A stretch of DNA of 64,000 nt from Gammaproteobacteria bacterium (GTDB lineage: Bacteria; Pseudomonadota; Gammaproteobacteria; Pseudomonadales; Azotimanducaceae), in NCBI GenBank assembly GCA_026708185.1, contig JAPOVK010000062.1, positions 1 through 64,000 of the forward strand, in the 5' to 3' direction. Below, piece after piece: positions 1 to 64,000 of this stretch. Below the pieces are notes generated by a model, which was not told where the DNA came from, made no database searches, and saw only the letters and a list, made by a program, of their open reading frames with translations. The position numbers were made by a program, and so were the translations under genes. Position 1 is the stretch's first letter; each line of letters starts with the position of its first letter.

Positions 1-751
1 GGATCTTGTGCTCGCGACGCAGCACGCGCTCGATGTCCACCATGCCCATCTCCAGTGACGCGTCGTCCGCCACCTGCGCCGACAAGCTGCGCAGGCGGTC
101 TTGGCCGAAGACGCGCAACTCGGCGGTGGTCAGTGGAATGAACACGTCGTCGTCCGGATTCGGTCCCCAGCGCACGCCGACCTCTTCGAAGACGCCGATG
201 ATCTCGAACGGAATGCGGTTGATGTTGAGCGTGCGCCCGATCAGGTTCTCCGGCTCCATTTCGAGGTTCTGGGGAATCTCGTTGCCGAGCACGACGACCC
301 GGCGACGCGTGGCCAGGTCGCCTTCCGTGAACATGGTCCCGGCGAGGATGTCGATGCCGTGCACGGCCGGGTAGTTCGCCGTGGTGCCGATCACGTTGTG
401 GTGCAGGTTCTTGTTGCCGTACTTGATCTGGCGGCCGCCGCCGAGTTCGGGCACGACCTCGGCCAGCAGCGGCGCATCCCGAGCCAGGGCCTCGTAGTCG
501 TCGACCGTGAGCGAGACGCGGTTTGCGGATGCGACGCCCCGCCAGAACGACTGCCCCGCCATCACCGAGAGCACCCGGGCGCCTAGCTGCTCGATCTGCT
601 CGTCCACGGCGCGCTGTGCACCGGTGCCGAGCGCCACCATGGTGATCACCGCGGCCACGCCGATGATGATGCCGAGCATGGTCAGGCTCGAGCGCAGGAG
701 GTTGGCGATGATCGACGCCAGCGCGACCCGGACTGTCTCGATGATCGACAT
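1..751 (-). CDS. MacB-like ABC transporter permease (FtsX fold), partial at left edge
   Basis: Reading leftward from an ATG at 751 gives an open frame to the window edge, beginning MSIIETVRVALASIIANLL. It contains the first membrane segment (TMLGIIIGVAAVITMVALG) and the start of the MacB periplasmic domain, about 250 residues in all. The C-terminal three membrane helices lie outside the window. It starts 12 bases after the stop of the adaptor gene and is the last gene of a three-gene exporter operon (ATPase, adaptor, permease). It is about 90% identical by eye to the complete orphan permease at 39867-41078. Family knowledge: MacB-type permeases use ATP hydrolysis to drive efflux through a periplasmic adaptor and an outer-membrane TolC-like channel. 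Substrate unknown. Confidence 0.9.
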   Translation of the reverse strand, partial: MSIIETVRVALASIIANLLRSSLTMLGIIIGVAAVITMVALGTGAQRAVDEQIEQLGARVLSVMAGQSFWRGVASANRVSLTVDDYEALARDAPLLAEVVPELGGGRQIKYGNKNLHHNVIGTTANYPAVHGIDILAGTMFTEGDLATRRRVVVLGNEIPQNLEMEPENLIGRTLNINRIPFEIIGVFEEVGVRWGPNPDDDVFIPLTTAELRVFGQDRLRSLSAQVADDASLEMGMVDIERVLRREHKI

Positions 752-763
752 CAGTCGTGGCCG

Positions 764-2268
764 CTAGCGTGAACCGCCGCGACCGCCACTTCGGTTGCCC
801 TGTTGGCTTAAGCCCGGAATGCCCATACGGCCGCTCATGCGCTGCTGGAAGCTCTCCTGTGCCCGCACCAGGGACGCGCTCGGCAGGATCAGGACGTCGT
901 CGTCGTCGTTCAAGCCGGCGACCACCTCGGCGTGGTCGAGGTCCGTGATGCCGGTACGGATGCGCAACGCCGTGGGTTCGTCGCCGCGCAGGGCGAAGAC
1001 CATGTAGTCGCCGCCGAATTGGGCGTCCACGGCGGAACTTCGCCGGGGTCCTTCACCGCCCGGGCGCCCCGCCCCGGGGGGGCCGCCGCGACCGCTCATC
1101 TGCTGGCGCATCTGGGCCATGAGCTTTTCCTCTTCCTCGGTGAGCTCCTCGCCGTTGCGGCGCTTCATGAAGATCGCGCGCATGCGCTCGCGGTCGAACG
1201 CCGGCGCACCTTCTGCGGCCGCGGGACGGCCGCGTTCGCCCCCGCCCCCGTCAGGGGGAGGAAGGTCGGGTGCTGCGGCGAGCATCCTGTCGACGGTTTC
1301 GCGGTCGAGTCCGAGGACGCTGCCGGCAGCGTAGATGTCCTGTGGTGTGCGCAGCGCGGCGTTGGGCACGGTCATCACGTTCTCCCGCCGCGCCATCACC
1401 ACCTCGACTTCGGCGTTCATGCCGGGCTTCAGGAGGCCCTCGCGGTTCTCCAGGTCGATCAGCACGGGAAACATGGTCACGTTCTGCTCCGCCACGGCTT
1501 GCGGCTCGACCTTGACGACCTCGCCCTCGAACGGCCGGTTGGCGTAGGCCGCGACGTTGACCTGGGCGATCGTGCCCGGCTGCACCTTGCCGATGTCGAT
1601 CTCGTCGACCAGCATGCGCACTTGCACGTGGGACAGGTCGGCCATCTGCATGAGCAAGGTGCCGCCGCCGACGTCGCCCATCGGGGACGATATGACTTGC
1701 CCTTGTTCGACCAGGCGCTCGATCACCGTACCCGTGATCGGCGAGTTCACGTCCGCATCCTCGAGCTGGATCGTCGCGTTCTCCACCTGGATTTCCCCGC
1801 GCACGACCTCCGATCGCGCGGTGGCGTGCTCGAGCAGCGACTGCTCGTAGTCGACCTTCGACAGCGACTCCTGCTGGTAGAGCCTGGCGATCCGGTCGAG
1901 CTGGGACCGCGTATTGGCTTGCCGGGCCTTGGCCACTTCCAGGCTGGCCTTGGCCTGCTGCAACGAGTTGTTGAGTACGCGACGGTCGATGCGCGCGAGC
2001 AGCGTCCCGGCCTCGACGTAGTCGCCGGTGTCGACGGGCAACTCCAGGATCTCGCCGGAGGCCTTGGATTTCACTTCGACGGTCGTAACCGGCTCGATGA
2101 TGCCCGCCGCTTCCACCGCGACCGTGATGTTCCGGCGTTGCACGGACACCGACTGGTAGAGGGCGACCTGCTCCGCCTCGACCGCGTCGTCGGCGAGGTA
2201 TTCGTCGATCTGGTCGCAGGCGGCGAGAGGCGCGACGACGGCCAGCAGCAGGGCGGCCTGTTTGAGTC

Positions 2269-2272
<4 letters not shown>
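764..2272 (-). CDS. Periplasmic adaptor lipoprotein of MacAB-like exporter (HlyD/MacA family)
   Basis: A 502-residue membrane fusion protein. The N-terminus is a lipoprotein signal with a lipobox ending at Cys19, followed by Asp, which in enterobacteria keeps lipoproteins in the inner membrane. Biotinyl-lipoyl-like strands (about 60-95), an alpha-helical hairpin (about 100-170) and beta-barrel domains follow. Residues about 340-420 are an unusual Gly/Pro/Glu-rich stretch ([12 protein letters not shown], then [17 protein letters not shown]) within the C-terminal membrane-proximal region. The ATG overlaps the stop of the ATPase gene by 4 bases, and the permease follows 12 bases downstream, so the three are translationally coupled. 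Family knowledge: it bridges the permease to an outer-membrane channel; no channel gene lies in the window. Confidence 0.92.
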
Positions 2273-3015
<743 letters not shown>

Positions 3016-3040
3016 GTCGGGGTTTCCTCTGTTCAGGTCG

Positions 3041-3046
3041 ATTGTA
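3041..3046 (-). promoter_or_regulatory. Candidate -10 element of the exporter operon
   Basis: On the minus strand this reads TACAAT, 25 bases before the chosen ATG at 3015. No good -35 lies 17 bases upstream, so the call rests on the -10 match and position alone. Confidence 0.3.
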
Positions 3047-3088
3047 CGCAAATCGCTAGGCAATCCGTCGTTGCGCTAATCTCGGACG

Positions 3089-3177
3089 GAGCCCTCAGCC
3101 GGGGAGCGCGAGGGGCCCGCCCCTCGCAAGAAAGAGCCCTCAGCCGGGGAGCGCGAGGGCCCGCCCTCGCAAACAAG
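3089..3177 (+). repeat. Family A palindromic repeat, two tandem copies
   Basis: Two head-to-tail copies (3089-3133 and 3134-3177) share the lead GAGCCCTCAGCCGGGGAGC and then a hairpin. Copy 1 folds as GCGAGGGG-CCCG-CCCCTCGC (3108-3127). Copy 2 folds as GCGAGGG-CCCG-CCCTCGC (3153-3170), one base pair shorter on both arms, so the stem is preserved. A third copy lies at 13955-14002 inside a coding sequence. These two sit between the divergent exporter operon and the amidohydrolase gene. Translated on the minus strand they contain GPSRSPAEGS twice, the peptide seen in the third copy's host protein. Confidence 0.85.
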
Positions 3178-3198
3178 AGTGACCGTGGAGAGCGAGAC

Positions 3199-4047
3199 AT
3201 GTCCGATGGCCCAGTGATCGATGCCCAAGTTCATGCCTACGAGCGCGACCGCCCGGAACGCCCGTGGCTCGGTTTCCTGCACGGCCCCGAAGAGGTCACC
3301 GGCGACGACATGGTGGCGGCCATGGACGAGGTCGGCGTTGACGGTGCGTTGTTGGTTTCTCCGTTCAGCATGTATCGCTACGACGCGAGCTATGCGCTTG
3401 AAGTCCACGCCCGGCATGCTGGGCGCTTCGGTCTGATCAAGCCGTTCGATCCAGGGGCCGAGGACGTGGCAGAGCAGGTGGAAGAGTGGGCGCGTCGGGA
3501 CGGCACGGTGGGCGCGCGGATCATGCTCCGCGATCCGTTTTCGGTTACCGCGGAGGACCCCGGGCTCAACCGCATCCTCGCCGCGGGCGCGAAGACGGGT
3601 ATCCCCGTCAACGTCCTGTGCTGGGGCAACGCACCGCTCCTCGGCGGCTTGGCGGTGCGCAACCCTGACACGCGGATCGTCCTGGACCACCTAGGGTTGC
3701 GGCAACCGTTCGAGCCACCCCCGCCTGACGACCCGTTCGGCGACCTTCCGAAGGTTGTTGCCCTGGCCGAGTACGACAATGTCGCGATAAAGATCACCGG
3801 TGCTTGCACGCTGTCCCACGAACCGTTTCCGTTCGCCGACATCTGGGAGCCGCTCAAGCGCATATTCGACGCGTTCGGCATCGAGCGGTGTCTCTGGGGT
3901 ACGGACTGGACGCGGGCGGTGAACCTCGTGACCTACGCCGAGGGCGTCGACGCGTTCCGGGTCACGGACGTGCTCTCCCGGTCGGATCGCGCGGCACTGA
4001 TGGGCGGCAACGTGGCGCGCATCTACGATTGGCGCCCGGTACGGTAG
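3199..4047 (+). CDS. Amidohydrolase family 2 (TIM-barrel metal hydrolase)
   Basis: A 282-residue protein of the amidohydrolase-2 (ACMSD-like) family. It opens with the metal motif region VIDAQVHAYERD (D-x-Q-x-H instead of D-x-H-x-H) and has VLDHLGL near 165 and CLWGTDWTRA near 240, the last giving the conserved Asp. The ATG at 3199 is chosen for the GGAGAG 8-13 bases upstream; the longer open frame runs back through the repeats and the divergent operon and is not coding. Family members cleave lactones, decarboxylate or hydrolyse small carboxylated substrates; the substrate here cannot be told. It faces the exporter operon across the family A repeats. Confidence 0.85.
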   Translation: MSDGPVIDAQVHAYERDRPERPWLGFLHGPEEVTGDDMVAAMDEVGVDGALLVSPFSMYRYDASYALEVHARHAGRFGLIKPFDPGAEDVAEQVEEWARRDGTVGARIMLRDPFSVTAEDPGLNRILAAGAKTGIPVNVLCWGNAPLLGGLAVRNPDTRIVLDHLGLRQPFEPPPPDDPFGDLPKVVALAEYDNVAIKITGACTLSHEPFPFADIWEPLKRIFDAFGIERCLWGTDWTRAVNLVTYAEGVDAFRVTDVLSRSDRAALMGGNVARIYDWRPVR

Positions 4048-4072
4048 GTGTGCGGGCCTCTCCGCCGTCCCG

Positions 4073-4300
4073 TCACGCGGACTCGACGACGAACTGGAAC
4101 ACGTCCTCGAGCGGCCTGCCGAATACGTGGGCAATCCGGAACGCGACCTCCAGCGACGGGGAGTATTTCCCGCCCTCGATCGCGTTGACCGTCTGCCGTG
4201 TGACACCGACCTTCTCGGCGAGTTGCTGCTGCGTCATCTCACCGTGGTGGAACCGCAGGGTCCGAATCTCGTTGCGGATGCTCGTCCCGGACCGAGCCAC
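4073..4300 (-). CDS. XRE-family helix-turn-helix transcriptional regulator
   Basis: A 75-residue single-domain regulator. Helices 2-3 of the HTH are MTQQQLAEKVGVTRQTVNAI, followed by EGGKYSPSLEVAFRIAHVF, the typical YozG/Cro-like pattern. The start is the GTG at 4300, with GAGG about 9 bases upstream; longer frames through the upstream gene are shadows. It begins 2 bases after the stop of the membrane-protein gene and is certainly co-transcribed with it. Family knowledge: these tiny regulators typically accompany a DUF2178-like membrane protein and repress their own operon. An inverted repeat at the operon promoter (4793-4812) is the likely operator. Confidence 0.88.
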   Translation of the reverse strand: MARSGTSIRNEIRTLRFHHGEMTQQQLAEKVGVTRQTVNAIEGGKYSPSLEVAFRIAHVFGRPLEDVFQFVVESA

Positions 4301-4302
4301 GG

Positions 4303-4722
4303 TCAGATCCCTCGGCGGTAGTCGACGATCTGCAACACCTCCTTCGCCGCCTCGGAACAGAACAGCGAGATGAGCAGCAGATGCGCCACCCAGACGCCGC
4401 CGACCGACAGGATCAGCGCGATGATTGCGCCAATGACGCCGAGCCCCAGGATCCAGGACGATCGGCTCTCCGCGCGCCAGCCGATGAGTTGATCGCGTTC
4501 GTCGGCCTCGTCGGCCCGGCTGGCGATCGCCGCAGCGACGTGTCCGGCGACGTTGATGACCACGATGAGGACGATGGCCACGGCGAACACTGGCACGAAG
4601 GCCGGCAAGGCACTGACGCCGTTGGTCAGCATGAGGCCAGCGACGACCAGGTAGCCGCCTAGGCCGACGACGAGACTCAACAACTGAATCCAGACGCTTT
4701 TCTCTTCGAATGACGTATCCAT
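4303..4722 (-). CDS. Small four-helix membrane protein, partner of XRE regulator (DUF2178-like)
   Basis: A 139-residue protein with four predicted membrane helices: SLVVGLGGYLVVAGLM, AFVPVFAVAIVLIVVINVAG, LGLGVIGAIIALILSVGG and VAHLLLISLFCSEA. A hydrophilic loop with RADEADERDQLI lies between helices 2 and 3. The start at 4722 is set by GGGAG immediately upstream; the longer frame would run through the promoter. The layout (membrane protein followed at once by a 75-residue XRE regulator) is a recurring pair in many bacteria. Function unknown; it may sense the membrane or a ligand for the regulator, which is inference. Confidence 0.8.
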   Translation of the reverse strand: MDTSFEEKSVWIQLLSLVVGLGGYLVVAGLMLTNGVSALPAFVPVFAVAIVLIVVINVAGHVAAAIASRADEADERDQLIGWRAESRSSWILGLGVIGAIIALILSVGGVWVAHLLLISLFCSEAAKEVLQIVDYRRGI

Positions 4723-4769
4723 GATCTCCCGATCCAGATGGAGTGACTGCTCTGTTTGACATGGTGTAA

Positions 4770-4799
4770 AAGATAGTGGACATCCGGACGCCATGTCAA
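4770..4799 (-). promoter_or_regulatory. Sigma-70-type promoter of the membrane protein/XRE operon
   Basis: On the minus strand a consensus -35 TTGACA (4794-4799) is followed after 18 bases by TATCTT (4770-4775), about 48 bases before the ATG at 4722. The -35 lies within an inverted repeat (4793-4812). Confidence 0.6.
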
Positions 4800-4812
4800 G
4801 AATTTTTGACAT
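4793..4812. promoter_or_regulatory. Inverted-repeat operator candidate for the XRE regulator
   Basis: ATGTCAA-N6-TTGACAT is a perfect 7-base inverted repeat overlapping the -35 element. A third TTGACAT half-site lies at 4756-4762, between the promoter and the start codon. Placement over the promoter of an operon that encodes an HTH protein suggests autorepression. Confidence 0.5.
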
Positions 4813-4883
4813 CGTGTCGCGGAATGCGGGCCGGCGCCTCGCAACTCGGGTTCCGAACGCGCACGCCCGCGTATGTACTGGAG

Positions 4884-6248
4884 CTAGCGCATCCAATCGT
4901 TGGCGCGAGACTTGACGCGCCAGATGCCTTCACCCTCGTAGCTGGCGACGCTCGACAGGGGCACCGCGGGCATGCCGCCGCCGCCACGGGGTACCGATCC
5001 GGACGGCAGCAGCGGTAGCCCGTACTTCCCCCACCACGGCGGTTCGGCGACGACGTTGCCCTCGACGGGCCGCTGACCGAGATTCCACTCTTCGAACATG
5101 TCCGCGAACACTTCTCGGCGCGACAGCACGAACTCGTTCGAGTCCATGATCCACTGGTTGGTCACCTCCCGCATCCCGTCGGTGGGATCGTCGCCGTCGT
5201 CGTCGGTGATCGCGAACACGCCGTCCATCCGGCAGTTGATACGCGCCCCGCCGTTCTTGCCGGCTGCCGTCCAGCGCATGTGACTGCGTTCGCGGACGCG
5301 GTTGAAGTCCTGCACGACGGCCTTGCGGATCCGGTCGCCCTGGTGGATTCCGGCGGAGTGCACCACCCAGCCGTGGCAGAAGATGACGTCACCGGCCTTG
5401 CCGCAGAACTCGATCGGTCGCACGTTGGCCTTGATGTGGTCCATGACGTCCTTCGACGCGTCGGTGGCCACCCAGTTGTAGGCTTGCTCAGAGGTCGGGT
5501 AGAGCGATTGCGGCGATGTGGGGAAGATCGTGAACCCGCCGCCGCGCGGCTCGACGTCGTCGATGTAGGTCACGACCTGCATCTCCGTCATGCTCTGGTC
5601 CATGTGCGGTCCCAATTTCGTTTCCGGATCGTCCGGTGCCCGCGGAAACACCGAGTAGATGCCGCGGTTCCGCCGCGGCAGCTTGATCGGTCCGCCGAGC
5701 AGCGCCTCGACCATGTACAGCACGTTGGGGTGCGCCGACGTCGCGCGGACGAAGGCCGGGTCGTGACCGATGCCGTGCCATCGCCATACGTAGTTGCCGA
5801 CATCGCGCGTCAGCTTGTGGGGCAGCCTACCGACCCGTTCGCCCGTGTTCGCGCCGGGGCGTTCCTCTTCCGGAGACGGCCAGGCCCTGTCGCCCATCCA
5901 ATTGTCGGGCAACGACCAGCGGTTCTCCTCCGGCCAGTGCCGGCCGGGTGCCACCCAGGACTTGGGGTCGTCCGGATCGAGCTTCGCGGCCCTCGCGGGC
6001 GGCTGTTGCCACCAGAGGTCATGGAACGGTTGGAACGTTTCCCTGGGGATCAGGCCACGCTTGATGACGTAGCCTTGTTCGCGGAACTGCGCCTGTTCCT
6101 CAGGCGTGAGGCCCAGTCGGTCGGCGCCAGGCGGGTCCAGGTCAGGGGTGATCGGCAGTGGCAGGTGCGCGGCGGGCTCCTTGGTGCCGAACGCGGACTC
6201 GGGATCGCGGGGTGTCGGCACGGGTGCGTCTTGGCCGGAGGAAGTCAC
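4884..6248 (-). CDS. Phytanoyl-CoA dioxygenase family protein (long form)
   Basis: A 454-residue Fe(II)/2-oxoglutarate-dependent oxygenase. The iron-binding His and Asp are in GPHMDQS (about 245), the distal His in WVVHSAG (about 320), and a 2-oxoglutarate-binding Arg in GDRIRKAVVQDF shortly after. The start is the GTG at 6248, preceded by GGAG at 8 bases. The open frame continues far upstream but overlaps the divergent CYTH-CHAD gene, so that part is not coding. Family members hydroxylate CoA thioesters or free small molecules; the substrate is unknown. It is longer than the roughly 300-residue relatives elsewhere in the window, with a 75-residue N-terminal extension and an insert around 95-155. 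Confidence 0.88.
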   Translation of the reverse strand: MTSSGQDAPVPTPRDPESAFGTKEPAAHLPLPITPDLDPPGADRLGLTPEEQAQFREQGYVIKRGLIPRETFQPFHDLWWQQPPARAAKLDPDDPKSWVAPGRHWPEENRWSLPDNWMGDRAWPSPEEERPGANTGERVGRLPHKLTRDVGNYVWRWHGIGHDPAFVRATSAHPNVLYMVEALLGGPIKLPRRNRGIYSVFPRAPDDPETKLGPHMDQSMTEMQVVTYIDDVEPRGGGFTIFPTSPQSLYPTSEQAYNWVATDASKDVMDHIKANVRPIEFCGKAGDVIFCHGWVVHSAGIHQGDRIRKAVVQDFNRVRERSHMRWTAAGKNGGARINCRMDGVFAITDDDGDDPTDGMREVTNQWIMDSNEFVLSRREVFADMFEEWNLGQRPVEGNVVAEPPWWGKYGLPLLPSGSVPRGGGGMPAVPLSSVASYEGEGIWRVKSRANDWMR

Positions 6249-6387
6249 GACGTGTACTCCACGAACGCTTGAGCCGTTCGAGCTTAGTACCGGCCCGATG
6301 GTCCCGTCCAGCATCGGCCGCGCCTCGCGTTTGACCCCGGGTGGGCGTTGTGGCCTATTTCGTCGTCCCGAACCCGACCGGTGGCGC

Positions 6388-7875
6388 ATGGCCCAGGACA
6401 CGGCGCGCGACGGCGGGGCTGCCCTTGAGACGGAGTTCAAGCTCACCGGCAGCCCTGCGGATCTGCGCAACGCTTTCGACGCGTTGAACGGCGGACCCGA
6501 GACCGTGCGCCGGCTCCACAGCACGTACCACGACACGGCCAACGACGACCTCTGGCGGCGCGGCTTGACGCTACGCGTGCGCGACGCCGTGCCTGGCGCG
6601 CAGGTGACGCTCAAGGAAGAAGCCGGCGCGAACGTCGAGCGCAGGGAATGGACGGTGGCCGCACACGGCGGCGGATTGGACGCGTACCGGTTTCCCGGGG
6701 CAATCCAGGGAACGCGGGTGGCGGGCATCGCGGAACAGGACCTCGTGCCCCGGTTCGAGACCGATGTCATGCGGCGAAGCAAGGACGTCTGCTTCGCCAA
6801 CACCCGGGCCGAAGTGTCGCTGGACGCTGGTTGTATCGCCGCGCCAGGACGGCGGGTCGCGCTCGCCGAGCTCGAGTTCGAACTCGTTCGCGGCAGTGCG
6901 ACGGCGATGTTGGCCGCTGCGCGGCGGCTCGTCGGCCCGCATCGCCTCACCGTCGGGTCCCGCTCGAAGGCCGCGCGCGGAATGGCCTTGCTCGGGGCCA
7001 CGTCGCCGACGGCGAAGGCCGTGAGCCCAGCGATCCGACCATCGGACACCGTCGGCCGCGCATTCGGCAAGGTTGTCTGTTCGATCGCCGCGCACCTGAT
7101 GGGCAATGTCGACGCCGCAGTGGCGGGGGAGGATCCCGAAGGCGTCCACCAGTTGCGCGTGGGCTTGCGGCGCTTGCGCTGCGCCTTGCTGGTTTTCGGG
7201 CACCGTAGCCGTCCCGGTCTCATCGACATCGACGCGGCGGCGCGGCATGCGCTTCGGACACTCGGTCGAGCTAGGGACGCCGACGTGTTCTTGCTTGAGA
7301 CGTTGGCCGACAGTAGGCGCGAGCAGCGCCTCGAGAGCCTCCGAGGGGCTGCCGAGGCGCATCGGTCGCGGGCATACGACGACGTGCGGCGGTTGCTGGC
7401 CGATGAGGCGTTCAACACGCTACTGATCGACGTGATGGCGACCTCCGTCGATCCACTGCGCCTGCTCGACGAACCGTCGAGGCCGTTGATCCGCGCCGCG
7501 TCCGCAACCTTGGCCAAGCGACACGGCAAGATCGTGCGAGCGGGCGCCGCCTTCGCGACTCTGACGGCCCCACGGCGGCACCGCGTGCGCATCGCCGTGA
7601 AGAAACTCCGCTACGCCTGTGCCTACTTGGCGGGCTTGTACGAAAACGGGGCGGCGGAGCGCTACCTCGCGTGCCTCGCGCGGCTGCAGCAGCAGCTAGG
7701 TCTCGCCAACGACGCCATCGTGGCCGACCGGTTGGCCCATGACTTGGCCGCTACCCCGGACGAAGCGAGGGGTGCCGCGCTCGTCAGCGACCGGTGCCGC
7801 GACCGGCTGCGGGGGCTGGAGCCCGATCTGCGTGATGCCTGGGACTCTTTCGTTTCCGCGAAGCCTTTCTGGTAG
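6388..7875 (+). CDS. CYTH and CHAD domain protein (putative inorganic triphosphatase)
   Basis: A 495-residue two-domain protein. The CYTH domain (1 to about 200) starts with the ExExK-type motif ETEFKL and supplies the acidic and basic tunnel residues of triphosphate-binding enzymes. The CHAD domain (about 215-490) is helical and rich in conserved His/Arg/Lys: EGVHQLRVGLRRLR, RDADVF and HRVRIAVKKLRYA. CHAD domains bind polyphosphate. The start at 6388 (MAQDTARDGG) is chosen because homologous sequence begins there; the frame upstream overlaps the divergent dioxygenase. E. coli YgiF has the same architecture and hydrolyses tripolyphosphate, so a role in polyphosphate metabolism is likely. It converges with the CaiB gene, 23 bases apart. 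Confidence 0.9.
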   Translation: MAQDTARDGGAALETEFKLTGSPADLRNAFDALNGGPETVRRLHSTYHDTANDDLWRRGLTLRVRDAVPGAQVTLKEEAGANVERREWTVAAHGGGLDAYRFPGAIQGTRVAGIAEQDLVPRFETDVMRRSKDVCFANTRAEVSLDAGCIAAPGRRVALAELEFELVRGSATAMLAAARRLVGPHRLTVGSRSKAARGMALLGATSPTAKAVSPAIRPSDTVGRAFGKVVCSIAAHLMGNVDAAVAGEDPEGVHQLRVGLRRLRCALLVFGHRSRPGLIDIDAAARHALRTLGRARDADVFLLETLADSRREQRLESLRGAAEAHRSRAYDDVRRLLADEAFNTLLIDVMATSVDPLRLLDEPSRPLIRAASATLAKRHGKIVRAGAAFATLTAPRRHRVRIAVKKLRYACAYLAGLYENGAAERYLACLARLQQQLGLANDAIVADRLAHDLAATPDEARGAALVSDRCRDRLRGLEPDLRDAWDSFVSAKPFW

Positions 7876-7898
7876 GCCGTCGGCAGATCCACGCGCGT

Positions 7899-10316
7899 TC
7901 ACGGACCGCCTGCGGCGGCTGCCATCTCGTCGAGCGTGCCGGTGACGCCGCTGGCCACCAGGCCTTCGTACTCGGCGTCGGTCATGCCGAGTTCCTGCGC
8001 GAACACCTCGCGGCTGTGTTCGCCGACGCACGGCGCGGGGCGGATGGGCTCGGACGGCGCGGCAGAAAAGCGCCAGGGCCGGCCCGGCAACCAGGTCGGG
8101 CCGGCTTCCGGATGGTCGATCCTGGCAATGAACCCCGCGGCCGCGAAGTGCGGATCCGGCCGGCTGTAGATTTCCGTGAGCGGCACCACGCGGGCAGCAC
8201 AGACACCGGCATCGTTCAGCATGCTCTCGGTCTCGGTGGCGTCCCGTTCGACGCACCAGGCACCGAGTATCGCGTCGAGTTCTTCCTCGTTCTCCTTGCG
8301 CTTATCCGGTTCCGCGAAACGGGGCTCGTCGAGGCGCGCATCGTCGACCAACGCCTTGAGCGCCTCCCATTCCGACTCCGTCTCGGCCGCCAGCGCGAGC
8401 CAATCGTCGCCATTCGTCCGATACGCGTTGTGCGGCGCGATGCGCGGGTGGTGGTTGCCGAGCGGCTGCGGCTTGCGCCCGGTGGCGTCGTACTCCACGA
8501 GCGCATCGCCGACCACCGCCGCCACCGACTCCATCATCGACAGGTCGACGCGCTGCGCCTCGCCCGTGCGGTCCCGGTGTTCGAGCGCGGCGAGGACGGT
8601 TGCCACGAGGAAGTACCCGCCGATGGGATCGGGAAACAGCCCGCCCGTGTTCATGCCGCGGTCGCCCGCGTAGCCGTGGAGTGACGACAGGCCGGCCATG
8701 GGTTCGGTGGTCGCGCCGTTGGCGGGGTAGTCGCGGTAGGGGCCATCCTCCCCGTAGCCCGAGATGGACGCCCACACCATCCCCGGCTTGAGTTCGTGAA
8801 GTCTCTCGAGTGTGATCCCCCACTTCGGGAGCACGGTGGGGCGGAAGTTGTCGACCACGACGTCGAACTTCGGCAGCAGGCGCCACAGGATGTCCTGTCC
8901 GGCGGCGCTCGTGAGGTCGAGGTTCACCTCGCGCTTGTGCAGGTTGACGGCGTTGTAGTGGCCCTGCGTATTGGCCGGGTGCTGGCGGCGCGACTCGTCG
9001 AAGACCGCTGCTGGCACGCGGTTGCTGATGCGGCGGAACGCGTCGGGGTGCTTGGTGGAGGCGATCTGCACGACGTCGGCGCCGAGCAGCGCCAATAGTT
9101 CGGTGCCGAACGTGCCCGACCAGGCCTGCCCGAAACTGAGCACGCGAACCCGGGTAAGCGGTCCCGCCGGGCTGGCGGCGGTGTCCGCGGACTGATCCGT
9201 TGGCGCCGTGCGGGGTTGCCAGCCCGGTTCTTGTGGCTCGGCCAGCTTCGGTGCCGGTTTGCGAAGTCGCCAGGGGGACGGTTTGAGCCGGGCCGGCGCG
9301 CCGCCCGCGCGCACGCTTGCGCCCTCGATGGTCGTGGTGACGAAAAAGTCGCGAGCGACGAGTTGCTCGTTCCGGGTGAGATCCTCGACGTCCTGCACCA
9401 CGCCGATGACGCAGCGCAGCTTGGCCAGCGCGTGGAAGACGTCCCACCGCTTGAGTTTCGGCAGCGTCGCCGCGAGACCGTGGACCACGTCGCGCATGTC
9501 CTGGGAATGCCGGCCGATGTCCGGGATGAACTCCGGCCGGGCACCGATCTCGGGCAGGTTGCACACGGTCATCGCCTGCTGCCAATTGTGGAAATCGGCG
9601 AGACCGAGGTTCATCTGGCCGTCTTCGAGATCCCACAGCGGTCCGGGCGCGCCGCGTCGCCGACCGCCGCCGGGGCCGCGCGAGGTGCGTCCGTGGTACA
9701 CGGAGGCCACGCCCCATGGGTGCACGGTGAGGGCGAATGCTTCGAGTTCGCTGACGTCGACGCGCTCGGCCTCACCGGTCGCATTCCGTCGGCGCAATGC
9801 CGCCGCGGCGGTGATGAACCCGGTGACCCCGCCGACAACGCCGGCCATGTCGCGCGGCATCCGCAAGGGGGCCTCGTCGGCGTAGCCGTTGATGGACGAC
9901 CAGCCGACGCGGGCGCTCATGGTCAGATTGTTCCCGGGGACATGCTTGAGCGGATCGTCGAGTCCATGCGGCGTGACTGACAAATGCACGGCGGTCGCCG
10001 GGAGCCGCCGGCTGATGTCTGCCATCTCCATCGCCGTGGTCACGACCACGTCCGCGTGGGCGATCAGATCGTCGACTTGCGCGTCGGACGTGATCCGGAC
10101 AGCGCGCTTGTTCCAGTTCACATAGGCGTGGACGACGCCCCGGTCAGGCCCCGGGCGGTCGTCCAGGAAGGGCGGCTCGAAACGCAGCGGATGACCCGCG
10201 GGCGGTTCGGCAAGGGCGACGTCGGCACCGAAGTCTCCGAACAGCCGAGCGGCGAACGCGCCCGAAAAGCGCGTCGACAGATCGACGACGCGAAGCCCCG
10301 CGAACGGTGCGGACAT
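7899..10316 (-). CDS. CaiB/BaiF (family III) CoA-transferase, tandem two-domain fusion
   Basis: An 805-residue protein made of two consecutive family III CoA-transferase units. Unit 1 (1 to about 370) opens with FAGLRVVDLSTRFSG and carries RDMAGVVGGVTGF. Unit 2 (about 390-800) opens with RVRVLSFGQAWSG and carries NFRPTVLPKWG and FPDPIGGYF, where the Asp may be the acyl-anhydride nucleophile. Ordinary members are about 400 residues. The start at 10316 (MSAPFAGLR) has GAGAG just upstream. It lies 36 bases after the SOD-like gene on the same strand and may share its transcript. Family knowledge: such enzymes move CoA between carboxylic acids; the fusion presumably makes an internal pseudo-dimer. 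Substrate unknown. Confidence 0.9.
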   Translation of the reverse strand: MSAPFAGLRVVDLSTRFSGAFAARLFGDFGADVALAEPPAGHPLRFEPPFLDDRPGPDRGVVHAYVNWNKRAVRITSDAQVDDLIAHADVVVTTAMEMADISRRLPATAVHLSVTPHGLDDPLKHVPGNNLTMSARVGWSSINGYADEAPLRMPRDMAGVVGGVTGFITAAAALRRRNATGEAERVDVSELEAFALTVHPWGVASVYHGRTSRGPGGGRRRGAPGPLWDLEDGQMNLGLADFHNWQQAMTVCNLPEIGARPEFIPDIGRHSQDMRDVVHGLAATLPKLKRWDVFHALAKLRCVIGVVQDVEDLTRNEQLVARDFFVTTTIEGASVRAGGAPARLKPSPWRLRKPAPKLAEPQEPGWQPRTAPTDQSADTAASPAGPLTRVRVLSFGQAWSGTFGTELLALLGADVVQIASTKHPDAFRRISNRVPAAVFDESRRQHPANTQGHYNAVNLHKREVNLDLTSAAGQDILWRLLPKFDVVVDNFRPTVLPKWGITLERLHELKPGMVWASISGYGEDGPYRDYPANGATTEPMAGLSSLHGYAGDRGMNTGGLFPDPIGGYFLVATVLAALEHRDRTGEAQRVDLSMMESVAAVVGDALVEYDATGRKPQPLGNHHPRIAPHNAYRTNGDDWLALAAETESEWEALKALVDDARLDEPRFAEPDKRKENEEELDAILGAWCVERDATETESMLNDAGVCAARVVPLTEIYSRPDPHFAAAGFIARIDHPEAGPTWLPGRPWRFSAAPSEPIRPAPCVGEHSREVFAQELGMTDAEYEGLVASGVTGTLDEMAAAAGGP

Positions 10317-10352
10317 GGGTCTCTCGCCAGATTCTTGCGCTTGCACGCGGGG

Positions 10353-11480
10353 TCAGATCGCGCGGATCACGCCGCAGGCGATGCGACTCCCGGCACCGCC
10401 GATGGGTTGCGTCAGGTGATCGTCGGGTTCGGCGTGGATGATGACTGCCGAGCCGTCGCTATCTAGGAGCCCCGGTGCCCGGGCAAGGCCGTCGGCCGAT
10501 AGCGAAACCCGGGTCGTGTAGAACTCTGCACTTGCGGTGCCGTCCGAGGCGACGTGGAGCAGGGGCAGATCCCCGTTGTCCGGGCCGTCCGGATGGCGCA
10601 GCCCATGGGCCATGCCGCGTGGATTGATGTGGCCCGAGGCGGCCTTGAAATCCGGAGTGCAACTGCCAAGGCGATGCAAATGGATACCGCGTGCGCCGGG
10701 TTCCAGGTCGTCGAGCGCGACACCGATCAGGACGCCGCTTGGCGTTTGCTCGAATGTCACGTTCCCGAGCGCCATTCCGTCCACGTCGACCATCGCGGCG
10801 ACCGCGCGCGAGCCGGCGATGGCGTCCATTGCGATGGAGTCGTAGAGCGTCTCCGCGGCCGCGGTGAGATCCAGCACGCGATGCCCCTCGTCCATCTGCG
10901 CCACCAGGGTGACGCTGCCGGCCATGCCGTTGTCCCCCCCTGCCGCGGGAGGCGCGCAGAAACCCGTCTCGTCGCTAACCATCTGCGGTGCCGGCAGGAT
11001 TGCGGCGCGCGTCTCGCGGTCGGGGTCGAACAGAGCAATCAGTTCGGTTGCACTCGCAACCTCAAGGAGTTGTTCATCCAAAGCGCTCGGTGCTTCCGGT
11101 TCCGCGGTGTCATCCGTGGCGTCATCCGCCCAGGACGTGCTCGGAATGGCCACCGGAATCCGGTCGCCGACCACCGTGTCGGTCCATGCCTTCACCCGCG
11201 TGTCCCAGCGACAGGTCTCTTGCGTGTAGTGGAGCCAGTGACGGTTGCTGGAGCGAAGTTCGGCCCGCGTGACCAGGTGGACGGCGCGCGGTGCGAGCGT
11301 CGTGTCGGCGAGGATCACGTAAAGCGAAGCGCCGCCGAGGAGATCCATCTGGTAGCGCATCAACTCGCCTTCTTCACTGGCGATCAGCTTCCCCGCAGTC
11401 CAGGTACCGGTCGCGCCGCTGGCGCTCGCGGCGAGGACTGCTAGGGTTGCCGTGAAACTACGGATTAGAGTGAAAGACAT
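10353..11480 (-). CDS. Secreted protein with C-terminal Cu/Zn superoxide dismutase domain
   Basis: A 375-residue protein. An N-terminal signal peptide (about 1-23, SFTATLAVLAASASGA) is followed by a domain of about 190 residues that I do not recognise, then a SodC-like domain from about 230. Metal ligands are visible: GIHLHRLGSC (two Cu His and the disulfide Cys), ASGHINP (bridging His), HGLRHPDGPDNGDLP (Zn ligands and Asp) and VIIHAEPDDH (fourth Cu His). The second disulfide Cys is in SRIACGVI. The start at 11480 follows AGGAGG by 5 bases. Known role of the domain: periplasmic superoxide dismutation. The N-terminal half with NRHWLHYTQETCRW is unusual; SodC alone is about 170 residues. Confidence 0.85.
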   Translation of the reverse strand: MSFTLIRSFTATLAVLAASASGATGTWTAGKLIASEEGELMRYQMDLLGGASLYVILADTTLAPRAVHLVTRAELRSSNRHWLHYTQETCRWDTRVKAWTDTVVGDRIPVAIPSTSWADDATDDTAEPEAPSALDEQLLEVASATELIALFDPDRETRAAILPAPQMVSDETGFCAPPAAGGDNGMAGSVTLVAQMDEGHRVLDLTAAAETLYDSIAMDAIAGSRAVAAMVDVDGMALGNVTFEQTPSGVLIGVALDDLEPGARGIHLHRLGSCTPDFKAASGHINPRGMAHGLRHPDGPDNGDLPLLHVASDGTASAEFYTTRVSLSADGLARAPGLLDSDGSAVIIHAEPDDHLTQPIGGAGSRIACGVIRAI

Positions 11481-11654
11481 GCTGGCCTCCTTGGCTCGAT
11501 TGGTTCCACCGGGCGTCGTCGCGTGCCAAGCGTATCCGACCGGGCGGTTCCCGGCTACGCACCGGATCGTCGGCGTCCGGCCGGGGCCCCGTTGCGCGGA
11601 CGGGCACGAAAAACGGCGCACAATTGACTACGGTCGCACGGCGCGAGAGAGTTG

Positions 11655-12788
11655 ATGCTGCGGGATGCTCTGACGGCGATGGACGACTATCTACAAGCAG
11701 GCGAGCGGCGCGCCTATGCGCTGGGCAACCGGGGCCCGCTGCGTCTCACGGCGGACGGGACGCCGCACCCGGATGCCTTGGCCGCGTATCGGGAGCACGG
11801 GTTCTACGTCTTTGAGAACGTGCTCTCGGAGCCCGAGCTTTGCGATCTCACGACGGAACTCGCGGAGTTGCTTGCTCGGGCGCCGGCGGGGCCGGATTCG
11901 AACAGGGATCGCCAAGGTCGGGTTGCGTTCGGCGATGCCTTCACCACGCCCGTGTTCGTCTTCGGAAGGCCGCTGTCAGACCCCTACGGGGGTACGGATG
12001 CGAATTACGGCCGACATCCGGCGAAGATGTTCGAGCCCGTACCGGCGCCCAATGCGCCAGCGCATACGGTCTACTTCATCAACGGCATCCTCCAGGTCAT
12101 GGAATCCTGCCTGCGCCTGTACGCCCACCCTGAGTTGCTCAGGGTCACCGAGGCCATCAACGGCGCCGACTTCGCACCGTTCGGCGACTCGATCTGGATC
12201 AAGGAGCCGGGCCTCGGCACGTCGGTCGCGTGGCACCAGGACGGTACGACGCACTGGAACCATCCGCGGTGGGACGAGGGCATCCACGGTTTCAACTTCA
12301 TGGCCCAGTTGTGCCGGACCACGCCGGAGAACGCCTTGTGGGTGGTTCCGGGCAGCCACAAGGTCGGCAAGATCGACATCAAGGCGCAAGTCGACGCCAA
12401 CGGCAGCGACCGTCTCCCCGATGCCGTGCCCATGCTGTGCGCGCCGGGCGACGTGGCGATCTGCAACCGCCAGGCCTTGCACGGCTCCTTCGCCAACACG
12501 TCGGCGGATAGACGCGTGTCCATCGTCTTCGGCTTCCACCGCTTGGACGCCGTACGCAATGTCGAGAAGCGACGTCCAAACGGGGACACGGTGGTCTATG
12601 ACGACGCGCGCATCCACCAGCGCTCGCGCGTTATCCAGGTCGCCATCGACGCCCGCGCCCAGCGCTTCCCCGACGAGACGCCGTACCGTTATCAGCCTTT
12701 CGTCGGTGAAGAGGAAGACAACCGATGGAACGAGCACACGCGGCGAACCGTTCTCAAGGACTACAACCTCTTGAACCTCGGTATTTGA
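11655..12788 (+). CDS. Phytanoyl-CoA dioxygenase family protein
   Basis: A 377-residue Fe(II)/2-oxoglutarate oxygenase. Iron ligands are visible in SVAWHQDGTTHW (His, Asp, about 193-195) and QALHGSFANTS (distal His, about 278), with the 2-oxoglutarate Arg in ADRRVSIVFGF shortly after. The start is the ATG at 11655; a TTG directly before it would add one residue. GAGAG is 6-10 bases upstream. It is transcribed away from the SOD-like gene. It is one of three members of this family in the window, and the three are only distantly similar, so they are not recent duplicates. Substrate unknown. Confidence 0.9.
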   Translation: MLRDALTAMDDYLQAGERRAYALGNRGPLRLTADGTPHPDALAAYREHGFYVFENVLSEPELCDLTTELAELLARAPAGPDSNRDRQGRVAFGDAFTTPVFVFGRPLSDPYGGTDANYGRHPAKMFEPVPAPNAPAHTVYFINGILQVMESCLRLYAHPELLRVTEAINGADFAPFGDSIWIKEPGLGTSVAWHQDGTTHWNHPRWDEGIHGFNFMAQLCRTTPENALWVVPGSHKVGKIDIKAQVDANGSDRLPDAVPMLCAPGDVAICNRQALHGSFANTSADRRVSIVFGFHRLDAVRNVEKRRPNGDTVVYDDARIHQRSRVIQVAIDARAQRFPDETPYRYQPFVGEEEDNRWNEHTRRTVLKDYNLLNLGI

Positions 12789-12800
12789 CTCGTGGGCTCG

Positions 12801-13157
12801 TCAGTTGAGCAGGAGACGATCGCGCGGCGTTAGTTCGGCGAACACCCGCCGGGCGACGAGGATTGCGATGCCCAAGGCCGCGATCACGAAGGCCACGAGC
12901 GGCACCAGAGTGAACGCGGCTAGCGCCCCAAAGCCGGGTCCGGCACCTCGCGTCCGCTCGGCACCGGCTCCGCCTCCGGCCCAAGGCCACGCCGACCGTC
13001 CATGGGACAGACGCCGTCGGTCGCTGCGCTTCCTTTGGCGTCTGTTCCATGGACGGCTGAGGAACGCGCCGAGCAGGCAACCGAGGAAGAAGCCTCTTCG
13101 GAACCCGAAGCGGCGGTAACCGGAGGGGGTGAGTCGTCGGGGTCGCCTGCTTCGCAT
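12801..13157 (-). CDS. Small membrane protein carrying an in-frame family B repeat
   Basis: A 118-residue hypothetical protein. Residues 1-35 are basic and then hydrophobic (GFFLGCLLGAFLS). Residues about 80-105 form one or two membrane segments (FTLVPLVAFVIAALGIAIL). Residues about 36-79 between them are encoded entirely by a copy of the family B repeat (12922-13052) and read as an Arg/Gly-rich stretch (SAWPWAGGGAGAERTRG). Without the repeat the protein would be about 74 residues. AGGAG lies 12-16 bases before the ATG. I do not recognise the family. That it is a real gene is moderately supported by the membrane pattern on both sides of the repeat; the alternative is an ORF made fortuitously long by it. 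Confidence 0.5.
   Translation of the reverse strand: MRSRRPRRLTPSGYRRFGFRRGFFLGCLLGAFLSRPWNRRQRKRSDRRRLSHGRSAWPWAGGGAGAERTRGAGPGFGALAAFTLVPLVAFVIAALGIAILVARRVFAELTPRDRLLLN
12922..13052 (-). repeat. Family B palindromic repeat, copy 3 (inside a reading frame)
   Basis: Read on the minus strand, a long hairpin (13000-13052; GGCGTCTGTTCCATGG on the plus strand pairs with its opposite arm, 16 pairs with one G-U) is followed by a 75-base core (12922-12996). The core differs at six positions from the two identical cores at 24280-24354 and 24412-24486. All three copies have the order hairpin then core. A second stem inside the core (CCGGTGCC with GGTGCCGG) is kept by wobble pairs. Confidence 0.85.
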
Positions 13158-13248
13158 GACGGTCTTTACTCCTGGACAGTGCGGACAACGTGTCCACGCA
13201 TGATCGCGGGTGAAGCCTGAGCCGCTACTGAACGCGCGGGGCCGCGTT

Positions 13249-15135
13249 CTACCGGTAGCGTCGCGCCTGCGTATTGAACATCGCCGCGTAGTGGCCGTCG
13301 CGAGCGATCAACTCGTCGTGCCCGCCGATCTCGATCACCCGGCCGCCCTCGATGACGACGATGAGGTCGGCCATGCGCACGGTCGAGAACCGGTGGGAGA
13401 TGAACACCACCGTCTTGTCGCCGGCCAGCGCGCCGACCTGTTCGTAAAGGCGATGCTCTCGGAATGCGTCGAGCGCGGCGGTCGGTTCGTCGAGCACGAG
13501 CATCTGGGCATCGCTCATGAACGCGCGCGAGATGGCCAGGTGCTGCCACTCGCCGCCCGACAGGTCGATGCCCTCGTCGAAGGTCTTGCCGAGGATCGTG
13601 TCGTAGCCGTCCGGCAGCTTGTCGATGATGTCGTGGGCACCGCCTTTCTCGGCGGCGGCGACAACGCGGGGTCGTTCGTCCATGGCGTCGGCTTGGCCAA
13701 GACCGACGTTGTCGGCAGCCGACAGGTCGTAGCGGAAGAAGTCCTGGAACACGACCGCCACGTGTCGGCGCAACTCGGCGAGGTCGTAGTCGCGGAGATC
13801 CTTCCCGTCGAGGAGGATCTCGCCCTCGGCGGGATCGTAGAGCCGGCTCAAGAGCTTCACCAGCGTGGTCTTGCCCGCCCCGTTCTCGCCGGCGATGGCG
13901 ACGCGTTGGCCCGCGGGAATCCGGAACGACACGTCGCGCAGGATCCAGGCGTCAGAGCCCTCAGCCGGGGAGCGCGAGGGGTCATCCCCTCGCAAGGAAG
14001 AACCCGGGTACTTGAACGAGACGTTGCGGAACTCGATGCCGCTCTGTATGGGCTTCGGGATGGGCTGGGCTGGCGAGTCGCGTTCCGCCAAGGCGCCGTC
14101 CACGGACTTGGTGTCGAGATCCAGGAACTCGAAGAAGCGGGTCGTGAACAGCGCGTTCTGGTAGACCGATCCGCCGGAACTGATCAACCCTGCCAGCAGG
14201 TTGCGGCTTTGCTGCGCGGCCTGGAAAACGAGGGCGAGGTCGCCGATCGTGATGTGCCCGAGCACGGCTTGGTAGACCGCGTAGCCCCAGATCGCACCGA
14301 CGCCGAGAAGGGACACCAGGTTGAGCCCTACGTTCACCTTGAAGATGTCGAAGACGAGCTTGCGGATGGCCGTCAGGTAGATGTCCCGGAACCGCTGGAA
14401 TCGCGACAGGAAGAGGTCGCGCAGCGTGAAGATGCGGACCTCCTTGGCACTGTCCCGATCGGTCAAGAGCCGCGCCATGTAATCGATCATGCGGTCGTTG
14501 CGGATGAGCTCCGCGTTCAGGTCGTAGCGCTTGCGGGCGAAGTGCCCCTCCACGAGGATGCGCGGCAGGGCGGTCAGGATGAGCAGCGCGATGGCGAGCG
14601 GGTGCAGGATCGACAGGAGGCTCACCATCGCGATGAGTGAGAACGCCTGCTGCATGAGCGAGATGGTCGACCAGGAGATGTTCGAGATCCGGTAGAACTG
14701 CTGGGTAGCGTGATGCAACTGGTCGTAGAACTTGGGCGTCTCGAAGAAGGCGATGTCGAGCGCCCCGGCCTTGTCGATGATGCGCTGCTTGGCGGTGTAC
14801 CAGATTCGCTCGCTCAAGATCTCCTGGACGAACCCGGACGCGGAGTCGAACGCGGCCTGCGAAACCCACAGTCCGAAAAGGACGGCCAGCGGCATGAACA
14901 CGATGCCCCAAGCCATCGTGCCGCCGCTTGCCGCGACCACGCCGTCGATGATGACCTTGGTCATGTAGACGATGGCCGCCGGGATCACGGCGGTCGCAAC
15001 CATCAGCGCGCAGGCCACGACGAGGAAGCCGGGCGCCACTTCCCACATGAAGGCGAATACGCGCGGCACGATCAGCGCGATGTCGCGCAACGTGTGGAAC
15101 GTGCCCTGTTCCGGAGGGCGGAACTGGTCGGACAT
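13249..15135 (-). CDS. ABC exporter, membrane domain fused to ATPase, with in-frame family A insertion
   Basis: A 628-residue half-transporter. Membrane segments occupy about 20-330 (FLVVACALMVATAVIPAAIV and others). The nucleotide-binding domain (about 360-610) has Walker A (GENGAGKTT), Q-loop (VVFQDFFR), a signature altered to LSGGEWQ, Walker B (MLVLDEPTAALD) and the H-loop (FISHR). Residues about 379-394 (SLRGDDPSRSPAEGS) are encoded exactly by a family A palindromic repeat, in the turn between FRNVSFKYPG and ILRDVSFRI ahead of Walker A. The frame stays open, so the protein is probably functional. It would act as a homodimer or with another half; substrate unknown. No accessory export gene adjoins it. 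Confidence 0.9.
   Translation of the reverse strand: MSDQFRPPEQGTFHTLRDIALIVPRVFAFMWEVAPGFLVVACALMVATAVIPAAIVYMTKVIIDGVVAASGGTMAWGIVFMPLAVLFGLWVSQAAFDSASGFVQEILSERIWYTAKQRIIDKAGALDIAFFETPKFYDQLHHATQQFYRISNISWSTISLMQQAFSLIAMVSLLSILHPLAIALLILTALPRILVEGHFARKRYDLNAELIRNDRMIDYMARLLTDRDSAKEVRIFTLRDLFLSRFQRFRDIYLTAIRKLVFDIFKVNVGLNLVSLLGVGAIWGYAVYQAVLGHITIGDLALVFQAAQQSRNLLAGLISSGGSVYQNALFTTRFFEFLDLDTKSVDGALAERDSPAQPIPKPIQSGIEFRNVSFKYPGSSLRGDDPSRSPAEGSDAWILRDVSFRIPAGQRVAIAGENGAGKTTLVKLLSRLYDPAEGEILLDGKDLRDYDLAELRRHVAVVFQDFFRYDLSAADNVGLGQADAMDERPRVVAAAEKGGAHDIIDKLPDGYDTILGKTFDEGIDLSGGEWQHLAISRAFMSDAQMLVLDEPTAALDAFREHRLYEQVGALAGDKTVVFISHRFSTVRMADLIVVIEGGRVIEIGGHDELIARDGHYAAMFNTQARRYR
13955..14002 (+). 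repeat. Family A palindromic repeat, copy 3, in frame within the ABC exporter gene
   Basis: This 48-base copy shares GAGCCCTCAGCCGGGGAGC with the copies at 3089 and 3134, then folds as GCGAGGGG-TCAT-CCCCTCGC (13974-13993). The loop differs from the CCCG of the other copies, while the 8-pair stem is perfect. Its length is 16 codons, so the host frame is kept. Confidence 0.85.
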
Positions 15136-15179
15136 GGGATGTGTTCACGCGCCGCGAGGGGTGCGCATTTTAGTGCGTC

Positions 15180-15977
15180 CTAGGCGGGTTCGCCTTCGTC
15201 GGATTCGGCCACGTGGACCACGATGAACACGGTCTGGTCGGGCGTAGGCATGGAGCCGAGGACCAGTGTCTGTCCTGGCCGAAAGCCTAACGTTGTTTGG
15301 ATGCTACCGCGGCTCCTCGCGCCGCTCGCGTGTTCGATTTCCGGTCCACGGACCCCAAGCTCCAACTGGTCGCCGTAGACCTTGCCTGTGATGCCGTAGA
15401 AGGCGGCTTGACCTTCTTTGACCCGGAGCTCATGTTGATCTGCGGGCATCGAGCCTTCGGCGCCGATCGCAAGGTCGAACCTCCCGGCTGAGACGGTGAC
15501 GTAGCCCTCGCCGACTAGCGAGTAACCTTCGAATCGGAACACCTTTCGTAGGGCTTCGGTGACGGGGGCGAGCCGCACACCCACCTCGTCGCCGTTGGCA
15601 GTCACGACCTGAAAATGTAGCCGGTACGACCGTGCACTGGTCGAGGCCACGTCGAACTGTTCGAGCATCCGCGCTATCTTGTCCAGGTTGTCAGGTGTCT
15701 CGCGCACGCTGATTGCCCGCACGTCAGCCGGGGTCGAGATTGTCCCCGGCGCCCTCGGTCGGTCCCGATACACGTAAGGGTCGATGAGCGCCATGGCATC
15801 GCTCGAGTGTAGGTGTTCGAGTTGGAACGTCCTCGTTTCCAAGGCAGGCAACTCGGATAACGGCTTGAATGCCGGTTGCCCGTCATCAGGTTGACCGCCG
15901 TTCCGCTCGTTCATTTCGATTTCGCAGCCGACTAAGACCAGCAGCGCGAGGAGAGGGGATCCGGTTCTCACATCCAT
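15180..15977 (-). CDS. Lipoprotein with secretin N-domain-like region, in ECF sigma operon
   Basis: A 265-residue predicted lipoprotein (lipobox LLVLVGC near residue 18). Residues about 50-110 (FQLEHLHSSDAMALIDPYV, then ISVRETPDNLDKIARMLEQF) resemble the short domains of secretins and GspD, where a ridge is followed by an NLDKI helix. The rest is beta-rich (YSLVGEGYVTVSAGRF; TLGFRPGQTLVLGSMP), resembling the secretin core motif but with no pore-forming C-terminus. The start at 15977 follows AAGGAG. It is the third gene of the operon sigma, anti-sigma, lipoprotein, 2 bases after the second. Inference: an envelope protein under, or reporting to, the ECF sigma factor. No family name is claimed. 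Confidence 0.7.
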   Translation of the reverse strand: MDVRTGSPLLALLVLVGCEIEMNERNGGQPDDGQPAFKPLSELPALETRTFQLEHLHSSDAMALIDPYVYRDRPRAPGTISTPADVRAISVRETPDNLDKIARMLEQFDVASTSARSYRLHFQVVTANGDEVGVRLAPVTEALRKVFRFEGYSLVGEGYVTVSAGRFDLAIGAEGSMPADQHELRVKEGQAAFYGITGKVYGDQLELGVRGPEIEHASGARSRGSIQTTLGFRPGQTLVLGSMPTPDQTVFIVVHVAESDEGEPA

Positions 15978-15979
15978 AG

Positions 15980-16462
15980 CTACTCCTTGTAAAACCAAAA
16001 CACCGTGATGTCGGGGTCGTCCGTCTGGATCACGGCAACGTTGTGGTGCGGCGCACTGACGACAGGCGCACTGCTCACGGTGGCTGGCGGCTGCCAGACC
16101 GGCTTGAGTCGCGGACCCCGCTCCGGGAGGACGAGCGCCAATGCCGCCGCAATCGATGCCGCCGTAGCCGTGGCCGCCGCCCACGTGGGCGGCATGGGCA
16201 AGCGCCACCGTGATCGGTGCCGAACGCGGCCGTCGGCACGCGCCCGACCGAAAGAGACGATGCGTCGCACGTTCAGGTCGACAGCCGGTTCAAGTGTGCC
16301 GTTCAAAGCCTCGTAGCCCGCGAGAATCGACCGCGCCAACGCGCCGCAACGTTCGCAGTCGCGGATGTGTCCGGCGAGTTCCGACGACCCGTTGCCTTTG
16401 AGTACATCGACGTCGGCCCGCAACAATTCCGCCACGGGCCGGCGGCATACCGCGTCCGTCAT
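15980..16462 (-). CDS. Membrane anti-sigma factor (zinc-finger ZAS type)
   Basis: A 160-residue protein with the anti-sigma zinc motif H-x3-C-x2-C (HIRDCERC, about 32-39), a membrane segment (ATATAASIAAALALVLP, about 95-112) and a short periplasmic tail of about 45 residues. It starts with a one-base TGATG overlap on the ECF sigma gene, the usual arrangement for a sigma factor and its cognate inhibitor. Expected role: holding the sigma factor at the membrane until an envelope signal releases it. The C-terminus ends in FWFYKE, 2 bases before the lipoprotein gene. Confidence 0.85.
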   Translation of the reverse strand: MTDAVCRRPVAELLRADVDVLKGNGSSELAGHIRDCERCGALARSILAGYEALNGTLEPAVDLNVRRIVSFGRARADGRVRHRSRWRLPMPPTWAAATATAASIAAALALVLPERGPRLKPVWQPPATVSSAPVVSAPHHNVAVIQTDDPDITVFWFYKE

Positions 16463-17025
16463 CAGTCGTCCCTCACGCCCGCCGCGATCAGGCGGCGACG
16501 CAGCGCGGCCCGAGCCTTGAACAGGTTGACGCGAACCGTCGCCGGCCGGATGCCGAGCAACTCGGCGGCCCGGGGTGCCGTCATGCCTTGCAGTTCGACG
16601 AGGTCGAATACCTCGCGCTGACGGCGCGGCAACTCGCGGAAAAGCGACACCAGCAGCCGCCTGAGTTCAGCGCCGGCGCGGCTCTCTTCGGGCCCCGGTG
16701 ATGCGGACACCAGTTTCCCGGCGTCGAGCGGGTGGACTTCGCCCTCCCGTCGCGACCTGCGGAACAAGCTAACGGCAGCGTTGCGCGTCGCCTTGTACAG
16801 CCACGGTTCGATGCGCTCCGGTCGCCGCAGACTGTCGAGACTCGCCACCATTCGGATTAACACCTCCTGGGTCACGTCGTCGGCCGTATCGGGATCGCCG
16901 GTCTGGACAAGGGCCCAACGGCGCACCCTCGGCGCAGCGGCACGCACCAGCGCGTCGAGCGCACCTTCGGCGTCTGCGTCGCCGCCCGTGGCAAGAACCG
17001 CCAAATTGCCAAGCTCTTCCTGCAC
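16462..17025 (-). CDS. ECF-type RNA polymerase sigma factor
   Basis: A 187-residue sigma-70 family protein with only regions 2 and 4. Region 2 includes DDVTQEVLIRMVASLDSLRR and RIEPWLYKATRNAAVSLFRR (about 50-93). Region 4 has the HTH LFRELPRRQREVFDLVELQG and AAELLGIRPATVRVNLFKAR (about 130-175). It is the first gene of a three-gene operon with an anti-sigma factor and a lipoprotein, and it faces the ankyrin gene. Family knowledge: ECF factors usually autoregulate and control envelope functions; the regulon cannot be read from the window. Confidence 0.92.
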   Translation of the reverse strand: MQEELGNLAVLATGGDADAEGALDALVRAAAPRVRRWALVQTGDPDTADDVTQEVLIRMVASLDSLRRPERIEPWLYKATRNAAVSLFRRSRREGEVHPLDAGKLVSASPGPEESRAGAELRRLLVSLFRELPRRQREVFDLVELQGMTAPRAAELLGIRPATVRVNLFKARAALRRRLIAAGVRDD

Positions 17026-17103
17026 GGTGCGGGCTTTGAGAAACCTGCCAACATGTCAATATACGACGCCAAGCGACGCGAGGCGTTTACCCGGGGAGTG
17101 AAC

Positions 17104-18210
17104 GTGTCTTTGCTGACCGGCAAATCCAGCGACTTCCTGAAGATTGGCGTGGCGGCGGCTGGCCGCGGCGACCTCGACACCGTCTCGGCCGTGCTTGCCG
17201 AGAAGCCCGAGTGGCTGCGCCGGATCGGTTCGCACGGCCGCACGATGCTCTGGGAAGCCGCCTACCGGGGTCGGGGCGCCATGGTCGACTATCTCGCGGA
17301 TCGGGGAGCCGATATCGACGCGCGCGGCTGCCACTTCACGCCGCTCCTAGTCGAGGTGTCGCCATACTGCGCCGCGCGCGTCAAGAATCACGACCCAGTC
17401 GCGCAAGGCTTGCTCGCAAGAGGTGCGGTGGTCGATCTTTGTACTTCGGCCTACTTGGGCGACGTGGCTGCCGTGCGCGACGGCTTGGCCGCGGATCCGG
17501 ATCTGGTCCGCACCGAGCAAGCCCAGCACGACGCCAGTGTCCGCGCGACGGTGCTGCACTACGCGGTCGCCGCCGGGCATCTCGACGTCGTGCGCCTGGT
17601 TCTTGCCCAAGGCGCCGATCCGCGTCCCTACGGCTACTGGCTGATCCGCTTCTGCATTTGGCGGCACCGTGCGGACATCTTGGAGGCGCTGATCGCCGGC
17701 GGCCTCGACCCGGCGAGTTCCGAGCCGCCGCGCTCCGGCTTGACCGACAACGCGATCATCGCGCTGCTCAAGGCGCACGGCGTGGCCTACGGCCCGGATC
17801 ACGCGGAGGGCGGCTGGCCGCCGATCGTCTACCAGTCCCGCGGCGACCGGGGCGGCAGCGTTGCGCGCGTGCGCGAGCTCATCGAGCAAGGCGCCGACGT
17901 CAATGTCCGCAACCACAAAGGGCAGAGTGCCCTGCATTGCGCGGCCAAGGCAGGCTTCGTGGACATCGTGGCCCTGCTTCTCGACCACGGCGCGCAGGTC
18001 GACGCCGAGGATCGGGCCGGCGAGACGCCGCTCGCGACGGCCTTGCGGTCGAGTGTGAAGGACAAGGCGCGGCTACTTGCCGTCGTCGACCTCCTGGTCG
18101 TCGCCGGGGCCGATCCCGACCACGCCGACCATGCTGGACGCACGCCTGGGCGCATCGCGCGCCGCAAGCGGGATGCGTCGGTGTGGGTGACCGCTCTGGG
18201 CACGCCCTGA
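17104..18210 (+). CDS. Ankyrin-repeat protein
   Basis: A 368-residue protein built from ankyrin repeats. Clear units include GRTMLWEAAYRGRGAMVDYL with ADRGADIDARG, TVLHYAVAAGHLDVVRLVL with AQGADP, and SALHCAAKAGFVDIVALLLD with HGAQVDAEDRAGETPLATAL. No signal peptide or catalytic domain is seen. I place the start at the GTG at 17104 because GGGGAG stands 5 bases before it; an in-frame ATG at 17053 has no good site and nearly touches the divergent sigma gene. Ankyrin repeats mediate protein-protein contacts; the partner is unknown. It is transcribed with the aldo/keto reductase 37 bases downstream. Confidence 0.85.
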   Translation: MSLLTGKSSDFLKIGVAAAGRGDLDTVSAVLAEKPEWLRRIGSHGRTMLWEAAYRGRGAMVDYLADRGADIDARGCHFTPLLVEVSPYCAARVKNHDPVAQGLLARGAVVDLCTSAYLGDVAAVRDGLAADPDLVRTEQAQHDASVRATVLHYAVAAGHLDVVRLVLAQGADPRPYGYWLIRFCIWRHRADILEALIAGGLDPASSEPPRSGLTDNAIIALLKAHGVAYGPDHAEGGWPPIVYQSRGDRGGSVARVRELIEQGADVNVRNHKGQSALHCAAKAGFVDIVALLLDHGAQVDAEDRAGETPLATALRSSVKDKARLLAVVDLLVVAGADPDHADHAGRTPGRIARRKRDASVWVTALGTP

Positions 18211-18247
18211 TACGCTCGCCGGTCTCTTCGGCCACCCGGTTTCATCC

Positions 18248-19339
18248 ATGGACACCACCACCCCGCGCGTGCTCGGCAAGAGCGACCTGGCCGTGACCCC
18301 CCTCGGCTTCGGCGGTGGCACGATCGGCGCGGCGCAGGTCTCCAACGAGGACAGCCTGGCGACGGTGGCGGCCGCCTGGGAGACGGGCGTCCGGTTCTAC
18401 GACACGGCGCCCTGGTACGGCATCGGGCGCTCCGAGCGGCGCCTGGGGTTGGCGTTGTCTGGTCTCAGGCCTCGGGAGGCGTTCCGGGTCAATACGAAGG
18501 TTGGCAAGACCCTGGTGCCCGAGCCGGTGCGCGACGAGGGCGCGAAGACCTTGAGCCCGGGCGGCGAGGTACGCACGCCTCGGGATCCGGTGAGCGGTTT
18601 CCGGGTTCGCTTCGAGTACACCTACGACGCGATCATGGGCCAGCATGGCGATTCGCTGCAGCGGCTCGGCATGTCCTCGGTCGACAGCCTCACGATCCAC
18701 GACATCGACTACGGCTACCACGCGCCGGAGGGGATCGAGGCGCACCTTCGCGAGCTCTCCAGGGACGGCGGGGGCGGTGCCCAGGCTCTCGAGGAGTTGC
18801 GTGCGAGCGGGCGGATCAGCGCGATCGGCTGCGGATGCAACTTGGAGTCGCGCAACGCTTGGAGCTGGGACGAAGGCAAGCACGAGGACCTTTGCGAACG
18901 GATCGCCGAGACGGTGGATCTCGATTTCTTCGTCGTCGCCGGCGGCTATACGCTCCTGGAGACCCGCGCGCTCCGGCGCATCCTGCCGCTGTGCGCCGCG
19001 CGCGGCATCGGGGTGGTGATCGCCGCCCCGTACGCCAGCGGATGGCTTGCGGATCCGTCCCGGGCTGCCACCTATATGTACGCGTCGGCGCCGCCGGAGA
19101 TCGTCGACAAGTCGACGCGAATGCAGGCCATCTGCGCCGAGTACGACGTGCCACTAGCCGCCGTGGCGCTGCAGTTCCCGTTGGCCCATCCGGTGGTCGC
19201 AACGGTAATTCCCGGTGCCAAGCAGCCGACCGAGCCGGTCGCTAATCGCGGCAATCTGGACTTGCCCGTGCCGCCGGAGATTTGGGAGCGGTTCAAGCGC
19301 GAGGGGCTGCTGGACGAGGGTGCCCCAACCCCGGCGTGA
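18248..19339 (+). CDS. Aldo/keto reductase (D-threo-aldose 1-dehydrogenase-like)
   Basis: A 363-residue NAD(P)-dependent oxidoreductase with a TIM barrel. Catalytic residues are seen: Asp and Tyr in YDTAPWYGIGRSERRLG (about 56-62), Lys in VNTKVGK (about 82) and His in LTIHDID (about 152). VVATVIPGAKQPTE near the C-terminus is the usual cofactor-binding segment. The overall layout, including the long SPGGEVRTPRDP loop, resembles the L-fucose/D-threo-aldose dehydrogenase and pyridoxal dehydrogenase group. The start is the ATG at 18248. Inference: oxidation of a sugar or pyridoxal-like aldehyde. Confidence 0.88.
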   Translation: MDTTTPRVLGKSDLAVTPLGFGGGTIGAAQVSNEDSLATVAAAWETGVRFYDTAPWYGIGRSERRLGLALSGLRPREAFRVNTKVGKTLVPEPVRDEGAKTLSPGGEVRTPRDPVSGFRVRFEYTYDAIMGQHGDSLQRLGMSSVDSLTIHDIDYGYHAPEGIEAHLRELSRDGGGGAQALEELRASGRISAIGCGCNLESRNAWSWDEGKHEDLCERIAETVDLDFFVVAGGYTLLETRALRRILPLCAARGIGVVIAAPYASGWLADPSRAATYMYASAPPEIVDKSTRMQAICAEYDVPLAAVALQFPLAHPVVATVIPGAKQPTEPVANRGNLDLPVPPEIWERFKREGLLDEGAPTPA

Positions 19340-19350
19340 GCACCGCGCGC

Positions 19351-19378
19351 TGCTATACTGCGCCCGCGCTATAGCGCG
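19351..19378 (+). promoter_or_regulatory. Extended -10 promoter and adjacent perfect palindrome before terB-like gene
   Basis: TGC-TATACT (19351-19359) is an extended -10 element about 80 bases before the gene start at 19440. Six bases on, CGCGCTATAGCGCG (19365-19378) is a perfect 14-base palindrome near the expected start of transcription, where it could bind a regulator. Confidence 0.45.
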
Positions 19379-19439
19379 ACCGTGCGCGACGACGCGCCTC
19401 ACGGCACGGGCGCAGACCCATCGAGGAGAGTAGCTGACC

Positions 19440-19880
19440 ATGAGCCTTTCGACGCTAAGCCACATCCTGGACTTCTTCAGCGGCAAGGAACCGTCGCCCG
19501 AGGAGCGCCAGGACATGGTCAACGAGACCTTGATGCTGGTTCTGTCCCGGGCAACCGAGTCGGACACGAATATCCACCCGGTCGAAGTGGAGACCGTGCG
19601 GGAAATGGTGGCCAAGCGCACCGGCGAAGACGTCACCTCTGCCGAAGTGCGCGTTGCCGCGCATTCGCGGATCTACGAGGCGGCGCCGCTGGAAAACCAC
19701 GTCCAGCGAGTCGCGCGGCAGCTTGACGTGGAGGACCGCGTCATGATCGCCAAGGCGCTCGCCGAGGTGATCCTGGTCGACGGACGGGTCAGCGGCCGCG
19801 AGGTCCGGTTCTTCAACAGCATCGCGGGCGCGATGGAGTTGACCGCTGCGGACCTCGCCGGGTTGTTCGCTACCCACTGA
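19440..19880 (+). CDS. TerB-family tellurite-resistance-like protein
   Basis: A 146-residue all-helical protein of the TerB/DjlA-N type. Typical features are acidic helix ends such as EVETVREMVAKRTGEDVTSA and DRVMIAKALAEVILVDGRVS followed by GREVRFFNSIAGAMELTAADL, where the Asp-rich turn resembles a metal-binding site. GAGGAGAG precedes the ATG. It stands alone with its own promoter; no other ter gene is nearby, so tellurite resistance itself is doubtful. It converges with the quinone oxidoreductase gene. Confidence 0.8.
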   Translation: MSLSTLSHILDFFSGKEPSPEERQDMVNETLMLVLSRATESDTNIHPVEVETVREMVAKRTGEDVTSAEVRVAAHSRIYEAAPLENHVQRVARQLDVEDRVMIAKALAEVILVDGRVSGREVRFFNSIAGAMELTAADLAGLFATH

Positions 19881-19897
19881 CCCGCGGCACGACGCCC

Positions 19898-20884
19898 CTA
19901 GCGCAAGGGATCGAAGATCACCCGCCCCGTGGTGTCGCGGCTCGCGAGCCGCGCTAGCGCACCCGGCAGCGCTTCGAAGCCGATCGTCTCGCTGATCTGT
20001 GCTGCGATCTCGCCTGCGGCGAGTTGCTCGTGGAGGTCGGCGTAGCAGCGCCGGACGAGATCGGGACGCCGTTCGCGGTATCCGCCCATGTGCACGCCCA
20101 CCACCGCGTAGTTCTTGACGAGCGCATGGTTCGCCGGGGCCGAGGGAATCTCGCCGCTCGCGAAACCAATCACCAGCAAGCGACCCTCCCAGGCCAGCAG
20201 TCGCCGTGCGACATCGAAGTAGCGTCCGCCGACGGGGTCGAAGACCACATCGACGCCTCTGCCGTCGGTCAGAGCCATGACCGACTCGTAGAGGTCGTCG
20301 TTCGTATAGTCGATCACGGCGTCGGCGCCTGCCCGGGCGGCGAACGCGGCCTTGTCTGGCCCGCCGGCGGCGGCGACTACCCAGCAAGCGTGTCGATGCG
20401 CCATCGCGACGGCTGCCGAGCCGACGCCGCCGGCCGCGGCCAGCACCAGCACCGTCTCACCGGGCTGCAACCGGGCACGATGATGCAGCGCCAGCCACGC
20501 CGTGCCGTGCGTGATGTGGACGCCCATCGCGTCGGTGGTGTCGACGGCGTCCGGAATCGGATGGGACAGCGCCTCAGCTAGTAAGGCTTCCTCGGCGAAC
20601 CCACCGGCGGGCGCGACGGTCGGCCCGACCAGCCGGATGCCGGGCACGACGGCGGCCCCCGGGCCCGCGGCGACCACCGTTCCCGCCGCGTTCATGCCGG
20701 GCGTGAACGGCGGCGTGCGCTTGACCTGGTAGCTGCCGCGGCATTGCAGGATGTCGGCGAAATTGAGGTCGGTGGCTTCGACGCGTATGCGTACGGCCCC
20801 CGGACCCGGTTCTGGCGGGGTGATCTCCGCGGGTTCGAGTTCCTGCCACGGATCGCCCAACCGGGGCATGCGCCATGCCTTCAT
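19898..20884 (-). CDS. NADPH:quinone oxidoreductase-like MDR family protein
   Basis: A 328-residue medium-chain dehydrogenase/reductase without structural zinc Cys residues. The N-terminal GroES-like domain has TPGMNAAGTVVAAGPG, and the Rossmann domain has VLAAAGGVGSAAVAMA (about 145-160), the quinone-reductase version of the nucleotide-binding loop. The start at 20884 (MKAWRMPRLG) is preceded by AGGGG. Family members reduce quinones or enoyl compounds with NADPH; the substrate is unknown. It is monocistronic here. Confidence 0.88.
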   Translation of the reverse strand: MKAWRMPRLGDPWQELEPAEITPPEPGPGAVRIRVEATDLNFADILQCRGSYQVKRTPPFTPGMNAAGTVVAAGPGAAVVPGIRLVGPTVAPAGGFAEEALLAEALSHPIPDAVDTTDAMGVHITHGTAWLALHHRARLQPGETVLVLAAAGGVGSAAVAMAHRHACWVVAAAGGPDKAAFAARAGADAVIDYTNDDLYESVMALTDGRGVDVVFDPVGGRYFDVARRLLAWEGRLLVIGFASGEIPSAPANHALVKNYAVVGVHMGGYRERRPDLVRRCYADLHEQLAAGEIAAQISETIGFEALPGALARLASRDTTGRVIFDPLR

Positions 20885-21033
20885 GAAAACCCCTGCGACT
20901 GATCGGTCAATACTAGGCGCGTGGCGGTTGCGGAGATAGGCCAGACTTGGTGTAGGCCATTGTCCCCCGGCCATCGAGACCACTTGCCTTGCGCTATGAT
21001 CCGAATCGATTTCGTTGCCTTCGGTGGCATGCG

Positions 21034-21411
21034 ATGGGCGAGACGAGGGCCAAGGTCGAACTGCGCAACCCGCGCCGTCCGGAGCTTGGCGTTGTGGAGA
21101 TCGACGCGCTGGCCGACACCGGAGCGACCCACTTGTGCATTCCGTCCGAGATCCGCGACCGGCTCGAACTGGATGCGGCCGAGGACAAGCCGGTCAGGCT
21201 CGCAGACGGCACCCATCGCATGGTCGCGTACGTCGGACCGATCGAGCTGCGCTACGGCGGTCGCACAGGCTTCACGGGTGCCCTGGTCATGGGCGACGAA
21301 CCCTTGCTGGGGCAGCTGCCGCTCGAGGACATGGACCTCGTCGTGGTTCCCAAGACCCGCGACGTGATCCCGAACCCGGCGAGTCCCGGCGCTGGGCGTT
21401 CATACGCCTGA
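21034..21411 (+). CDS. Small retropepsin-like aspartyl protease (clan AA)
   Basis: A 125-residue protein with the single catalytic motif DALADTGATHLCIP (about 30) and a second conserved stretch, GPIELRYGGR with GALVMGDEPLLGQLPLEDMDL, matching bacterial clan AA aspartic proteases. These act as dimers, each giving one Asp. The start at 21034 (MGETRAKVEL) fits the family's length; an in-frame ATG at 20989 adds 15 unconserved residues. No membrane anchor or signal peptide. The biological target of this group is unknown. It converges with the flavin monooxygenase. Confidence 0.82.
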   Translation: MGETRAKVELRNPRRPELGVVEIDALADTGATHLCIPSEIRDRLELDAAEDKPVRLADGTHRMVAYVGPIELRYGGRTGFTGALVMGDEPLLGQLPLEDMDLVVVPKTRDVIPNPASPGAGRSYA

Positions 21412-21432
21412 CCGTAGCTAGAGCGAGCGCCG

Positions 21433-22647
21433 CTAGTTTGCGCCCAAGTACTGGGCGAGGTGCTCGGCCAGGTCGCGGGCGTCGTCTTCGGCACCGTGGA
21501 TGAAGCTCGATTTGCGGCGGCGGAGGAAGGTCAGCCCCAGGGCGACCATGCCGGGAGCGCCCGTGACGACCCCGCCGTCGTGCTTAAGCCGTCCCTTGCG
21601 GTCGAGTACCGGCGCGTGGAGCCAGGAGTAGTCCGGCCGGTAGCCGGTCGCCCAAAGGACGCTCTCGATGCCTTCCTTGGCCAAATCGAAGCCGAGGCTC
21701 GGTTTCCCGGGCACGACGGTCGCCGGTGGGCGCTCGCCCGCCTCGGCGGTGGCCTCGTGTTGCGTCGCCCAGTCGTCGAAGCTTTTGAGCAGCCGGTTCA
21801 GCTTGAGATCCGCGAGCTTGCAGACGTTCGGCAGCGAACCAGAGAACTGCGCGCGACCGTCGCGGAACTCCATGAGCCTGCCGACCAAGCGCACGGCGAG
21901 CCCGGTCAGCGCATTGAGATCGAGCGTCTTGCGCTCGGGTGTGCCGACCAGTTGGGGCGACGGTAGATTGCGCGCGCGAACGAGGTCGTCGACGGCGTCG
22001 TAGCGGTCGTCGAGCAGCCCGGTACGTTCCATCCACCACTGGATGTCGCGGTCGCGATAGGTGCGCGGCATGCGCACGTGCTCACCCACCGCGAGCGTCA
22101 CGGATCGCCCCGAGCGCGCCACTTCCTCGGCCACCTGGAGACCCGTTGCCGATGCGCCGACGACCAGCACGCCGCCGGGTGGCAGCGCTGCCGGGTTGCT
22201 GTAGTCGAGTGCTGGGATGGACGCGACGTTCGCGGGTAGGTCGCGTGCCGCAGCGGGGAGACTGGGTAGGTTGCAGGCGCCGCTGGCGAGGACCACGCTT
22301 CGCGCGTGCCACGCGCCGCGTGTCGTGGCGACTTCATAGCCTGCGGCTGCCGGCCGCACGGACTTCACGCACACGCCGGTTTCCACCGGCGCGCGGATGG
22401 TCTCGGCATAGCCCGAGATGAACGAGACCACCTCCGGCATGGTCATGAAGCCGTCGGGATCGTCGCCATCATAGATGTAGCCAGGCAACCGGCTCTGCCA
22501 ATTCGGGGTCAGGAGCCGCAGCGAGTCCCAACGTTCGGTGCGCCACGAGTTGGCTACCTGGCCGCGCTCGAGAACGACGTGGTCGATGTCGCGCCGGGTG
22601 AGTTCATGACTCATGGCGAGGCCGGAGTGGCCGCCGCCGATCACCAC
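21433..22647 (-). CDS. Flavin-containing monooxygenase-like FAD/NAD(P)-dependent oxidoreductase
   Basis: About 404 residues. The FAD motif VVIGGGHSGLAM is at the very N-terminus and the NADPH motif VLVVGASATGLQVAEEV near 155; ESVLWATGYRPDYSWL is the late conserved motif of FMO and YUCCA-type enzymes. The exact start is uncertain. GTG at 22647 is the first common start codon downstream of the OsmC stop, but it leaves almost no residues before the FAD motif. An ATT at 22665 has GGAG 8 bases upstream and may be the real start. Follows OsmC on the same strand. Likely oxygenates a small nucleophilic substrate. Confidence 0.82.
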   Translation of the reverse strand: MVIGGGHSGLAMSHELTRRDIDHVVLERGQVANSWRTERWDSLRLLTPNWQSRLPGYIYDGDDPDGFMTMPEVVSFISGYAETIRAPVETGVCVKSVRPAAAGYEVATTRGAWHARSVVLASGACNLPSLPAAARDLPANVASIPALDYSNPAALPPGGVLVVGASATGLQVAEEVARSGRSVTLAVGEHVRMPRTYRDRDIQWWMERTGLLDDRYDAVDDLVRARNLPSPQLVGTPERKTLDLNALTGLAVRLVGRLMEFRDGRAQFSGSLPNVCKLADLKLNRLLKSFDDWATQHEATAEAGERPPATVVPGKPSLGFDLAKEGIESVLWATGYRPDYSWLHAPVLDRKGRLKHDGGVVTGAPGMVALGLTFLRRRKSSFIHGAEDDARDLAEHLAQYLGAN

Positions 22648-22688
22648 TGTGTCGACTGAGCGAATCGTCGTGCTCCGCGGTCGGAGCC

Positions 22689-23255
22689 TTACTCGACCTC
22701 GACCGTGACGTTGGTCGGGTTGGTGATGATGTCGTACACCGCGGAGCGCTTCTGCGATTGCGCGACCAGCGCCTCGATGTCGTCGGCGGACGCGTCGGCG
22801 TCGATTTGGTAGGTCACCTTGATGGCGTTGAAGCCGTTGCGCACGTCGGCGTCGGCGCCGAGGATGCCCTGGATGTCCATGTCGCCCTCGAGGGTCGCCG
22901 TGACGGACTTGAGCTGGATGTCGCGGTTCTGGGCAACCGACGCGACACCGGCGGTCAGGCAACTGGCGAGCCCGACGAGCACGTACTCCACCGGGGTCGC
23001 GCCGTTGTCTTCCGCCGCGAACGTCTCCGGGTGGTCGGCGTCGAAGACGAACTCGCGCTTGTGCCTTTGCTCGTCGCCGAGGCCGAAGTACCCCTCCACG
23101 GACGAGCGGCTGTGCGTACCGTTCTGCCAAGCACAGGTGGCGCGCCATTTGAACTGGGCAGCTTCCGGCGTTTCGGAGACGGCCTCGCGGGCCGCAAGGA
23201 GTGCGCCAACGTTGACGCCGTTGTCGGCGCTGCCAGCGTCCTTGGTGTCGGTCAT
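22689..23255 (-). CDS. OsmC/Ohr-family protein
   Basis: A 188-residue OsmC-like protein. Conserved features are the central helix segment PVEYVLVGLASCLTAGVASVA with its peroxidatic-type Cys (about 105) and the Arg/Glu-bearing N-terminal sheet. A second Cys sits in ATCAWQNG (about 41), not at the classical resolving position. The start at 23255 follows AGGGGAAG. OsmC proteins reduce organic hydroperoxides or act as thiol-dependent hydrolases; the altered Cys spacing makes the activity uncertain. First gene of a likely operon with the flavin monooxygenase. Confidence 0.85.
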   Translation of the reverse strand: MTDTKDAGSADNGVNVGALLAAREAVSETPEAAQFKWRATCAWQNGTHSRSSVEGYFGLGDEQRHKREFVFDADHPETFAAEDNGATPVEYVLVGLASCLTAGVASVAQNRDIQLKSVTATLEGDMDIQGILGADADVRNGFNAIKVTYQIDADASADDIEALVAQSQKRSAVYDIITNPTNVTVEVE

Positions 23256-23290
23256 GGTCAATGCTTCCCCTGGTCGGCCAAAAACGCGCG

Positions 23291-23299
23291 ATTGTAGCA
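23291..23299 (-). promoter_or_regulatory. Extended -10 promoter of the OsmC operon
   Basis: On the minus strand it reads TGC-TACAAT, about 36 bases before the OsmC ATG. It is one of several TGC-TAnnnT elements in this window. Confidence 0.45.
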
Positions 23300-23433
23300 G
23301 TCCGTAAACCCAGGTCGGTCTGCGCGAGAGCGGTGACGAGGCGGTCCGGCGGCGGGTTTGCACAAAATCGGCGAACCCGGCCGGCTGCCCCGCGCTACAG
23401 TCCGCGCGTGATTGGTCGCTTGAAGCACCTCCC

Positions 23434-24183
23434 ATGGCCGAAGCCCGCCTGAAGCTCGTACGCCAAAACGCGGACGCGCCTTGTCCACGGCATCTCGCGA
23501 TCGTGATGGACGGCAACCACCGCTGGGCGCGAGGTCGCCGGTTGCCGCGCGCGGCGGGGCACCGGGCCGGCGCGCAGAATGTCAAGGTGATTGCCAAGGC
23601 TTGTGCCGACCGTGGTGTCGAATGCCTGACCTTGTTCGCGTTCAGTACCGAGAACTGGGCGCGGCCGCGGCGTGAAGTGAACGTGCTTCTGGACCTCATG
23701 CGCGGCGTCCTCACCGAGGACCTCGAGGAACTGAACGAGAAAGGGGCGCAGTTGCGCTTCATCGGCGACCGAAGCCGGTTCCCCGACGACCTGCAGGCAT
23801 TGATGGGTCGCGCCGAGAGGCGCACCGCCGGAAACGACAGGCTCAACCTTGCCATCGCCGTCAACTACGGCGGTCGTTGGGATATCGTGGAGGCGGCACG
23901 CCGTCTCGCCGCCGGGGTCCGAGACGGCGCACTGGACCCCGAGGCGATTGACGAGCGGTGCTTCGCAACGCAACTCTCTCTCGGCGATCTTCCGCCACCG
24001 GATCTGTGCATTCGCACCGGCGGCGACCGCCGGATCAGTAACTTCCTGCTGTGGGATTTCGCGTACACCGAGTTCTATTTCACACCGCGTTTCTGGCCCG
24101 ATTTCGCCCCCGAGCACCTGGACCACGCGTTCGCCGATTTCGCATCGCGGCAGCGCCGGTATGGTCGGAGGGCGTCCGCCTGA
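23434..24183 (+). CDS. uppS: Isoprenyl transferase (undecaprenyl diphosphate synthase)
   Basis: A 249-residue cis-prenyltransferase with the catalytic Asp in HLAIVMDGNHRWA (about 26), FAFSTENWARP (about 70-80) and the substrate-binding RTGGDRRISNFLLWDFAYTE (about 190-210). It makes the C55 lipid carrier for peptidoglycan and O-antigen from isopentenyl diphosphate. It starts the envelope gene run uppS-cdsA-rseP-bamA, though the usual upstream neighbours (rpsB, tsf, pyrH, frr) are absent. Between it and cdsA lie two family B repeats. A TACAGT box 33-38 bases before the ATG may be its -10. Confidence 0.96.
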   Translation: MAEARLKLVRQNADAPCPRHLAIVMDGNHRWARGRRLPRAAGHRAGAQNVKVIAKACADRGVECLTLFAFSTENWARPRREVNVLLDLMRGVLTEDLEELNEKGAQLRFIGDRSRFPDDLQALMGRAERRTAGNDRLNLAIAVNYGGRWDIVEAARRLAAGVRDGALDPEAIDERCFATQLSLGDLPPPDLCIRTGGDRRISNFLLWDFAYTEFYFTPRFWPDFAPEHLDHAFADFASRQRRYGRRASA

Positions 24184-24223
24184 GCGGACTCCGGACGTCG
24201 CCGCGGCCCGACTTGGGGACCTT

Positions 24224-24354
24224 CCATGGAACAAACACCAGAGGGAGCCCAGCGACCGTCGGTGGTTGTTCCATGGATGGTCGGAGTGGCCTTGGGCCGG
24301 AGGCGAAGCCGGTGCCGAGCGAACGCGAGGTACCGGACACGGCTATGGGGCGCT
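24224..24354 (+). repeat. Family B palindromic repeat, copy 1
   Basis: A hairpin whose arms are CCATGGAACAAACACC (24224-24239) and GGTGGTTGTTCCATGG (24261-24276), with one mismatch, is followed by a 75-base core (24280-24354). The core contains a second stem, CCGGTGCC with GGTACCGG. It lies between uppS and cdsA, in tandem with copy 2 at a period of 132 bases. Confidence 0.88.
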
Positions 24355-24357
24355 CGC

Positions 24358-24486
24358 ATGAAACAAATGCCAGAGCGAGCGCAGCGAGCGGCGGCGGTTG
24401 TTTCATGCGGGGTCGGAGTGGCCTTGGGCCGGAGGCGAAGCCGGTGCCGAGCGAACGCGAGGTACCGGACACGGCTATGGGGCGCT
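24358..24486 (+). repeat. Family B palindromic repeat, copy 2
   Basis: Arms CATGAAACAAATGCC and GGCGGTTGTTTCATG (24358-24407) are followed by a core (24412-24486) identical over 75 bases to copy 1. The arms differ from those of copies 1 and 3 but still pair, so base changes are compensated. It ends 37 bases before cdsA. Confidence 0.88.
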
Positions 24487-24523
24487 TCGGCGACGCGGCG
24501 ATGCAGCGGTGGGGGCTTCAAGC

Positions 24524-25327
24524 ATGCTGAAGGTACGTGTGGCGACGGGAGCGATCCTCGCGGCGGTCGTGGTCGCTGCCGTGGTGTTGCTCCCGTTGGC
24601 GTGGATGGCGGCGTTCTTCCACCTGGTCGTGCTCGTCGCCGCATACGAGTGGGCCAAGTTGGGCGGTGTCGAGACCCGGCTCGGATTCGTCGCCTACGCG
24701 GCGATTGTCTCGGCGACGGTTGCCCTTCTTTGGCTGTTCCCCGCCGCGTGGATGACGGGTCTGCTGGCGGCAGGCGTGTTCTGGTTCATCGCCGCCGGTG
24801 TTGTGGTTCGTTACCCAGCCAGCGCGTCGTTGCTAAGTGTCACGCCGGTCGCGCTTGCCGGGGGCGTGGTGGCGCTTGGCGGTGCTTGGCTCGCGCTGGT
24901 CGTGCTGAAGGCCGCGACCGGTTCGCATGGCGACTCGGTCGGCGCCTGGCAGATCGTCTGGCTTCTGGCGGCGGTGGCGCTGGCCGATACCGGCGCCTAC
25001 TTCACGGGGCACCGGTTCGGTCGGCGCAAGCTGGCGCATCGGGTCAGTCCCGGGAAGACGGTGGAAGGCGCGCTCGGCGGCGCGGCGGCCGTGCTGGCGT
25101 GGTCGGCCTGTGCGGCTGCGCTGTTCGACGGCGCGATCATGAATTGGCTGCTGCTCGGCGTGGCCGTCGTCGTTGCCGCAGTGGTCGGGGATCTCTTCGA
25201 AAGTGCCTATAAGCGCACGCGTGGCGTCAAGGACTCCGGGGGAATCCTTCCTGGCCATGGCGGGGTCTTGGACCGGATCGACTCGGTCCTCCCGGCGGCG
25301 CCAATATTCGCGTTGCTGATCATCTGA
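24524..25327 (+). CDS. cdsA: Phosphatidate cytidylyltransferase
   Basis: A 267-residue integral membrane enzyme with about eight helices. It carries the CDP-diglyceride synthase signature near the C-terminus: ESAYKRTRGVKDSGGILPGH followed by GGVLDRIDS. It converts phosphatidic acid and CTP to CDP-diacylglycerol for phospholipid synthesis. The start at 24524 (MLKVRVATG) is where family similarity begins; the upstream frame only reads through the family B repeats. In most gammaproteobacteria dxr follows; here only 162 bases separate it from rseP. Confidence 0.95.
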   Translation: MLKVRVATGAILAAVVVAAVVLLPLAWMAAFFHLVVLVAAYEWAKLGGVETRLGFVAYAAIVSATVALLWLFPAAWMTGLLAAGVFWFIAAGVVVRYPASASLLSVTPVALAGGVVALGGAWLALVVLKAATGSHGDSVGAWQIVWLLAAVALADTGAYFTGHRFGRRKLAHRVSPGKTVEGALGGAAAVLAWSACAAALFDGAIMNWLLLGVAVVVAAVVGDLFESAYKRTRGVKDSGGILPGHGGVLDRIDSVLPAAPIFALLII

Positions 25328-25438
25328 CGGTACGTGTGCCGGGAGGCCTGCCCATCCGGCTCGCCTCGATCGGTTGGCGGATGGCAGATGTCCTACACGC
25401 CACATGGGGAAATGTCCGATTCGGTCGCACGAACGGGC

Positions 25439-25447
25439 TGCTAAGAT
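25439..25447 (+). promoter_or_regulatory. Extended -10 promoter candidate before rseP
   Basis: TGC-TAAGAT lies 42 bases before the rseP ATG, in the short cdsA-rseP gap where dxr is normally found. No strong -35. Confidence 0.35.
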
Positions 25448-25489
25448 GGGCGGAACTTGCCGCCAAGGCATGGAGTCCAAGGTCGATCC

Positions 25490-26836
25490 ATGGACGTGCT
25501 GTACAACGCCTTCTTCCTGCTGCTGGCGATCGGCATCCTGGTCACGTTCCACGAGGCCGGGCACTTCCTGGTGGCCCGTTGGGCGGGTGTTCACGTGGTG
25601 CGGTTCTGCGTGGGTTTCGGCAGGCCGTTGCTCAGTTGGCGGGACCGCCGGGGAACGGAATTCTGTATCGCTGCGTTGCCGCTTGGCGGCTACGTGCGCA
25701 TGTTCGACCGGCGCGACCCGGACGCGGCCAGTCATGCCCCGGCTGACCCGAGGCTCGCACACCGCTCCTACGACCGGCTGATTCCCCAATGGCGCCTCGC
25801 CATTGCCCTCGGCGGACCCGGCGCGAACTTCCTGCTCGCGTTCCTTTTCTACTGGGCGAGCGCCGTGGTCGGCGTCACGGTTGCCATTCCGCATATCGGC
25901 GCCGTCGCGCCCGACAGCCCGGCCGATCAAGCCGGCCTGCGCGCAGGGCAGGAGGTCGTCGCGGTGGACGGCAAGCCCACCAACGCCTGGCTGGACGTGG
26001 GCCTCGCTCTGGCCGCGCGGCTTGGCGACTCGGGGGTGATCGAGGTGGAGACCGGCGGCACGGGTGTTGCCGGGCGCCACCGGATTCCGATTCAGGACTG
26101 GCTGGTTGGCGAGGGCGATCCGGACACGGTTGGCGCCCTTGGGCTGGAGTCCGGCCTGCTGGCCGGAATCGGCGAGGTCATGGCCGACGGGGCGGCAGAG
26201 CGCGCCGGGCTCCGCGCGGGCGATCGCATCACCCACGTCGATGGCGAGCCGGTGGTCCTGTGGAGCGAGTTCGTCGAGCACGTCCGCGGCAATCCAGGCC
26301 GGGAACTGCGCCTTGACGTGGTGGACGATGTCGGTGGCGAGCGCACCTTGCGGGTCACACCGGGGGTCAGGGTGGACGACGACGGGGCTCGGTTCGGGCA
26401 GATTGGCGCCTACGTGGCCTTGCCCAAGCGCCTTGTGCAGTACGGACCGTTCGAAGCTCTCGGTCGGGCGGCGGGTCAGACGTGGTCGAACACCGGACTC
26501 ACGGTTGGCCTGCTGGCCAAGATGGTGACGCTCACGGTGTCGCCGAGCAACATCTCGGGCCCGATCACCATTGCGGTCGTTGCCGGCGAGTCGGCGCGGG
26601 TCGGCATCGGTCGCTTCCTGTCGATATTGGCGCTCCTATCCATCAGCCTGGGCGTGATCAACCTGTTGCCGATTCCCATCCTCGACGGCGGCCAGGTCGT
26701 TGGCCACACGTTGGAAATCGTGCGCAAGAAGCCGCTCCCGCCCATGGCCGAGGCGGTGGGTGCCAGGCTTGGCATCGCCGCGGTGGTCGGTATCATGGTC
26801 CTGGCCTTCTACAACGACTTCACACGCTGGTTCTAG
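25490..26836 (+). CDS. rseP: Site-2 intramembrane metalloprotease RseP
   Basis: A 448-residue membrane protease. The zinc motif HEAGH is in the first helix (VTFHEAGHFLVARW, about 20-24), and the third ligand motif NLLPIPILDGGQ is near residue 390. Two PDZ domains lie between (PDSPADQAGLRAGQEVVAVDG and GAAERAGLRAGDRITHVDG). It cleaves the anti-sigma factor RseA after DegS in the sigma-E envelope stress pathway and clears signal peptides. The start at 25490 (MDVLYNAFF) matches the family. Sits directly before bamA, as is usual. Confidence 0.95.
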   Translation: MDVLYNAFFLLLAIGILVTFHEAGHFLVARWAGVHVVRFCVGFGRPLLSWRDRRGTEFCIAALPLGGYVRMFDRRDPDAASHAPADPRLAHRSYDRLIPQWRLAIALGGPGANFLLAFLFYWASAVVGVTVAIPHIGAVAPDSPADQAGLRAGQEVVAVDGKPTNAWLDVGLALAARLGDSGVIEVETGGTGVAGRHRIPIQDWLVGEGDPDTVGALGLESGLLAGIGEVMADGAAERAGLRAGDRITHVDGEPVVLWSEFVEHVRGNPGRELRLDVVDDVGGERTLRVTPGVRVDDDGARFGQIGAYVALPKRLVQYGPFEALGRAAGQTWSNTGLTVGLLAKMVTLTVSPSNISGPITIAVVAGESARVGIGRFLSILALLSISLGVINLLPIPILDGGQVVGHTLEIVRKKPLPPMAEAVGARLGIAAVVGIMVLAFYNDFTRWF

Positions 26837-26871
26837 ACCGGACGCGGTTTCGGCGGATACGAGGAGGCTGC

Positions 26872-29313
26872 ATGAAATATCCCTTGGCACATCGGACGAC
26901 CGTGAACGCCTTCGCGTTGTTGTTGGCGACGACCGTGATCGTGCCCGTGCACACCTTCGCCGCGGAGTCGTTTTCACTCGACGAGTTGCCGGCCCGCACG
27001 GGGTCGTTCAAGGTGGCGGACATCCAGTTGCAGGGCTTGCAGCGGGTGTCGTCCGGCACCGTCTTCAATCTCTTGCCGGTGAACGTCGGCGACACCGTTG
27101 ACGGTGCGGAGATCCGCGAGTTGACGAGGGCGCTGTTCAAGTCCGGCTATTTCGACGACATCCAGATGCTGCGCGACGAAGGGTCTCTCGGCAACGATGC
27201 GCAAGCGGACAACCGGGCAACCCTGATCGTGCGCATTCGCGAACGCCCGGCCATCGAGGAGATCGAGCTTGACGGCAACAAGGCGATCAAGACGGAGGAC
27301 CTGTTGGAGAGCCTCGGCGAGGCCGGACTCCGCGAAGGCGAGATCTTCAAGCAGGCGACGCTGGAGCGGATCGGCATCGAACTGCAGCGCTCGTACTTCG
27401 CGCAAGGCCGCTACGACGCCGCGATCGATGCCTCGGTCAAGACGCTGCGCCGTAACCGGGTCGACATCGAGATCGACATCGACGAGGGAAAGGGGTCCGG
27501 CGTCCGCCAGATCAACTTCGTCGGTGCAAAGGTCTTCAGCCAGGGCGAATTGCTGGCACCCCTAGAATTGCAGCATCCCACGTTGCTGTCCTTCCTGCGC
27601 GGCAAGGACAAGTACTCGCGGGAGAAGATGCAGGGCGATCTGGAGACGCTGGAGGCGTATTACCAGAACCGCGGATACGTGGAGTTCAATGCCCGGTCGG
27701 TCCAAGTGAGCATCACCCCGGACAAGCGCTCGGTGTACGTCACGGTGAACGTGCACGAAGGCGAAAAGTACACGGTGGACGAGGTCAAGTTGATCGGCGA
27801 CGTGTCGGACGTCGATCCGGAGTTGGTCAGCGGCCTGTTCATCGTGCAGAAAGGCCAGACGTTCAACCGCGCGGCGGTCACCGCGACGGAGGAGCGCATC
27901 ACCACGGCATTCGGCAACTCCGGCTATACGTTCGCGAGCGCGTCCGGCGTCCCGGAAGTCAAGGAGAACGGTCTGGTCGACGTCAAGTTCGTGGTCGATG
28001 CCGGCAAGCGCGCCTACGTGCGCCGCATCAGCTTCGCCGGCAACTCGCTGACCCAGGACAACGTCCTGCGTCGGGAGATGCGCCAGATTGAGGGCGGCTG
28101 GGCGTCCACCCAGCAGATCGACCGTTCCAAGATGAAACTCGACCAGCTCGGCTACTTCAAGCCGAACTCGGTCAACGTGGAGACCCCGCAGGTGCCCGGC
28201 GCCGACGACCAGATCGACGTGGACTTCACCGTGGAGGAGTTGCCGACCGGCGCGTACACGGCGCAATTGGGCTACTCCCAGTGGGGCGGCATGATGGTTT
28301 CGCTTGGCGTGCAGCAGAAGAACGTCGCGGGCACGGGCAACAGCATCGGTGCGCAGATCAGTTGGAGCGACTACCAGAAGGCGGCCAACTTCAGCTATCA
28401 CGATCCCTACTACACCGTCGACGGCATCAGCCGCGGGTTCAACGTCTTCGCCCGGGAGACGAACTTCTACGCCATCAACATCGCGCGGTATTCCACCGAC
28501 GCCTACGGCGCTGGCGTGAACTTCGACTTTCCCGTAGGCGAGGCGCAGCGCCTGCAGTTCGGCGTTTCCGTCGAGCACACGAGCATCAACGACAACCTGC
28601 ATTCGGCGCGAGAGATCACGGACTTCATCACCCAGGCCGGCTCGAACTTCCTGAACGTCAAGGCGCAAGGGCTGTGGCTACGAACGACCCTGAACCATGG
28701 CCTGTTTCCTACCGCTGGACGACGCCAGTCGCTGAGTGCCACCGTGTCGTTGCCGGGCAGCGACCTGCAGTTCTACCGACTGGTCTACAACGCCGACCTG
28801 TACTATCCATTCCCGTTTGCACGCAAGCTCTCCGGCCACCTGCGCACGCGCTTAGGCTACGGTGACGTGTATGCGTCGACGCCCACCTACCCGTTCTACG
28901 AGCACTTCTTCTCCGGCGGCTTCGGCTCCGTCCGGGGCTACGAGAAGAGCACCCTGGGACCGAAGATCACCGACACCGGTTTCTTCTCCCGGCCGGAGGG
29001 GCGGCCGTTCGGGGGCAACGTCCTCGTCGAGGGGACGGCCGAGATCGTCTTCCCCATGCCGTTCATCGGCGAGTCGCGCGGCGTGCGCTCCACGTTCTTC
29101 GTCGACGCCGGAAACGTCTTCAATACCCATTGCCCGGCGTTCAGCCTGCGCTGTCTCGAACCCGATCCAGAGGAGATCCGGGTAACGACGGGCATCGGCG
29201 TCACGTGGCTCTCGGCCATGGGCCCGATGTCGTTTGCCTTGGTTCAGCCGCTCAACAACAAACCCGGCGACGAAGTCGAACGGTTCGCCTTCGAAGTCGG
29301 CCACTCGTTCTAG
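26872..29313 (+). CDS. bamA: Outer membrane protein assembly factor BamA
   Basis: An 813-residue Omp85 protein. A signal peptide (about 1-30, ending HTFAAES) precedes five POTRA domains (about 40-440, the first starting FKVADIQLQGLQRVSSGTVF) and the 16-strand beta-barrel. The barrel has the conserved loop-6 motif GSVRGYEKSTLGP and ends in a C-terminal Phe (EVGHSF), as outer membrane proteins do. It inserts beta-barrel proteins in the outer membrane. GAGGAGG precedes the ATG. Downstream is a family C hairpin element and then skp. Confidence 0.97.
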   Translation: MKYPLAHRTTVNAFALLLATTVIVPVHTFAAESFSLDELPARTGSFKVADIQLQGLQRVSSGTVFNLLPVNVGDTVDGAEIRELTRALFKSGYFDDIQMLRDEGSLGNDAQADNRATLIVRIRERPAIEEIELDGNKAIKTEDLLESLGEAGLREGEIFKQATLERIGIELQRSYFAQGRYDAAIDASVKTLRRNRVDIEIDIDEGKGSGVRQINFVGAKVFSQGELLAPLELQHPTLLSFLRGKDKYSREKMQGDLETLEAYYQNRGYVEFNARSVQVSITPDKRSVYVTVNVHEGEKYTVDEVKLIGDVSDVDPELVSGLFIVQKGQTFNRAAVTATEERITTAFGNSGYTFASASGVPEVKENGLVDVKFVVDAGKRAYVRRISFAGNSLTQDNVLRREMRQIEGGWASTQQIDRSKMKLDQLGYFKPNSVNVETPQVPGADDQIDVDFTVEELPTGAYTAQLGYSQWGGMMVSLGVQQKNVAGTGNSIGAQISWSDYQKAANFSYHDPYYTVDGISRGFNVFARETNFYAINIARYSTDAYGAGVNFDFPVGEAQRLQFGVSVEHTSINDNLHSAREITDFITQAGSNFLNVKAQGLWLRTTLNHGLFPTAGRRQSLSATVSLPGSDLQFYRLVYNADLYYPFPFARKLSGHLRTRLGYGDVYASTPTYPFYEHFFSGGFGSVRGYEKSTLGPKITDTGFFSRPEGRPFGGNVLVEGTAEIVFPMPFIGESRGVRSTFFVDAGNVFNTHCPAFSLRCLEPDPEEIRVTTGIGVTWLSAMGPMSFALVQPLNNKPGDEVERFAFEVGHSF

Positions 29314-29320
29314 ATGCCTT

Positions 29321-29434
29321 GAGAGCGCCGAAGGTTGACACTCGAGTCAAGTTCTGCGAGCCCGGTGGGAGAACGCGCCAGCGTCGAACCGCTTGCGGTT
29401 CGCCTCGATCGCGTCGCCGCAAGGCGACGCGGCT
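29321..29434 (+). repeat. Family C multi-hairpin repeat downstream of bamA
   Basis: Beginning TGAGAGCGCCGAA and containing CGGTGGGAGAA, it has three consecutive stems: TTGAC-N6-GTCAA (29335-29350), CGAACCGC-TT-GCGGTTCG (29385-29402) and GCGTCGCC-GCAA-GGCGACGC (29411-29430). The same plan recurs at 49255-49367. No U-run follows, so an intrinsic terminator is not proven; transcript stabilisation or termination of bamA mRNA is possible. Confidence 0.7.
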
Positions 29435-29467
29435 AGTTCTGCGCGGGCGCGCAGACTGTCGGCTGGC

Positions 29468-29473
29468 TATAAT
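29468..29473 (+). promoter_or_regulatory. Consensus -10 element upstream of skp
   Basis: TATAAT in the context GGCTATAATGCG, 87 bases before the skp ATG and just after the family C element. The -35 region is poor (GC-rich), so an activator or alternative recognition may be involved. Confidence 0.45.
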
Positions 29474-29559
29474 GCGCGCCCGGCGAAAGCGCCGCGGGGG
29501 CTGCGCGCCGCCGGGGCTGCGCCGAATCCGCGTTCATTGATCACTAGGAGAACCGCCGC

Positions 29560-30138
29560 ATGTACGCCGAGGCGAGAAACGCAATGAAATGGAAGGCTCG
29601 GGTCGCCGCTGCCGTGCTCGGGGGCATGGCTCTCCTGGCGCACGCCGCGGCCGCACAGACCGAGGCCGGGGAGTTTGCCCAACTCAAGGTGGCCGTGGTG
29701 AACACGGTGCAGGCCATCCAGCAGAGCGAGGAGGCACAAGCCTTCACGGATACCCTGCAACAGGAACTCGCGCCCGAACAGACCGAACTCCAAGGCCTTC
29801 AGCAGGAGATCGCCGATCTGCGCCAGCGCGTCCAGGACGAAGGCGATGTCATGTCGGCGGACGAACAGCGCAAGGTCGCGAGAGACATCGAGAATAAGCA
29901 GATCGACTTCGAGTTCCGCGCTCAGAAGCTGCAGAAGGATGTCCAGGACCGGCAGCAGGAGCTCATCCAGGTCATGGGGCCTAAAGTCCAGGCCATCGTC
30001 AACGACTTGGTCGAGGTCGAGCGCTACGACCTGGTGTTCGAGCGCAGCAACGTCGGCTACGTCAACCCGCGGCACGACATCACCGCCAAGGTGACCGAGA
30101 AGCTCAACGAGCGATACGCCGAGGCCGGGCAAGACTAA
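29560..30138 (+). CDS. skp: Periplasmic chaperone Skp/OmpH family
   Basis: A 192-residue secreted protein. A signal peptide (about 1-33, ending AHAAAAQ) is followed by a short strand (KVAVVNTVQAIQQSEEAQAF) and a long alpha-helical hairpin rich in Gln/Glu (QTELQGLQQEIADLRQRVQD), the tentacle of the Skp trimer. The final strand is YDLVFERSNVGYV. It holds unfolded outer membrane proteins for BamA, encoded just upstream, and precedes lpxD as in other gammaproteobacteria. An internal ATG at 29584 (MKWKARVAAA) is an alternative start giving a more typical signal peptide. Confidence 0.92.
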   Translation: MYAEARNAMKWKARVAAAVLGGMALLAHAAAAQTEAGEFAQLKVAVVNTVQAIQQSEEAQAFTDTLQQELAPEQTELQGLQQEIADLRQRVQDEGDVMSADEQRKVARDIENKQIDFEFRAQKLQKDVQDRQQELIQVMGPKVQAIVNDLVEVERYDLVFERSNVGYVNPRHDITAKVTEKLNERYAEAGQD

Positions 30139-30174
30139 CGCCGCCGCGCGAGCGTTGCCGAGCAGTTCCAACGC

Positions 30175-31218
30175 GTGCCCACCGTTCAGGAGATTGCCGA
30201 GGCCATCGGCGAGAAGCTCTCCGGCGGCGCGGATGTGCGCGGCGACGCGACGGCCCCGATTCGGGGACTTGCGCCCATCGACTCCGCCGGGCCGGATCAG
30301 ATCACGCACCTGTCGGGTCCGGCCTACCGCCGTTTTCTGCCCGGTACGGGTGCCGCCGCGGTACTGCTTCGGGAGAGCGACGCTCACGCGTGCCCGTCGA
30401 TCGCGGTGGTGGTCGCCAACCCCTACCTTGCGTTCGCCTTTGTCTCGCAGCTGTTCGCGACACCCCCGCGGATCCCCTTGGGAGTCCATGATGCTGCGCA
30501 CGTCGATGCCACGGCACACGTCGACCCTGATGCCGCGGTCGGACCGGGGGCCGTCGTCGGCGCGGGCGCGCAAATCGGCGCCAACGCGGAGATTCGCGCC
30601 AACGCGTACGTTGGGGAAGGCAGCCGGATCGGTGCGGGTACGGTCCTGCATTCGAATGCGTGCGTCTATCACGGCGTTCGCATCGGGCAGCGCTGCGTCA
30701 TTCATTCCGGCGCCGTGATCGGTGCCGATGGCTTCGGGTTCACACCGGGCGAGACCGGCGAACTCGTCGAGATCGCGCAACTCGGCGGCGTGACCATCGG
30801 CGACGATGTCGTCGTCGGGGCCTGTTCGACCATTGACCGCGGCGCCCTTGCCGACACCGTCGTCCACGACGGCGTGAAGATCGACAACCAGGTGCAGATA
30901 GGCCACAACTGCGAGATCGGCGAGCACACCCTGATCTGTGGCGCCGTGGGACTCGCCGGGAGTACGAAGATCGGACGCCACTGTGCGCTTGCCGGCGGCG
31001 CGGGCGTCGCCGGCGATGGCCCGGTGGAAATCTGCGACTACGTGCAGGTCGGCGTGGTGACCACGATCACCCGGTCGATTACCGAGCCGGGTGTGTATTC
31101 CGGCGGCGTTTTGCATAATACGAACAAGCGTTGGCGGCGCAATGCGCTGCGCTTCAACCAACTCGACGAGCTTGCCCGCCGGATCGCGCGCCTGGAAAAG
31201 GACACCAAGCGAGGATAG
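30175..31218 (+). CDS. lpxD: UDP-3-O-(3-hydroxyacyl)glucosamine N-acyltransferase
   Basis: A 347-residue left-handed beta-helix acyltransferase. The N-terminal uridine-binding domain (1 to about 105) precedes hexapeptide repeats (AHVDPDAAVGPGAVVGAGA, then IGANAEIRANAYVGEGSRIG) and the catalytic His region VQIGHNCEIGEH (about 240). It adds the second acyl chain in lipid A synthesis. The start is a GTG (30175). It begins the lpxD-fabZ-lpxA-lpxB cluster. Confidence 0.96.
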   Translation: MPTVQEIAEAIGEKLSGGADVRGDATAPIRGLAPIDSAGPDQITHLSGPAYRRFLPGTGAAAVLLRESDAHACPSIAVVVANPYLAFAFVSQLFATPPRIPLGVHDAAHVDATAHVDPDAAVGPGAVVGAGAQIGANAEIRANAYVGEGSRIGAGTVLHSNACVYHGVRIGQRCVIHSGAVIGADGFGFTPGETGELVEIAQLGGVTIGDDVVVGACSTIDRGALADTVVHDGVKIDNQVQIGHNCEIGEHTLICGAVGLAGSTKIGRHCALAGGAGVAGDGPVEICDYVQVGVVTTITRSITEPGVYSGGVLHNTNKRWRRNALRFNQLDELARRIARLEKDTKRG

Positions 31219-31262
31219 TCGCTTGGCAGGCTAGGTCGCAGACGTTAAGGAACATATACGCA

Positions 31263-31709
31263 GTGCAGTTGACGATCGACGAAGTTCTCGACCACTTGCC
31301 GCATCGGTATCCGTTCCTGCTCCTCGACTGCGTCGACGAGGTGGTTCCGGGGGAGTACATCGTCGGCCGCAAGAACGTCTCGGGCAATGAGCCCTACTTG
31401 CAGGGGCACTTCCCCGGCTATCCCATCATGCCGGGCGTGCTCATCGTCGAGTCGCTGGCGCAGCTCTGCTGCGTTTTGGCGTTCAAGACGTCGGACCGGA
31501 GACCCGGCGACGGCTATCTTCACTACCTTGCCGGGCTCGACGATGCGCGTTTCAAACGCCGCGTCCGCCCGGGCGACGTCCTCGAGCTCCGTGGCCGGAT
31601 TTCGAGCCGCCGGCGGCAACTCATGAAATTCGACTGCGAAGCGCACGTGGATGGCGAGCTAGCCTGTTCGGTGAAGCTCATCTGCGTGGAACGGAAGATC
31701 GAGACTTGA
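31263..31709 (+). CDS. fabZ: 3-hydroxyacyl-ACP dehydratase FabZ
   Basis: A 148-residue hot-dog-fold enzyme with the FabZ motifs LPHRYPFLLLD and GHFPGYPIMPGVLIVESLAQ, which contain the catalytic His (about 50) and Glu (about 64). It dehydrates 3-hydroxyacyl-ACP in fatty acid synthesis and competes with LpxA for the same substrate. The start is a GTG at 31263; the frame upstream of it is a shadow within lpxD. Its stop overlaps the lpxA start by 4 bases (TTGA), coupling their expression. Confidence 0.95.
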   Translation: MQLTIDEVLDHLPHRYPFLLLDCVDEVVPGEYIVGRKNVSGNEPYLQGHFPGYPIMPGVLIVESLAQLCCVLAFKTSDRRPGDGYLHYLAGLDDARFKRRVRPGDVLELRGRISSRRRQLMKFDCEAHVDGELACSVKLICVERKIET

Positions 31710-32515
31710 GCGCGGCGACGGGGAGCGTCGGAATCGACGAACGAGCGATTGTCGACCCGGCGGCGCGCATCGGACGCAATGTCTCGGTAGGTCCCTGGTC
31801 CATCGTGGGACCGGACGTGGTGGTTGGCGACGACTGCGAGATCGGCCCGCACGTGATCCTGCGCGGCCCCACGGTGCTCGGCCGGGGCAACCGCATCTTC
31901 CAGTTCTCGACCGTCGGCGAAGGTTCCCCCGCCTTCGCCTACCAGGGCGAGCCGACCACCCTCACCATCGGTGATCGCAACGTCATCCGCGAAGGCGTCA
32001 CGATCCACCGTGGCCTAGCCACCGACCGGAGCCGGACGGTCATCGGCAGCGACAACCTGTTCATGGCCTACGTCCACATCGGACACGACTGCGTAATTGG
32101 TGACCGGATCGTGATGGCCAACAACGCCTCGGTCGCGGGGCACGTATCCGTCGGCGACGAGGCGGTGCTCAGCGGCTATGCGGGCGTACCCCAGTTCCGC
32201 AGCATCGGCGCATACGCCTTCGTGGGCGCGATGTCGCTGGTCACCAAGGACGTGCCCGCCTACGTGACGGTGGACGGCAACCCGGCCGGTGCCGTGGGCT
32301 TGAACGTCGAGCGGCTGCGTCGGCTGGGCTTGGGCGACGAGGTGAAGAAGACGCTGCAGGACGCCTACAACACCGTCTATCGTCGCGGCCTGACGCTGGC
32401 TGAGGCCTTGCGCGAGCTCCAGCCGATTGCCGCCGAGGTGCCCGAGGTGGCCTGTTTCGTCGGCTCGATCGAAGCCTCCGAGCACGGCATCGTCCGTGAG
32501 CGTCGGCGTCAGTGA
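31706..32515 (+). CDS. lpxA: UDP-N-acetylglucosamine O-acyltransferase
   Basis: A 269-residue hexapeptide-repeat enzyme catalysing the first step of lipid A synthesis. The catalytic His lies in MAYVHIGHDCVIG (about 122-127); IHRGLATDRSRTVIGSDN is the typical loop. The C-terminal helical domain (from about 195) includes RLRRLGLGDEVKKTLQDAY. The start is TTG at 31706, overlapping fabZ's stop; no later start keeps the first coil of the helix. Confidence 0.95.
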   Translation: MSAATGSVGIDERAIVDPAARIGRNVSVGPWSIVGPDVVVGDDCEIGPHVILRGPTVLGRGNRIFQFSTVGEGSPAFAYQGEPTTLTIGDRNVIREGVTIHRGLATDRSRTVIGSDNLFMAYVHIGHDCVIGDRIVMANNASVAGHVSVGDEAVLSGYAGVPQFRSIGAYAFVGAMSLVTKDVPAYVTVDGNPAGAVGLNVERLRRLGLGDEVKKTLQDAYNTVYRRGLTLAEALRELQPIAAEVPEVACFVGSIEASEHGIVRERRRQ

Positions 32516-32573
32516 CGCGAGTGCTACGCGGTCGCCGCCGACCGCAAGCGGTCGGAGATAGGGCCGGGATGAG

Positions 32574-33728
32574 GTGAAGATCGGCATCGTCGCAGGCGAG
32601 ACGTCCGGCGACATCCTCGGCGGCCGGCTCATGGCCGCGATACGGGACCGAGCAGGAGACGTCGAATTCGTCGGCGTCGGTGGCGAGTCGATGCTCGCAC
32701 AAGGCCTGCAAGCGCTTGCTCCCTTGGAGGCGCTAGCCGTCAACGGCTTCAAGGATCCGATCCTGCGTAGCCCGAGCCTGTTCCGGCTGCTGCGACGGCT
32801 GAAACGCCGGTTCCTCGCCGAACCCATGGACGTCGTGGTCGGCGTGGACTTCAACGTCTTCAACTTCATGCTCGAACGGGCGGTGAAGAAGCGTGGCATG
32901 CCGACCGCACACTATGTCAGTCCGTCCGTGTACGCGTGGCGCCCGGGCCGGATCAAGCGCATTGCCAAGACAGCGGACGCGGTCTTGGCGCTCTACCCGT
33001 TCGAACCACCGCTGTACCGGGACCATGGTGGCCGGGCGGTCTTCGTCGGCCATCCATTGGCCGGCGAGATCGCTGCCGATGCAGGCTCCGTCGACGCCCG
33101 CCGGCGTGCGAGGGAAGCCCTTGGCGCCACGCCCGACGGGTTCGTCGTGGCGTTGCTTCCGGGCAGCCGGTCATCCGAGATCGCGTATCACGGCGCGATC
33201 TTCCTGCGTACCGCGGCGTGTTTGCGGGAGACCTTTGCTGAAGCGGAGTTCCTAATACCGGCGCCTACGCGCACGGTCCACGATGCGATGCAGCGCGTCC
33301 TCGCCGAAGTGCCGGTCAGCGGTGTGCGGCTTGTCCACGGCCAGTCGCGCAAGGTGATCGCGGCTGCGGACCTGGTGCTCGTCAAGTCGGGCACGGCGAC
33401 ATTGGAGGCCATGCTGCTGCGCCGGCCGATGGTGGTGACCTACCGGATGGGGCGCTTAAGCGCCTGGTTGATCCGCCGTTTGAAGACGTCGCCGTACGTC
33501 GCCCTGCCGAACATCCTGACCGGGCGCGAACTCGTCCCGGAACTGCTCCAGGAGCAAGCGCAGCCGGAGCGACTGACCGGCGCTCTCATCGAGCAGTACC
33601 GCCGCTGCCAGGACGACCCGGCCTACCTCGACACGTGCGCCCATTGGCACGAAAAACTCCGCCAAGGCGGTGCCGGAAAGGCCGCGGAGGTGGTACTGTC
33701 TCTCACGGGGTGGGGAACGTCAGGATGA
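32574..33728 (+). CDS. lpxB: Lipid-A-disaccharide synthase
   Basis: A 384-residue GT19 glycosyltransferase that joins UDP-diacylglucosamine and lipid X. Family motifs: KIGIVAGETSGDILGGRLM at the N-terminus, HYVSPSVYAWRPGRIKRI (about 120-137), VALLPGSRSSEI (about 190-201) and LVLVKSGTATLEAML (about 265-280). The start is a GTG (32574). It follows lpxA by 58 bases and precedes rnhB, as in E. coli and Pseudomonas. Confidence 0.96.
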   Translation: MKIGIVAGETSGDILGGRLMAAIRDRAGDVEFVGVGGESMLAQGLQALAPLEALAVNGFKDPILRSPSLFRLLRRLKRRFLAEPMDVVVGVDFNVFNFMLERAVKKRGMPTAHYVSPSVYAWRPGRIKRIAKTADAVLALYPFEPPLYRDHGGRAVFVGHPLAGEIAADAGSVDARRRAREALGATPDGFVVALLPGSRSSEIAYHGAIFLRTAACLRETFAEAEFLIPAPTRTVHDAMQRVLAEVPVSGVRLVHGQSRKVIAAADLVLVKSGTATLEAMLLRRPMVVTYRMGRLSAWLIRRLKTSPYVALPNILTGRELVPELLQEQAQPERLTGALIEQYRRCQDDPAYLDTCAHWHEKLRQGGAGKAAEVVLSLTGWGTSG

Positions 33729-33751
33729 ACGGCTCATAGGCTCAACTGCCG

Positions 33752-34408
33752 ATGGTCCATGGACAGGATGATCTGCTTGGCGAGCACTTCATGCTTGAGG
33801 GCGCCCATGTCGCGGGCGTCGATGAAGTCGGTCGCGGTCCGTTGGCGGGCCCGGTGGTGGCCGGTGCGGTCGTACTCGACCCGGCGAGGCCCATCGACGG
33901 GCTGCGCGACTCGAAGGAGCTAACGGCCACGCGGCGCGACGAACTCGCCGCGGAGATCCGCGAGCGCGCGTGCGCGTGGGCGCTCGGGCGCGCCGAGGTG
34001 GCCGAGATCGACCGCATCAACATTCTCAGGGCGGCCCTGGTCGCCATGCGCCGCGCGGTCGAGCGTCTGCCATTCGGCGTGCGCGTGGCCTATGTCGACG
34101 GCAATATTGCGCCCACGCTCCCGTGCGCAAGCGTCGCGGTCATCGGCGGCGACGCCACGGTGCCGGCGATCGGTGCGGCGTCGATCATCGCCAAGGTGGC
34201 GCGCGATGCGGAGATGACCGCGGCGGCGACTCGCTATCCAGACTACGGCTTCGAATGCCACAAGGGCTACGCCACGGCATCGCATCTCGACAGTCTGCGC
34301 CGCTTGGGCCCGACACCGCTGCATCGGCGCACGTTCGCCCCGGTAGCGCTTGCGTTGGGCGGCACCGACGAGGAGCGGCAAACGGCGCTGTGGACGCACG
34401 CCAGATGA
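33752..34408 (+). CDS. rnhB: Ribonuclease HII
   Basis: A 218-residue nuclease that removes RNA from RNA-DNA hybrids. The first catalytic acids are in [15 protein letters not shown] (about 23-26), LRDSKELT follows (about 52-55), VAYVDGN supplies the next Asp (about 115), and [12 protein letters not shown] supplies the last conserved Asp. The ATG at 33752 is kept, but MLEGAHVAG at 33794 is an equally plausible shorter start. The stop overlaps the dnaE start (ATGA). Confidence 0.94.
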
Positions 34409-37400
34409 ATGCCGCTGTTCCCGCTGAGCGAATCAGCTATCAGACTGGCGACGAGATCGAACCGGTCCCAGAGCATGGCCAGGCCGACCCGGGGCTGGCC
34501 GACTTCGTGCACCTCGCCGTACACAGCGAGTTCTCCATCACCGACGGTCTCATCAAGGTCAAGGAGCTCGCCGGCCGGGTCCGCGATCTGCACATGCCGG
34601 CGGTGGCGCTCACCGACCGCACGAATCTCTTCGGACTCGTGAAGTTCTACACCGCCTGTCGCGATGCCGGGATCAAGCCTTTGGTCGGTGCCGACTTGGA
34701 CTACGAAGACGCGGACGGCACGCTGTGCCGTTGCGTCGTCCTGGTGGCCGACGCGACCGGCTACGGCAGGCTTCTGCGACTGGTGTCGCGAGCCTACACG
34801 GACGCGCCGGAGCGCAGGCACGGAGACGGTCATGGTCACGGGCGTGTCTCCCGGGAGGCGATCTTGGACGCCGCGGAGGGTCTGATCGTTCTGCTCGGTG
34901 CGGCCAGCGACGTCGGGGTGGCGAGCGGCTCGCCGGATGTCGCTGCTCGGCGGCTCGCCTCCTGGCGGAGTGCGTTCGCCGATCGCGTGTACCTCGAGGT
35001 CGTGCGCACGGGTCGGCGGGGCGAAGAACAGTTCGTCCTGGAGGCCGTCGACCTCGCGGTTCGCGAGGGCGTCCCCGTCGTCGCGAGCAACGACGTCCGG
35101 TTCATGGACAGCGAGGACTTCGAAGCCCACGAGACCCGCGTGTGCATCCAGGAAGGCCGCGTGCTCAACGACGCGAGGCGCGAACGGCGCTACAGCGATC
35201 AGCAGTACCTGCGCACGCCGGCGGAAATGCGGGCCTTGTTCGCCGATCTGCCCGAGGCCATCGACAACACCGTCGAGATCGCCAAGCGCTGCAACTGCGA
35301 GATCGAACTCGGAACGTACCACCTGCCCGAGTACCCGGTACCGACCGGCGCGTCGCTCGAAGCGACGTTGCGCGAGGAGGCCGTTCGCGGACTCGAGGAC
35401 TATCTCGCCGCCGGTGCGCAGGTTCGCGAACGCGACGCCGATGCCTACCACGCACGCCTCGAATACGAACTCGGGATCATCAACCAGATGGGCTTCGCCG
35501 GCTATTTCCTGATCGTGCAGGAGTTCGTGCTTTGGGCCCGTCAGAACGACGTGCCCGTGGGCTGCCGAGGTTCCGGCACGGCCTCTTTGGTGGCCTTCTG
35601 CCTCGGCATCACGGATCTGGATCCGCTCCGCTATGGCCTCATCTTCGAGCGCCTGCTGAATCCCGAGCGCGTATCCATGCCCGACCTCGACATCGACTTC
35701 TGCATGGAGGGCCGGGAACGCGTGATCGCCCACGTGGCGGAACGCTATGGCCACGACGCGGTCAGCCAGATCGTCACCTTCGGGACCATGGCTGCGCGCC
35801 TTGTCGTTCGCGACGTGGCGCGGGCCCAGGACAAGCCCTTCGGCTTGGCCGACCGGCTGTCGAAGATGATCCCGTTCGAGGTCGGCATGACCCTCGAAAA
35901 GGCCGTGGAGCAGGAGTCCGAGTTGCGCGACTTCGTCGACCGGGACGAAGACGCCGCGGAGATAATGGACATGGCCTACAAGCTCGAGGGCATCGTCCGC
36001 AATATCGGCAAGCACGCCGGTGGCGTGGTGATCGCGCCGACGACGCTGACCGACTACGTGCCGCTGTACGCCGACCACGCCGGTGGCGGCGTCGTCTCCC
36101 AGTTCGATCTCAACGACGTCGAGGAGGCGGGGCTCGTCAAGTTCGACTTCCTCGGCCTCAAGACGCTCACGATCATTGATTGGGCCGTGCGAGCGATCAA
36201 CGAGGAGCGTGCCGGAACTGGCGCGGAACTCATCGACGTCATGCGCTTGCCGCTCGACGATCCCGCCACCTACGAGTTCCTGAAGACCGCGGAGACCACG
36301 GCGGTCTTCCAGCTCGAGTCGGAAGGCATGAAGGATCTCATCCGACGACTTCAGCCGGACACCATCGACGACATCATCGCCCTGGTGGCGCTCTACCGGC
36401 CGGGTCCGCTGCAATCCGGCGCCGTCGACGACTACATCGACCGCAAGCACGGCAAGAAACCGGTCTCCTATCCGCACGAAACGCTGCGCGACCCGTTGGC
36501 CGGCACCTACGGCGTCATGCTCTACCAGGAGCAGGTCATGAACATGGCGCAGCGCCTCGCGGGCTTCTCGCTCGGCCAGGCGGATCTGTTGCGACGCGCG
36601 ATGGCCAAGAAGAAGCCGGAGGAGATGATCGAAGTGCGTCGGCAGTTCCTCGCCGGGACGGACGAGGCGCACGTGGACCAACGCATAGCCAACGACATAT
36701 TCGATCAGGTCGAGAAGTTCGCGGGCTACGCGTTCCCCAAGGCGCACTCGGCAAGCTACGCCATGCTCACCTTCCGGGCGGCTTGGTTGAAGGCGCACTA
36801 TCCGGCGCAGTACATGGCCGCAGTGCTGTCCGCGGACATGCACAACACGGACAAGGTCGTGACCCTGGTGGACGAGGTGAAGCGGCTTCGGCTCACCGTG
36901 CATCCCCCGGACGTCAACCTCAGTGCCACCCGGTTCAGCGCCACGACGAACGGGATTCGCTACGGTCTCGGCGCGGTCCGCGGCGTCGGCGAGGGCCCTG
37001 TCGAGACGATGATCGCGGCCCGCGAGGACGGCGCTTTCGAGAGCCTGGCGGACTTCTGCCATCGCGTCGACGCCCGGCGTGCGAACAAGCGCGTCCTGGA
37101 GGCGCTGATCCGCGCCGGCGCGATGGACTCGTTCGGGGCGCCGGGGGAGTCCACCGAACTCGTCCGGGCGCGTCTGCTCGAGGAAATGCCGGCGACGGTC
37201 CAAGGCGCTGAACGGGCCGCGCGCGACGCGGAGATCGGCATCGACGACATGTTCGGCGGCGTTCCGGAAGGGGTGTCCGCGATCGTGCGCGACGGCGTTC
37301 GCGCATTGACCAACCGCGAGATGCGCGACGGCGAGAAGGACGCCCTGGGTTTCTACCTCACGGGCCATCCGATCGACGACTACCTGGACGAGATCCGCCA

Positions 37401-37953
37401 ATTCTGTCCGCAGCGGATCGCCACTCTGTCCGTCAGGGACGGTCGGCAGGCGGCGGCTGGCCTCGTCGTCTCGATGCGCTCGCGACGGGGCCGCAACGGC
37501 AGCATGGGCTTCCTGGTGCTCGACGACCGCAGCGCGCGCATCGAGGTAGCCGTGTTCGGCGACGTGTATCAGCAGCACCGCGCCAAGCTCATCAAGGACG
37601 AGGTCCTGGTGGTGCTCGGCGAGGTGCAGCGGGACGATTTCGACGGCAAGCTGAAGCTCAAGGCCGACAGCATCATGACGATCGCGGAGGCGCGCAACTA
37701 CTACGCCGAGCACTTGGCGGTCCGGCTGGCCGCGGACGGGATCGACGACGACCTGTCGACGCGCTTGCGCAATACGTTGAGGCCCCACCTGGCGGACCGC
37801 GGCGGCCGGGTGGTCCTGGACTACCGTGGCGCTTCGGCCGGCGGTCGCATCGTTCTCGGCAACGCATGGCGCGTGGACCTGAACGATGAGTTGCTGCTGG
37901 GCATGCGCGAGGCGTTCGGCGACGAGGCCGTCTCCGTCCGCTATGCCGGCTGA
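34405..37953 (+). CDS. dnaE: DNA polymerase III alpha subunit
   Basis: A 1182-residue replicative polymerase. The PHP domain starts at [18 protein letters not shown] (about 33); the catalytic palm has [13 protein letters not shown] (about 390) and [15 protein letters not shown] (about 430) with the metal-binding Asp pair; the fingers include [14 protein letters not shown]. The OB fold near the C-terminus reads [17 protein letters not shown]. The start overlaps rnhB by 4 bases. The normal next gene accA is missing: tilS starts inside the last codons of dnaE. Confidence 0.97.
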
Positions 37954-39157
37954 TGCCGCCACTCCTATCGGCCGGGCGATTGTCGCTACGGCGGCGCTCG
38001 CACCGTGGTTCGATGGGAGGGCTACGGGCGTGCTTTGGGTGGCATTCAGCGGTGGGCGCGACTCGACCGTGCTCCTGCACGCCCTGCGGGACGTTCCGGG
38101 CGTCGCGGCGACGCACATCGACCATGGCTTGAACGCTGACTCCGCCGCGTGGGCATGGCACTGCGCCCGTGTGGCGGCGGACTTGGGCGTCGGCTTCGAG
38201 GCCCGACGCGTATGCGCCGCGGCAGACGGCAACCGGGAACAGGCGGCCCGGCGCGCCCGCTACGCGGCGTGGCGGGAGCTGCTCCGCCCCGGCGACTTGC
38301 TCGCCCTGGCCCACCACGCGGACGATCAGGCGGAAACCCGGCTCTGGCAACTGTTGACCGGTCGTGAACCCGGCGGCATGCCCGTGGAACGACGCCTCGG
38401 CGGTGGCCTGTTGGTTCGGCCGATGCTCGGCATCCGCAGGGCGGCGATCACAGCGTACGCCGAACATCACGGACTGCGCTGGATCGAAGACCCGTCGAAC
38501 GAGGACTTAAGCCTCGACCGCAACTACATCCGCGCGCACATCCTGCCGCGCATCGAGGAGCGCTTTCCCAACGCGGTGAAGCGGCTTGCCCGACCGCGAC
38601 CCGCTGCCGCGCCGGTTCCGCTCGCTGCATCCGCGGTCAGCACGACGACGATCGAGGACTGGCTGAGGGCGGCTGGTTTGCCTGTCGCGCGCGCCGCCGT
38701 GGCGCAAATCCGGCGCCAGACCTCGGCGTGCCGGGACCGCGTGCCCCAGGTGACCGTTGCGCCCGGTATCCGTGCCTGGCGCCATGCCGACCATTGGCAC
38801 TTGGTTCGCGAATCGGCGCCGCTTGCGGCGCAACCCGTTGCCGTCGGCGTCTGTGCGCGGATCGGCAGCGGCGCGCTTGGGTGGCGTCGTGGCGGGCGCG
38901 GTTTGCCGGCGGGCATGCGCATGACCGTGCGCCCGCGTGCCGGTGGCGAGCGGCTGCGGGTGGATGGCCGCAACCTGACCAAGTCGGTCAAGGCGCTGCT
39001 CCACGATGCCGGTGTGCCCCCGTGGCGTCGGCCAGGCTGGCCACTGCTCTTCGCCGACGACGGTACGCTTGTCGCCCTACCGGGCTTGGCGGTCGCCGAG
39101 GGTGCCGCGGTCGCTGACGGCTGGCAGCCGCAGTGGACGCCGTTCGAGGACTTCTGA
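37943..39157 (+). CDS. tilS: tRNA(Ile)-lysidine synthase
   Basis: A 404-residue N-type ATP pyrophosphatase. The PP-loop is VAFSGGRDSTVLLHAL (about 34-42); also seen are THIDHGLNADSAAW, LALAHHADDQAETRLWQLL and SNEDLSLDRNYIRAHILP. It changes C34 of the AUA-reading tRNA-Ile to lysidine. The C-terminal domain ends in GRNLTKSVKALLHDAGVPPW, typical of the long gammaproteobacterial form. The start at 37943 overlaps dnaE by 11 bases. Confidence 0.94.
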   Translation: MPADAATPIGRAIVATAALAPWFDGRATGVLWVAFSGGRDSTVLLHALRDVPGVAATHIDHGLNADSAAWAWHCARVAADLGVGFEARRVCAAADGNREQAARRARYAAWRELLRPGDLLALAHHADDQAETRLWQLLTGREPGGMPVERRLGGGLLVRPMLGIRRAAITAYAEHHGLRWIEDPSNEDLSLDRNYIRAHILPRIEERFPNAVKRLARPRPAAAPVPLAASAVSTTTIEDWLRAAGLPVARAAVAQIRRQTSACRDRVPQVTVAPGIRAWRHADHWHLVRESAPLAAQPVAVGVCARIGSGALGWRRGGRGLPAGMRMTVRPRAGGERLRVDGRNLTKSVKALLHDAGVPPWRRPGWPLLFADDGTLVALPGLAVAEGAAVADGWQPQWTPFEDF

Positions 39158-39159
39158 GC

Positions 39160-39777
39160 ATGTCCGACGTCGCCGGATGCCCGCACGATTTCCACAGCGC
39201 CGAGTACGTCGCGGCGTGGGCGGCGAAGGTCGACAATCCGATCCGTCGCAGCGTCTTCCACCACATCCTGGCCCACCTGCATCTCGAGCTGCCGACGGAC
39301 GACGCCGCCCACGTCGTGGAACTGGCTTGCGGACCTGGCCTGCTCGCGGAGTTCCTCCTCGGCAACCACCTGGGGATGACCTACGAAGGGTTGGACTTCT
39401 CGGAACCGATGCTGGCCATGGCGGAGCAACGCTTGGCGCCGTTCGGCGACCGTGTGTCCTTGCGGGTGGTCGACCTTCGCGACGCCTGGACGGACTCGGT
39501 CGAACGCGTTCCGCAGGCGGTTATCTCCACGCAGGCGTTGCACGACGTTGGCGGCCCTGGAGAGCACGCGGCCATCTACCGTGCCGCGGGCGCGCTCCTG
39601 GCCCCCGGAGGATTGCTGCTCAACGCGGATTTCGTCGACCGGCCGGGTGCGGGGAGGCGGCGCATTGGCTTGGCTCGGCACCTCGAGATGATGGCCGCGG
39701 CGGGCCTACGCGGCACGAAGGCGACACTCGATCTCGGCCCGTACGTGTGCGTTGTCGGGTTTGCGCCGCCGGGCTAG
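39160..39777 (+). CDS. Class I SAM-dependent methyltransferase
   Basis: A 205-residue Rossmann-type methyltransferase. Motif I is VVELACGPGLLAEFLLG (about 53-66), the acidic motif II is YEGLDFSEPMLAMAE, and motif III is LRVVDLRDAW; ALLAPGGLLLNADFVD is post-III. It starts 2 bases after tilS and is probably co-transcribed. The substrate cannot be told. It is not part of the conserved gene run and may be an addition to this lineage. Confidence 0.88.
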   Translation: MSDVAGCPHDFHSAEYVAAWAAKVDNPIRRSVFHHILAHLHLELPTDDAAHVVELACGPGLLAEFLLGNHLGMTYEGLDFSEPMLAMAEQRLAPFGDRVSLRVVDLRDAWTDSVERVPQAVISTQALHDVGGPGEHAAIYRAAGALLAPGGLLLNADFVDRPGAGRRRIGLARHLEMMAAAGLRGTKATLDLGPYVCVVGFAPPG

Positions 39778-39866
39778 GGAAGATCTCGAGCGGGAGAAAG
39801 CTCTCGATCGACGGGTCACGGGCGCGATTGGCGTACAACCGGTGTTGAACTCAAGGCATGGGCGTC

Positions 39867-41078
39867 ATGTCGATCATCGAGACGATCCGGGTCGCATTGG
39901 CATCGATCATCGCCAACCTGCTGCGTTCGAGCCTGACCATGCTCGGCATCATCATCGGCGTGGCGGCGGTGATCACCATGGTGGCGCTCGGCACGGGCGC
40001 CCAGCGCGCCGTGGACGAGCAGATCGACCAACTCGGCCCGCGCGTGCTCTCGGTCATGGCAGGCCAGTCGTTCCGACGGGGTGTTGCATCCGCCAACCGC
40101 GTCTCGCTCACCGTCGACGACTACGAGGCTCTGGTTCGGGACGCGCCGCTGCTTGCCGAGGTCGTGCCTGAACTCTCCGGCGGCCTCCAGATCAAGTACG
40201 GAAACAAGAACCTGTACCACGACGTGGTCGGCACAACGACGAACTTCCCGGGCGTGCACGGCGTCGACATCGACGTGGGCGCCATGTTCACGGCGAGCGA
40301 CCTCGCTGCGCGTCGGCGCGTCGTCGTGCTCGGCAGCGAGATACCCCAGAACCTCGAAATGGAGCCGGAGAACCTGATCGGCCGTACGCTCAACATCAAC
40401 CGCATTCCGTTCGAGATCATCGGCGTCTTCGAGGCGGTCGGCGAGCGCTTCGGCCCGGAACCAGACGACCGCGTGTTCATTCCACTGACCACCGCCGAGC
40501 TGCGCGTCTTCGGTCAAGACCGGTTGCGCGGCTTGTCCGCGCAGGTGGCGGACGGCGTGTCCCTGGAGATGGGCATGGTGGACATCGAGCGCGTGCTGCG
40601 TCGCGAGCACAAGATCCGCCCCGGCCAGGACAACGACTTCATGATCATGAACCGGCGCCAGTTCATGGAGATGGCGCAGGCGTCCACCGAGATCTTCGCG
40701 TTCCTGCTCGCCTCGATCGCCGGCGTCAGCCTGCTCGTCGGCGGCATCGGGATCATGAACATCATGCTCGTATCCGTTACCGAGCGCACACGCGAGATCG
40801 GCGTGCGCAAGGCCCTCGGGGCGACGCGGTTCAACATCCTCATGCAGTTCGTGATCGAGGCGCTGACCATCGGCGCCCTCGGCGGCGTGCTCGGCATCGC
40901 GCTCGGCGCCGGGGGCGCCTGGGGATTGATCGAGTTCGCCAACTGGAACGTGTTCATCTCCGCCGACGCGGTACTGCTCGCGGTCGTGTTCAGCGTCGGC
41001 GTCGGACTCTTCTTCGGCATCTGGCCCGCGCGGCGGGCGGCGCAACTCGATCCGATCGAGGCGCTACGTCACGACTGA
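39867..41078 (+). CDS. Orphan MacB-like ABC permease, near-duplicate of left-edge gene
   Basis: A complete 403-residue FtsX-fold permease: helix 1 TMLGIIIGVAAVITMVALG (about 22-40), a periplasmic domain, and three C-terminal helices including LLASIAGVSLLVGGIGIMNI and VLLAVVFSVGVGLFFGIW. It closely matches the partial gene at 1-751 in bases and residues, for instance both have GQSFxRGVASANRVSLTVDD. No ATPase or adaptor is next to it, so it may work with the proteins encoded at 764-3015. The start at 39867 matches that of the duplicate; an ATG three codons earlier is possible. Confidence 0.9.
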   Translation: MSIIETIRVALASIIANLLRSSLTMLGIIIGVAAVITMVALGTGAQRAVDEQIDQLGPRVLSVMAGQSFRRGVASANRVSLTVDDYEALVRDAPLLAEVVPELSGGLQIKYGNKNLYHDVVGTTTNFPGVHGVDIDVGAMFTASDLAARRRVVVLGSEIPQNLEMEPENLIGRTLNINRIPFEIIGVFEAVGERFGPEPDDRVFIPLTTAELRVFGQDRLRGLSAQVADGVSLEMGMVDIERVLRREHKIRPGQDNDFMIMNRRQFMEMAQASTEIFAFLLASIAGVSLLVGGIGIMNIMLVSVTERTREIGVRKALGATRFNILMQFVIEALTIGALGGVLGIALGAGGAWGLIEFANWNVFISADAVLLAVVFSVGVGLFFGIWPARRAAQLDPIEALRHD

Positions 41079-41137
41079 CGCTGGCGCTCATCCCGACCGC
41101 TTTGAACTGGGGCCGGGACCGCGTCGAGGACAGCCGT

Positions 41138-41212
41138 GTTCGTGCTGGCGTTTGCCCGGAGGCGTCGTTTCCTCCCTGGGCAAGGGCATCGTCAGCGGGT
41201 CCCTGGCCGCTG
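41138..41212 (+). pseudogene. Decayed copy of the pyrG 5' region
   Basis: 41161-41212 matches 42301-42352 of pyrG at 47 of 52 positions and in frame reads [18 protein letters not shown], the CTP synthase P-loop region. Just before it, 41138-41159 matches 42164-42191 upstream of pyrG apart from a six-base gap. The roughly 110 bases between those blocks in the intact locus, with the start codon and likely promoter, are missing. It is a remnant without a start. No recognisable gene covers the rest of 41079-41358. Confidence 0.75.
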
Positions 41213-41358
41213 GTGCCGGAACCACTTGCGGTCCGCCTCGGACTCGCGACGCCCGCCGGGTGGCTGTTCTGCGAGTGACCAACAGGGTGTAACCCGGCAC
41301 GTCTTCGTGGTGCACGTCATGCGCCGCGTTGAACGACGGCAGCTTGTCCGATGGGCGC

Positions 41359-41760
41359 TTAGTTGACCGACAACAACTCGACGCCATCAACACGCGCCGC
41401 TTGGTGATCGAATGTGTACAAGGGCGTCGCGCCCTGCCGACGGGCTGCCGCCACGACCATCAGGTCCGCGAAGTCGGCTACACCGCCGGCATGGCCGAGC
41501 GCGGCACGCCCCACGTCGTTGGCGCTTTCGATCAGGATGCTCTCGCTCCCAAGCAGGCCGAGTAGGACCGTGCCGATCTGTTCTCGCGGCGTGCCATAGG
41601 ATCGGGTGAGTACCCAGACAAGCTCAACGACGACCTCCCGGCAGATGAACCCGGGACTGTCCGGCGTGAGAGACGCAACGAGCTGCCGTGCGGCGTCCGC
41701 CTGGGCTGGGTGGTCCCGAACCAAATAGCGCACCAGTATGTTGGTGTCCAGCGCGATCAT
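41359..41760 (-). CDS. vapC: PIN-domain toxin VapC
   Basis: A 133-residue PIN ribonuclease. The acidic metal-binding residues are seen as Asp5 in MIALDTNILVRYLV, the Glu in REVVVELVWVL (about 42-46) and the Asp in VADFADLMVVAAA (about 98). It overlaps the stop of vapB by 4 bases (ATGA). Family knowledge: VapC toxins cut tRNA or rRNA loops and are held by VapB. The pair is in the pyrG upstream region, opposite to pyrG transcription, next to a pyrG fragment. Confidence 0.92.
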   Translation of the reverse strand: MIALDTNILVRYLVRDHPAQADAARQLVASLTPDSPGFICREVVVELVWVLTRSYGTPREQIGTVLLGLLGSESILIESANDVGRAALGHAGGVADFADLMVVAAARRQGATPLYTFDHQAARVDGVELLSVN

Positions 41761-41990
41761 TCGCGCGTTGCGCCTTCCGCGATGGCGCGGTCCATTTCGT
41801 CAAGCGAGACCGGTGGCCCGTCGTACTTGATCACACCGAAGAGCCGCTCGACCGGCCGCACGGCAAGAATGCGCACATCGTCGTCCGAGACGATGTAGCG
41901 AAGGCAGTCGCCGGGGCCAACCCCCAGCGCATCGCGAACCGCCTTTGGTAGGGTTGTTTGCGCCTTTGCTGTGAGAGTCGACTGAATCAC
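41757..41990 (-). CDS. vapB: AbrB/MazE-type antitoxin VapB
   Basis: A 77-residue protein. The N-terminal swapped-hairpin DNA-binding domain reads TLTAKAQTTLPKAVRDALGV and GDCLRYIVSDDDVRI, and the acidic C-terminal tail (PPVSLDEMDRAIAEGA) wraps the toxin. First gene of the module; toxin and antitoxin normally repress their own promoter together, which would lie in 41991-42150. Confidence 0.92.
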   Translation of the reverse strand: MIQSTLTAKAQTTLPKAVRDALGVGPGDCLRYIVSDDDVRILAVRPVERLFGVIKYDGPPVSLDEMDRAIAEGATRE

Positions 41991-42153
41991 GGTGAATGCC
42001 TAGCTTGCCTTACGTTTCGGCATGTTGCCTTGGGAAGAACAGTTTTGCAAGGACACGCTCGGCATCACGGGCGCCGCCACCCCGCCCACTGGCACCCGTA
42101 GCCGTCCCACACGCCGTCATCCGCAAAATGAAACCGAGAGCCGCAACGGATAA

Positions 42154-43974
<1,821 letters not shown>

Positions 43975-43998
43975 CCACGCGCGAAAAGGAAGTCGCCT

Positions 43999-46452
<2,454 letters not shown>

Positions 46453-46456
<4 letters not shown>

Positions 46457-47133
46457 CCGAGTTCAACCTGCAAGGCATCGGGTTGACCTCGCGGCGGACG
46501 CGCGAGCGGCTGGTGGCCCACCTCAAGGCTTCCGGGATCAAGGACGAGGAAGTCTTGGACGTGATCGCCACCGTGCCGAGACATATCTTCGTCGACGAAG
46601 CGCTGGCGCACCGGGCCTACGAGGACAACGCTTTGCCCATCGGCCACGGCCAGACCATCTCTCAGCCCTACGTCGTGGCGAGGATGACGGCGGCCTTGCT
46701 CGGCAGCCTGCGACGTGCCGGGCGAGAGCCCCGGCGGGTCCTCGAGATCGGCACCGGGTCGGGATATCAGACCGCCGTGCTCGCATCCCTGGTCGGGACG
46801 GTGTTCAGCGTCGAACGCATTCGCGACCTCGTGGAACGGGCGCGCACGCGTCTGCGGGCGATGGACGTGCGCAACGTCCGCCTGCGCCACGACGACGGCA
46901 ACCTGGGCTGGGCTGCGGAGGCACCGTTCGACGCCGTCTTGGTCACGGCCGGGGCCAGTCATGTTCCGGATGCACTGATGGAGCAGTTGCACGACGGTTC
47001 GCCGCTGGTGATCCCGGTTGGGCGCGGGGACGTGCAGCAGCTCAAGCTCCTTGAGCGCGATGGCGACGCGTGGCGCCAGCAGACGCTGGAGGACGTCCGC
47101 TTTGTCCCGCTGGTCCAGGGCACGCGGCTGTGA
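46453..47133 (+). CDS. pcm: Protein-L-isoaspartate O-methyltransferase
   Basis: A 226-residue repair enzyme methylating isoaspartyl residues. Motifs: RHIFVDEALAHRAYEDNALP and IGHGQTISQPYVVARM near the N-terminus, and the SAM motif VLEIGTGSGYQTAVLASL (about 98-115). It overlaps ftsB by 4 bases at its start and the DUF368 gene by 4 at its end. surE and truD, which commonly precede pcm, are absent. Confidence 0.95.
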
Positions 47134-48008
47134 CCGACGCGGTTCGGCGGGCCACGCTCGGCCAGCACACGGCACTCTTCGCCCGTGGTGTGGCCATGGG
47201 CCTGGCGGAGATCGTCCCGGGCGTGTCCGGAGGCACGATCGCCTTCATCACCGGAATCTACGATGAACTCGTGCGTGCATTGGCGTCGCTGTCGTCGGCA
47301 TTGTCCACGCCCGCATCGCGGGCGCCTTGGCGCAACGGCTGGTCGGCGTTCGTGCGGCGTCACAACCTGCCTTTCCTCGCTGTTCTGACCGCGGGCATGG
47401 CGACCGGTGCCGCGGGGCTTGCGCACTTGATGCTGGCGCTTCTGGAAACGCAACCGGGACTGGTCGCCGGTTTCTTTTTCGGGCTCATCGCCGCGTCTGT
47501 CGTGCACGTCGCCACGTCGTCGAGTTGGCGTTGGCTGGCGACGCTAGGCGTGGTGGGCTTGGTCCTGGGCCTGCTCATGGGGTTCTATGCCGGCTCGGCA
47601 ACGGTCGTCGGCACGACCCCGGCGACGGTCTTCGTTGGCGGCGCATTGGCCGCGACGGCGTGGATGCTGCCCGGTGTCTCAGGTGCCTTCGTGCTCCTCC
47701 TAATGGGACTCTACAAGCCCATGCTGGAGGCCTTCACGGCCTTCGATCTCGCGTTGCTCGCCCCTTTCGCTGCCGGCTTGGCGATTGGGCTCCTGGCCTT
47801 CTCGAGGCTCTTGGCTTGGCTGCTAGCCAAGGCCCGCCGGGCTGTGCTGGCGCTGCTCACCGGGTTCATGGCCGGTTCGCTGACCGAACTTTGGCCCTGG
47901 GGTCGAGGCGCCGAACATGTGCACATGCTCGGGGTCGTGGCGGTCATGGTGGCGGGCGCAACCGTGGTGGGAATCCTGGCTTATGTGGCGCGCGCTGCTA
48001 GGACCTAG
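47130..48008 (+). CDS. DUF368 polytopic membrane protein (PopT/ArnT-like flippase family)
   Basis: A 292-residue membrane protein with about eight helices. It begins with the hallmark motif ARGVAMGLAEIVPGVSGGTIAF (positions about 17-38, split by Pro and Gly), repeated in an inverted half as ATAWMLPGVSGAFVLLLMGL (about 175-194). DUF368 members have recently been linked to recycling of undecaprenyl phosphate across the membrane (PopT), which would fit a genome region rich in envelope genes; this is family knowledge, not shown here. The start is a GTG overlapping pcm. nlpD begins inside its last 26 bases. Confidence 0.88.
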   Translation: MTDAVRRATLGQHTALFARGVAMGLAEIVPGVSGGTIAFITGIYDELVRALASLSSALSTPASRAPWRNGWSAFVRRHNLPFLAVLTAGMATGAAGLAHLMLALLETQPGLVAGFFFGLIAASVVHVATSSSWRWLATLGVVGLVLGLLMGFYAGSATVVGTTPATVFVGGALAATAWMLPGVSGAFVLLLMGLYKPMLEAFTAFDLALLAPFAAGLAIGLLAFSRLLAWLLAKARRAVLALLTGFMAGSLTELWPWGRGAEHVHMLGVVAVMVAGATVVGILAYVARAART

Positions 48009-48837
48009 CGCGGCCGCGGCGCTGGTCCTGGCCGCAGCCTGTGCACCGCACGCCCGCGCGCCGGTGATGGACCGGTCGCTGGTGGAAGAAACCCCGGACA
48101 CCTACCAAGTGGCCCGACACGACACCCTCTATTCCATAGCATGGCGGTACAACCTCGACTACAAGGCGCTGGCGTCCGCGAACGGGATCGGACCACCCTA
48201 CGTGATTCGCGAAGGCCAGCGCTTGAGCCTGACAGGCCGACCTGTGCCGCAAAGGGGGCCCGAAGTCGTACGTCGCCGGCCCGCGAACGTCGAACCGCCG
48301 CCGCCGCGGGCCGTCTCGGCGGCCAAGCCTGTTGCGACACCGAAACCAGCTCTGCCGACACCCAAGACGGCTGCTTCGACGGCCAAGCCTCCCGCGCCGA
48401 CCGCCGCGAAGACGCCAGTTGCCAAGCGTCCAGCCCGACCGGCACCGAAACCGGGCGAGCTGCTGGCAGCCGTCGCGCCGGACGGCTGGCGACCTCCGGT
48501 CGCCGACCGGCCAGTGCGGCGTTTCGGGGGCGCGTCCAACGGCTTCGACTACCAACTCGGCCCGGCAACCCGGATCCACGCGGCCTCCGGCGGCATCGTC
48601 GTCTATTCCGGTCCCGGCCTGGGCGGCTTCCGCCACCTCGTGATCGTCAAGGCCAGTGACCGCTACCTGGTCGCCTACGGCATGAATGTCGCTCCGGAAC
48701 TGAATGAGGGCGAAACCGTGCTCCCGGGAACCGTGGTCGCCAGGATCGAGAGCGGCGGTCCGACGGCCGGAAAGTTCCACTTCGAGATCCGCGACCGCGG
48801 CAAACCGGTTGACCCCGGCAAACTGATCCGCGCTTAA
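47983..48837 (+). CDS. nlpD: Murein hydrolase activator NlpD
   Basis: A 284-residue lipoprotein. Lipobox LVLAAAC (Cys about 20), a LysM domain ([20 protein letters not shown], about 42-85), a Pro/Ala/Lys-rich linker (about 95-160) and a LytM/M23 domain (about 175-284). The M23 zinc ligands are not kept: the usual H-x3-D and H-x-H positions read differently apart from [14 protein letters not shown]. This is normal for NlpD, which activates an amidase instead of cutting peptidoglycan. The start at 47983 is in DUF368's end. rpoS, usually next, is missing. Confidence 0.9.
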
Positions 48838-48867
48838 GGCCGGATCCGCCCCGTACCGCCGAGGTAC

Positions 48868-48895
48868 TTGAGAACGACCCGACCGCCGTTACAAT
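48868..48895 (+). promoter_or_regulatory. Promoter of fdxA
   Basis: -35 TTGAGA (48868-48873), 16-base spacer, -10 TACAAT (48890-48895), 31 bases before the fdxA ATG. Confidence 0.55.
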
Positions 48896-48926
48896 AGCCG
48901 GCTCTTTGTCGAGCGGACGCCGTTTC

Positions 48927-49250
48927 ATGACCTTCTTGGTCGGGGAAAACTGCATCAAGTGCAAGCTGACGGACTGTGTTGAGGTCTGTCCCGTCGACTG
49001 TTTCTACGAAGGCCCGAACATGCTTGTGATCCACCCGGACGAGTGCATCGACTGCGCCTTGTGCGAGCCGGAGTGTCCGGTCGACGCCATCTTCAGCGAG
49101 GACGAGATCCCCCAGGGGCAGGAGGATTTCCTCGACCTCAACGCCGAACTCGCAGAGATCTGGCCGAACATCGTGGAGAAGAAGGATCCGCCGCCGGACG
49201 AGGCCGAGTGGCGCGACGTTCCGGACAAGCGGGAGTATCTCGAACGCTGA
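48927..49250 (+). CDS. fdxA: 7Fe ferredoxin
   Basis: A 107-residue ferredoxin of the [3Fe-4S][4Fe-4S] type. The first cluster motif is [18 protein letters not shown], with C-x7-C spacing for the 3Fe cluster; the second is [15 protein letters not shown]-terminal extension has [19 protein letters not shown], the classical 7Fe form. It sits next to mutS, convergent, as in Pseudomonas. Electron partner unknown. Confidence 0.95.
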
Positions 49251-49254
49251 AACT

Positions 49255-49367
49255 CCTGAGAGCGCTGAACCGTTGACCGTTGCGTCAGGTTCCAACGTCG
49301 GTGGGAGAATGCGAAGCATTCTCGAGCGCGTCGCCGCTAGGCGACGCGCCGCGTCCGAAGGACGCGC
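49255..49367. repeat. Family C multi-hairpin repeat between fdxA and mutS
   Basis: It shares TGAGAGCGC(T/C)GAA and CGGTGGGAGAA with the copy at 29321. Stems in order: TGAC-N6-GTCA, GAATGC-GAA-GCATTC (49307-49321), GCGTCGCC-GCTA-GGCGACGC (49328-49347) and GCGTCC-GAA-GGACGC (49351-49365). Stem 2 occupies the same place as in the first copy but with different bases on both arms. Lying between two convergent genes, it may end both transcripts. Confidence 0.7.
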
Positions 49368-51941
49368 CTAAGCCTTGGGCCGAACCTGGCCCTTCAGCGA
49401 ATACAACGCCTCTAGCGCCTCTCGGGGCGTCATCGCGTCCGGGTCGAGTGCGCGCAGTTCCTCGACCGCTGGATGGCTTGTGTTCCCGCCGTCATCTGGC
49501 GCCCGGCGGTAGAATTGGAACAGGTCCCCCTGCGCGGTCGGTGCGCGATCCTGGTGCTGCTCCTCGAGTTCGGCGAGCCGCCGCCGGGCGTCGTCGAGCA
49601 CGTCCCTCGGCACGCCCGCAAGCTTGGCGACCTCGATGCCGTAGCTCTGGCTCGCCGGGCCTTCCCGGACCGCGTGCAGGAACACGACCTCCCCCTGGTG
49701 CTCGACGGCGTCGAGGTGCACGTTGGCCGCACTCGCCAATTCGCCAGGCAAAGCGGTCATCTCGAAGTAGTGGGTGGCGAACAGGGTGAAGGCGCCGATC
49801 TCGCGGGCGATGTGATCGGCCGTCGCCCAGGCCAGCGCGAGTCCGTCGTAGGTGCTGGTGCCGCGACCGATCTCGTCAAGCAGCACGAGGCTTGAACGCG
49901 TGGCGTTGTGCAGGATGTGCGCGGTTTCGCTCATTTCCACCATGAATGTCGAGCGGCCGCCCGCCAAGTCGTCCGATGCGCCGATGCGGGTGAAGATGCG
50001 ATCGACCGGACCGATGGTGGCGGCGTGCGCGGGCACGAAACTCCCGGTATAGGCGAGGAGCACGATCAGCGCGGTCTGGCGCATGTACGTGGACTTGCCG
50101 CCCATGTTCGGCCCGGTGACGATGAGCAGTCGACGCTCGTCGTGCAGCACGAGGTCGTTGGGCACGAACGGCGCATCGGACTCGGCCTCGACCACCGAAT
50201 GACGGCCGGCCTCGATTCTGATGCCGCTGGCGTCGTCGAGGGTCGGCTGGATCAGCCCGTGGCGCTCGGCGGCGATCGCGAAGGAGTTCAGGACGTCGAG
50301 ACGGCTGACCTCGCGGGCGGCGTGCCGCGTACCGGCATTGCGATTCTGCAAGGTGCCGACGAGTTCGCCGAACAGGGCGCGCTCCCGAGCCAGCGCCTGG
50401 GCTTGGCTGGTGAGCGCTTCGTCCTCGAAGTGCTTGAGTTCCGGCATGATGTAGCGCTCGGCGTTCTTCAACGTCTGCCGCCGGACATACTCGGCCGGCA
50501 CGGCGTCGGCGGCGGCGCGGGGAGTCTCGATGTAGTAGCCGTGGACCCGGTTGTAGCCGACCTTCAAAGTCGCGATCCCGGTTCGGTCCCGCTCGCGCAC
50601 CTCGAGTGCGGCCAGCCAATCGGCCGCGTTCTCGGTCAGGTCCTTGAGCCGGTCGAGTTCGGCGTCGTAGCCGCGCCTGATCATGCCGCCTTCCCTAGTG
50701 GTCGCGGGCGGGTCGTCCACGAGTGCGCGATCGAGGAGAGCGCGTTCCTCGTCGAGGGTCGGCAGTGCCTCGAACCGGCCCCGGAGCGTTTCGTCGCCGA
50801 GGTCGACGACGATTCGAATGAGCGCCGGCAGGGCTTGCGCCGCTTGGCGAAGCTTGCCGAGGTCGCGGGGCGAGGCGTTGCCGAGGGCGATGCGGCTGGC
50901 GATGCGCTCGACGTCGCCGATCTCGGCAAGCAGGGGCTGTATCAGCGGTGCCGCCCGCGCGGCGAGGATCGCCGAGACGGCGTGCTGGCGTGCCGCGACG
51001 CGACCGGCGTCCCTCAGCGGTGCGTTCAGCCACGTATGCAGTTTGCGTGCGCCCATGGCCGCGGCCGTGTGGTTCATGACGGCGAACAGCGTGCCGTTCG
51101 TCTCGCCGTCCAGGCGGCGGTCGATTTCCAGGTTGCGGCGCGTATGCGCATCCATCACCACGACATCGTTGTCCGACTCGACCCGCACCCGGTCGACGAA
51201 GGCGAGGTCCTGGCAGCGGGCCGATTGCGCGTAGCGCAGCACGGCGGAGGCGGCGCCGACGGCAAGGTCGCCGCGCGCGAGGCCAAAGGCGGCGAGGTCG
51301 GTGACGCCGAAGTGTTCGGTAAGGTGGCGAAAACCCAGATCAGTGTCGAATTCCAGCGCATCCCGGTGTTGGAGCGGCGCACTTGCGTGTACGTCGATCT
51401 GATCCGGTACCAGGACCTCCGCCGGCTGCACCCGTGCGAGCACGGACGCCAGTTCTGCTGCGCCCGAGGCCCGGCAGACGGCGAAGTCGCCGGACGCGAT
51501 GTTCAGCCAGGCGATGCCCCAGCGCCGGCCTTCCCCGACGATTCCGGCAAGCACGCTGTCGCGTTCCGGCCCTAAGAGGCCGTCCTCGGCGAGCGTCCCC
51601 GGCGTCACCACCCGTTGCACGCGGCGGTCCACGGGTCCCTTGGCCGTTGCGGGATCGCCGATCTGCTCGCAGATCGCGACCGTTCGGCCTGCCTCGACGA
51701 GCTTGGCGAGATAGCTGTCCGCGGCGTGGTAGGGCACCCCGGCCATCGGGATCGGCGCGCCGTTAGTGCGTCCGCGCGCCGTCAGGGTGATGTCGAGGAG
51801 CCGGGACGCCTCCTTGGCGTCGTCGAAGAACAACTCGTAGAAGTCGCCCATCCGGTAGAACAGCAGGGCGTTCGGGTGCTCGGCCTTAATGCGCAGGTAC
51901 TGCTGCATGACCGGCGTATGGCTGGCGAAGGACATCGTCAT
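49368..51941 (-). CDS. mutS: DNA mismatch repair protein MutS
   Basis: An 857-residue mismatch-recognition ATPase. Domain I has the mismatch-binding motif [15 protein letters not shown] (Phe-x-Glu). The ATPase core has Walker [15 protein letters not shown] (about 610), [21 protein letters not shown] and [11 protein letters not shown] start it at 51941 ([10 protein letters not shown]), which matches the family length; an ATG at 52010 with AGGTG before it would add 23 residues whose third codon positions are far less GC-rich than the rest. It converges with fdxA and diverges from recA. Confidence 0.95.
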
Positions 51942-52057
51942 GATTTGAGCGAAGCGTAAACGTTCGGCGGCGTCTGGGCGAGGCGGCTCCTGCTGTAGGA
52001 CAATGCCCATTGCACCTGTAAGAGACGTCTATTTCTCGCGATTTGTCGTTTTGGGTG

Positions 52058-52086
52058 TTGACCTCGATACTGAGCAAACATACAGT
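52058..52086 (+). promoter_or_regulatory. recA promoter
   Basis: -35 TTGACC (52058-52063), 17-base spacer, -10 TACAGT (52081-52086), 33 bases before the GTG start of recA. Confidence 0.7.
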
Positions 52087-52087
52087 A
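52068..52087. promoter_or_regulatory. LexA (SOS) box over the recA promoter
   Basis: TACTG-N10-CAGTA is a perfect palindromic match to the gammaproteobacterial SOS box CTG-N10-CAG. It covers the spacer and -10 of the recA promoter, so LexA would block it. Confidence 0.88.
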
Positions 52088-52118
52088 CGCACAGATACTC
52101 GCGTTAAGGAGAACGCCA

Positions 52119-53201
52119 GTGGCCGACACGCAAGCAGGTAATCGGGACAAAGGCAACAATCAGGAGAAGCAACGCGCCTTGGCGGCGGCGTTGTCGCAGA
52201 TCGACCGGCAATTCGGCAAGGGTTCCATGATGCGCCTGGGCGACCGGGAGCAGGAGGCGATTCCATCCATCTCGACCGGCTCGCTCGGGCTCGACATCGC
52301 GCTTGGCGTCGGCGGCCTGCCGCGCGGCCGCGTGGTCGAGATCTACGGTCCCGAGTCGTCCGGGAAAACCACCCTCACCTTGCAGGTGATCGCGGAAGCG
52401 CAGAAGCAAGGCGGCACCTGCGCCTTCATCGACGCCGAGCACGCGCTCGATCCGATCTACGCCGAGTCGCTCGGCGTCAACACCGACGACCTCCTGGTTT
52501 CGCAGCCCGACACCGGCGAACAGGGGCTGGAGATCTGCGACATGATCGTGCGCTCGGGGGCCGTGGATGTCGTCGTCGTGGACTCCGTCGCCGCGTTGAC
52601 GCCCAAGGCCGAGATCGAGGGCGAGATGGGCGATGCGCACGTCGGCCTGCAGGCCCGCCTGATGAGCCAGGCGCTGCGCAAGATGACGGGCAGCATCAAG
52701 AACTCCAATACGCTGGTCGTCTTCACCAACCAGATCCGCATGAAGATCGGCGTCATGTTCGGCTCTCCCGAGACGACGACGGGTGGCAATGCGTTGAAGT
52801 TCTATGCCTCCGTGCGGCTCGACATCCGCCGGATCGGCGCCGTCAAGGACCGCGACGAGGTCATCGGCAACGAGACGCGCGTCAAGGTGGTCAAGAACAA
52901 GGTGGCGCCGCCGTTCAAGCAGACCGAATTCCAGATCCTCTACGGCCAGGGCATCTATCGCAACGGCGAGATCATCGACCTCGGCGTGCAGCAGGGCGTA
53001 GTCGAGAAGTCCGGCGCCTGGTACAGCTACAACGGCGAGCGCATCGGCCAAGGCAAGAAGAACTCGGCGGCCTGGCTCGACCAGAACGACGACCTCCGCG
53101 CGGAGATCGAAGGCCGGATTCGTGCCGCGCTATTGCCGGGCCAAGAGCCGGCGGCGTCGACTGAAGCCCCGGATGCCGACCGGGGTCTGCGCGTGGTCTG
53201 A
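52119..53201 (+). CDS. recA: Recombinase RecA
   Basis: A 360-residue recombinase. Walker [11 protein letters not shown] (about 69-76), the catalytic Glu in [14 protein letters not shown], Walker [13 protein letters not shown], and DNA loops L1 ([20 protein letters not shown]) and L2 ([20 protein letters not shown]). The start is a GTG with AAGGAGA upstream. Central to recombination and SOS induction; the LexA box confirms regulation. recX follows by 8 bases. Confidence 0.98.
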
Positions 53202-53209
53202 CGTCGAGG

Positions 53210-53704
53210 ATGGACGCATTGCCCGACGCCGGCCGTGCGCCAGACGAGCCATCGGGCCATGAGACGTTTGGCGCCGGCGTCCGGTTGCTGGCCAGGCGTG
53301 AGCACTCCCGCGTGGAGTTGCGGCGCAAGCTCCGCACGCGCGGGCATCCGCCGGAGGCCGTGGAGCAGGCGCTTGCCCGCCTCGGCGAGTACGGCTACCA
53401 GTCCGACGCCCGGTTCGCGGAGAGTTTCGTTCGCTCCCGCGTGGACCGCGGCCAAGGTCGATTGAAGATCGTCGCGGCGCTTCGCGAACGCGGCATCGAC
53501 GACGGCATCGCGTCCGCGCTGCTCGACCTGGGCGAGCCGGAGTGGCGCCGCTTGGCCACCGCCGCGCTGCACAAACGCTTCGGCGATGCGGCCCCCGCCG
53601 ACCGCGCCGAGTGGGCCAAACGGGCGCGTTTTCTCGCTGGCAGAGGGTTCACTTCGGACGTCGTGAGTCGTGTTTTGGATGGCGGCGGGACCGCCTCCGG
53701 TTGA
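53210..53704 (+). CDS. recX: Regulatory protein RecX
   Basis: A 164-residue helical protein modulating RecA filaments. The tandem three-helix repeats include RREHSRVELRRKLRTRGHP and SDARFAESFVRSRVDRGQGR followed by LKIVAALRERGIDDGI, all typical of RecX. It is directly downstream of recA with GAGG before the ATG and shares its SOS-controlled transcript. Confidence 0.93.
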   Translation: MDALPDAGRAPDEPSGHETFGAGVRLLARREHSRVELRRKLRTRGHPPEAVEQALARLGEYGYQSDARFAESFVRSRVDRGQGRLKIVAALRERGIDDGIASALLDLGEPEWRRLATAALHKRFGDAAPADRAEWAKRARFLAGRGFTSDVVSRVLDGGGTASG

Positions 53705-53707
53705 TCG

Positions 53708-53735
53708 TATACTTGGCCGCCATTTTTCGGCGGCG
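53708..53735 (+). promoter_or_regulatory. -10 element and 5'-leader hairpin before alaS
   Basis: TATACT (53708-53713) is followed at once by GCCGCC-ATTTTTC-GGCGGC (about 53716-53735). The stem with a T-rich loop could end recX transcripts or form the start of the alaS leader. The -35 is not clear. Confidence 0.35.
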
Positions 53736-53764
53736 TCATACGCCCAACGACCGGACCCGGTGCC

Positions 53765-56374
<2,610 letters not shown>

Positions 56375-56403
56375 GCGGCAGCACAAGGCGACACGGTGCG
56401 GAC

Positions 56404-57648
56404 ATGGGACGCTTGCTGGTTCAGAAATTCGGCGGCACGTCGGTAGGCAGCGTCGAGCGCATCAACGCGGTGGCCTCCCGGGTTGCCCGCTTCGTCGAGC
56501 GCGGCGACCGCGTCGTGGTCGTCGTCTCGGCGATGAGCGGCGAGACCAACCGGCTGGAAGGCCTCGGCTTCGACATCGCCAAGCGTCCGTCCCCGCGCGA
56601 GATGGACATGCTGCTGTCGTCGGGGGAACAGGCGTCGATCGCCCTGGTCGCCATGGCGCTCATGGAGCAGGGCTGTCCGGCGCGCTCGTGGCTCGGCTCG
56701 CAGATCCGCATCGAGACCGACACGAACCACACGAAGGCGCGGATCGAGAACATCGACGTTGCAGGCGTCCAAGCCGACCTCGATAGCGGCACGACACCCG
56801 TCATCGCGGGTTTCCAAGGCGTCACCGCCGCGGGGGAAGTCACCACCTTCGGCCGCGGCGGATCGGACACCACCGCGGTGGCCGTCGCCGCCGCTCTCGA
56901 GGCGGACGAGTGCCAGATCTACACGGACGTCGACGGCGTGTACTCGGCCGACCCGCGAATCGTCGACAACGCCCGCCTGCTCGCAACGGTGACTTTCGAG
57001 GAGATGCTCGAACTCGCGAGTCTCGGCTCCAAGGTCCTGCATTCCCGCTCGGTCGAGTTGACCGGCAAGTACGGCGTCCCCCTGCGCGTCCTGTCGAGCC
57101 TCACGGATCCTGCCGAGGAGAACCCCGGCACCCTAATCACCACGGAGGAACAAGCCATGGAGCAACCCCTCGTAGCCGGGGTCGCCTATGCGCGCGACGA
57201 AGCCAAGGTCACGGTACTCGGCGTACCGGACGTGCCGGGTGTCGCCTCGAAGATCCTCGGCCCCGTCGGCGCCGCCGGTATCGAGGTCGACATGATCGTG
57301 CAGAACGCCGGCGCCGACGGCTCGGCGGACCTCACCTTCACCGTGCGCCGAGCGGACTACGAGCGCGCCTTGGAGATTCTCCGCGAGGCCAGCGGCACCG
57401 TCGGCGCACGCTCGGTCGCGGGCGACGACCGGATCGCCAAGGTGTCGGCAGTCGGCATGGGCATGCGCTCCCACGCCGGCGTCGCGACCCGTATGTTTGA
57501 CGCCCTGGCCGCCGAGAACATCAACATCGAGATGATCTCGACCTCCGAGATCAAGATTTCCGTGGTCGTTGCGGAGCGCTACCTGGAACTCGCCGTGCGT
57601 GCGATCCACGACGCGTTCGAACTCGAGAGCCCGCCCTCGGCCGATTGA
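56404..57648 (+). CDS. lysC: Aspartate kinase
   Basis: A 414-residue enzyme committing aspartate to lysine, threonine and methionine. Kinase motifs LVQKFGGTSVGSVERI at the N-terminus and TFGRGGSDTTAVAVAAALEA (about 150-170); two ACT domains (from about 260; KVTVLGVPDVPGVASKILG and INIEMISTSEIKISVV) give allosteric control, probably by lysine or threonine. An internal ATG around residue 250 may give the separate beta subunit known in other bacteria. The start is 56404. Confidence 0.96.
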   Translation: MGRLLVQKFGGTSVGSVERINAVASRVARFVERGDRVVVVVSAMSGETNRLEGLGFDIAKRPSPREMDMLLSSGEQASIALVAMALMEQGCPARSWLGSQIRIETDTNHTKARIENIDVAGVQADLDSGTTPVIAGFQGVTAAGEVTTFGRGGSDTTAVAVAAALEADECQIYTDVDGVYSADPRIVDNARLLATVTFEEMLELASLGSKVLHSRSVELTGKYGVPLRVLSSLTDPAEENPGTLITTEEQAMEQPLVAGVAYARDEAKVTVLGVPDVPGVASKILGPVGAAGIEVDMIVQNAGADGSADLTFTVRRADYERALEILREASGTVGARSVAGDDRIAKVSAVGMGMRSHAGVATRMFDALAAENINIEMISTSEIKISVVVAERYLELAVRAIHDAFELESPPSAD

Positions 57649-57887
57649 CGCGGTTGGGTGCGCCAGGCTCGCCCGTCTACAGAACGGTGCGAGATGCGGA
57701 CCGTCCGCCGTCATTGTTCATCGCGCCCAACTAGGTCACAATGGCCCCTCGACGGTGGTTTGGCTGGTCATGGGAGCCGGTCTAGACTGCCGCTTCGGCA
57801 CGGACGTCAGCGCTTTTTGCTGTCGCTGTGGGATGAGGGAACACCATCCAACACAGGCCGTAATCGAAGGGGAACGAGGGAGGAGTT

Positions 57888-58091
57888 ATGTTGATCCTGA
57901 CCCGACGCGTCGGCGAGACGCTCATGATTGGCGACGACATCACGGTTACGGTGTTGGGCGTCAAAGGCAATCAGGTTCGGATTGGCGTCAACGCGCCCAG
58001 GGATGTGGCGGTCCATCGCGAGGAGATCTATCAGCGGATCCGTAGCGGGGACCGGGTCGACACGCCCGCGCGGGCCGGGGAGCGCGGCTAA
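57888..58091 (+). CDS. csrA: Carbon storage regulator CsrA
   Basis: A 67-residue RNA-binding dimer: [34 protein letters not shown] and [10 protein letters not shown] are the core strands and the RNA-contacting Arg44 region. It binds GGA motifs in leaders to control translation. GGAGGAG precedes its own ATG, a site CsrA could bind for autoregulation. The 239 bases before it (57649-57887) hold no gene; the tRNA genes often found after csrA are not seen. Confidence 0.96.
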
Positions 58092-58234
58092 GCACCTGAC
58101 CGTGGCACGTCGCGGCGTTCGCCGACGCCGCAACACGCATCGTCGGCGGAAGCCGGTCACCATGGGATTCGCTTCCCGCCACGAGTTGTTTTCGGCACAC
58201 TTTACTTCCCCTTCAAACGTCCGAGGCATGACCC

Positions 58235-59122
58235 ATGGCGGAAGTTGAGACCATCCCCGCGGCGTCGGAGGCCCTTGATCGGGTGCTCGCCGCCATCGAC
58301 GAACTGGGCTTAAGCGGCAACGTCGTGGAACTGGAAACCCACGGCTTCACCACGGTCAAGGGAGTGCTCTCCGAGCCGCAGATCGAGCGCGCGAAGGCCG
58401 CGATCCTCTCCCGGGTGGAGCGCAACGTCGGCCACGCGATCGACGTCGACACCGCCACCGAGGACGACTTCCAGGGCATGACCTACGTCCCCTACATGCT
58501 CTACGACGACGAGATCTTCGAGGAGATCCTCGTCGCTCCCAAGCCGCTTACCCTGATCAACTACCTGCTGGGCGAGAGCTGCCTCCTGTCGAGCATGGGC
58601 TGCCACTTCAAGGGCCCGGGCGGCATGCACCTGCCGCTTCACTCGGACAACGGCAACGGCATCCCCGCACCGTTCCCGGCCACCTCCCACGTCGCCAACG
58701 TCAACTATGCGCTTACGCCCTATAGCCGCGAAGCGGGCGCGCTCGCCTTGGTGCCCGGCAGCCACAAGCTGGGCCGCCAACCCCGCCCGGCGGAGGCGGA
58801 TCTCGGGGAGAACGCCAACCCCGACGCCGTCGCCATGAACATCGACCCCGGCGACGCCGTCGTCTGGCACGGCAACAGTTGGCACGGCTCCTTCGTACGC
58901 GAGATCCCCGGCGTGCGCATGAACCTCGCCGTGTACTTCAACCGCCAGTACATCCAGACCCAGGAACGCCACGGCGACACCGTCCCCGAGGACGTGCGCG
59001 CCCGCCACGCCAACGACACGCGCTTCCTGAACCTGCTCGGCGCCAAGCAGCCGTACGGGTGGCGCCACGAAGGACCGGACTACTCCAAGTTCGCGTTCAT
59101 GCCGCGGGGCCTTTACGACTGA
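58235..59122 (+). CDS. Phytanoyl-CoA dioxygenase family protein (short form)
   Basis: A 295-residue Fe(II)/2-oxoglutarate oxygenase. Iron ligands: HLPLHSDNGNG (His, Asp, about 132-134) and GNSWHGSFVRE (distal His, about 214), with the co-substrate Arg in GVRMNLAVYFNRQY. The N-terminus has VVELETHGFTTVKGVLSEPQ, the typical first helix. The last 26 bases overlap the end of the convergent transporter gene. Substrate unknown; the adjacent GPH transporter might import it, which is a guess. Confidence 0.9.
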   Translation: MAEVETIPAASEALDRVLAAIDELGLSGNVVELETHGFTTVKGVLSEPQIERAKAAILSRVERNVGHAIDVDTATEDDFQGMTYVPYMLYDDEIFEEILVAPKPLTLINYLLGESCLLSSMGCHFKGPGGMHLPLHSDNGNGIPAPFPATSHVANVNYALTPYSREAGALALVPGSHKLGRQPRPAEADLGENANPDAVAMNIDPGDAVVWHGNSWHGSFVREIPGVRMNLAVYFNRQYIQTQERHGDTVPEDVRARHANDTRFLNLLGAKQPYGWRHEGPDYSKFAFMPRGLYD

Positions 59123-60551
59123 TCCGGTCCCGCTCCCAGGCTGCTTCCTCCCGGCCTCGACCGAGCGCCTCGAGGTGCTCGCGGTGGGTGGTCCTGTCCA
59201 GTTGGTAGAAGTACAGCGCCACGATCGCCGCCGCGTAGACGGCCGCGAGCAGGGGGGCGTACCACCAGCCGAGGCGCTCGACTACGGCAGCGTCGATGGT
59301 GTCCATCTCCCCCGCACCGGGGAAGGCGATCACCGCCAGCACCAAGCCGCCGATCCAGACGCCCATGCCGGAAGCGACCTTGCCAACGAAGGAGACCGTC
59401 GCCATCACGAGCCCCTCTTCGCGCCGACCCACCGCCGTGGCGCGGGCATCCACGACGTCGGCGATCATCGATGTGCTTAAGGCCCCGGTCATGATGGACA
59501 GCGTTACCCACACCACGCCGATGACCACCAGCAGGGGGAAACGTGCGCCTTGGTCCGTCCCTGGGAACGCACCGATCAGTTCCAGGACAACGGGTCCGCA
59601 GACCACCGCGATGTTCAGTGCGCTGAGTTGGATCAACCGCCACTTCTTGTCGCTGTCGCGGGTGATCCGGGGGAGCAGCGGCAAGGCGATGGCCGGCGCC
59701 ACCAGTTGCGCGGCCAGGGTGATCTGGATCTCTCCGCTGTCGAGGCCCCAGAACCAGGGCTGCATGTAGGCCCACAGCGCGCTCGACGTGCCGGTGCCGA
59801 CCGCCCCGAGCACGGCGCTCGCGACCAGTACGATGAGGTTGCGGTCGCGGAGGGTCGCGAGGGTTTCCTTGAGTGCGCGGAACCCCGACGACGCGCGCCG
59901 TGGCGCCATGGCGAGTTTCGGAATGTGCGCATGGGTCGCCACGGCGGCTGCGGCGAGGCAGACGCAAACCGCCACCGCCGCGACCAGGCCCGCGTCCTCG
60001 TAGCCCGTGCGCCGCAACACGCCGGCACCGTCCGGGTACTCCGGCGAATCGGCCAGCCACCAGGCATACATCGCCACCGAGATGAGTGTCCCGAAGAACC
60101 AGGCCGCGGCGCCGAAGTAGCTCGACAGGCGCGTGCGGTCGTCGTAGTCCGGCGCCAACTCGGGCAGGAGCGCGGTGAACGGCACGCTGTGCATGGTCAG
60201 GGAAAGCCGTAAGCCGATCGTGAACGCCAGGAGCCACACGAACGTGCCGGTCTCGGACATCTCCGGGGGAATCCACAGGCAGTAGTAGCAGGCGGAAACC
60301 GGCAGGATCGACGCATAGAGGAACGGGTGACGTCGCCCGAGGCGCGTGCGGATCCGGTCCGACCAGCGCCCCACCAGGGGGTCGGAGACCGCGTCGACGA
60401 CAAGCGCCAGCAGCAGGGCGAAGCCGGCCAACGCGGGGTCGAGGCCGACGACCTGGCTGTAGTAGATCAGTAGGAAATAGGCGACCCCGTTGCTGACCAG
60501 GCCGTTGGCCGTGCCGGACGCCCCGAAGGCCAGGCCGTTGGACGATCGCAT
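59097..60551 (-). CDS. MFS transporter of the GPH (glycoside-pentoside-hexuronide:cation) type
   Basis: A 484-residue permease with 12 predicted helices. The GPH pattern is seen: DAVSDPLVGRWSDRIRTRLG and GRRHPFLYASI after helix 2, and the TRLSSYFGAAAWFFGTL segment. The start at 60551 (MRSSNGLAFG) has GGGGG upstream; ATG 60563 and GTG 60584 are alternatives. GPH carriers use sodium or protons to import sugars or related solutes. It overlaps the 3' end of the dioxygenase gene by 26 bases on the opposite strand. Confidence 0.87.
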   Translation of the reverse strand: MRSSNGLAFGASGTANGLVSNGVAYFLLIYYSQVVGLDPALAGFALLLALVVDAVSDPLVGRWSDRIRTRLGRRHPFLYASILPVSACYYCLWIPPEMSETGTFVWLLAFTIGLRLSLTMHSVPFTALLPELAPDYDDRTRLSSYFGAAAWFFGTLISVAMYAWWLADSPEYPDGAGVLRRTGYEDAGLVAAVAVCVCLAAAAVATHAHIPKLAMAPRRASSGFRALKETLATLRDRNLIVLVASAVLGAVGTGTSSALWAYMQPWFWGLDSGEIQITLAAQLVAPAIALPLLPRITRDSDKKWRLIQLSALNIAVVCGPVVLELIGAFPGTDQGARFPLLVVIGVVWVTLSIMTGALSTSMIADVVDARATAVGRREEGLVMATVSFVGKVASGMGVWIGGLVLAVIAFPGAGEMDTIDAAVVERLGWWYAPLLAAVYAAAIVALYFYQLDRTTHREHLEALGRGREEAAWERDRISRKGPAA

Positions 60552-60675
60552 CCGCGCCCCCATGCGAGTCGCGCGTTGTCGCACGCGATGCGGCGGAGGT
60601 CAACCCCAGCGTTTCTGCCGTGGGACTCTACGACTGACCGAGCCGTGCGTGGACGTCGCCGTCCACGACCCGGCC

Positions 60676-62055
60676 CTAGGAACTGCTAGCCCGTGCCCGC
60701 CAAGGTGCCGGTTTGACGCGATGGCCCAGACCGCGCTCGATCTCGCGCCACTTGCGCCCTTCATCGGGAGTCACGAACGTGATCGCCTCGCCGTCACGGC
60801 CCATGCGCCCGGTCCGCCCCACCCGATGCGTGAACAGTTCCCGGGAGTCCGGCAGGTCGTAGTTCACCACTTGGTCCACACCCTCGACGTCGAGCCCCCG
60901 CGCCGCCACGTTGGTGGCCACCAGGATCGGCGTCGCGCCGGAACGGAAGTCCGCGAGCACGCGCTCGCGCGCGTTTTGCGACAGATTCCCTTGCAGCGCG
61001 CCAACCAGGTAGCCGAGCTTGTCGAGCTGACGCGCGAGCTTCTTCACCCCGTGCTTGGTTCGGCCGAAGACGATGATCGCCCCGTCCCGCTCGTCGAGAA
61101 GCGACTGCAGCGCCTGCAGCTTGTCGGCCTTCTCGATGGCGTAGACGTGATGTTCCACCGCGGGCGGCGCCTGCACGTCGCCGTCGACTTCGACCTTGTC
61201 GGGTGTCCGCAGATGCTTCTTCGCGGTGTGTTCCACCCACTTCGGCATCGTCGCCGAGAAGAGGGCGGTTTGCCGTTCCCGGCGCGTGCGCTCGAGGATC
61301 GCTTCAACGTCATGTGCGAACCCCTTGTCGAGCATCTCGTCGGCTTCGTCGAGCACCAGGAACCGAACCGCACCGAGGTCCAGGTTGCCTTGACGCAGGT
61401 GGTCGAGCGTGCGTCCAGGCGTACCGATGACGACTTGCGCACCCCGCAGCAACGCGGTGTGCTCAGGTCGGATGGACCGGCCGCCGTACAGCGTCTGCAC
61501 GCGCAGGCCTTTCGCCGCGGTGAGCTTCTCGGTGACGGCGGCGATTTGGATGGCCAGTTCCCGGGTTGGCACCAGCACGAGAGCCTGGACCGGCCGAAGC
61601 GCCGTGTCGCACCGTTCTGCGAGCGGTATGGCGAAGGCCAGCGTCTTGCCGGAACCGGTTCGCGCTTGCCCCATCAGATCACGCCCGGCCAGGAGACGAG
61701 GAATGCACCGGGCCTGGATGGGCGTCGGCTCGCTGATGCCCATGGCGTCGAGCGCCGCCCTCGTGGATTCGGCAAGCGCCATGTCTTGGAACGCCAGGAC
61801 GGCCTCAACCGTCGGCGTGCTGTCGGCGGCTGGTGTTTCGTTCGGTCGGGCTTCGGATAGTGCCGGGTGGCGGCGCCGGGCCTTGAGGCACGGTCGGCAA
61901 TACACGGGACGGCCCGACGTCGGGCGGAAGGGAACGGTAGTCGGCTTGTCGCATGCGGAGCACACGACCTCATGGCGGCGGCCCCTTCGGCTTGGCCGCG
62001 CGGCCGCATGGTGCCGGTCAGGCTTCGTTGAGCCTGCGAGAGATTGCAGAGACAT
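60676..62055 (-). CDS. DEAD-box RNA helicase with N-terminal zinc ribbon
   Basis: A 459-residue helicase. An N-terminal zinc ribbon (about 30-58) reads VVCSACDKPTTVPFRP and YCRPC, i.e. two C-x2-C pairs. The helicase core has the Q-motif, Walker A ARTGSGKT (about 130), VLDEADEML (DEAD), SATMPKW (SAT) and HRVGRTGRMG. The start at 62055 (MSLQSLAGST) has AAGGAG upstream. It unwinds RNA, perhaps in ribosome assembly or cold adaptation. A likely -10 at 62180-62185 would give a leader of about 115 bases, as in cold-shock helicase mRNAs. Confidence 0.92.
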   Translation of the reverse strand: MSLQSLAGSTKPDRHHAAARPSRRGRRHEVVCSACDKPTTVPFRPTSGRPVYCRPCLKARRRHPALSEARPNETPAADSTPTVEAVLAFQDMALAESTRAALDAMGISEPTPIQARCIPRLLAGRDLMGQARTGSGKTLAFAIPLAERCDTALRPVQALVLVPTRELAIQIAAVTEKLTAAKGLRVQTLYGGRSIRPEHTALLRGAQVVIGTPGRTLDHLRQGNLDLGAVRFLVLDEADEMLDKGFAHDVEAILERTRRERQTALFSATMPKWVEHTAKKHLRTPDKVEVDGDVQAPPAVEHHVYAIEKADKLQALQSLLDERDGAIIVFGRTKHGVKKLARQLDKLGYLVGALQGNLSQNARERVLADFRSGATPILVATNVAARGLDVEGVDQVVNYDLPDSRELFTHRVGRTGRMGRDGEAITFVTPDEGRKWREIERGLGHRVKPAPWRARASSS

Positions 62056-62179
62056 ACGGATGGACTCCTTGTCCAAAAGAAGGGTCACACAGGTGATTCG
62101 GCGCTTAAGGGGTAGGGCAGGGATGGCCGATTGGCCGTCTGCGATGAACCGTGGCGCAATAAATCAAGCGCGTCCGTGG

Positions 62180-62185
62180 ATTATG
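62180..62185 (-). promoter_or_regulatory. Candidate -10 of the DEAD-box helicase gene
   Basis: On the minus strand CATAAT, with a weak GTGACC at 18-base spacing. It sits after the ankyrin gene's stop and leaves a long, AT-richer 5' leader before 62055. Confidence 0.35.
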
Positions 62186-62205
62186 ACAGGTTTCGGGGTT
62201 GGCGG

Positions 62206-62616
62206 TCACGCCGAGCCGAGTTCGCGGAGCAACGCGACAATCTCCTCGTATTGCTCTCGGTTGGGCAACTCCTCGAATGCCTCGAATCCGCCGGATGCGC
62301 CTTTCAGCGCGACATGCATCCCGGCCTCGGGGCTGGCACCGTGCGCGATCAGCATCCGGATCGACTCCCGCCGCGCATAGACGACGGCATAGTCGAGCGG
62401 CGTTGCATCGCGGTCCTGATCCCGAAGGCCGAGATCCGCGCCCCGATCCAGGAGCGCTTCGACAGCCCGCCGCTTGTCGCGATAGATCGCCCAGTGGATC
62501 GGTGGCGGCGTCTCCTCGAGCGAGTTGACGAGACCCGGTCGCTTGATCAGCACTTGTGCGATCCTGTCGGCGTCGTCGGCTTCGATCGCATCGTAGAGCT
62601 CTTCGGTATCGGGCAT
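62206..62616 (-). CDS. Small ankyrin-repeat protein
   Basis: A 136-residue protein with about three ankyrin repeats: ELYDAIEADDADRIAQVLIK, PPIHWAIYRDKRRAVEALLD with RGADLGLRDQD, and TPLDYAVVYARRESIRMLIA with HGASPEAG. The start is the ATG at 62616 (MPDTEELYDA). No other domain. It is upstream of the helicase on the same strand. The repeat content differs from the 368-residue ankyrin protein at 17104, so they are not close copies. Partner unknown. Confidence 0.85.
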   Translation of the reverse strand: MPDTEELYDAIEADDADRIAQVLIKRPGLVNSLEETPPPIHWAIYRDKRRAVEALLDRGADLGLRDQDRDATPLDYAVVYARRESIRMLIAHGASPEAGMHVALKGASGGFEAFEELPNREQYEEIVALLRELGSA

Positions 62617-62662
62617 GGCATGGGTCGCCTGAAGTCGCGCTTGAGCGATCAACCTAGCACGC

Positions 62663-62824
62663 CTCTTGGTCCAGCGCGGCGAACTCGACCTCGACGTGCC
62701 GGTCGCACGGTACTGGCCGCTAGTTCGCGGCCGCCAGCAAGCAAGACATCCGGGTGACCCGGGTGTGGGAGGCCGGGCACGTCTGGGACGACTTGGGGCT
62801 GGATCGGGGATTGACGGCGGTGTA
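62663..62824 (+). pseudogene. Relic of a beta-lactamase-like serine hydrolase
   Basis: In frame, LLVQRGELDLDVPVARYWP matches the segment of class C-like serine hydrolases that lies between the catalytic SxxK and YxN. After a one-base shift it goes on as FAAASKQDIRV, then WDDLGLD, and stops. Neither active-site motif is present, and no start. Best read as a broken remnant; a chance match is possible. Confidence 0.4.
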
Positions 62825-62846
62825 GCCTGTTGGCTACGTTTCGCGG

Positions 62847-63133
62847 ATGCTCGAGGTCCGCAGGACAGAGCTGTTCGCGAGGTGGCTGGACGGATTGAGG
62901 GACGTTCGCGCCAGGGCACGCGTGCAGGTCCGCATCGAGCGGCTGGCGGCGGGCAACCCGGGCGACGTGTCTCCGGTGGGCGAAGGCGTCTCCGATGCGG
63001 ATTAACTACGGACCGGGATACCGGGTGTATTTCAAGACACAGGCCGCATGGTCGTCGTGCTGCTGGCGGGCGCGACAAACGCACCCAGAGCGATGACATA
63101 GAGACGGCCCTGCGGCTGGCGAGAAACCTGTAG
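62847..63133 (+). pseudogene. Frameshifted RelE/HigB-type toxin
   Basis: Frame 1 from ATG 62847 reads MLEVRRTELFARWLDGLRD, then RARARVQVRIERLAAGNPGD and stops at 63003. The next frame continues with MRINYGPGYRVYFKT (from 62995), and a third ends DKRTQSDDIETALRLARNL at 63133. Together these make one Gp49-like/HigB toxin of about 95 residues, broken by at least two frameshifts. It lies 9 bases before an intact antitoxin gene, its natural partner. Confidence 0.75.
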
Positions 63134-63142
63134 GAGGACAGC

Positions 63143-63475
63143 ATGACCAAGACCGCTACCGCACGCTACGACGTCGCCGAGCACCTTCGCACGCGCGAGG
63201 AGATGGCGGCGTACTTGGAGGCATCTATCGAGGAGTCCGACGGCGATGCCGCCTTCGTGGCGAAGGCACTGGGCGACATCGCCCGCGCACGGGGCATGGC
63301 GCAGGTGGCGTCCGATGCCGGGCTGTCCCGCGAAAGTCTCTACAAGGCGCTCTCGGGCGGGCGCGTTCCGACGTTCGAGACCGTCCTTAGGGTAGTTGCC
63401 GCCTTGGGGCTGAAGCTGCGCGCGGAAGCGCTGGACCCGGACGCGGCCGGAACGAGCGTGGCGGCGCATCGCTAG
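63143..63475 (+). CDS. Antitoxin of the HigA/addiction-module antidote family, without a working toxin
   Basis: A 110-residue DNA-binding antidote protein. N-terminal RTREEMAAYLEASIEESDGD is the toxin-contacting part; the HTH is RARGMAQVASDAGLSRESLY and KALSGGRVPTFETVLRVVAA. AGGAGG is 7 bases before the ATG. The toxin gene upstream is frameshifted, so this antitoxin remains alone. It may still neutralise related toxins or act as a repressor. 63476-63684 shows no gene. Confidence 0.9.
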   Translation: MTKTATARYDVAEHLRTREEMAAYLEASIEESDGDAAFVAKALGDIARARGMAQVASDAGLSRESLYKALSGGRVPTFETVLRVVAALGLKLRAEALDPDAAGTSVAAHR

Positions 63476-63684
63476 CGGTCACCGGTGGGTAGGCGGGGTA
63501 CTGGGCCCTGCGGCGTTGATCTTGCCGAGGACCAGTGTGGATGTGATCCCGGAGTTGTAGAGCGGAACCGGCTTCCCGGTCGGCAGTTAAGGTTCGCGTC
63601 GTGTGGCATTCCGTGACCGTCAGACATGCTCGTCCGTGACCCAGGCGCGCAGGTGCGGACACTTCGCCGTGACCGGAACGACAG

Positions 63685-64000
63685 TCATCGCGGTTCTGCG
63701 GTCCAAGGGTTGACGGCGTTGACGCCCGTGTTGCGGAACTCGCTGGTATTCCGGGTCAGCACGGCTAGTCCGCGGGTGGCCGCGGCGGCCGCGAGAAAGG
63801 CATCGGGCAGGTGGTCGCCGAGCGGCTCGCCGCGACGGCGCTTGTCTTCCATGATCCGTGCACAAGTCCGGGCGTCGTCCAGCGACCAGTCGACAATCCT
63901 GTCCTCGAACAGTTCGTCAAGAAGATCGTGGAAACGGTGGACGAGGCTGTCGCGGCGCCGACCAGTGGATAGCCTACCGAGACGCCGACCTGTCGCGCCT
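63685..64000 (-). CDS. FitB/VapC-type PIN toxin, partial at right edge
   Basis: The minus-strand frame is open from the edge to TGA at 63685-63687, about 104 residues. RFHDLLDELFEDRIVDWSLD, then GDHLPDAFLAAAAATRGLAV and LTRNTSEFRNTGVNAVNPW match the C-terminal two-thirds of FitB-like PIN toxins, with the acidic metal residues (PDAFLAAAA; TRNTSEF). The N-terminus with the first Asp and the likely antitoxin lie outside the window. Confidence 0.85.
   Translation of the reverse strand, partial: GATGRRLGRLSTGRRRDSLVHRFHDLLDELFEDRIVDWSLDDARTCARIMEDKRRRGEPLGDHLPDAFLAAAAATRGLAVLTRNTSEFRNTGVNAVNPWTAEPR

Follow-up and report, generated by a model that had tools for sequence, protein, structure and literature searches.

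Mobile two-hairpin palindromic repeats with a CT insertion footprint, some in frame within conserved protein genes of a gammaproteobacterial genus

Three copies of a palindromic repeat, here called family B, lie in a 64,000-nucleotide stretch of gammaproteobacterial DNA (the window), one of them inside an open reading frame, which raises the question of what kind of element this is, how it moves, and what happens to genes that receive it. The copies had been placed at 12922-13052 (minus strand), 24224-24354 and 24358-24486 by the initial annotation; all three were confirmed, with ends now set by CT dinucleotides to give 132 nt each:

12922-13053, minus strand: first copy, full length, 132 nt, right-end CT at 12922-12923; the left dinucleotide (13054-13055) is CG, not CT.
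24223-24354, plus strand: second copy, full length, 132 nt, preceded by CT at 24221-24222 and with terminal CT at 24353-24354.
24355-24486, plus strand: third copy, full length, 132 nt, head to tail with the second, terminal CT at 24485-24486.
23434-24183, plus strand: gene upstream of the tandem copies; presumably undecaprenyl diphosphate synthase, by its motifs.

Comparison of the window with itself returned the tandem pair as repeats at 24214-24345 and 24346-24477, spaced 132 nt apart and 88% alike, and the minus-strand copy is 84-86% complementary to both. The third copy has a 129-base identical match elsewhere in the window's own genome (G000:C31:103895-104023). Other repeats of the window are a second palindromic repeat, family A (GAGCCCTCAGCCGGGGAGCGCGAGGGG; 3089-3139, 3134-3184 and 13955-14005), a 53-nt repeat at 41158-41210 and 42298-42350 (91% alike) that seems to duplicate part of the beginning of the 42184-43974 gene, and an inverted repeat of 751 nt at 1-751 and 39867-40617 (89% complementary), probably two paralogous genes.

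The suggestion that the copies belong to a genome-wide palindromic family was borne out. A 129-base query, with 40 of 120 first-look candidates scored, gave at least 44 matches in the window's own genome (a 5.13-Mb assembly of 65 contigs, several of which end within copies), far above chance. Matches were found in 16 of the 38 genomes searched, the window's own included: 14 of the 16 genomes of its genus, and two in other genera of the family (G019 and G021, E 1.3e-7 and 8.4e-4). A pattern scan of species genomes found at least 96 stretches, in records that are bins of uncultured Gammaproteobacteria or Pseudomonadales (for example SB0662_bin_58, COS4_bin_44 and RHO1_bin_53), whose names lead us to take them for sponge symbionts. 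The same exact pattern had no match among viral contigs, nor did a search for family B match any plasmid.

Family B is mobile, and its insertion leaves a CT footprint. Eight distinct sites were returned by comparison among the genomes, of which five are clean element-free sites. At one, within a family-A repeat (L013), the relative G007 reads CCC-CT-CGCAAG and the window's genome reads CCC-CT, the element, and then CT-CGCAAG. The element-free sequences of the others are CGC-CT-TCCAT (L235), GTA-CT-TTCAT (L018), TCA-CT-TTCAT (L007, where the occupied copy now ends in GT) and GTC-CT-TAAGG (L267, where G007 has the copy and the window's genome does not). Because all five element-free sites keep the CT, insertion adds the element and one CT, with no longer duplication. 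A further site (L211) agrees with the footprint and was left out of the five, having drifted. Two more fit in length and were excluded, the relative having no CT there: a TonB gene, and the site between the 23434-24183 gene and the next gene, where G007 lacks both tandem copies and there is no CT at the joint. The pair L265/L227 was rejected as an element-free site, being a partial deletion, and the partial copy at L227 was also dropped. A B copy lies in family A, apparently at the same CT, at both L013 and L031.

The same dinucleotide marks the ends of the copies at large, with C and T at 97% and 93% on the left of 113 full copies and at 92% and 98% on the right of 161. Among 151 non-tandem copies the right flank reads CT-NN-CAT in 22 (background 22/5908), although at least four of these 22 resemble the start of another copy and one is listed twice, and CT-ACG in 55 (background 2.4%). 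On the opposite strand the CT-ACG class gives CGTAG, and several of its members adjoin another palindrome family. No replication-strand bias was detected by GC skew (64 of 130 positive). No long autonomous element with family B ends is claimed; the partial matches showed only composites with another repeat.

Each of the three copies in the window has a more stable fold than its dinucleotide shuffles (z -5.74, -5.66 and -4.57). The hairpin and the core with a second stem described by the initial annotation correspond to a 5' hairpin, H1, and a core containing a second hairpin, H2, which in the second copy are:

24222-24278, plus strand: H1, an imperfect stem with tip GA-GC-loop-GC-GA, supported by covariation; fold as single-stranded DNA -20.9 kcal/mol, z -6.35.
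24296-24354, plus strand: core with H2, conserved TGGGCC-NNAG ahead of the stem and TGGGGCGCT at the 3' end, supported by covariation; DNA fold weak, z -0.31.

In the common forms both hairpins carry the same mismatched tip. As single-stranded DNA H1 folds strongly (z -6.35 and -5.59), whereas H2 alone does no better than its shuffles. Profile searches of the examined loci gave 152 full-length hits, reduced to 104 distinct copies and to 77 differing by more than 6%, from which 48 were picked by hand for alignment; of the 29 left out, most have an extra hairpin in a loop and six do not. These extra modules, as read from their sequences, can themselves form hairpins. Composite repeats in which a B-like H1 hairpin is followed by a GAATTC-containing palindrome occur at L042, L109 and L047.

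RNAalifold assigned 34 base pairs to the 48 copies. Pairing is kept in 94.7% of cells, against 87.1% in shuffles and 33-46% when the partner is slid. That the arms differ in bases yet still pair had been noticed from the window's copies, and an excess of covarying pairs across many copies had been named beforehand as a test; this excess was found, with changes on both sides that preserve pairing in 20 of the 34 pairs (123 cells). None of 500 shuffles reached any of five covariation measures, a figure that is not a probability, since the copies are related. Among the other cells 74 are G-U and 24 A-C, for which reason the written strand seems to be the folded one, although by pairs the contrast is small (20 with G-U, 18 with A-C).

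From these features we consider it most likely, with rather better than even confidence, that family B is a non-autonomous element of REP/RPE-like kind that moves as folded single-stranded DNA, served in trans by an enzyme of the RAYT/TnpA_REP type. The element, 126-150 nt in its common forms, folds on one strand into two hairpins with a common mismatched tip, and would be cut and joined in this form by an HUH tyrosine transposase. As the five element-free sites show, it inserts directly after a CT and, itself ending in CT, leaves CT on both sides with nothing else duplicated. According to the part of PMC8266576 that was available, TnpA_REP of E. coli cuts single strands strand-specifically at CT 5' or 3' of the REP hairpin, and CT is likewise the cut site of the Stenotrophomonas enzyme; that of E. 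coli requires GTAG, the last two bases of which are thought to choose the CT, and is harmed in its activity when the mismatch of the REP stem is mended, selection at those bases being only moderate. In all 48 aligned copies the tetranucleotide preceding H2 has AG as its last two bases (GGAG in 41), which we count in favour of a RAYT enzyme. Family B resembles TnpA_REP substrates in that CT stands at either end, its hairpins contain mismatches, one strand is preferred and AG precedes H2. Counted against such an enzyme are the lack of a replication-strand bias, the weak DNA fold of H2, the folded strand's lack of GTAG, a length greater than that of REPs, and an H1 with no preceding guide inside the element.

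A RAYT-like gene family, which we take to carry HUH-type motifs, is present in the genus. It is represented by numerous copies or fragments, frequently at the ends of contigs, and in JAJDTI010000105.1 (L134, 6897-6972) a B core lies within a RAYT-like gene. One RAYT family, searched with one protein as query, matches in 10 of the 16 genus genomes. With 23 candidates scored per genome, so that all counts are lower bounds, these ten have at least 5-27 B matches and the other six at least 0-5 (rank test p 0.0016, kinship ignored). In four of the ten (G001, G004, G006 and G011) the RAYT matches are short pieces only, of 22-83 residues, which counts against the association. The Pfam family Y1_Tnp has no match at E<=0.001 in the B-rich genomes G006 and G011 and one match each in the B-poor G005, G009 and G014, whose Y1 genes the RAYT query misses. 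RAYT genes often carry cognate REPs. No B copy was seen in 19 RAYT loci or in a partly overlapping set of 17, with flanks of up to about 1.5 kb that often stop at a contig end, and two RAYT loci of the window's genome (L145 and L146) carry another repeat, AACATCGCCC. As family B was not seen near the RAYT genes in the loci examined, we only infer that a RAYT enzyme moves it, and name it the likeliest mover.

The absence of B from these loci and of GTAG from the folded strand would also suit movement of the same element by another enzyme that uses a CT core, such as an IS110-type recombinase, a serine recombinase or another, and CT on both sides is likewise compatible with a two-base core exchange. 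We regard this as rather unlikely. To our knowledge dimer recombinases need no covarying single-strand hairpins, which we count against them. IS110 genes (PF01548) have no match in the B-rich genomes G003, G006, G008 and G011, and 11 and 19 matches in G013 and G015, both of them without B matches; IS110 was rejected as mobiliser, its distribution being opposite to that of family B.

The strong structure and the RNA-like bias towards G-U wobbles could also be read as signs that family B is kept as an RNA element (an mRNA end, a terminator or a small RNA) whose copies spread only secondarily, and 32 copies lie between convergent genes against 13 between divergent ones. This is improbable: between tandem genes 32 copies are sense and 30 antisense, so there is no sign of a role in mRNA, no Rfam family matches the element, the aligned copies have no T run after the hairpins, and orthologous places in a close relative are without copies.

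One copy in the window had been placed inside the gene of a small membrane protein:

12801-13157, minus strand: open reading frame of 118 amino acids, judged not to be a supported gene.

The element does supply 44 of the 118 residues (codons 36-79), as first noted, yet the small membrane protein itself finds no convincing homologues and no Pfam match over the whole ORF. Under a codon-usage model for which 18 long window ORFs served as training set, the ORF scores -4 in all (-3.8 before the element, -23.6 within it and +23.3 after it), and only its last codons, past the element, resemble coding sequence. Across the 16 genus genomes the 38 residues that follow the element find, apart from themselves, a single place at E 0.89, and alone they give a weak Pfam hit under its cut-off (E 0.03). 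Neither the part before the element, searched in the examined loci only, nor the part after it has a convincing match in those loci. A comparison with relatives had been proposed for this gene; in G007 the interval between its two neighbours differs widely in sequence. The ORF is thus an unproven gene.

The initial annotation had further proposed that insertion into reading frames is a general habit in this genome. The ORF does not stand as an example of it, but the habit of sometimes lying within protein frames is supported by other genes: in-frame copies lie in those for TonB, an MFS transporter and the protein AlkD, and relatives have each gene without the copy. In TonB of the window's own genome (L230) the orthologue of G007 aligns on both sides, in a protein alignment, and lacks 44 residues of a proline-rich linker. 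The MFS transporter of G008 has 507 residues against 458-465 in six aligned relatives (a gap of 42-43), the insert falling between the protein's two halves, and that of G012 likewise matches in two separate parts, judging by split matches only. In AlkD of G002 residues 51-126 correspond to a composite of B with another repeat, absent from the aligned proteins of G003, G004, G006 and G010 and, by split matches, from G000, G005, G007, G008, G009 and G014; in G011 a shorter piece of the core occupies this position, also in frame. Location in a gene is a minority outcome: of 123 distinct copies, 15 were assigned to genes and 108 to the spaces between them by a rough gene caller based on codon usage. 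Six of 138 copies are flanked on either side by coding-like sequence in a single open frame (scores above 20 for both flanks), and in each of the six the element runs in sense, two of the six being the same gene in two genomes; the cases so scored include L221, which has no Pfam match, and L066. An ORF with Fic domains (L182, 1368-2558) has a B copy near its start.

The common lengths of family B (126, 129, 132 and 150 nt) are all multiples of three, and this property, together with few sense stops, lets some insertions into genes remain in frame and add 42-44 residues, as in TonB and the MFS transporter; in AlkD the in-frame insert is a longer composite. Lengths are divisible by three in 63 of 103 distinct copies (42 of 76 representatives), shuffles have 187 sense stop triplets where the copies have 81 (for antisense, 97 and 81), and the consensus is open in all three sense frames. 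In simulations new sense stops were fewer than expected in the short-core subfamily (19 against 35.5-40.5) and as expected in the long-core subfamily (19 against 18.8-23.5), while new antisense stops were fewer in both (0 against 6.6-8.8, and 11 against about 20). As the sense deficit is confined to the short cores and the antisense deficit is found in both subfamilies, selection on the sense frame is not clearly indicated. Hence the idea that selection for translation keeps family B as an RPE-like, coding-compatible protein module, to which the lengths, the scarcity of sense stops and the sense orientation of the six best in-gene copies would be congenial, is the least probable of the readings weighed here, given a stop deficit that is not sense-specific, related copies whose length and stop counts are not independent, and a mostly intergenic distribution.

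Family B works like REP and RPE elements, yet is a member of neither. With REP/BIME sequences and TnpA_REP it shares, so far as the available parts of PMC8266576, PMC3733652 and PMC6006769 describe them, high-copy hairpins, CT cut sites (in B, CT at the five element-free sites and at copy ends), mismatched stems of the E. coli type, strand specificity, arrays and mosaics, and some intragenic copies (intragenic REPs, PMC3733652). REPs measure 21-65 nt (PMC6006769, in part) and family B, with its two hairpins, 126-150 nt; in place of GTAG 5' of the hairpin the folded B strand has NNAG before H2, GTAG appearing on the opposite strand at copies with a CT-ACG right flank; and the REP habit of lying beside a cognate RAYT gene was not seen in the RAYT loci with their short flanks. 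Rickettsia palindromic elements are palindromes of 105-146 bp (PMC2229807), a range that covers the 126-132 nt forms of family B and falls slightly short of its 150-nt form. They too are fused in frame within conserved protein genes and also lie between genes (PMC2229807 and PMC10969869, as far as available). RPEs are described with 12 bp terminal inverted repeats (PMC2229807), which family B lacks (by eye, its ends are TCSCATGG and AGCGCCCC); family B also differs in host lineage and in its mapped CT insertion site. GTAG, size and proximity to RAYT genes thus set it apart from REPs, and terminal inverted repeats from RPEs.

Bacterial MITEs (ERIC, NEMIS, RUP) are likewise small non-autonomous repeats, some with ORFs (PMC2229807, in part), but family B lacks terminal inverted repeats and duplicates no more of its target than the CT that is shared at element-free sites. 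For an IS110-derived element, a cognate IS110 gene would be expected in the genomes rich in it, and G003, G006, G008 and G011, rich in family B, are without PF01548. IS200/IS605 elements make no target duplication. Their ends resemble family B in forming single-strand hairpins next to a fixed flanking motif (PMC6006769, in part); family B differs in having no transposase inside and in its motif, a CT whose right-hand context is CAT or ACG.

The means by which palindromes that insert into proteins, RPEs among them, are mobilised is a standing question. Family B bears on it: there are recent insertions for which element-free relatives exist, the insertion site is mapped, and the genomes concerned also contain a candidate enzyme family. 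Tentatively, family B may be a genus-wide hairpin of single-strand type, compatible with translation, that invades conserved proteins in frame and so links RPE-like insertion to CT-cutting RAYT enzymes. If this is true, RPE-type repeats would gain a link to an enzyme that they have so far lacked; CGTC repeats, including RPE-4 and RPE-6, are without a dedicated transposase in the available part of a survey (PMC3733652). The in-frame copies would be natural tests of the tolerance of TonB and an MFS transporter to about 43 extra residues, and of AlkD to more, and family B would offer a way to study the spread of hairpin elements and their effect on proteins.
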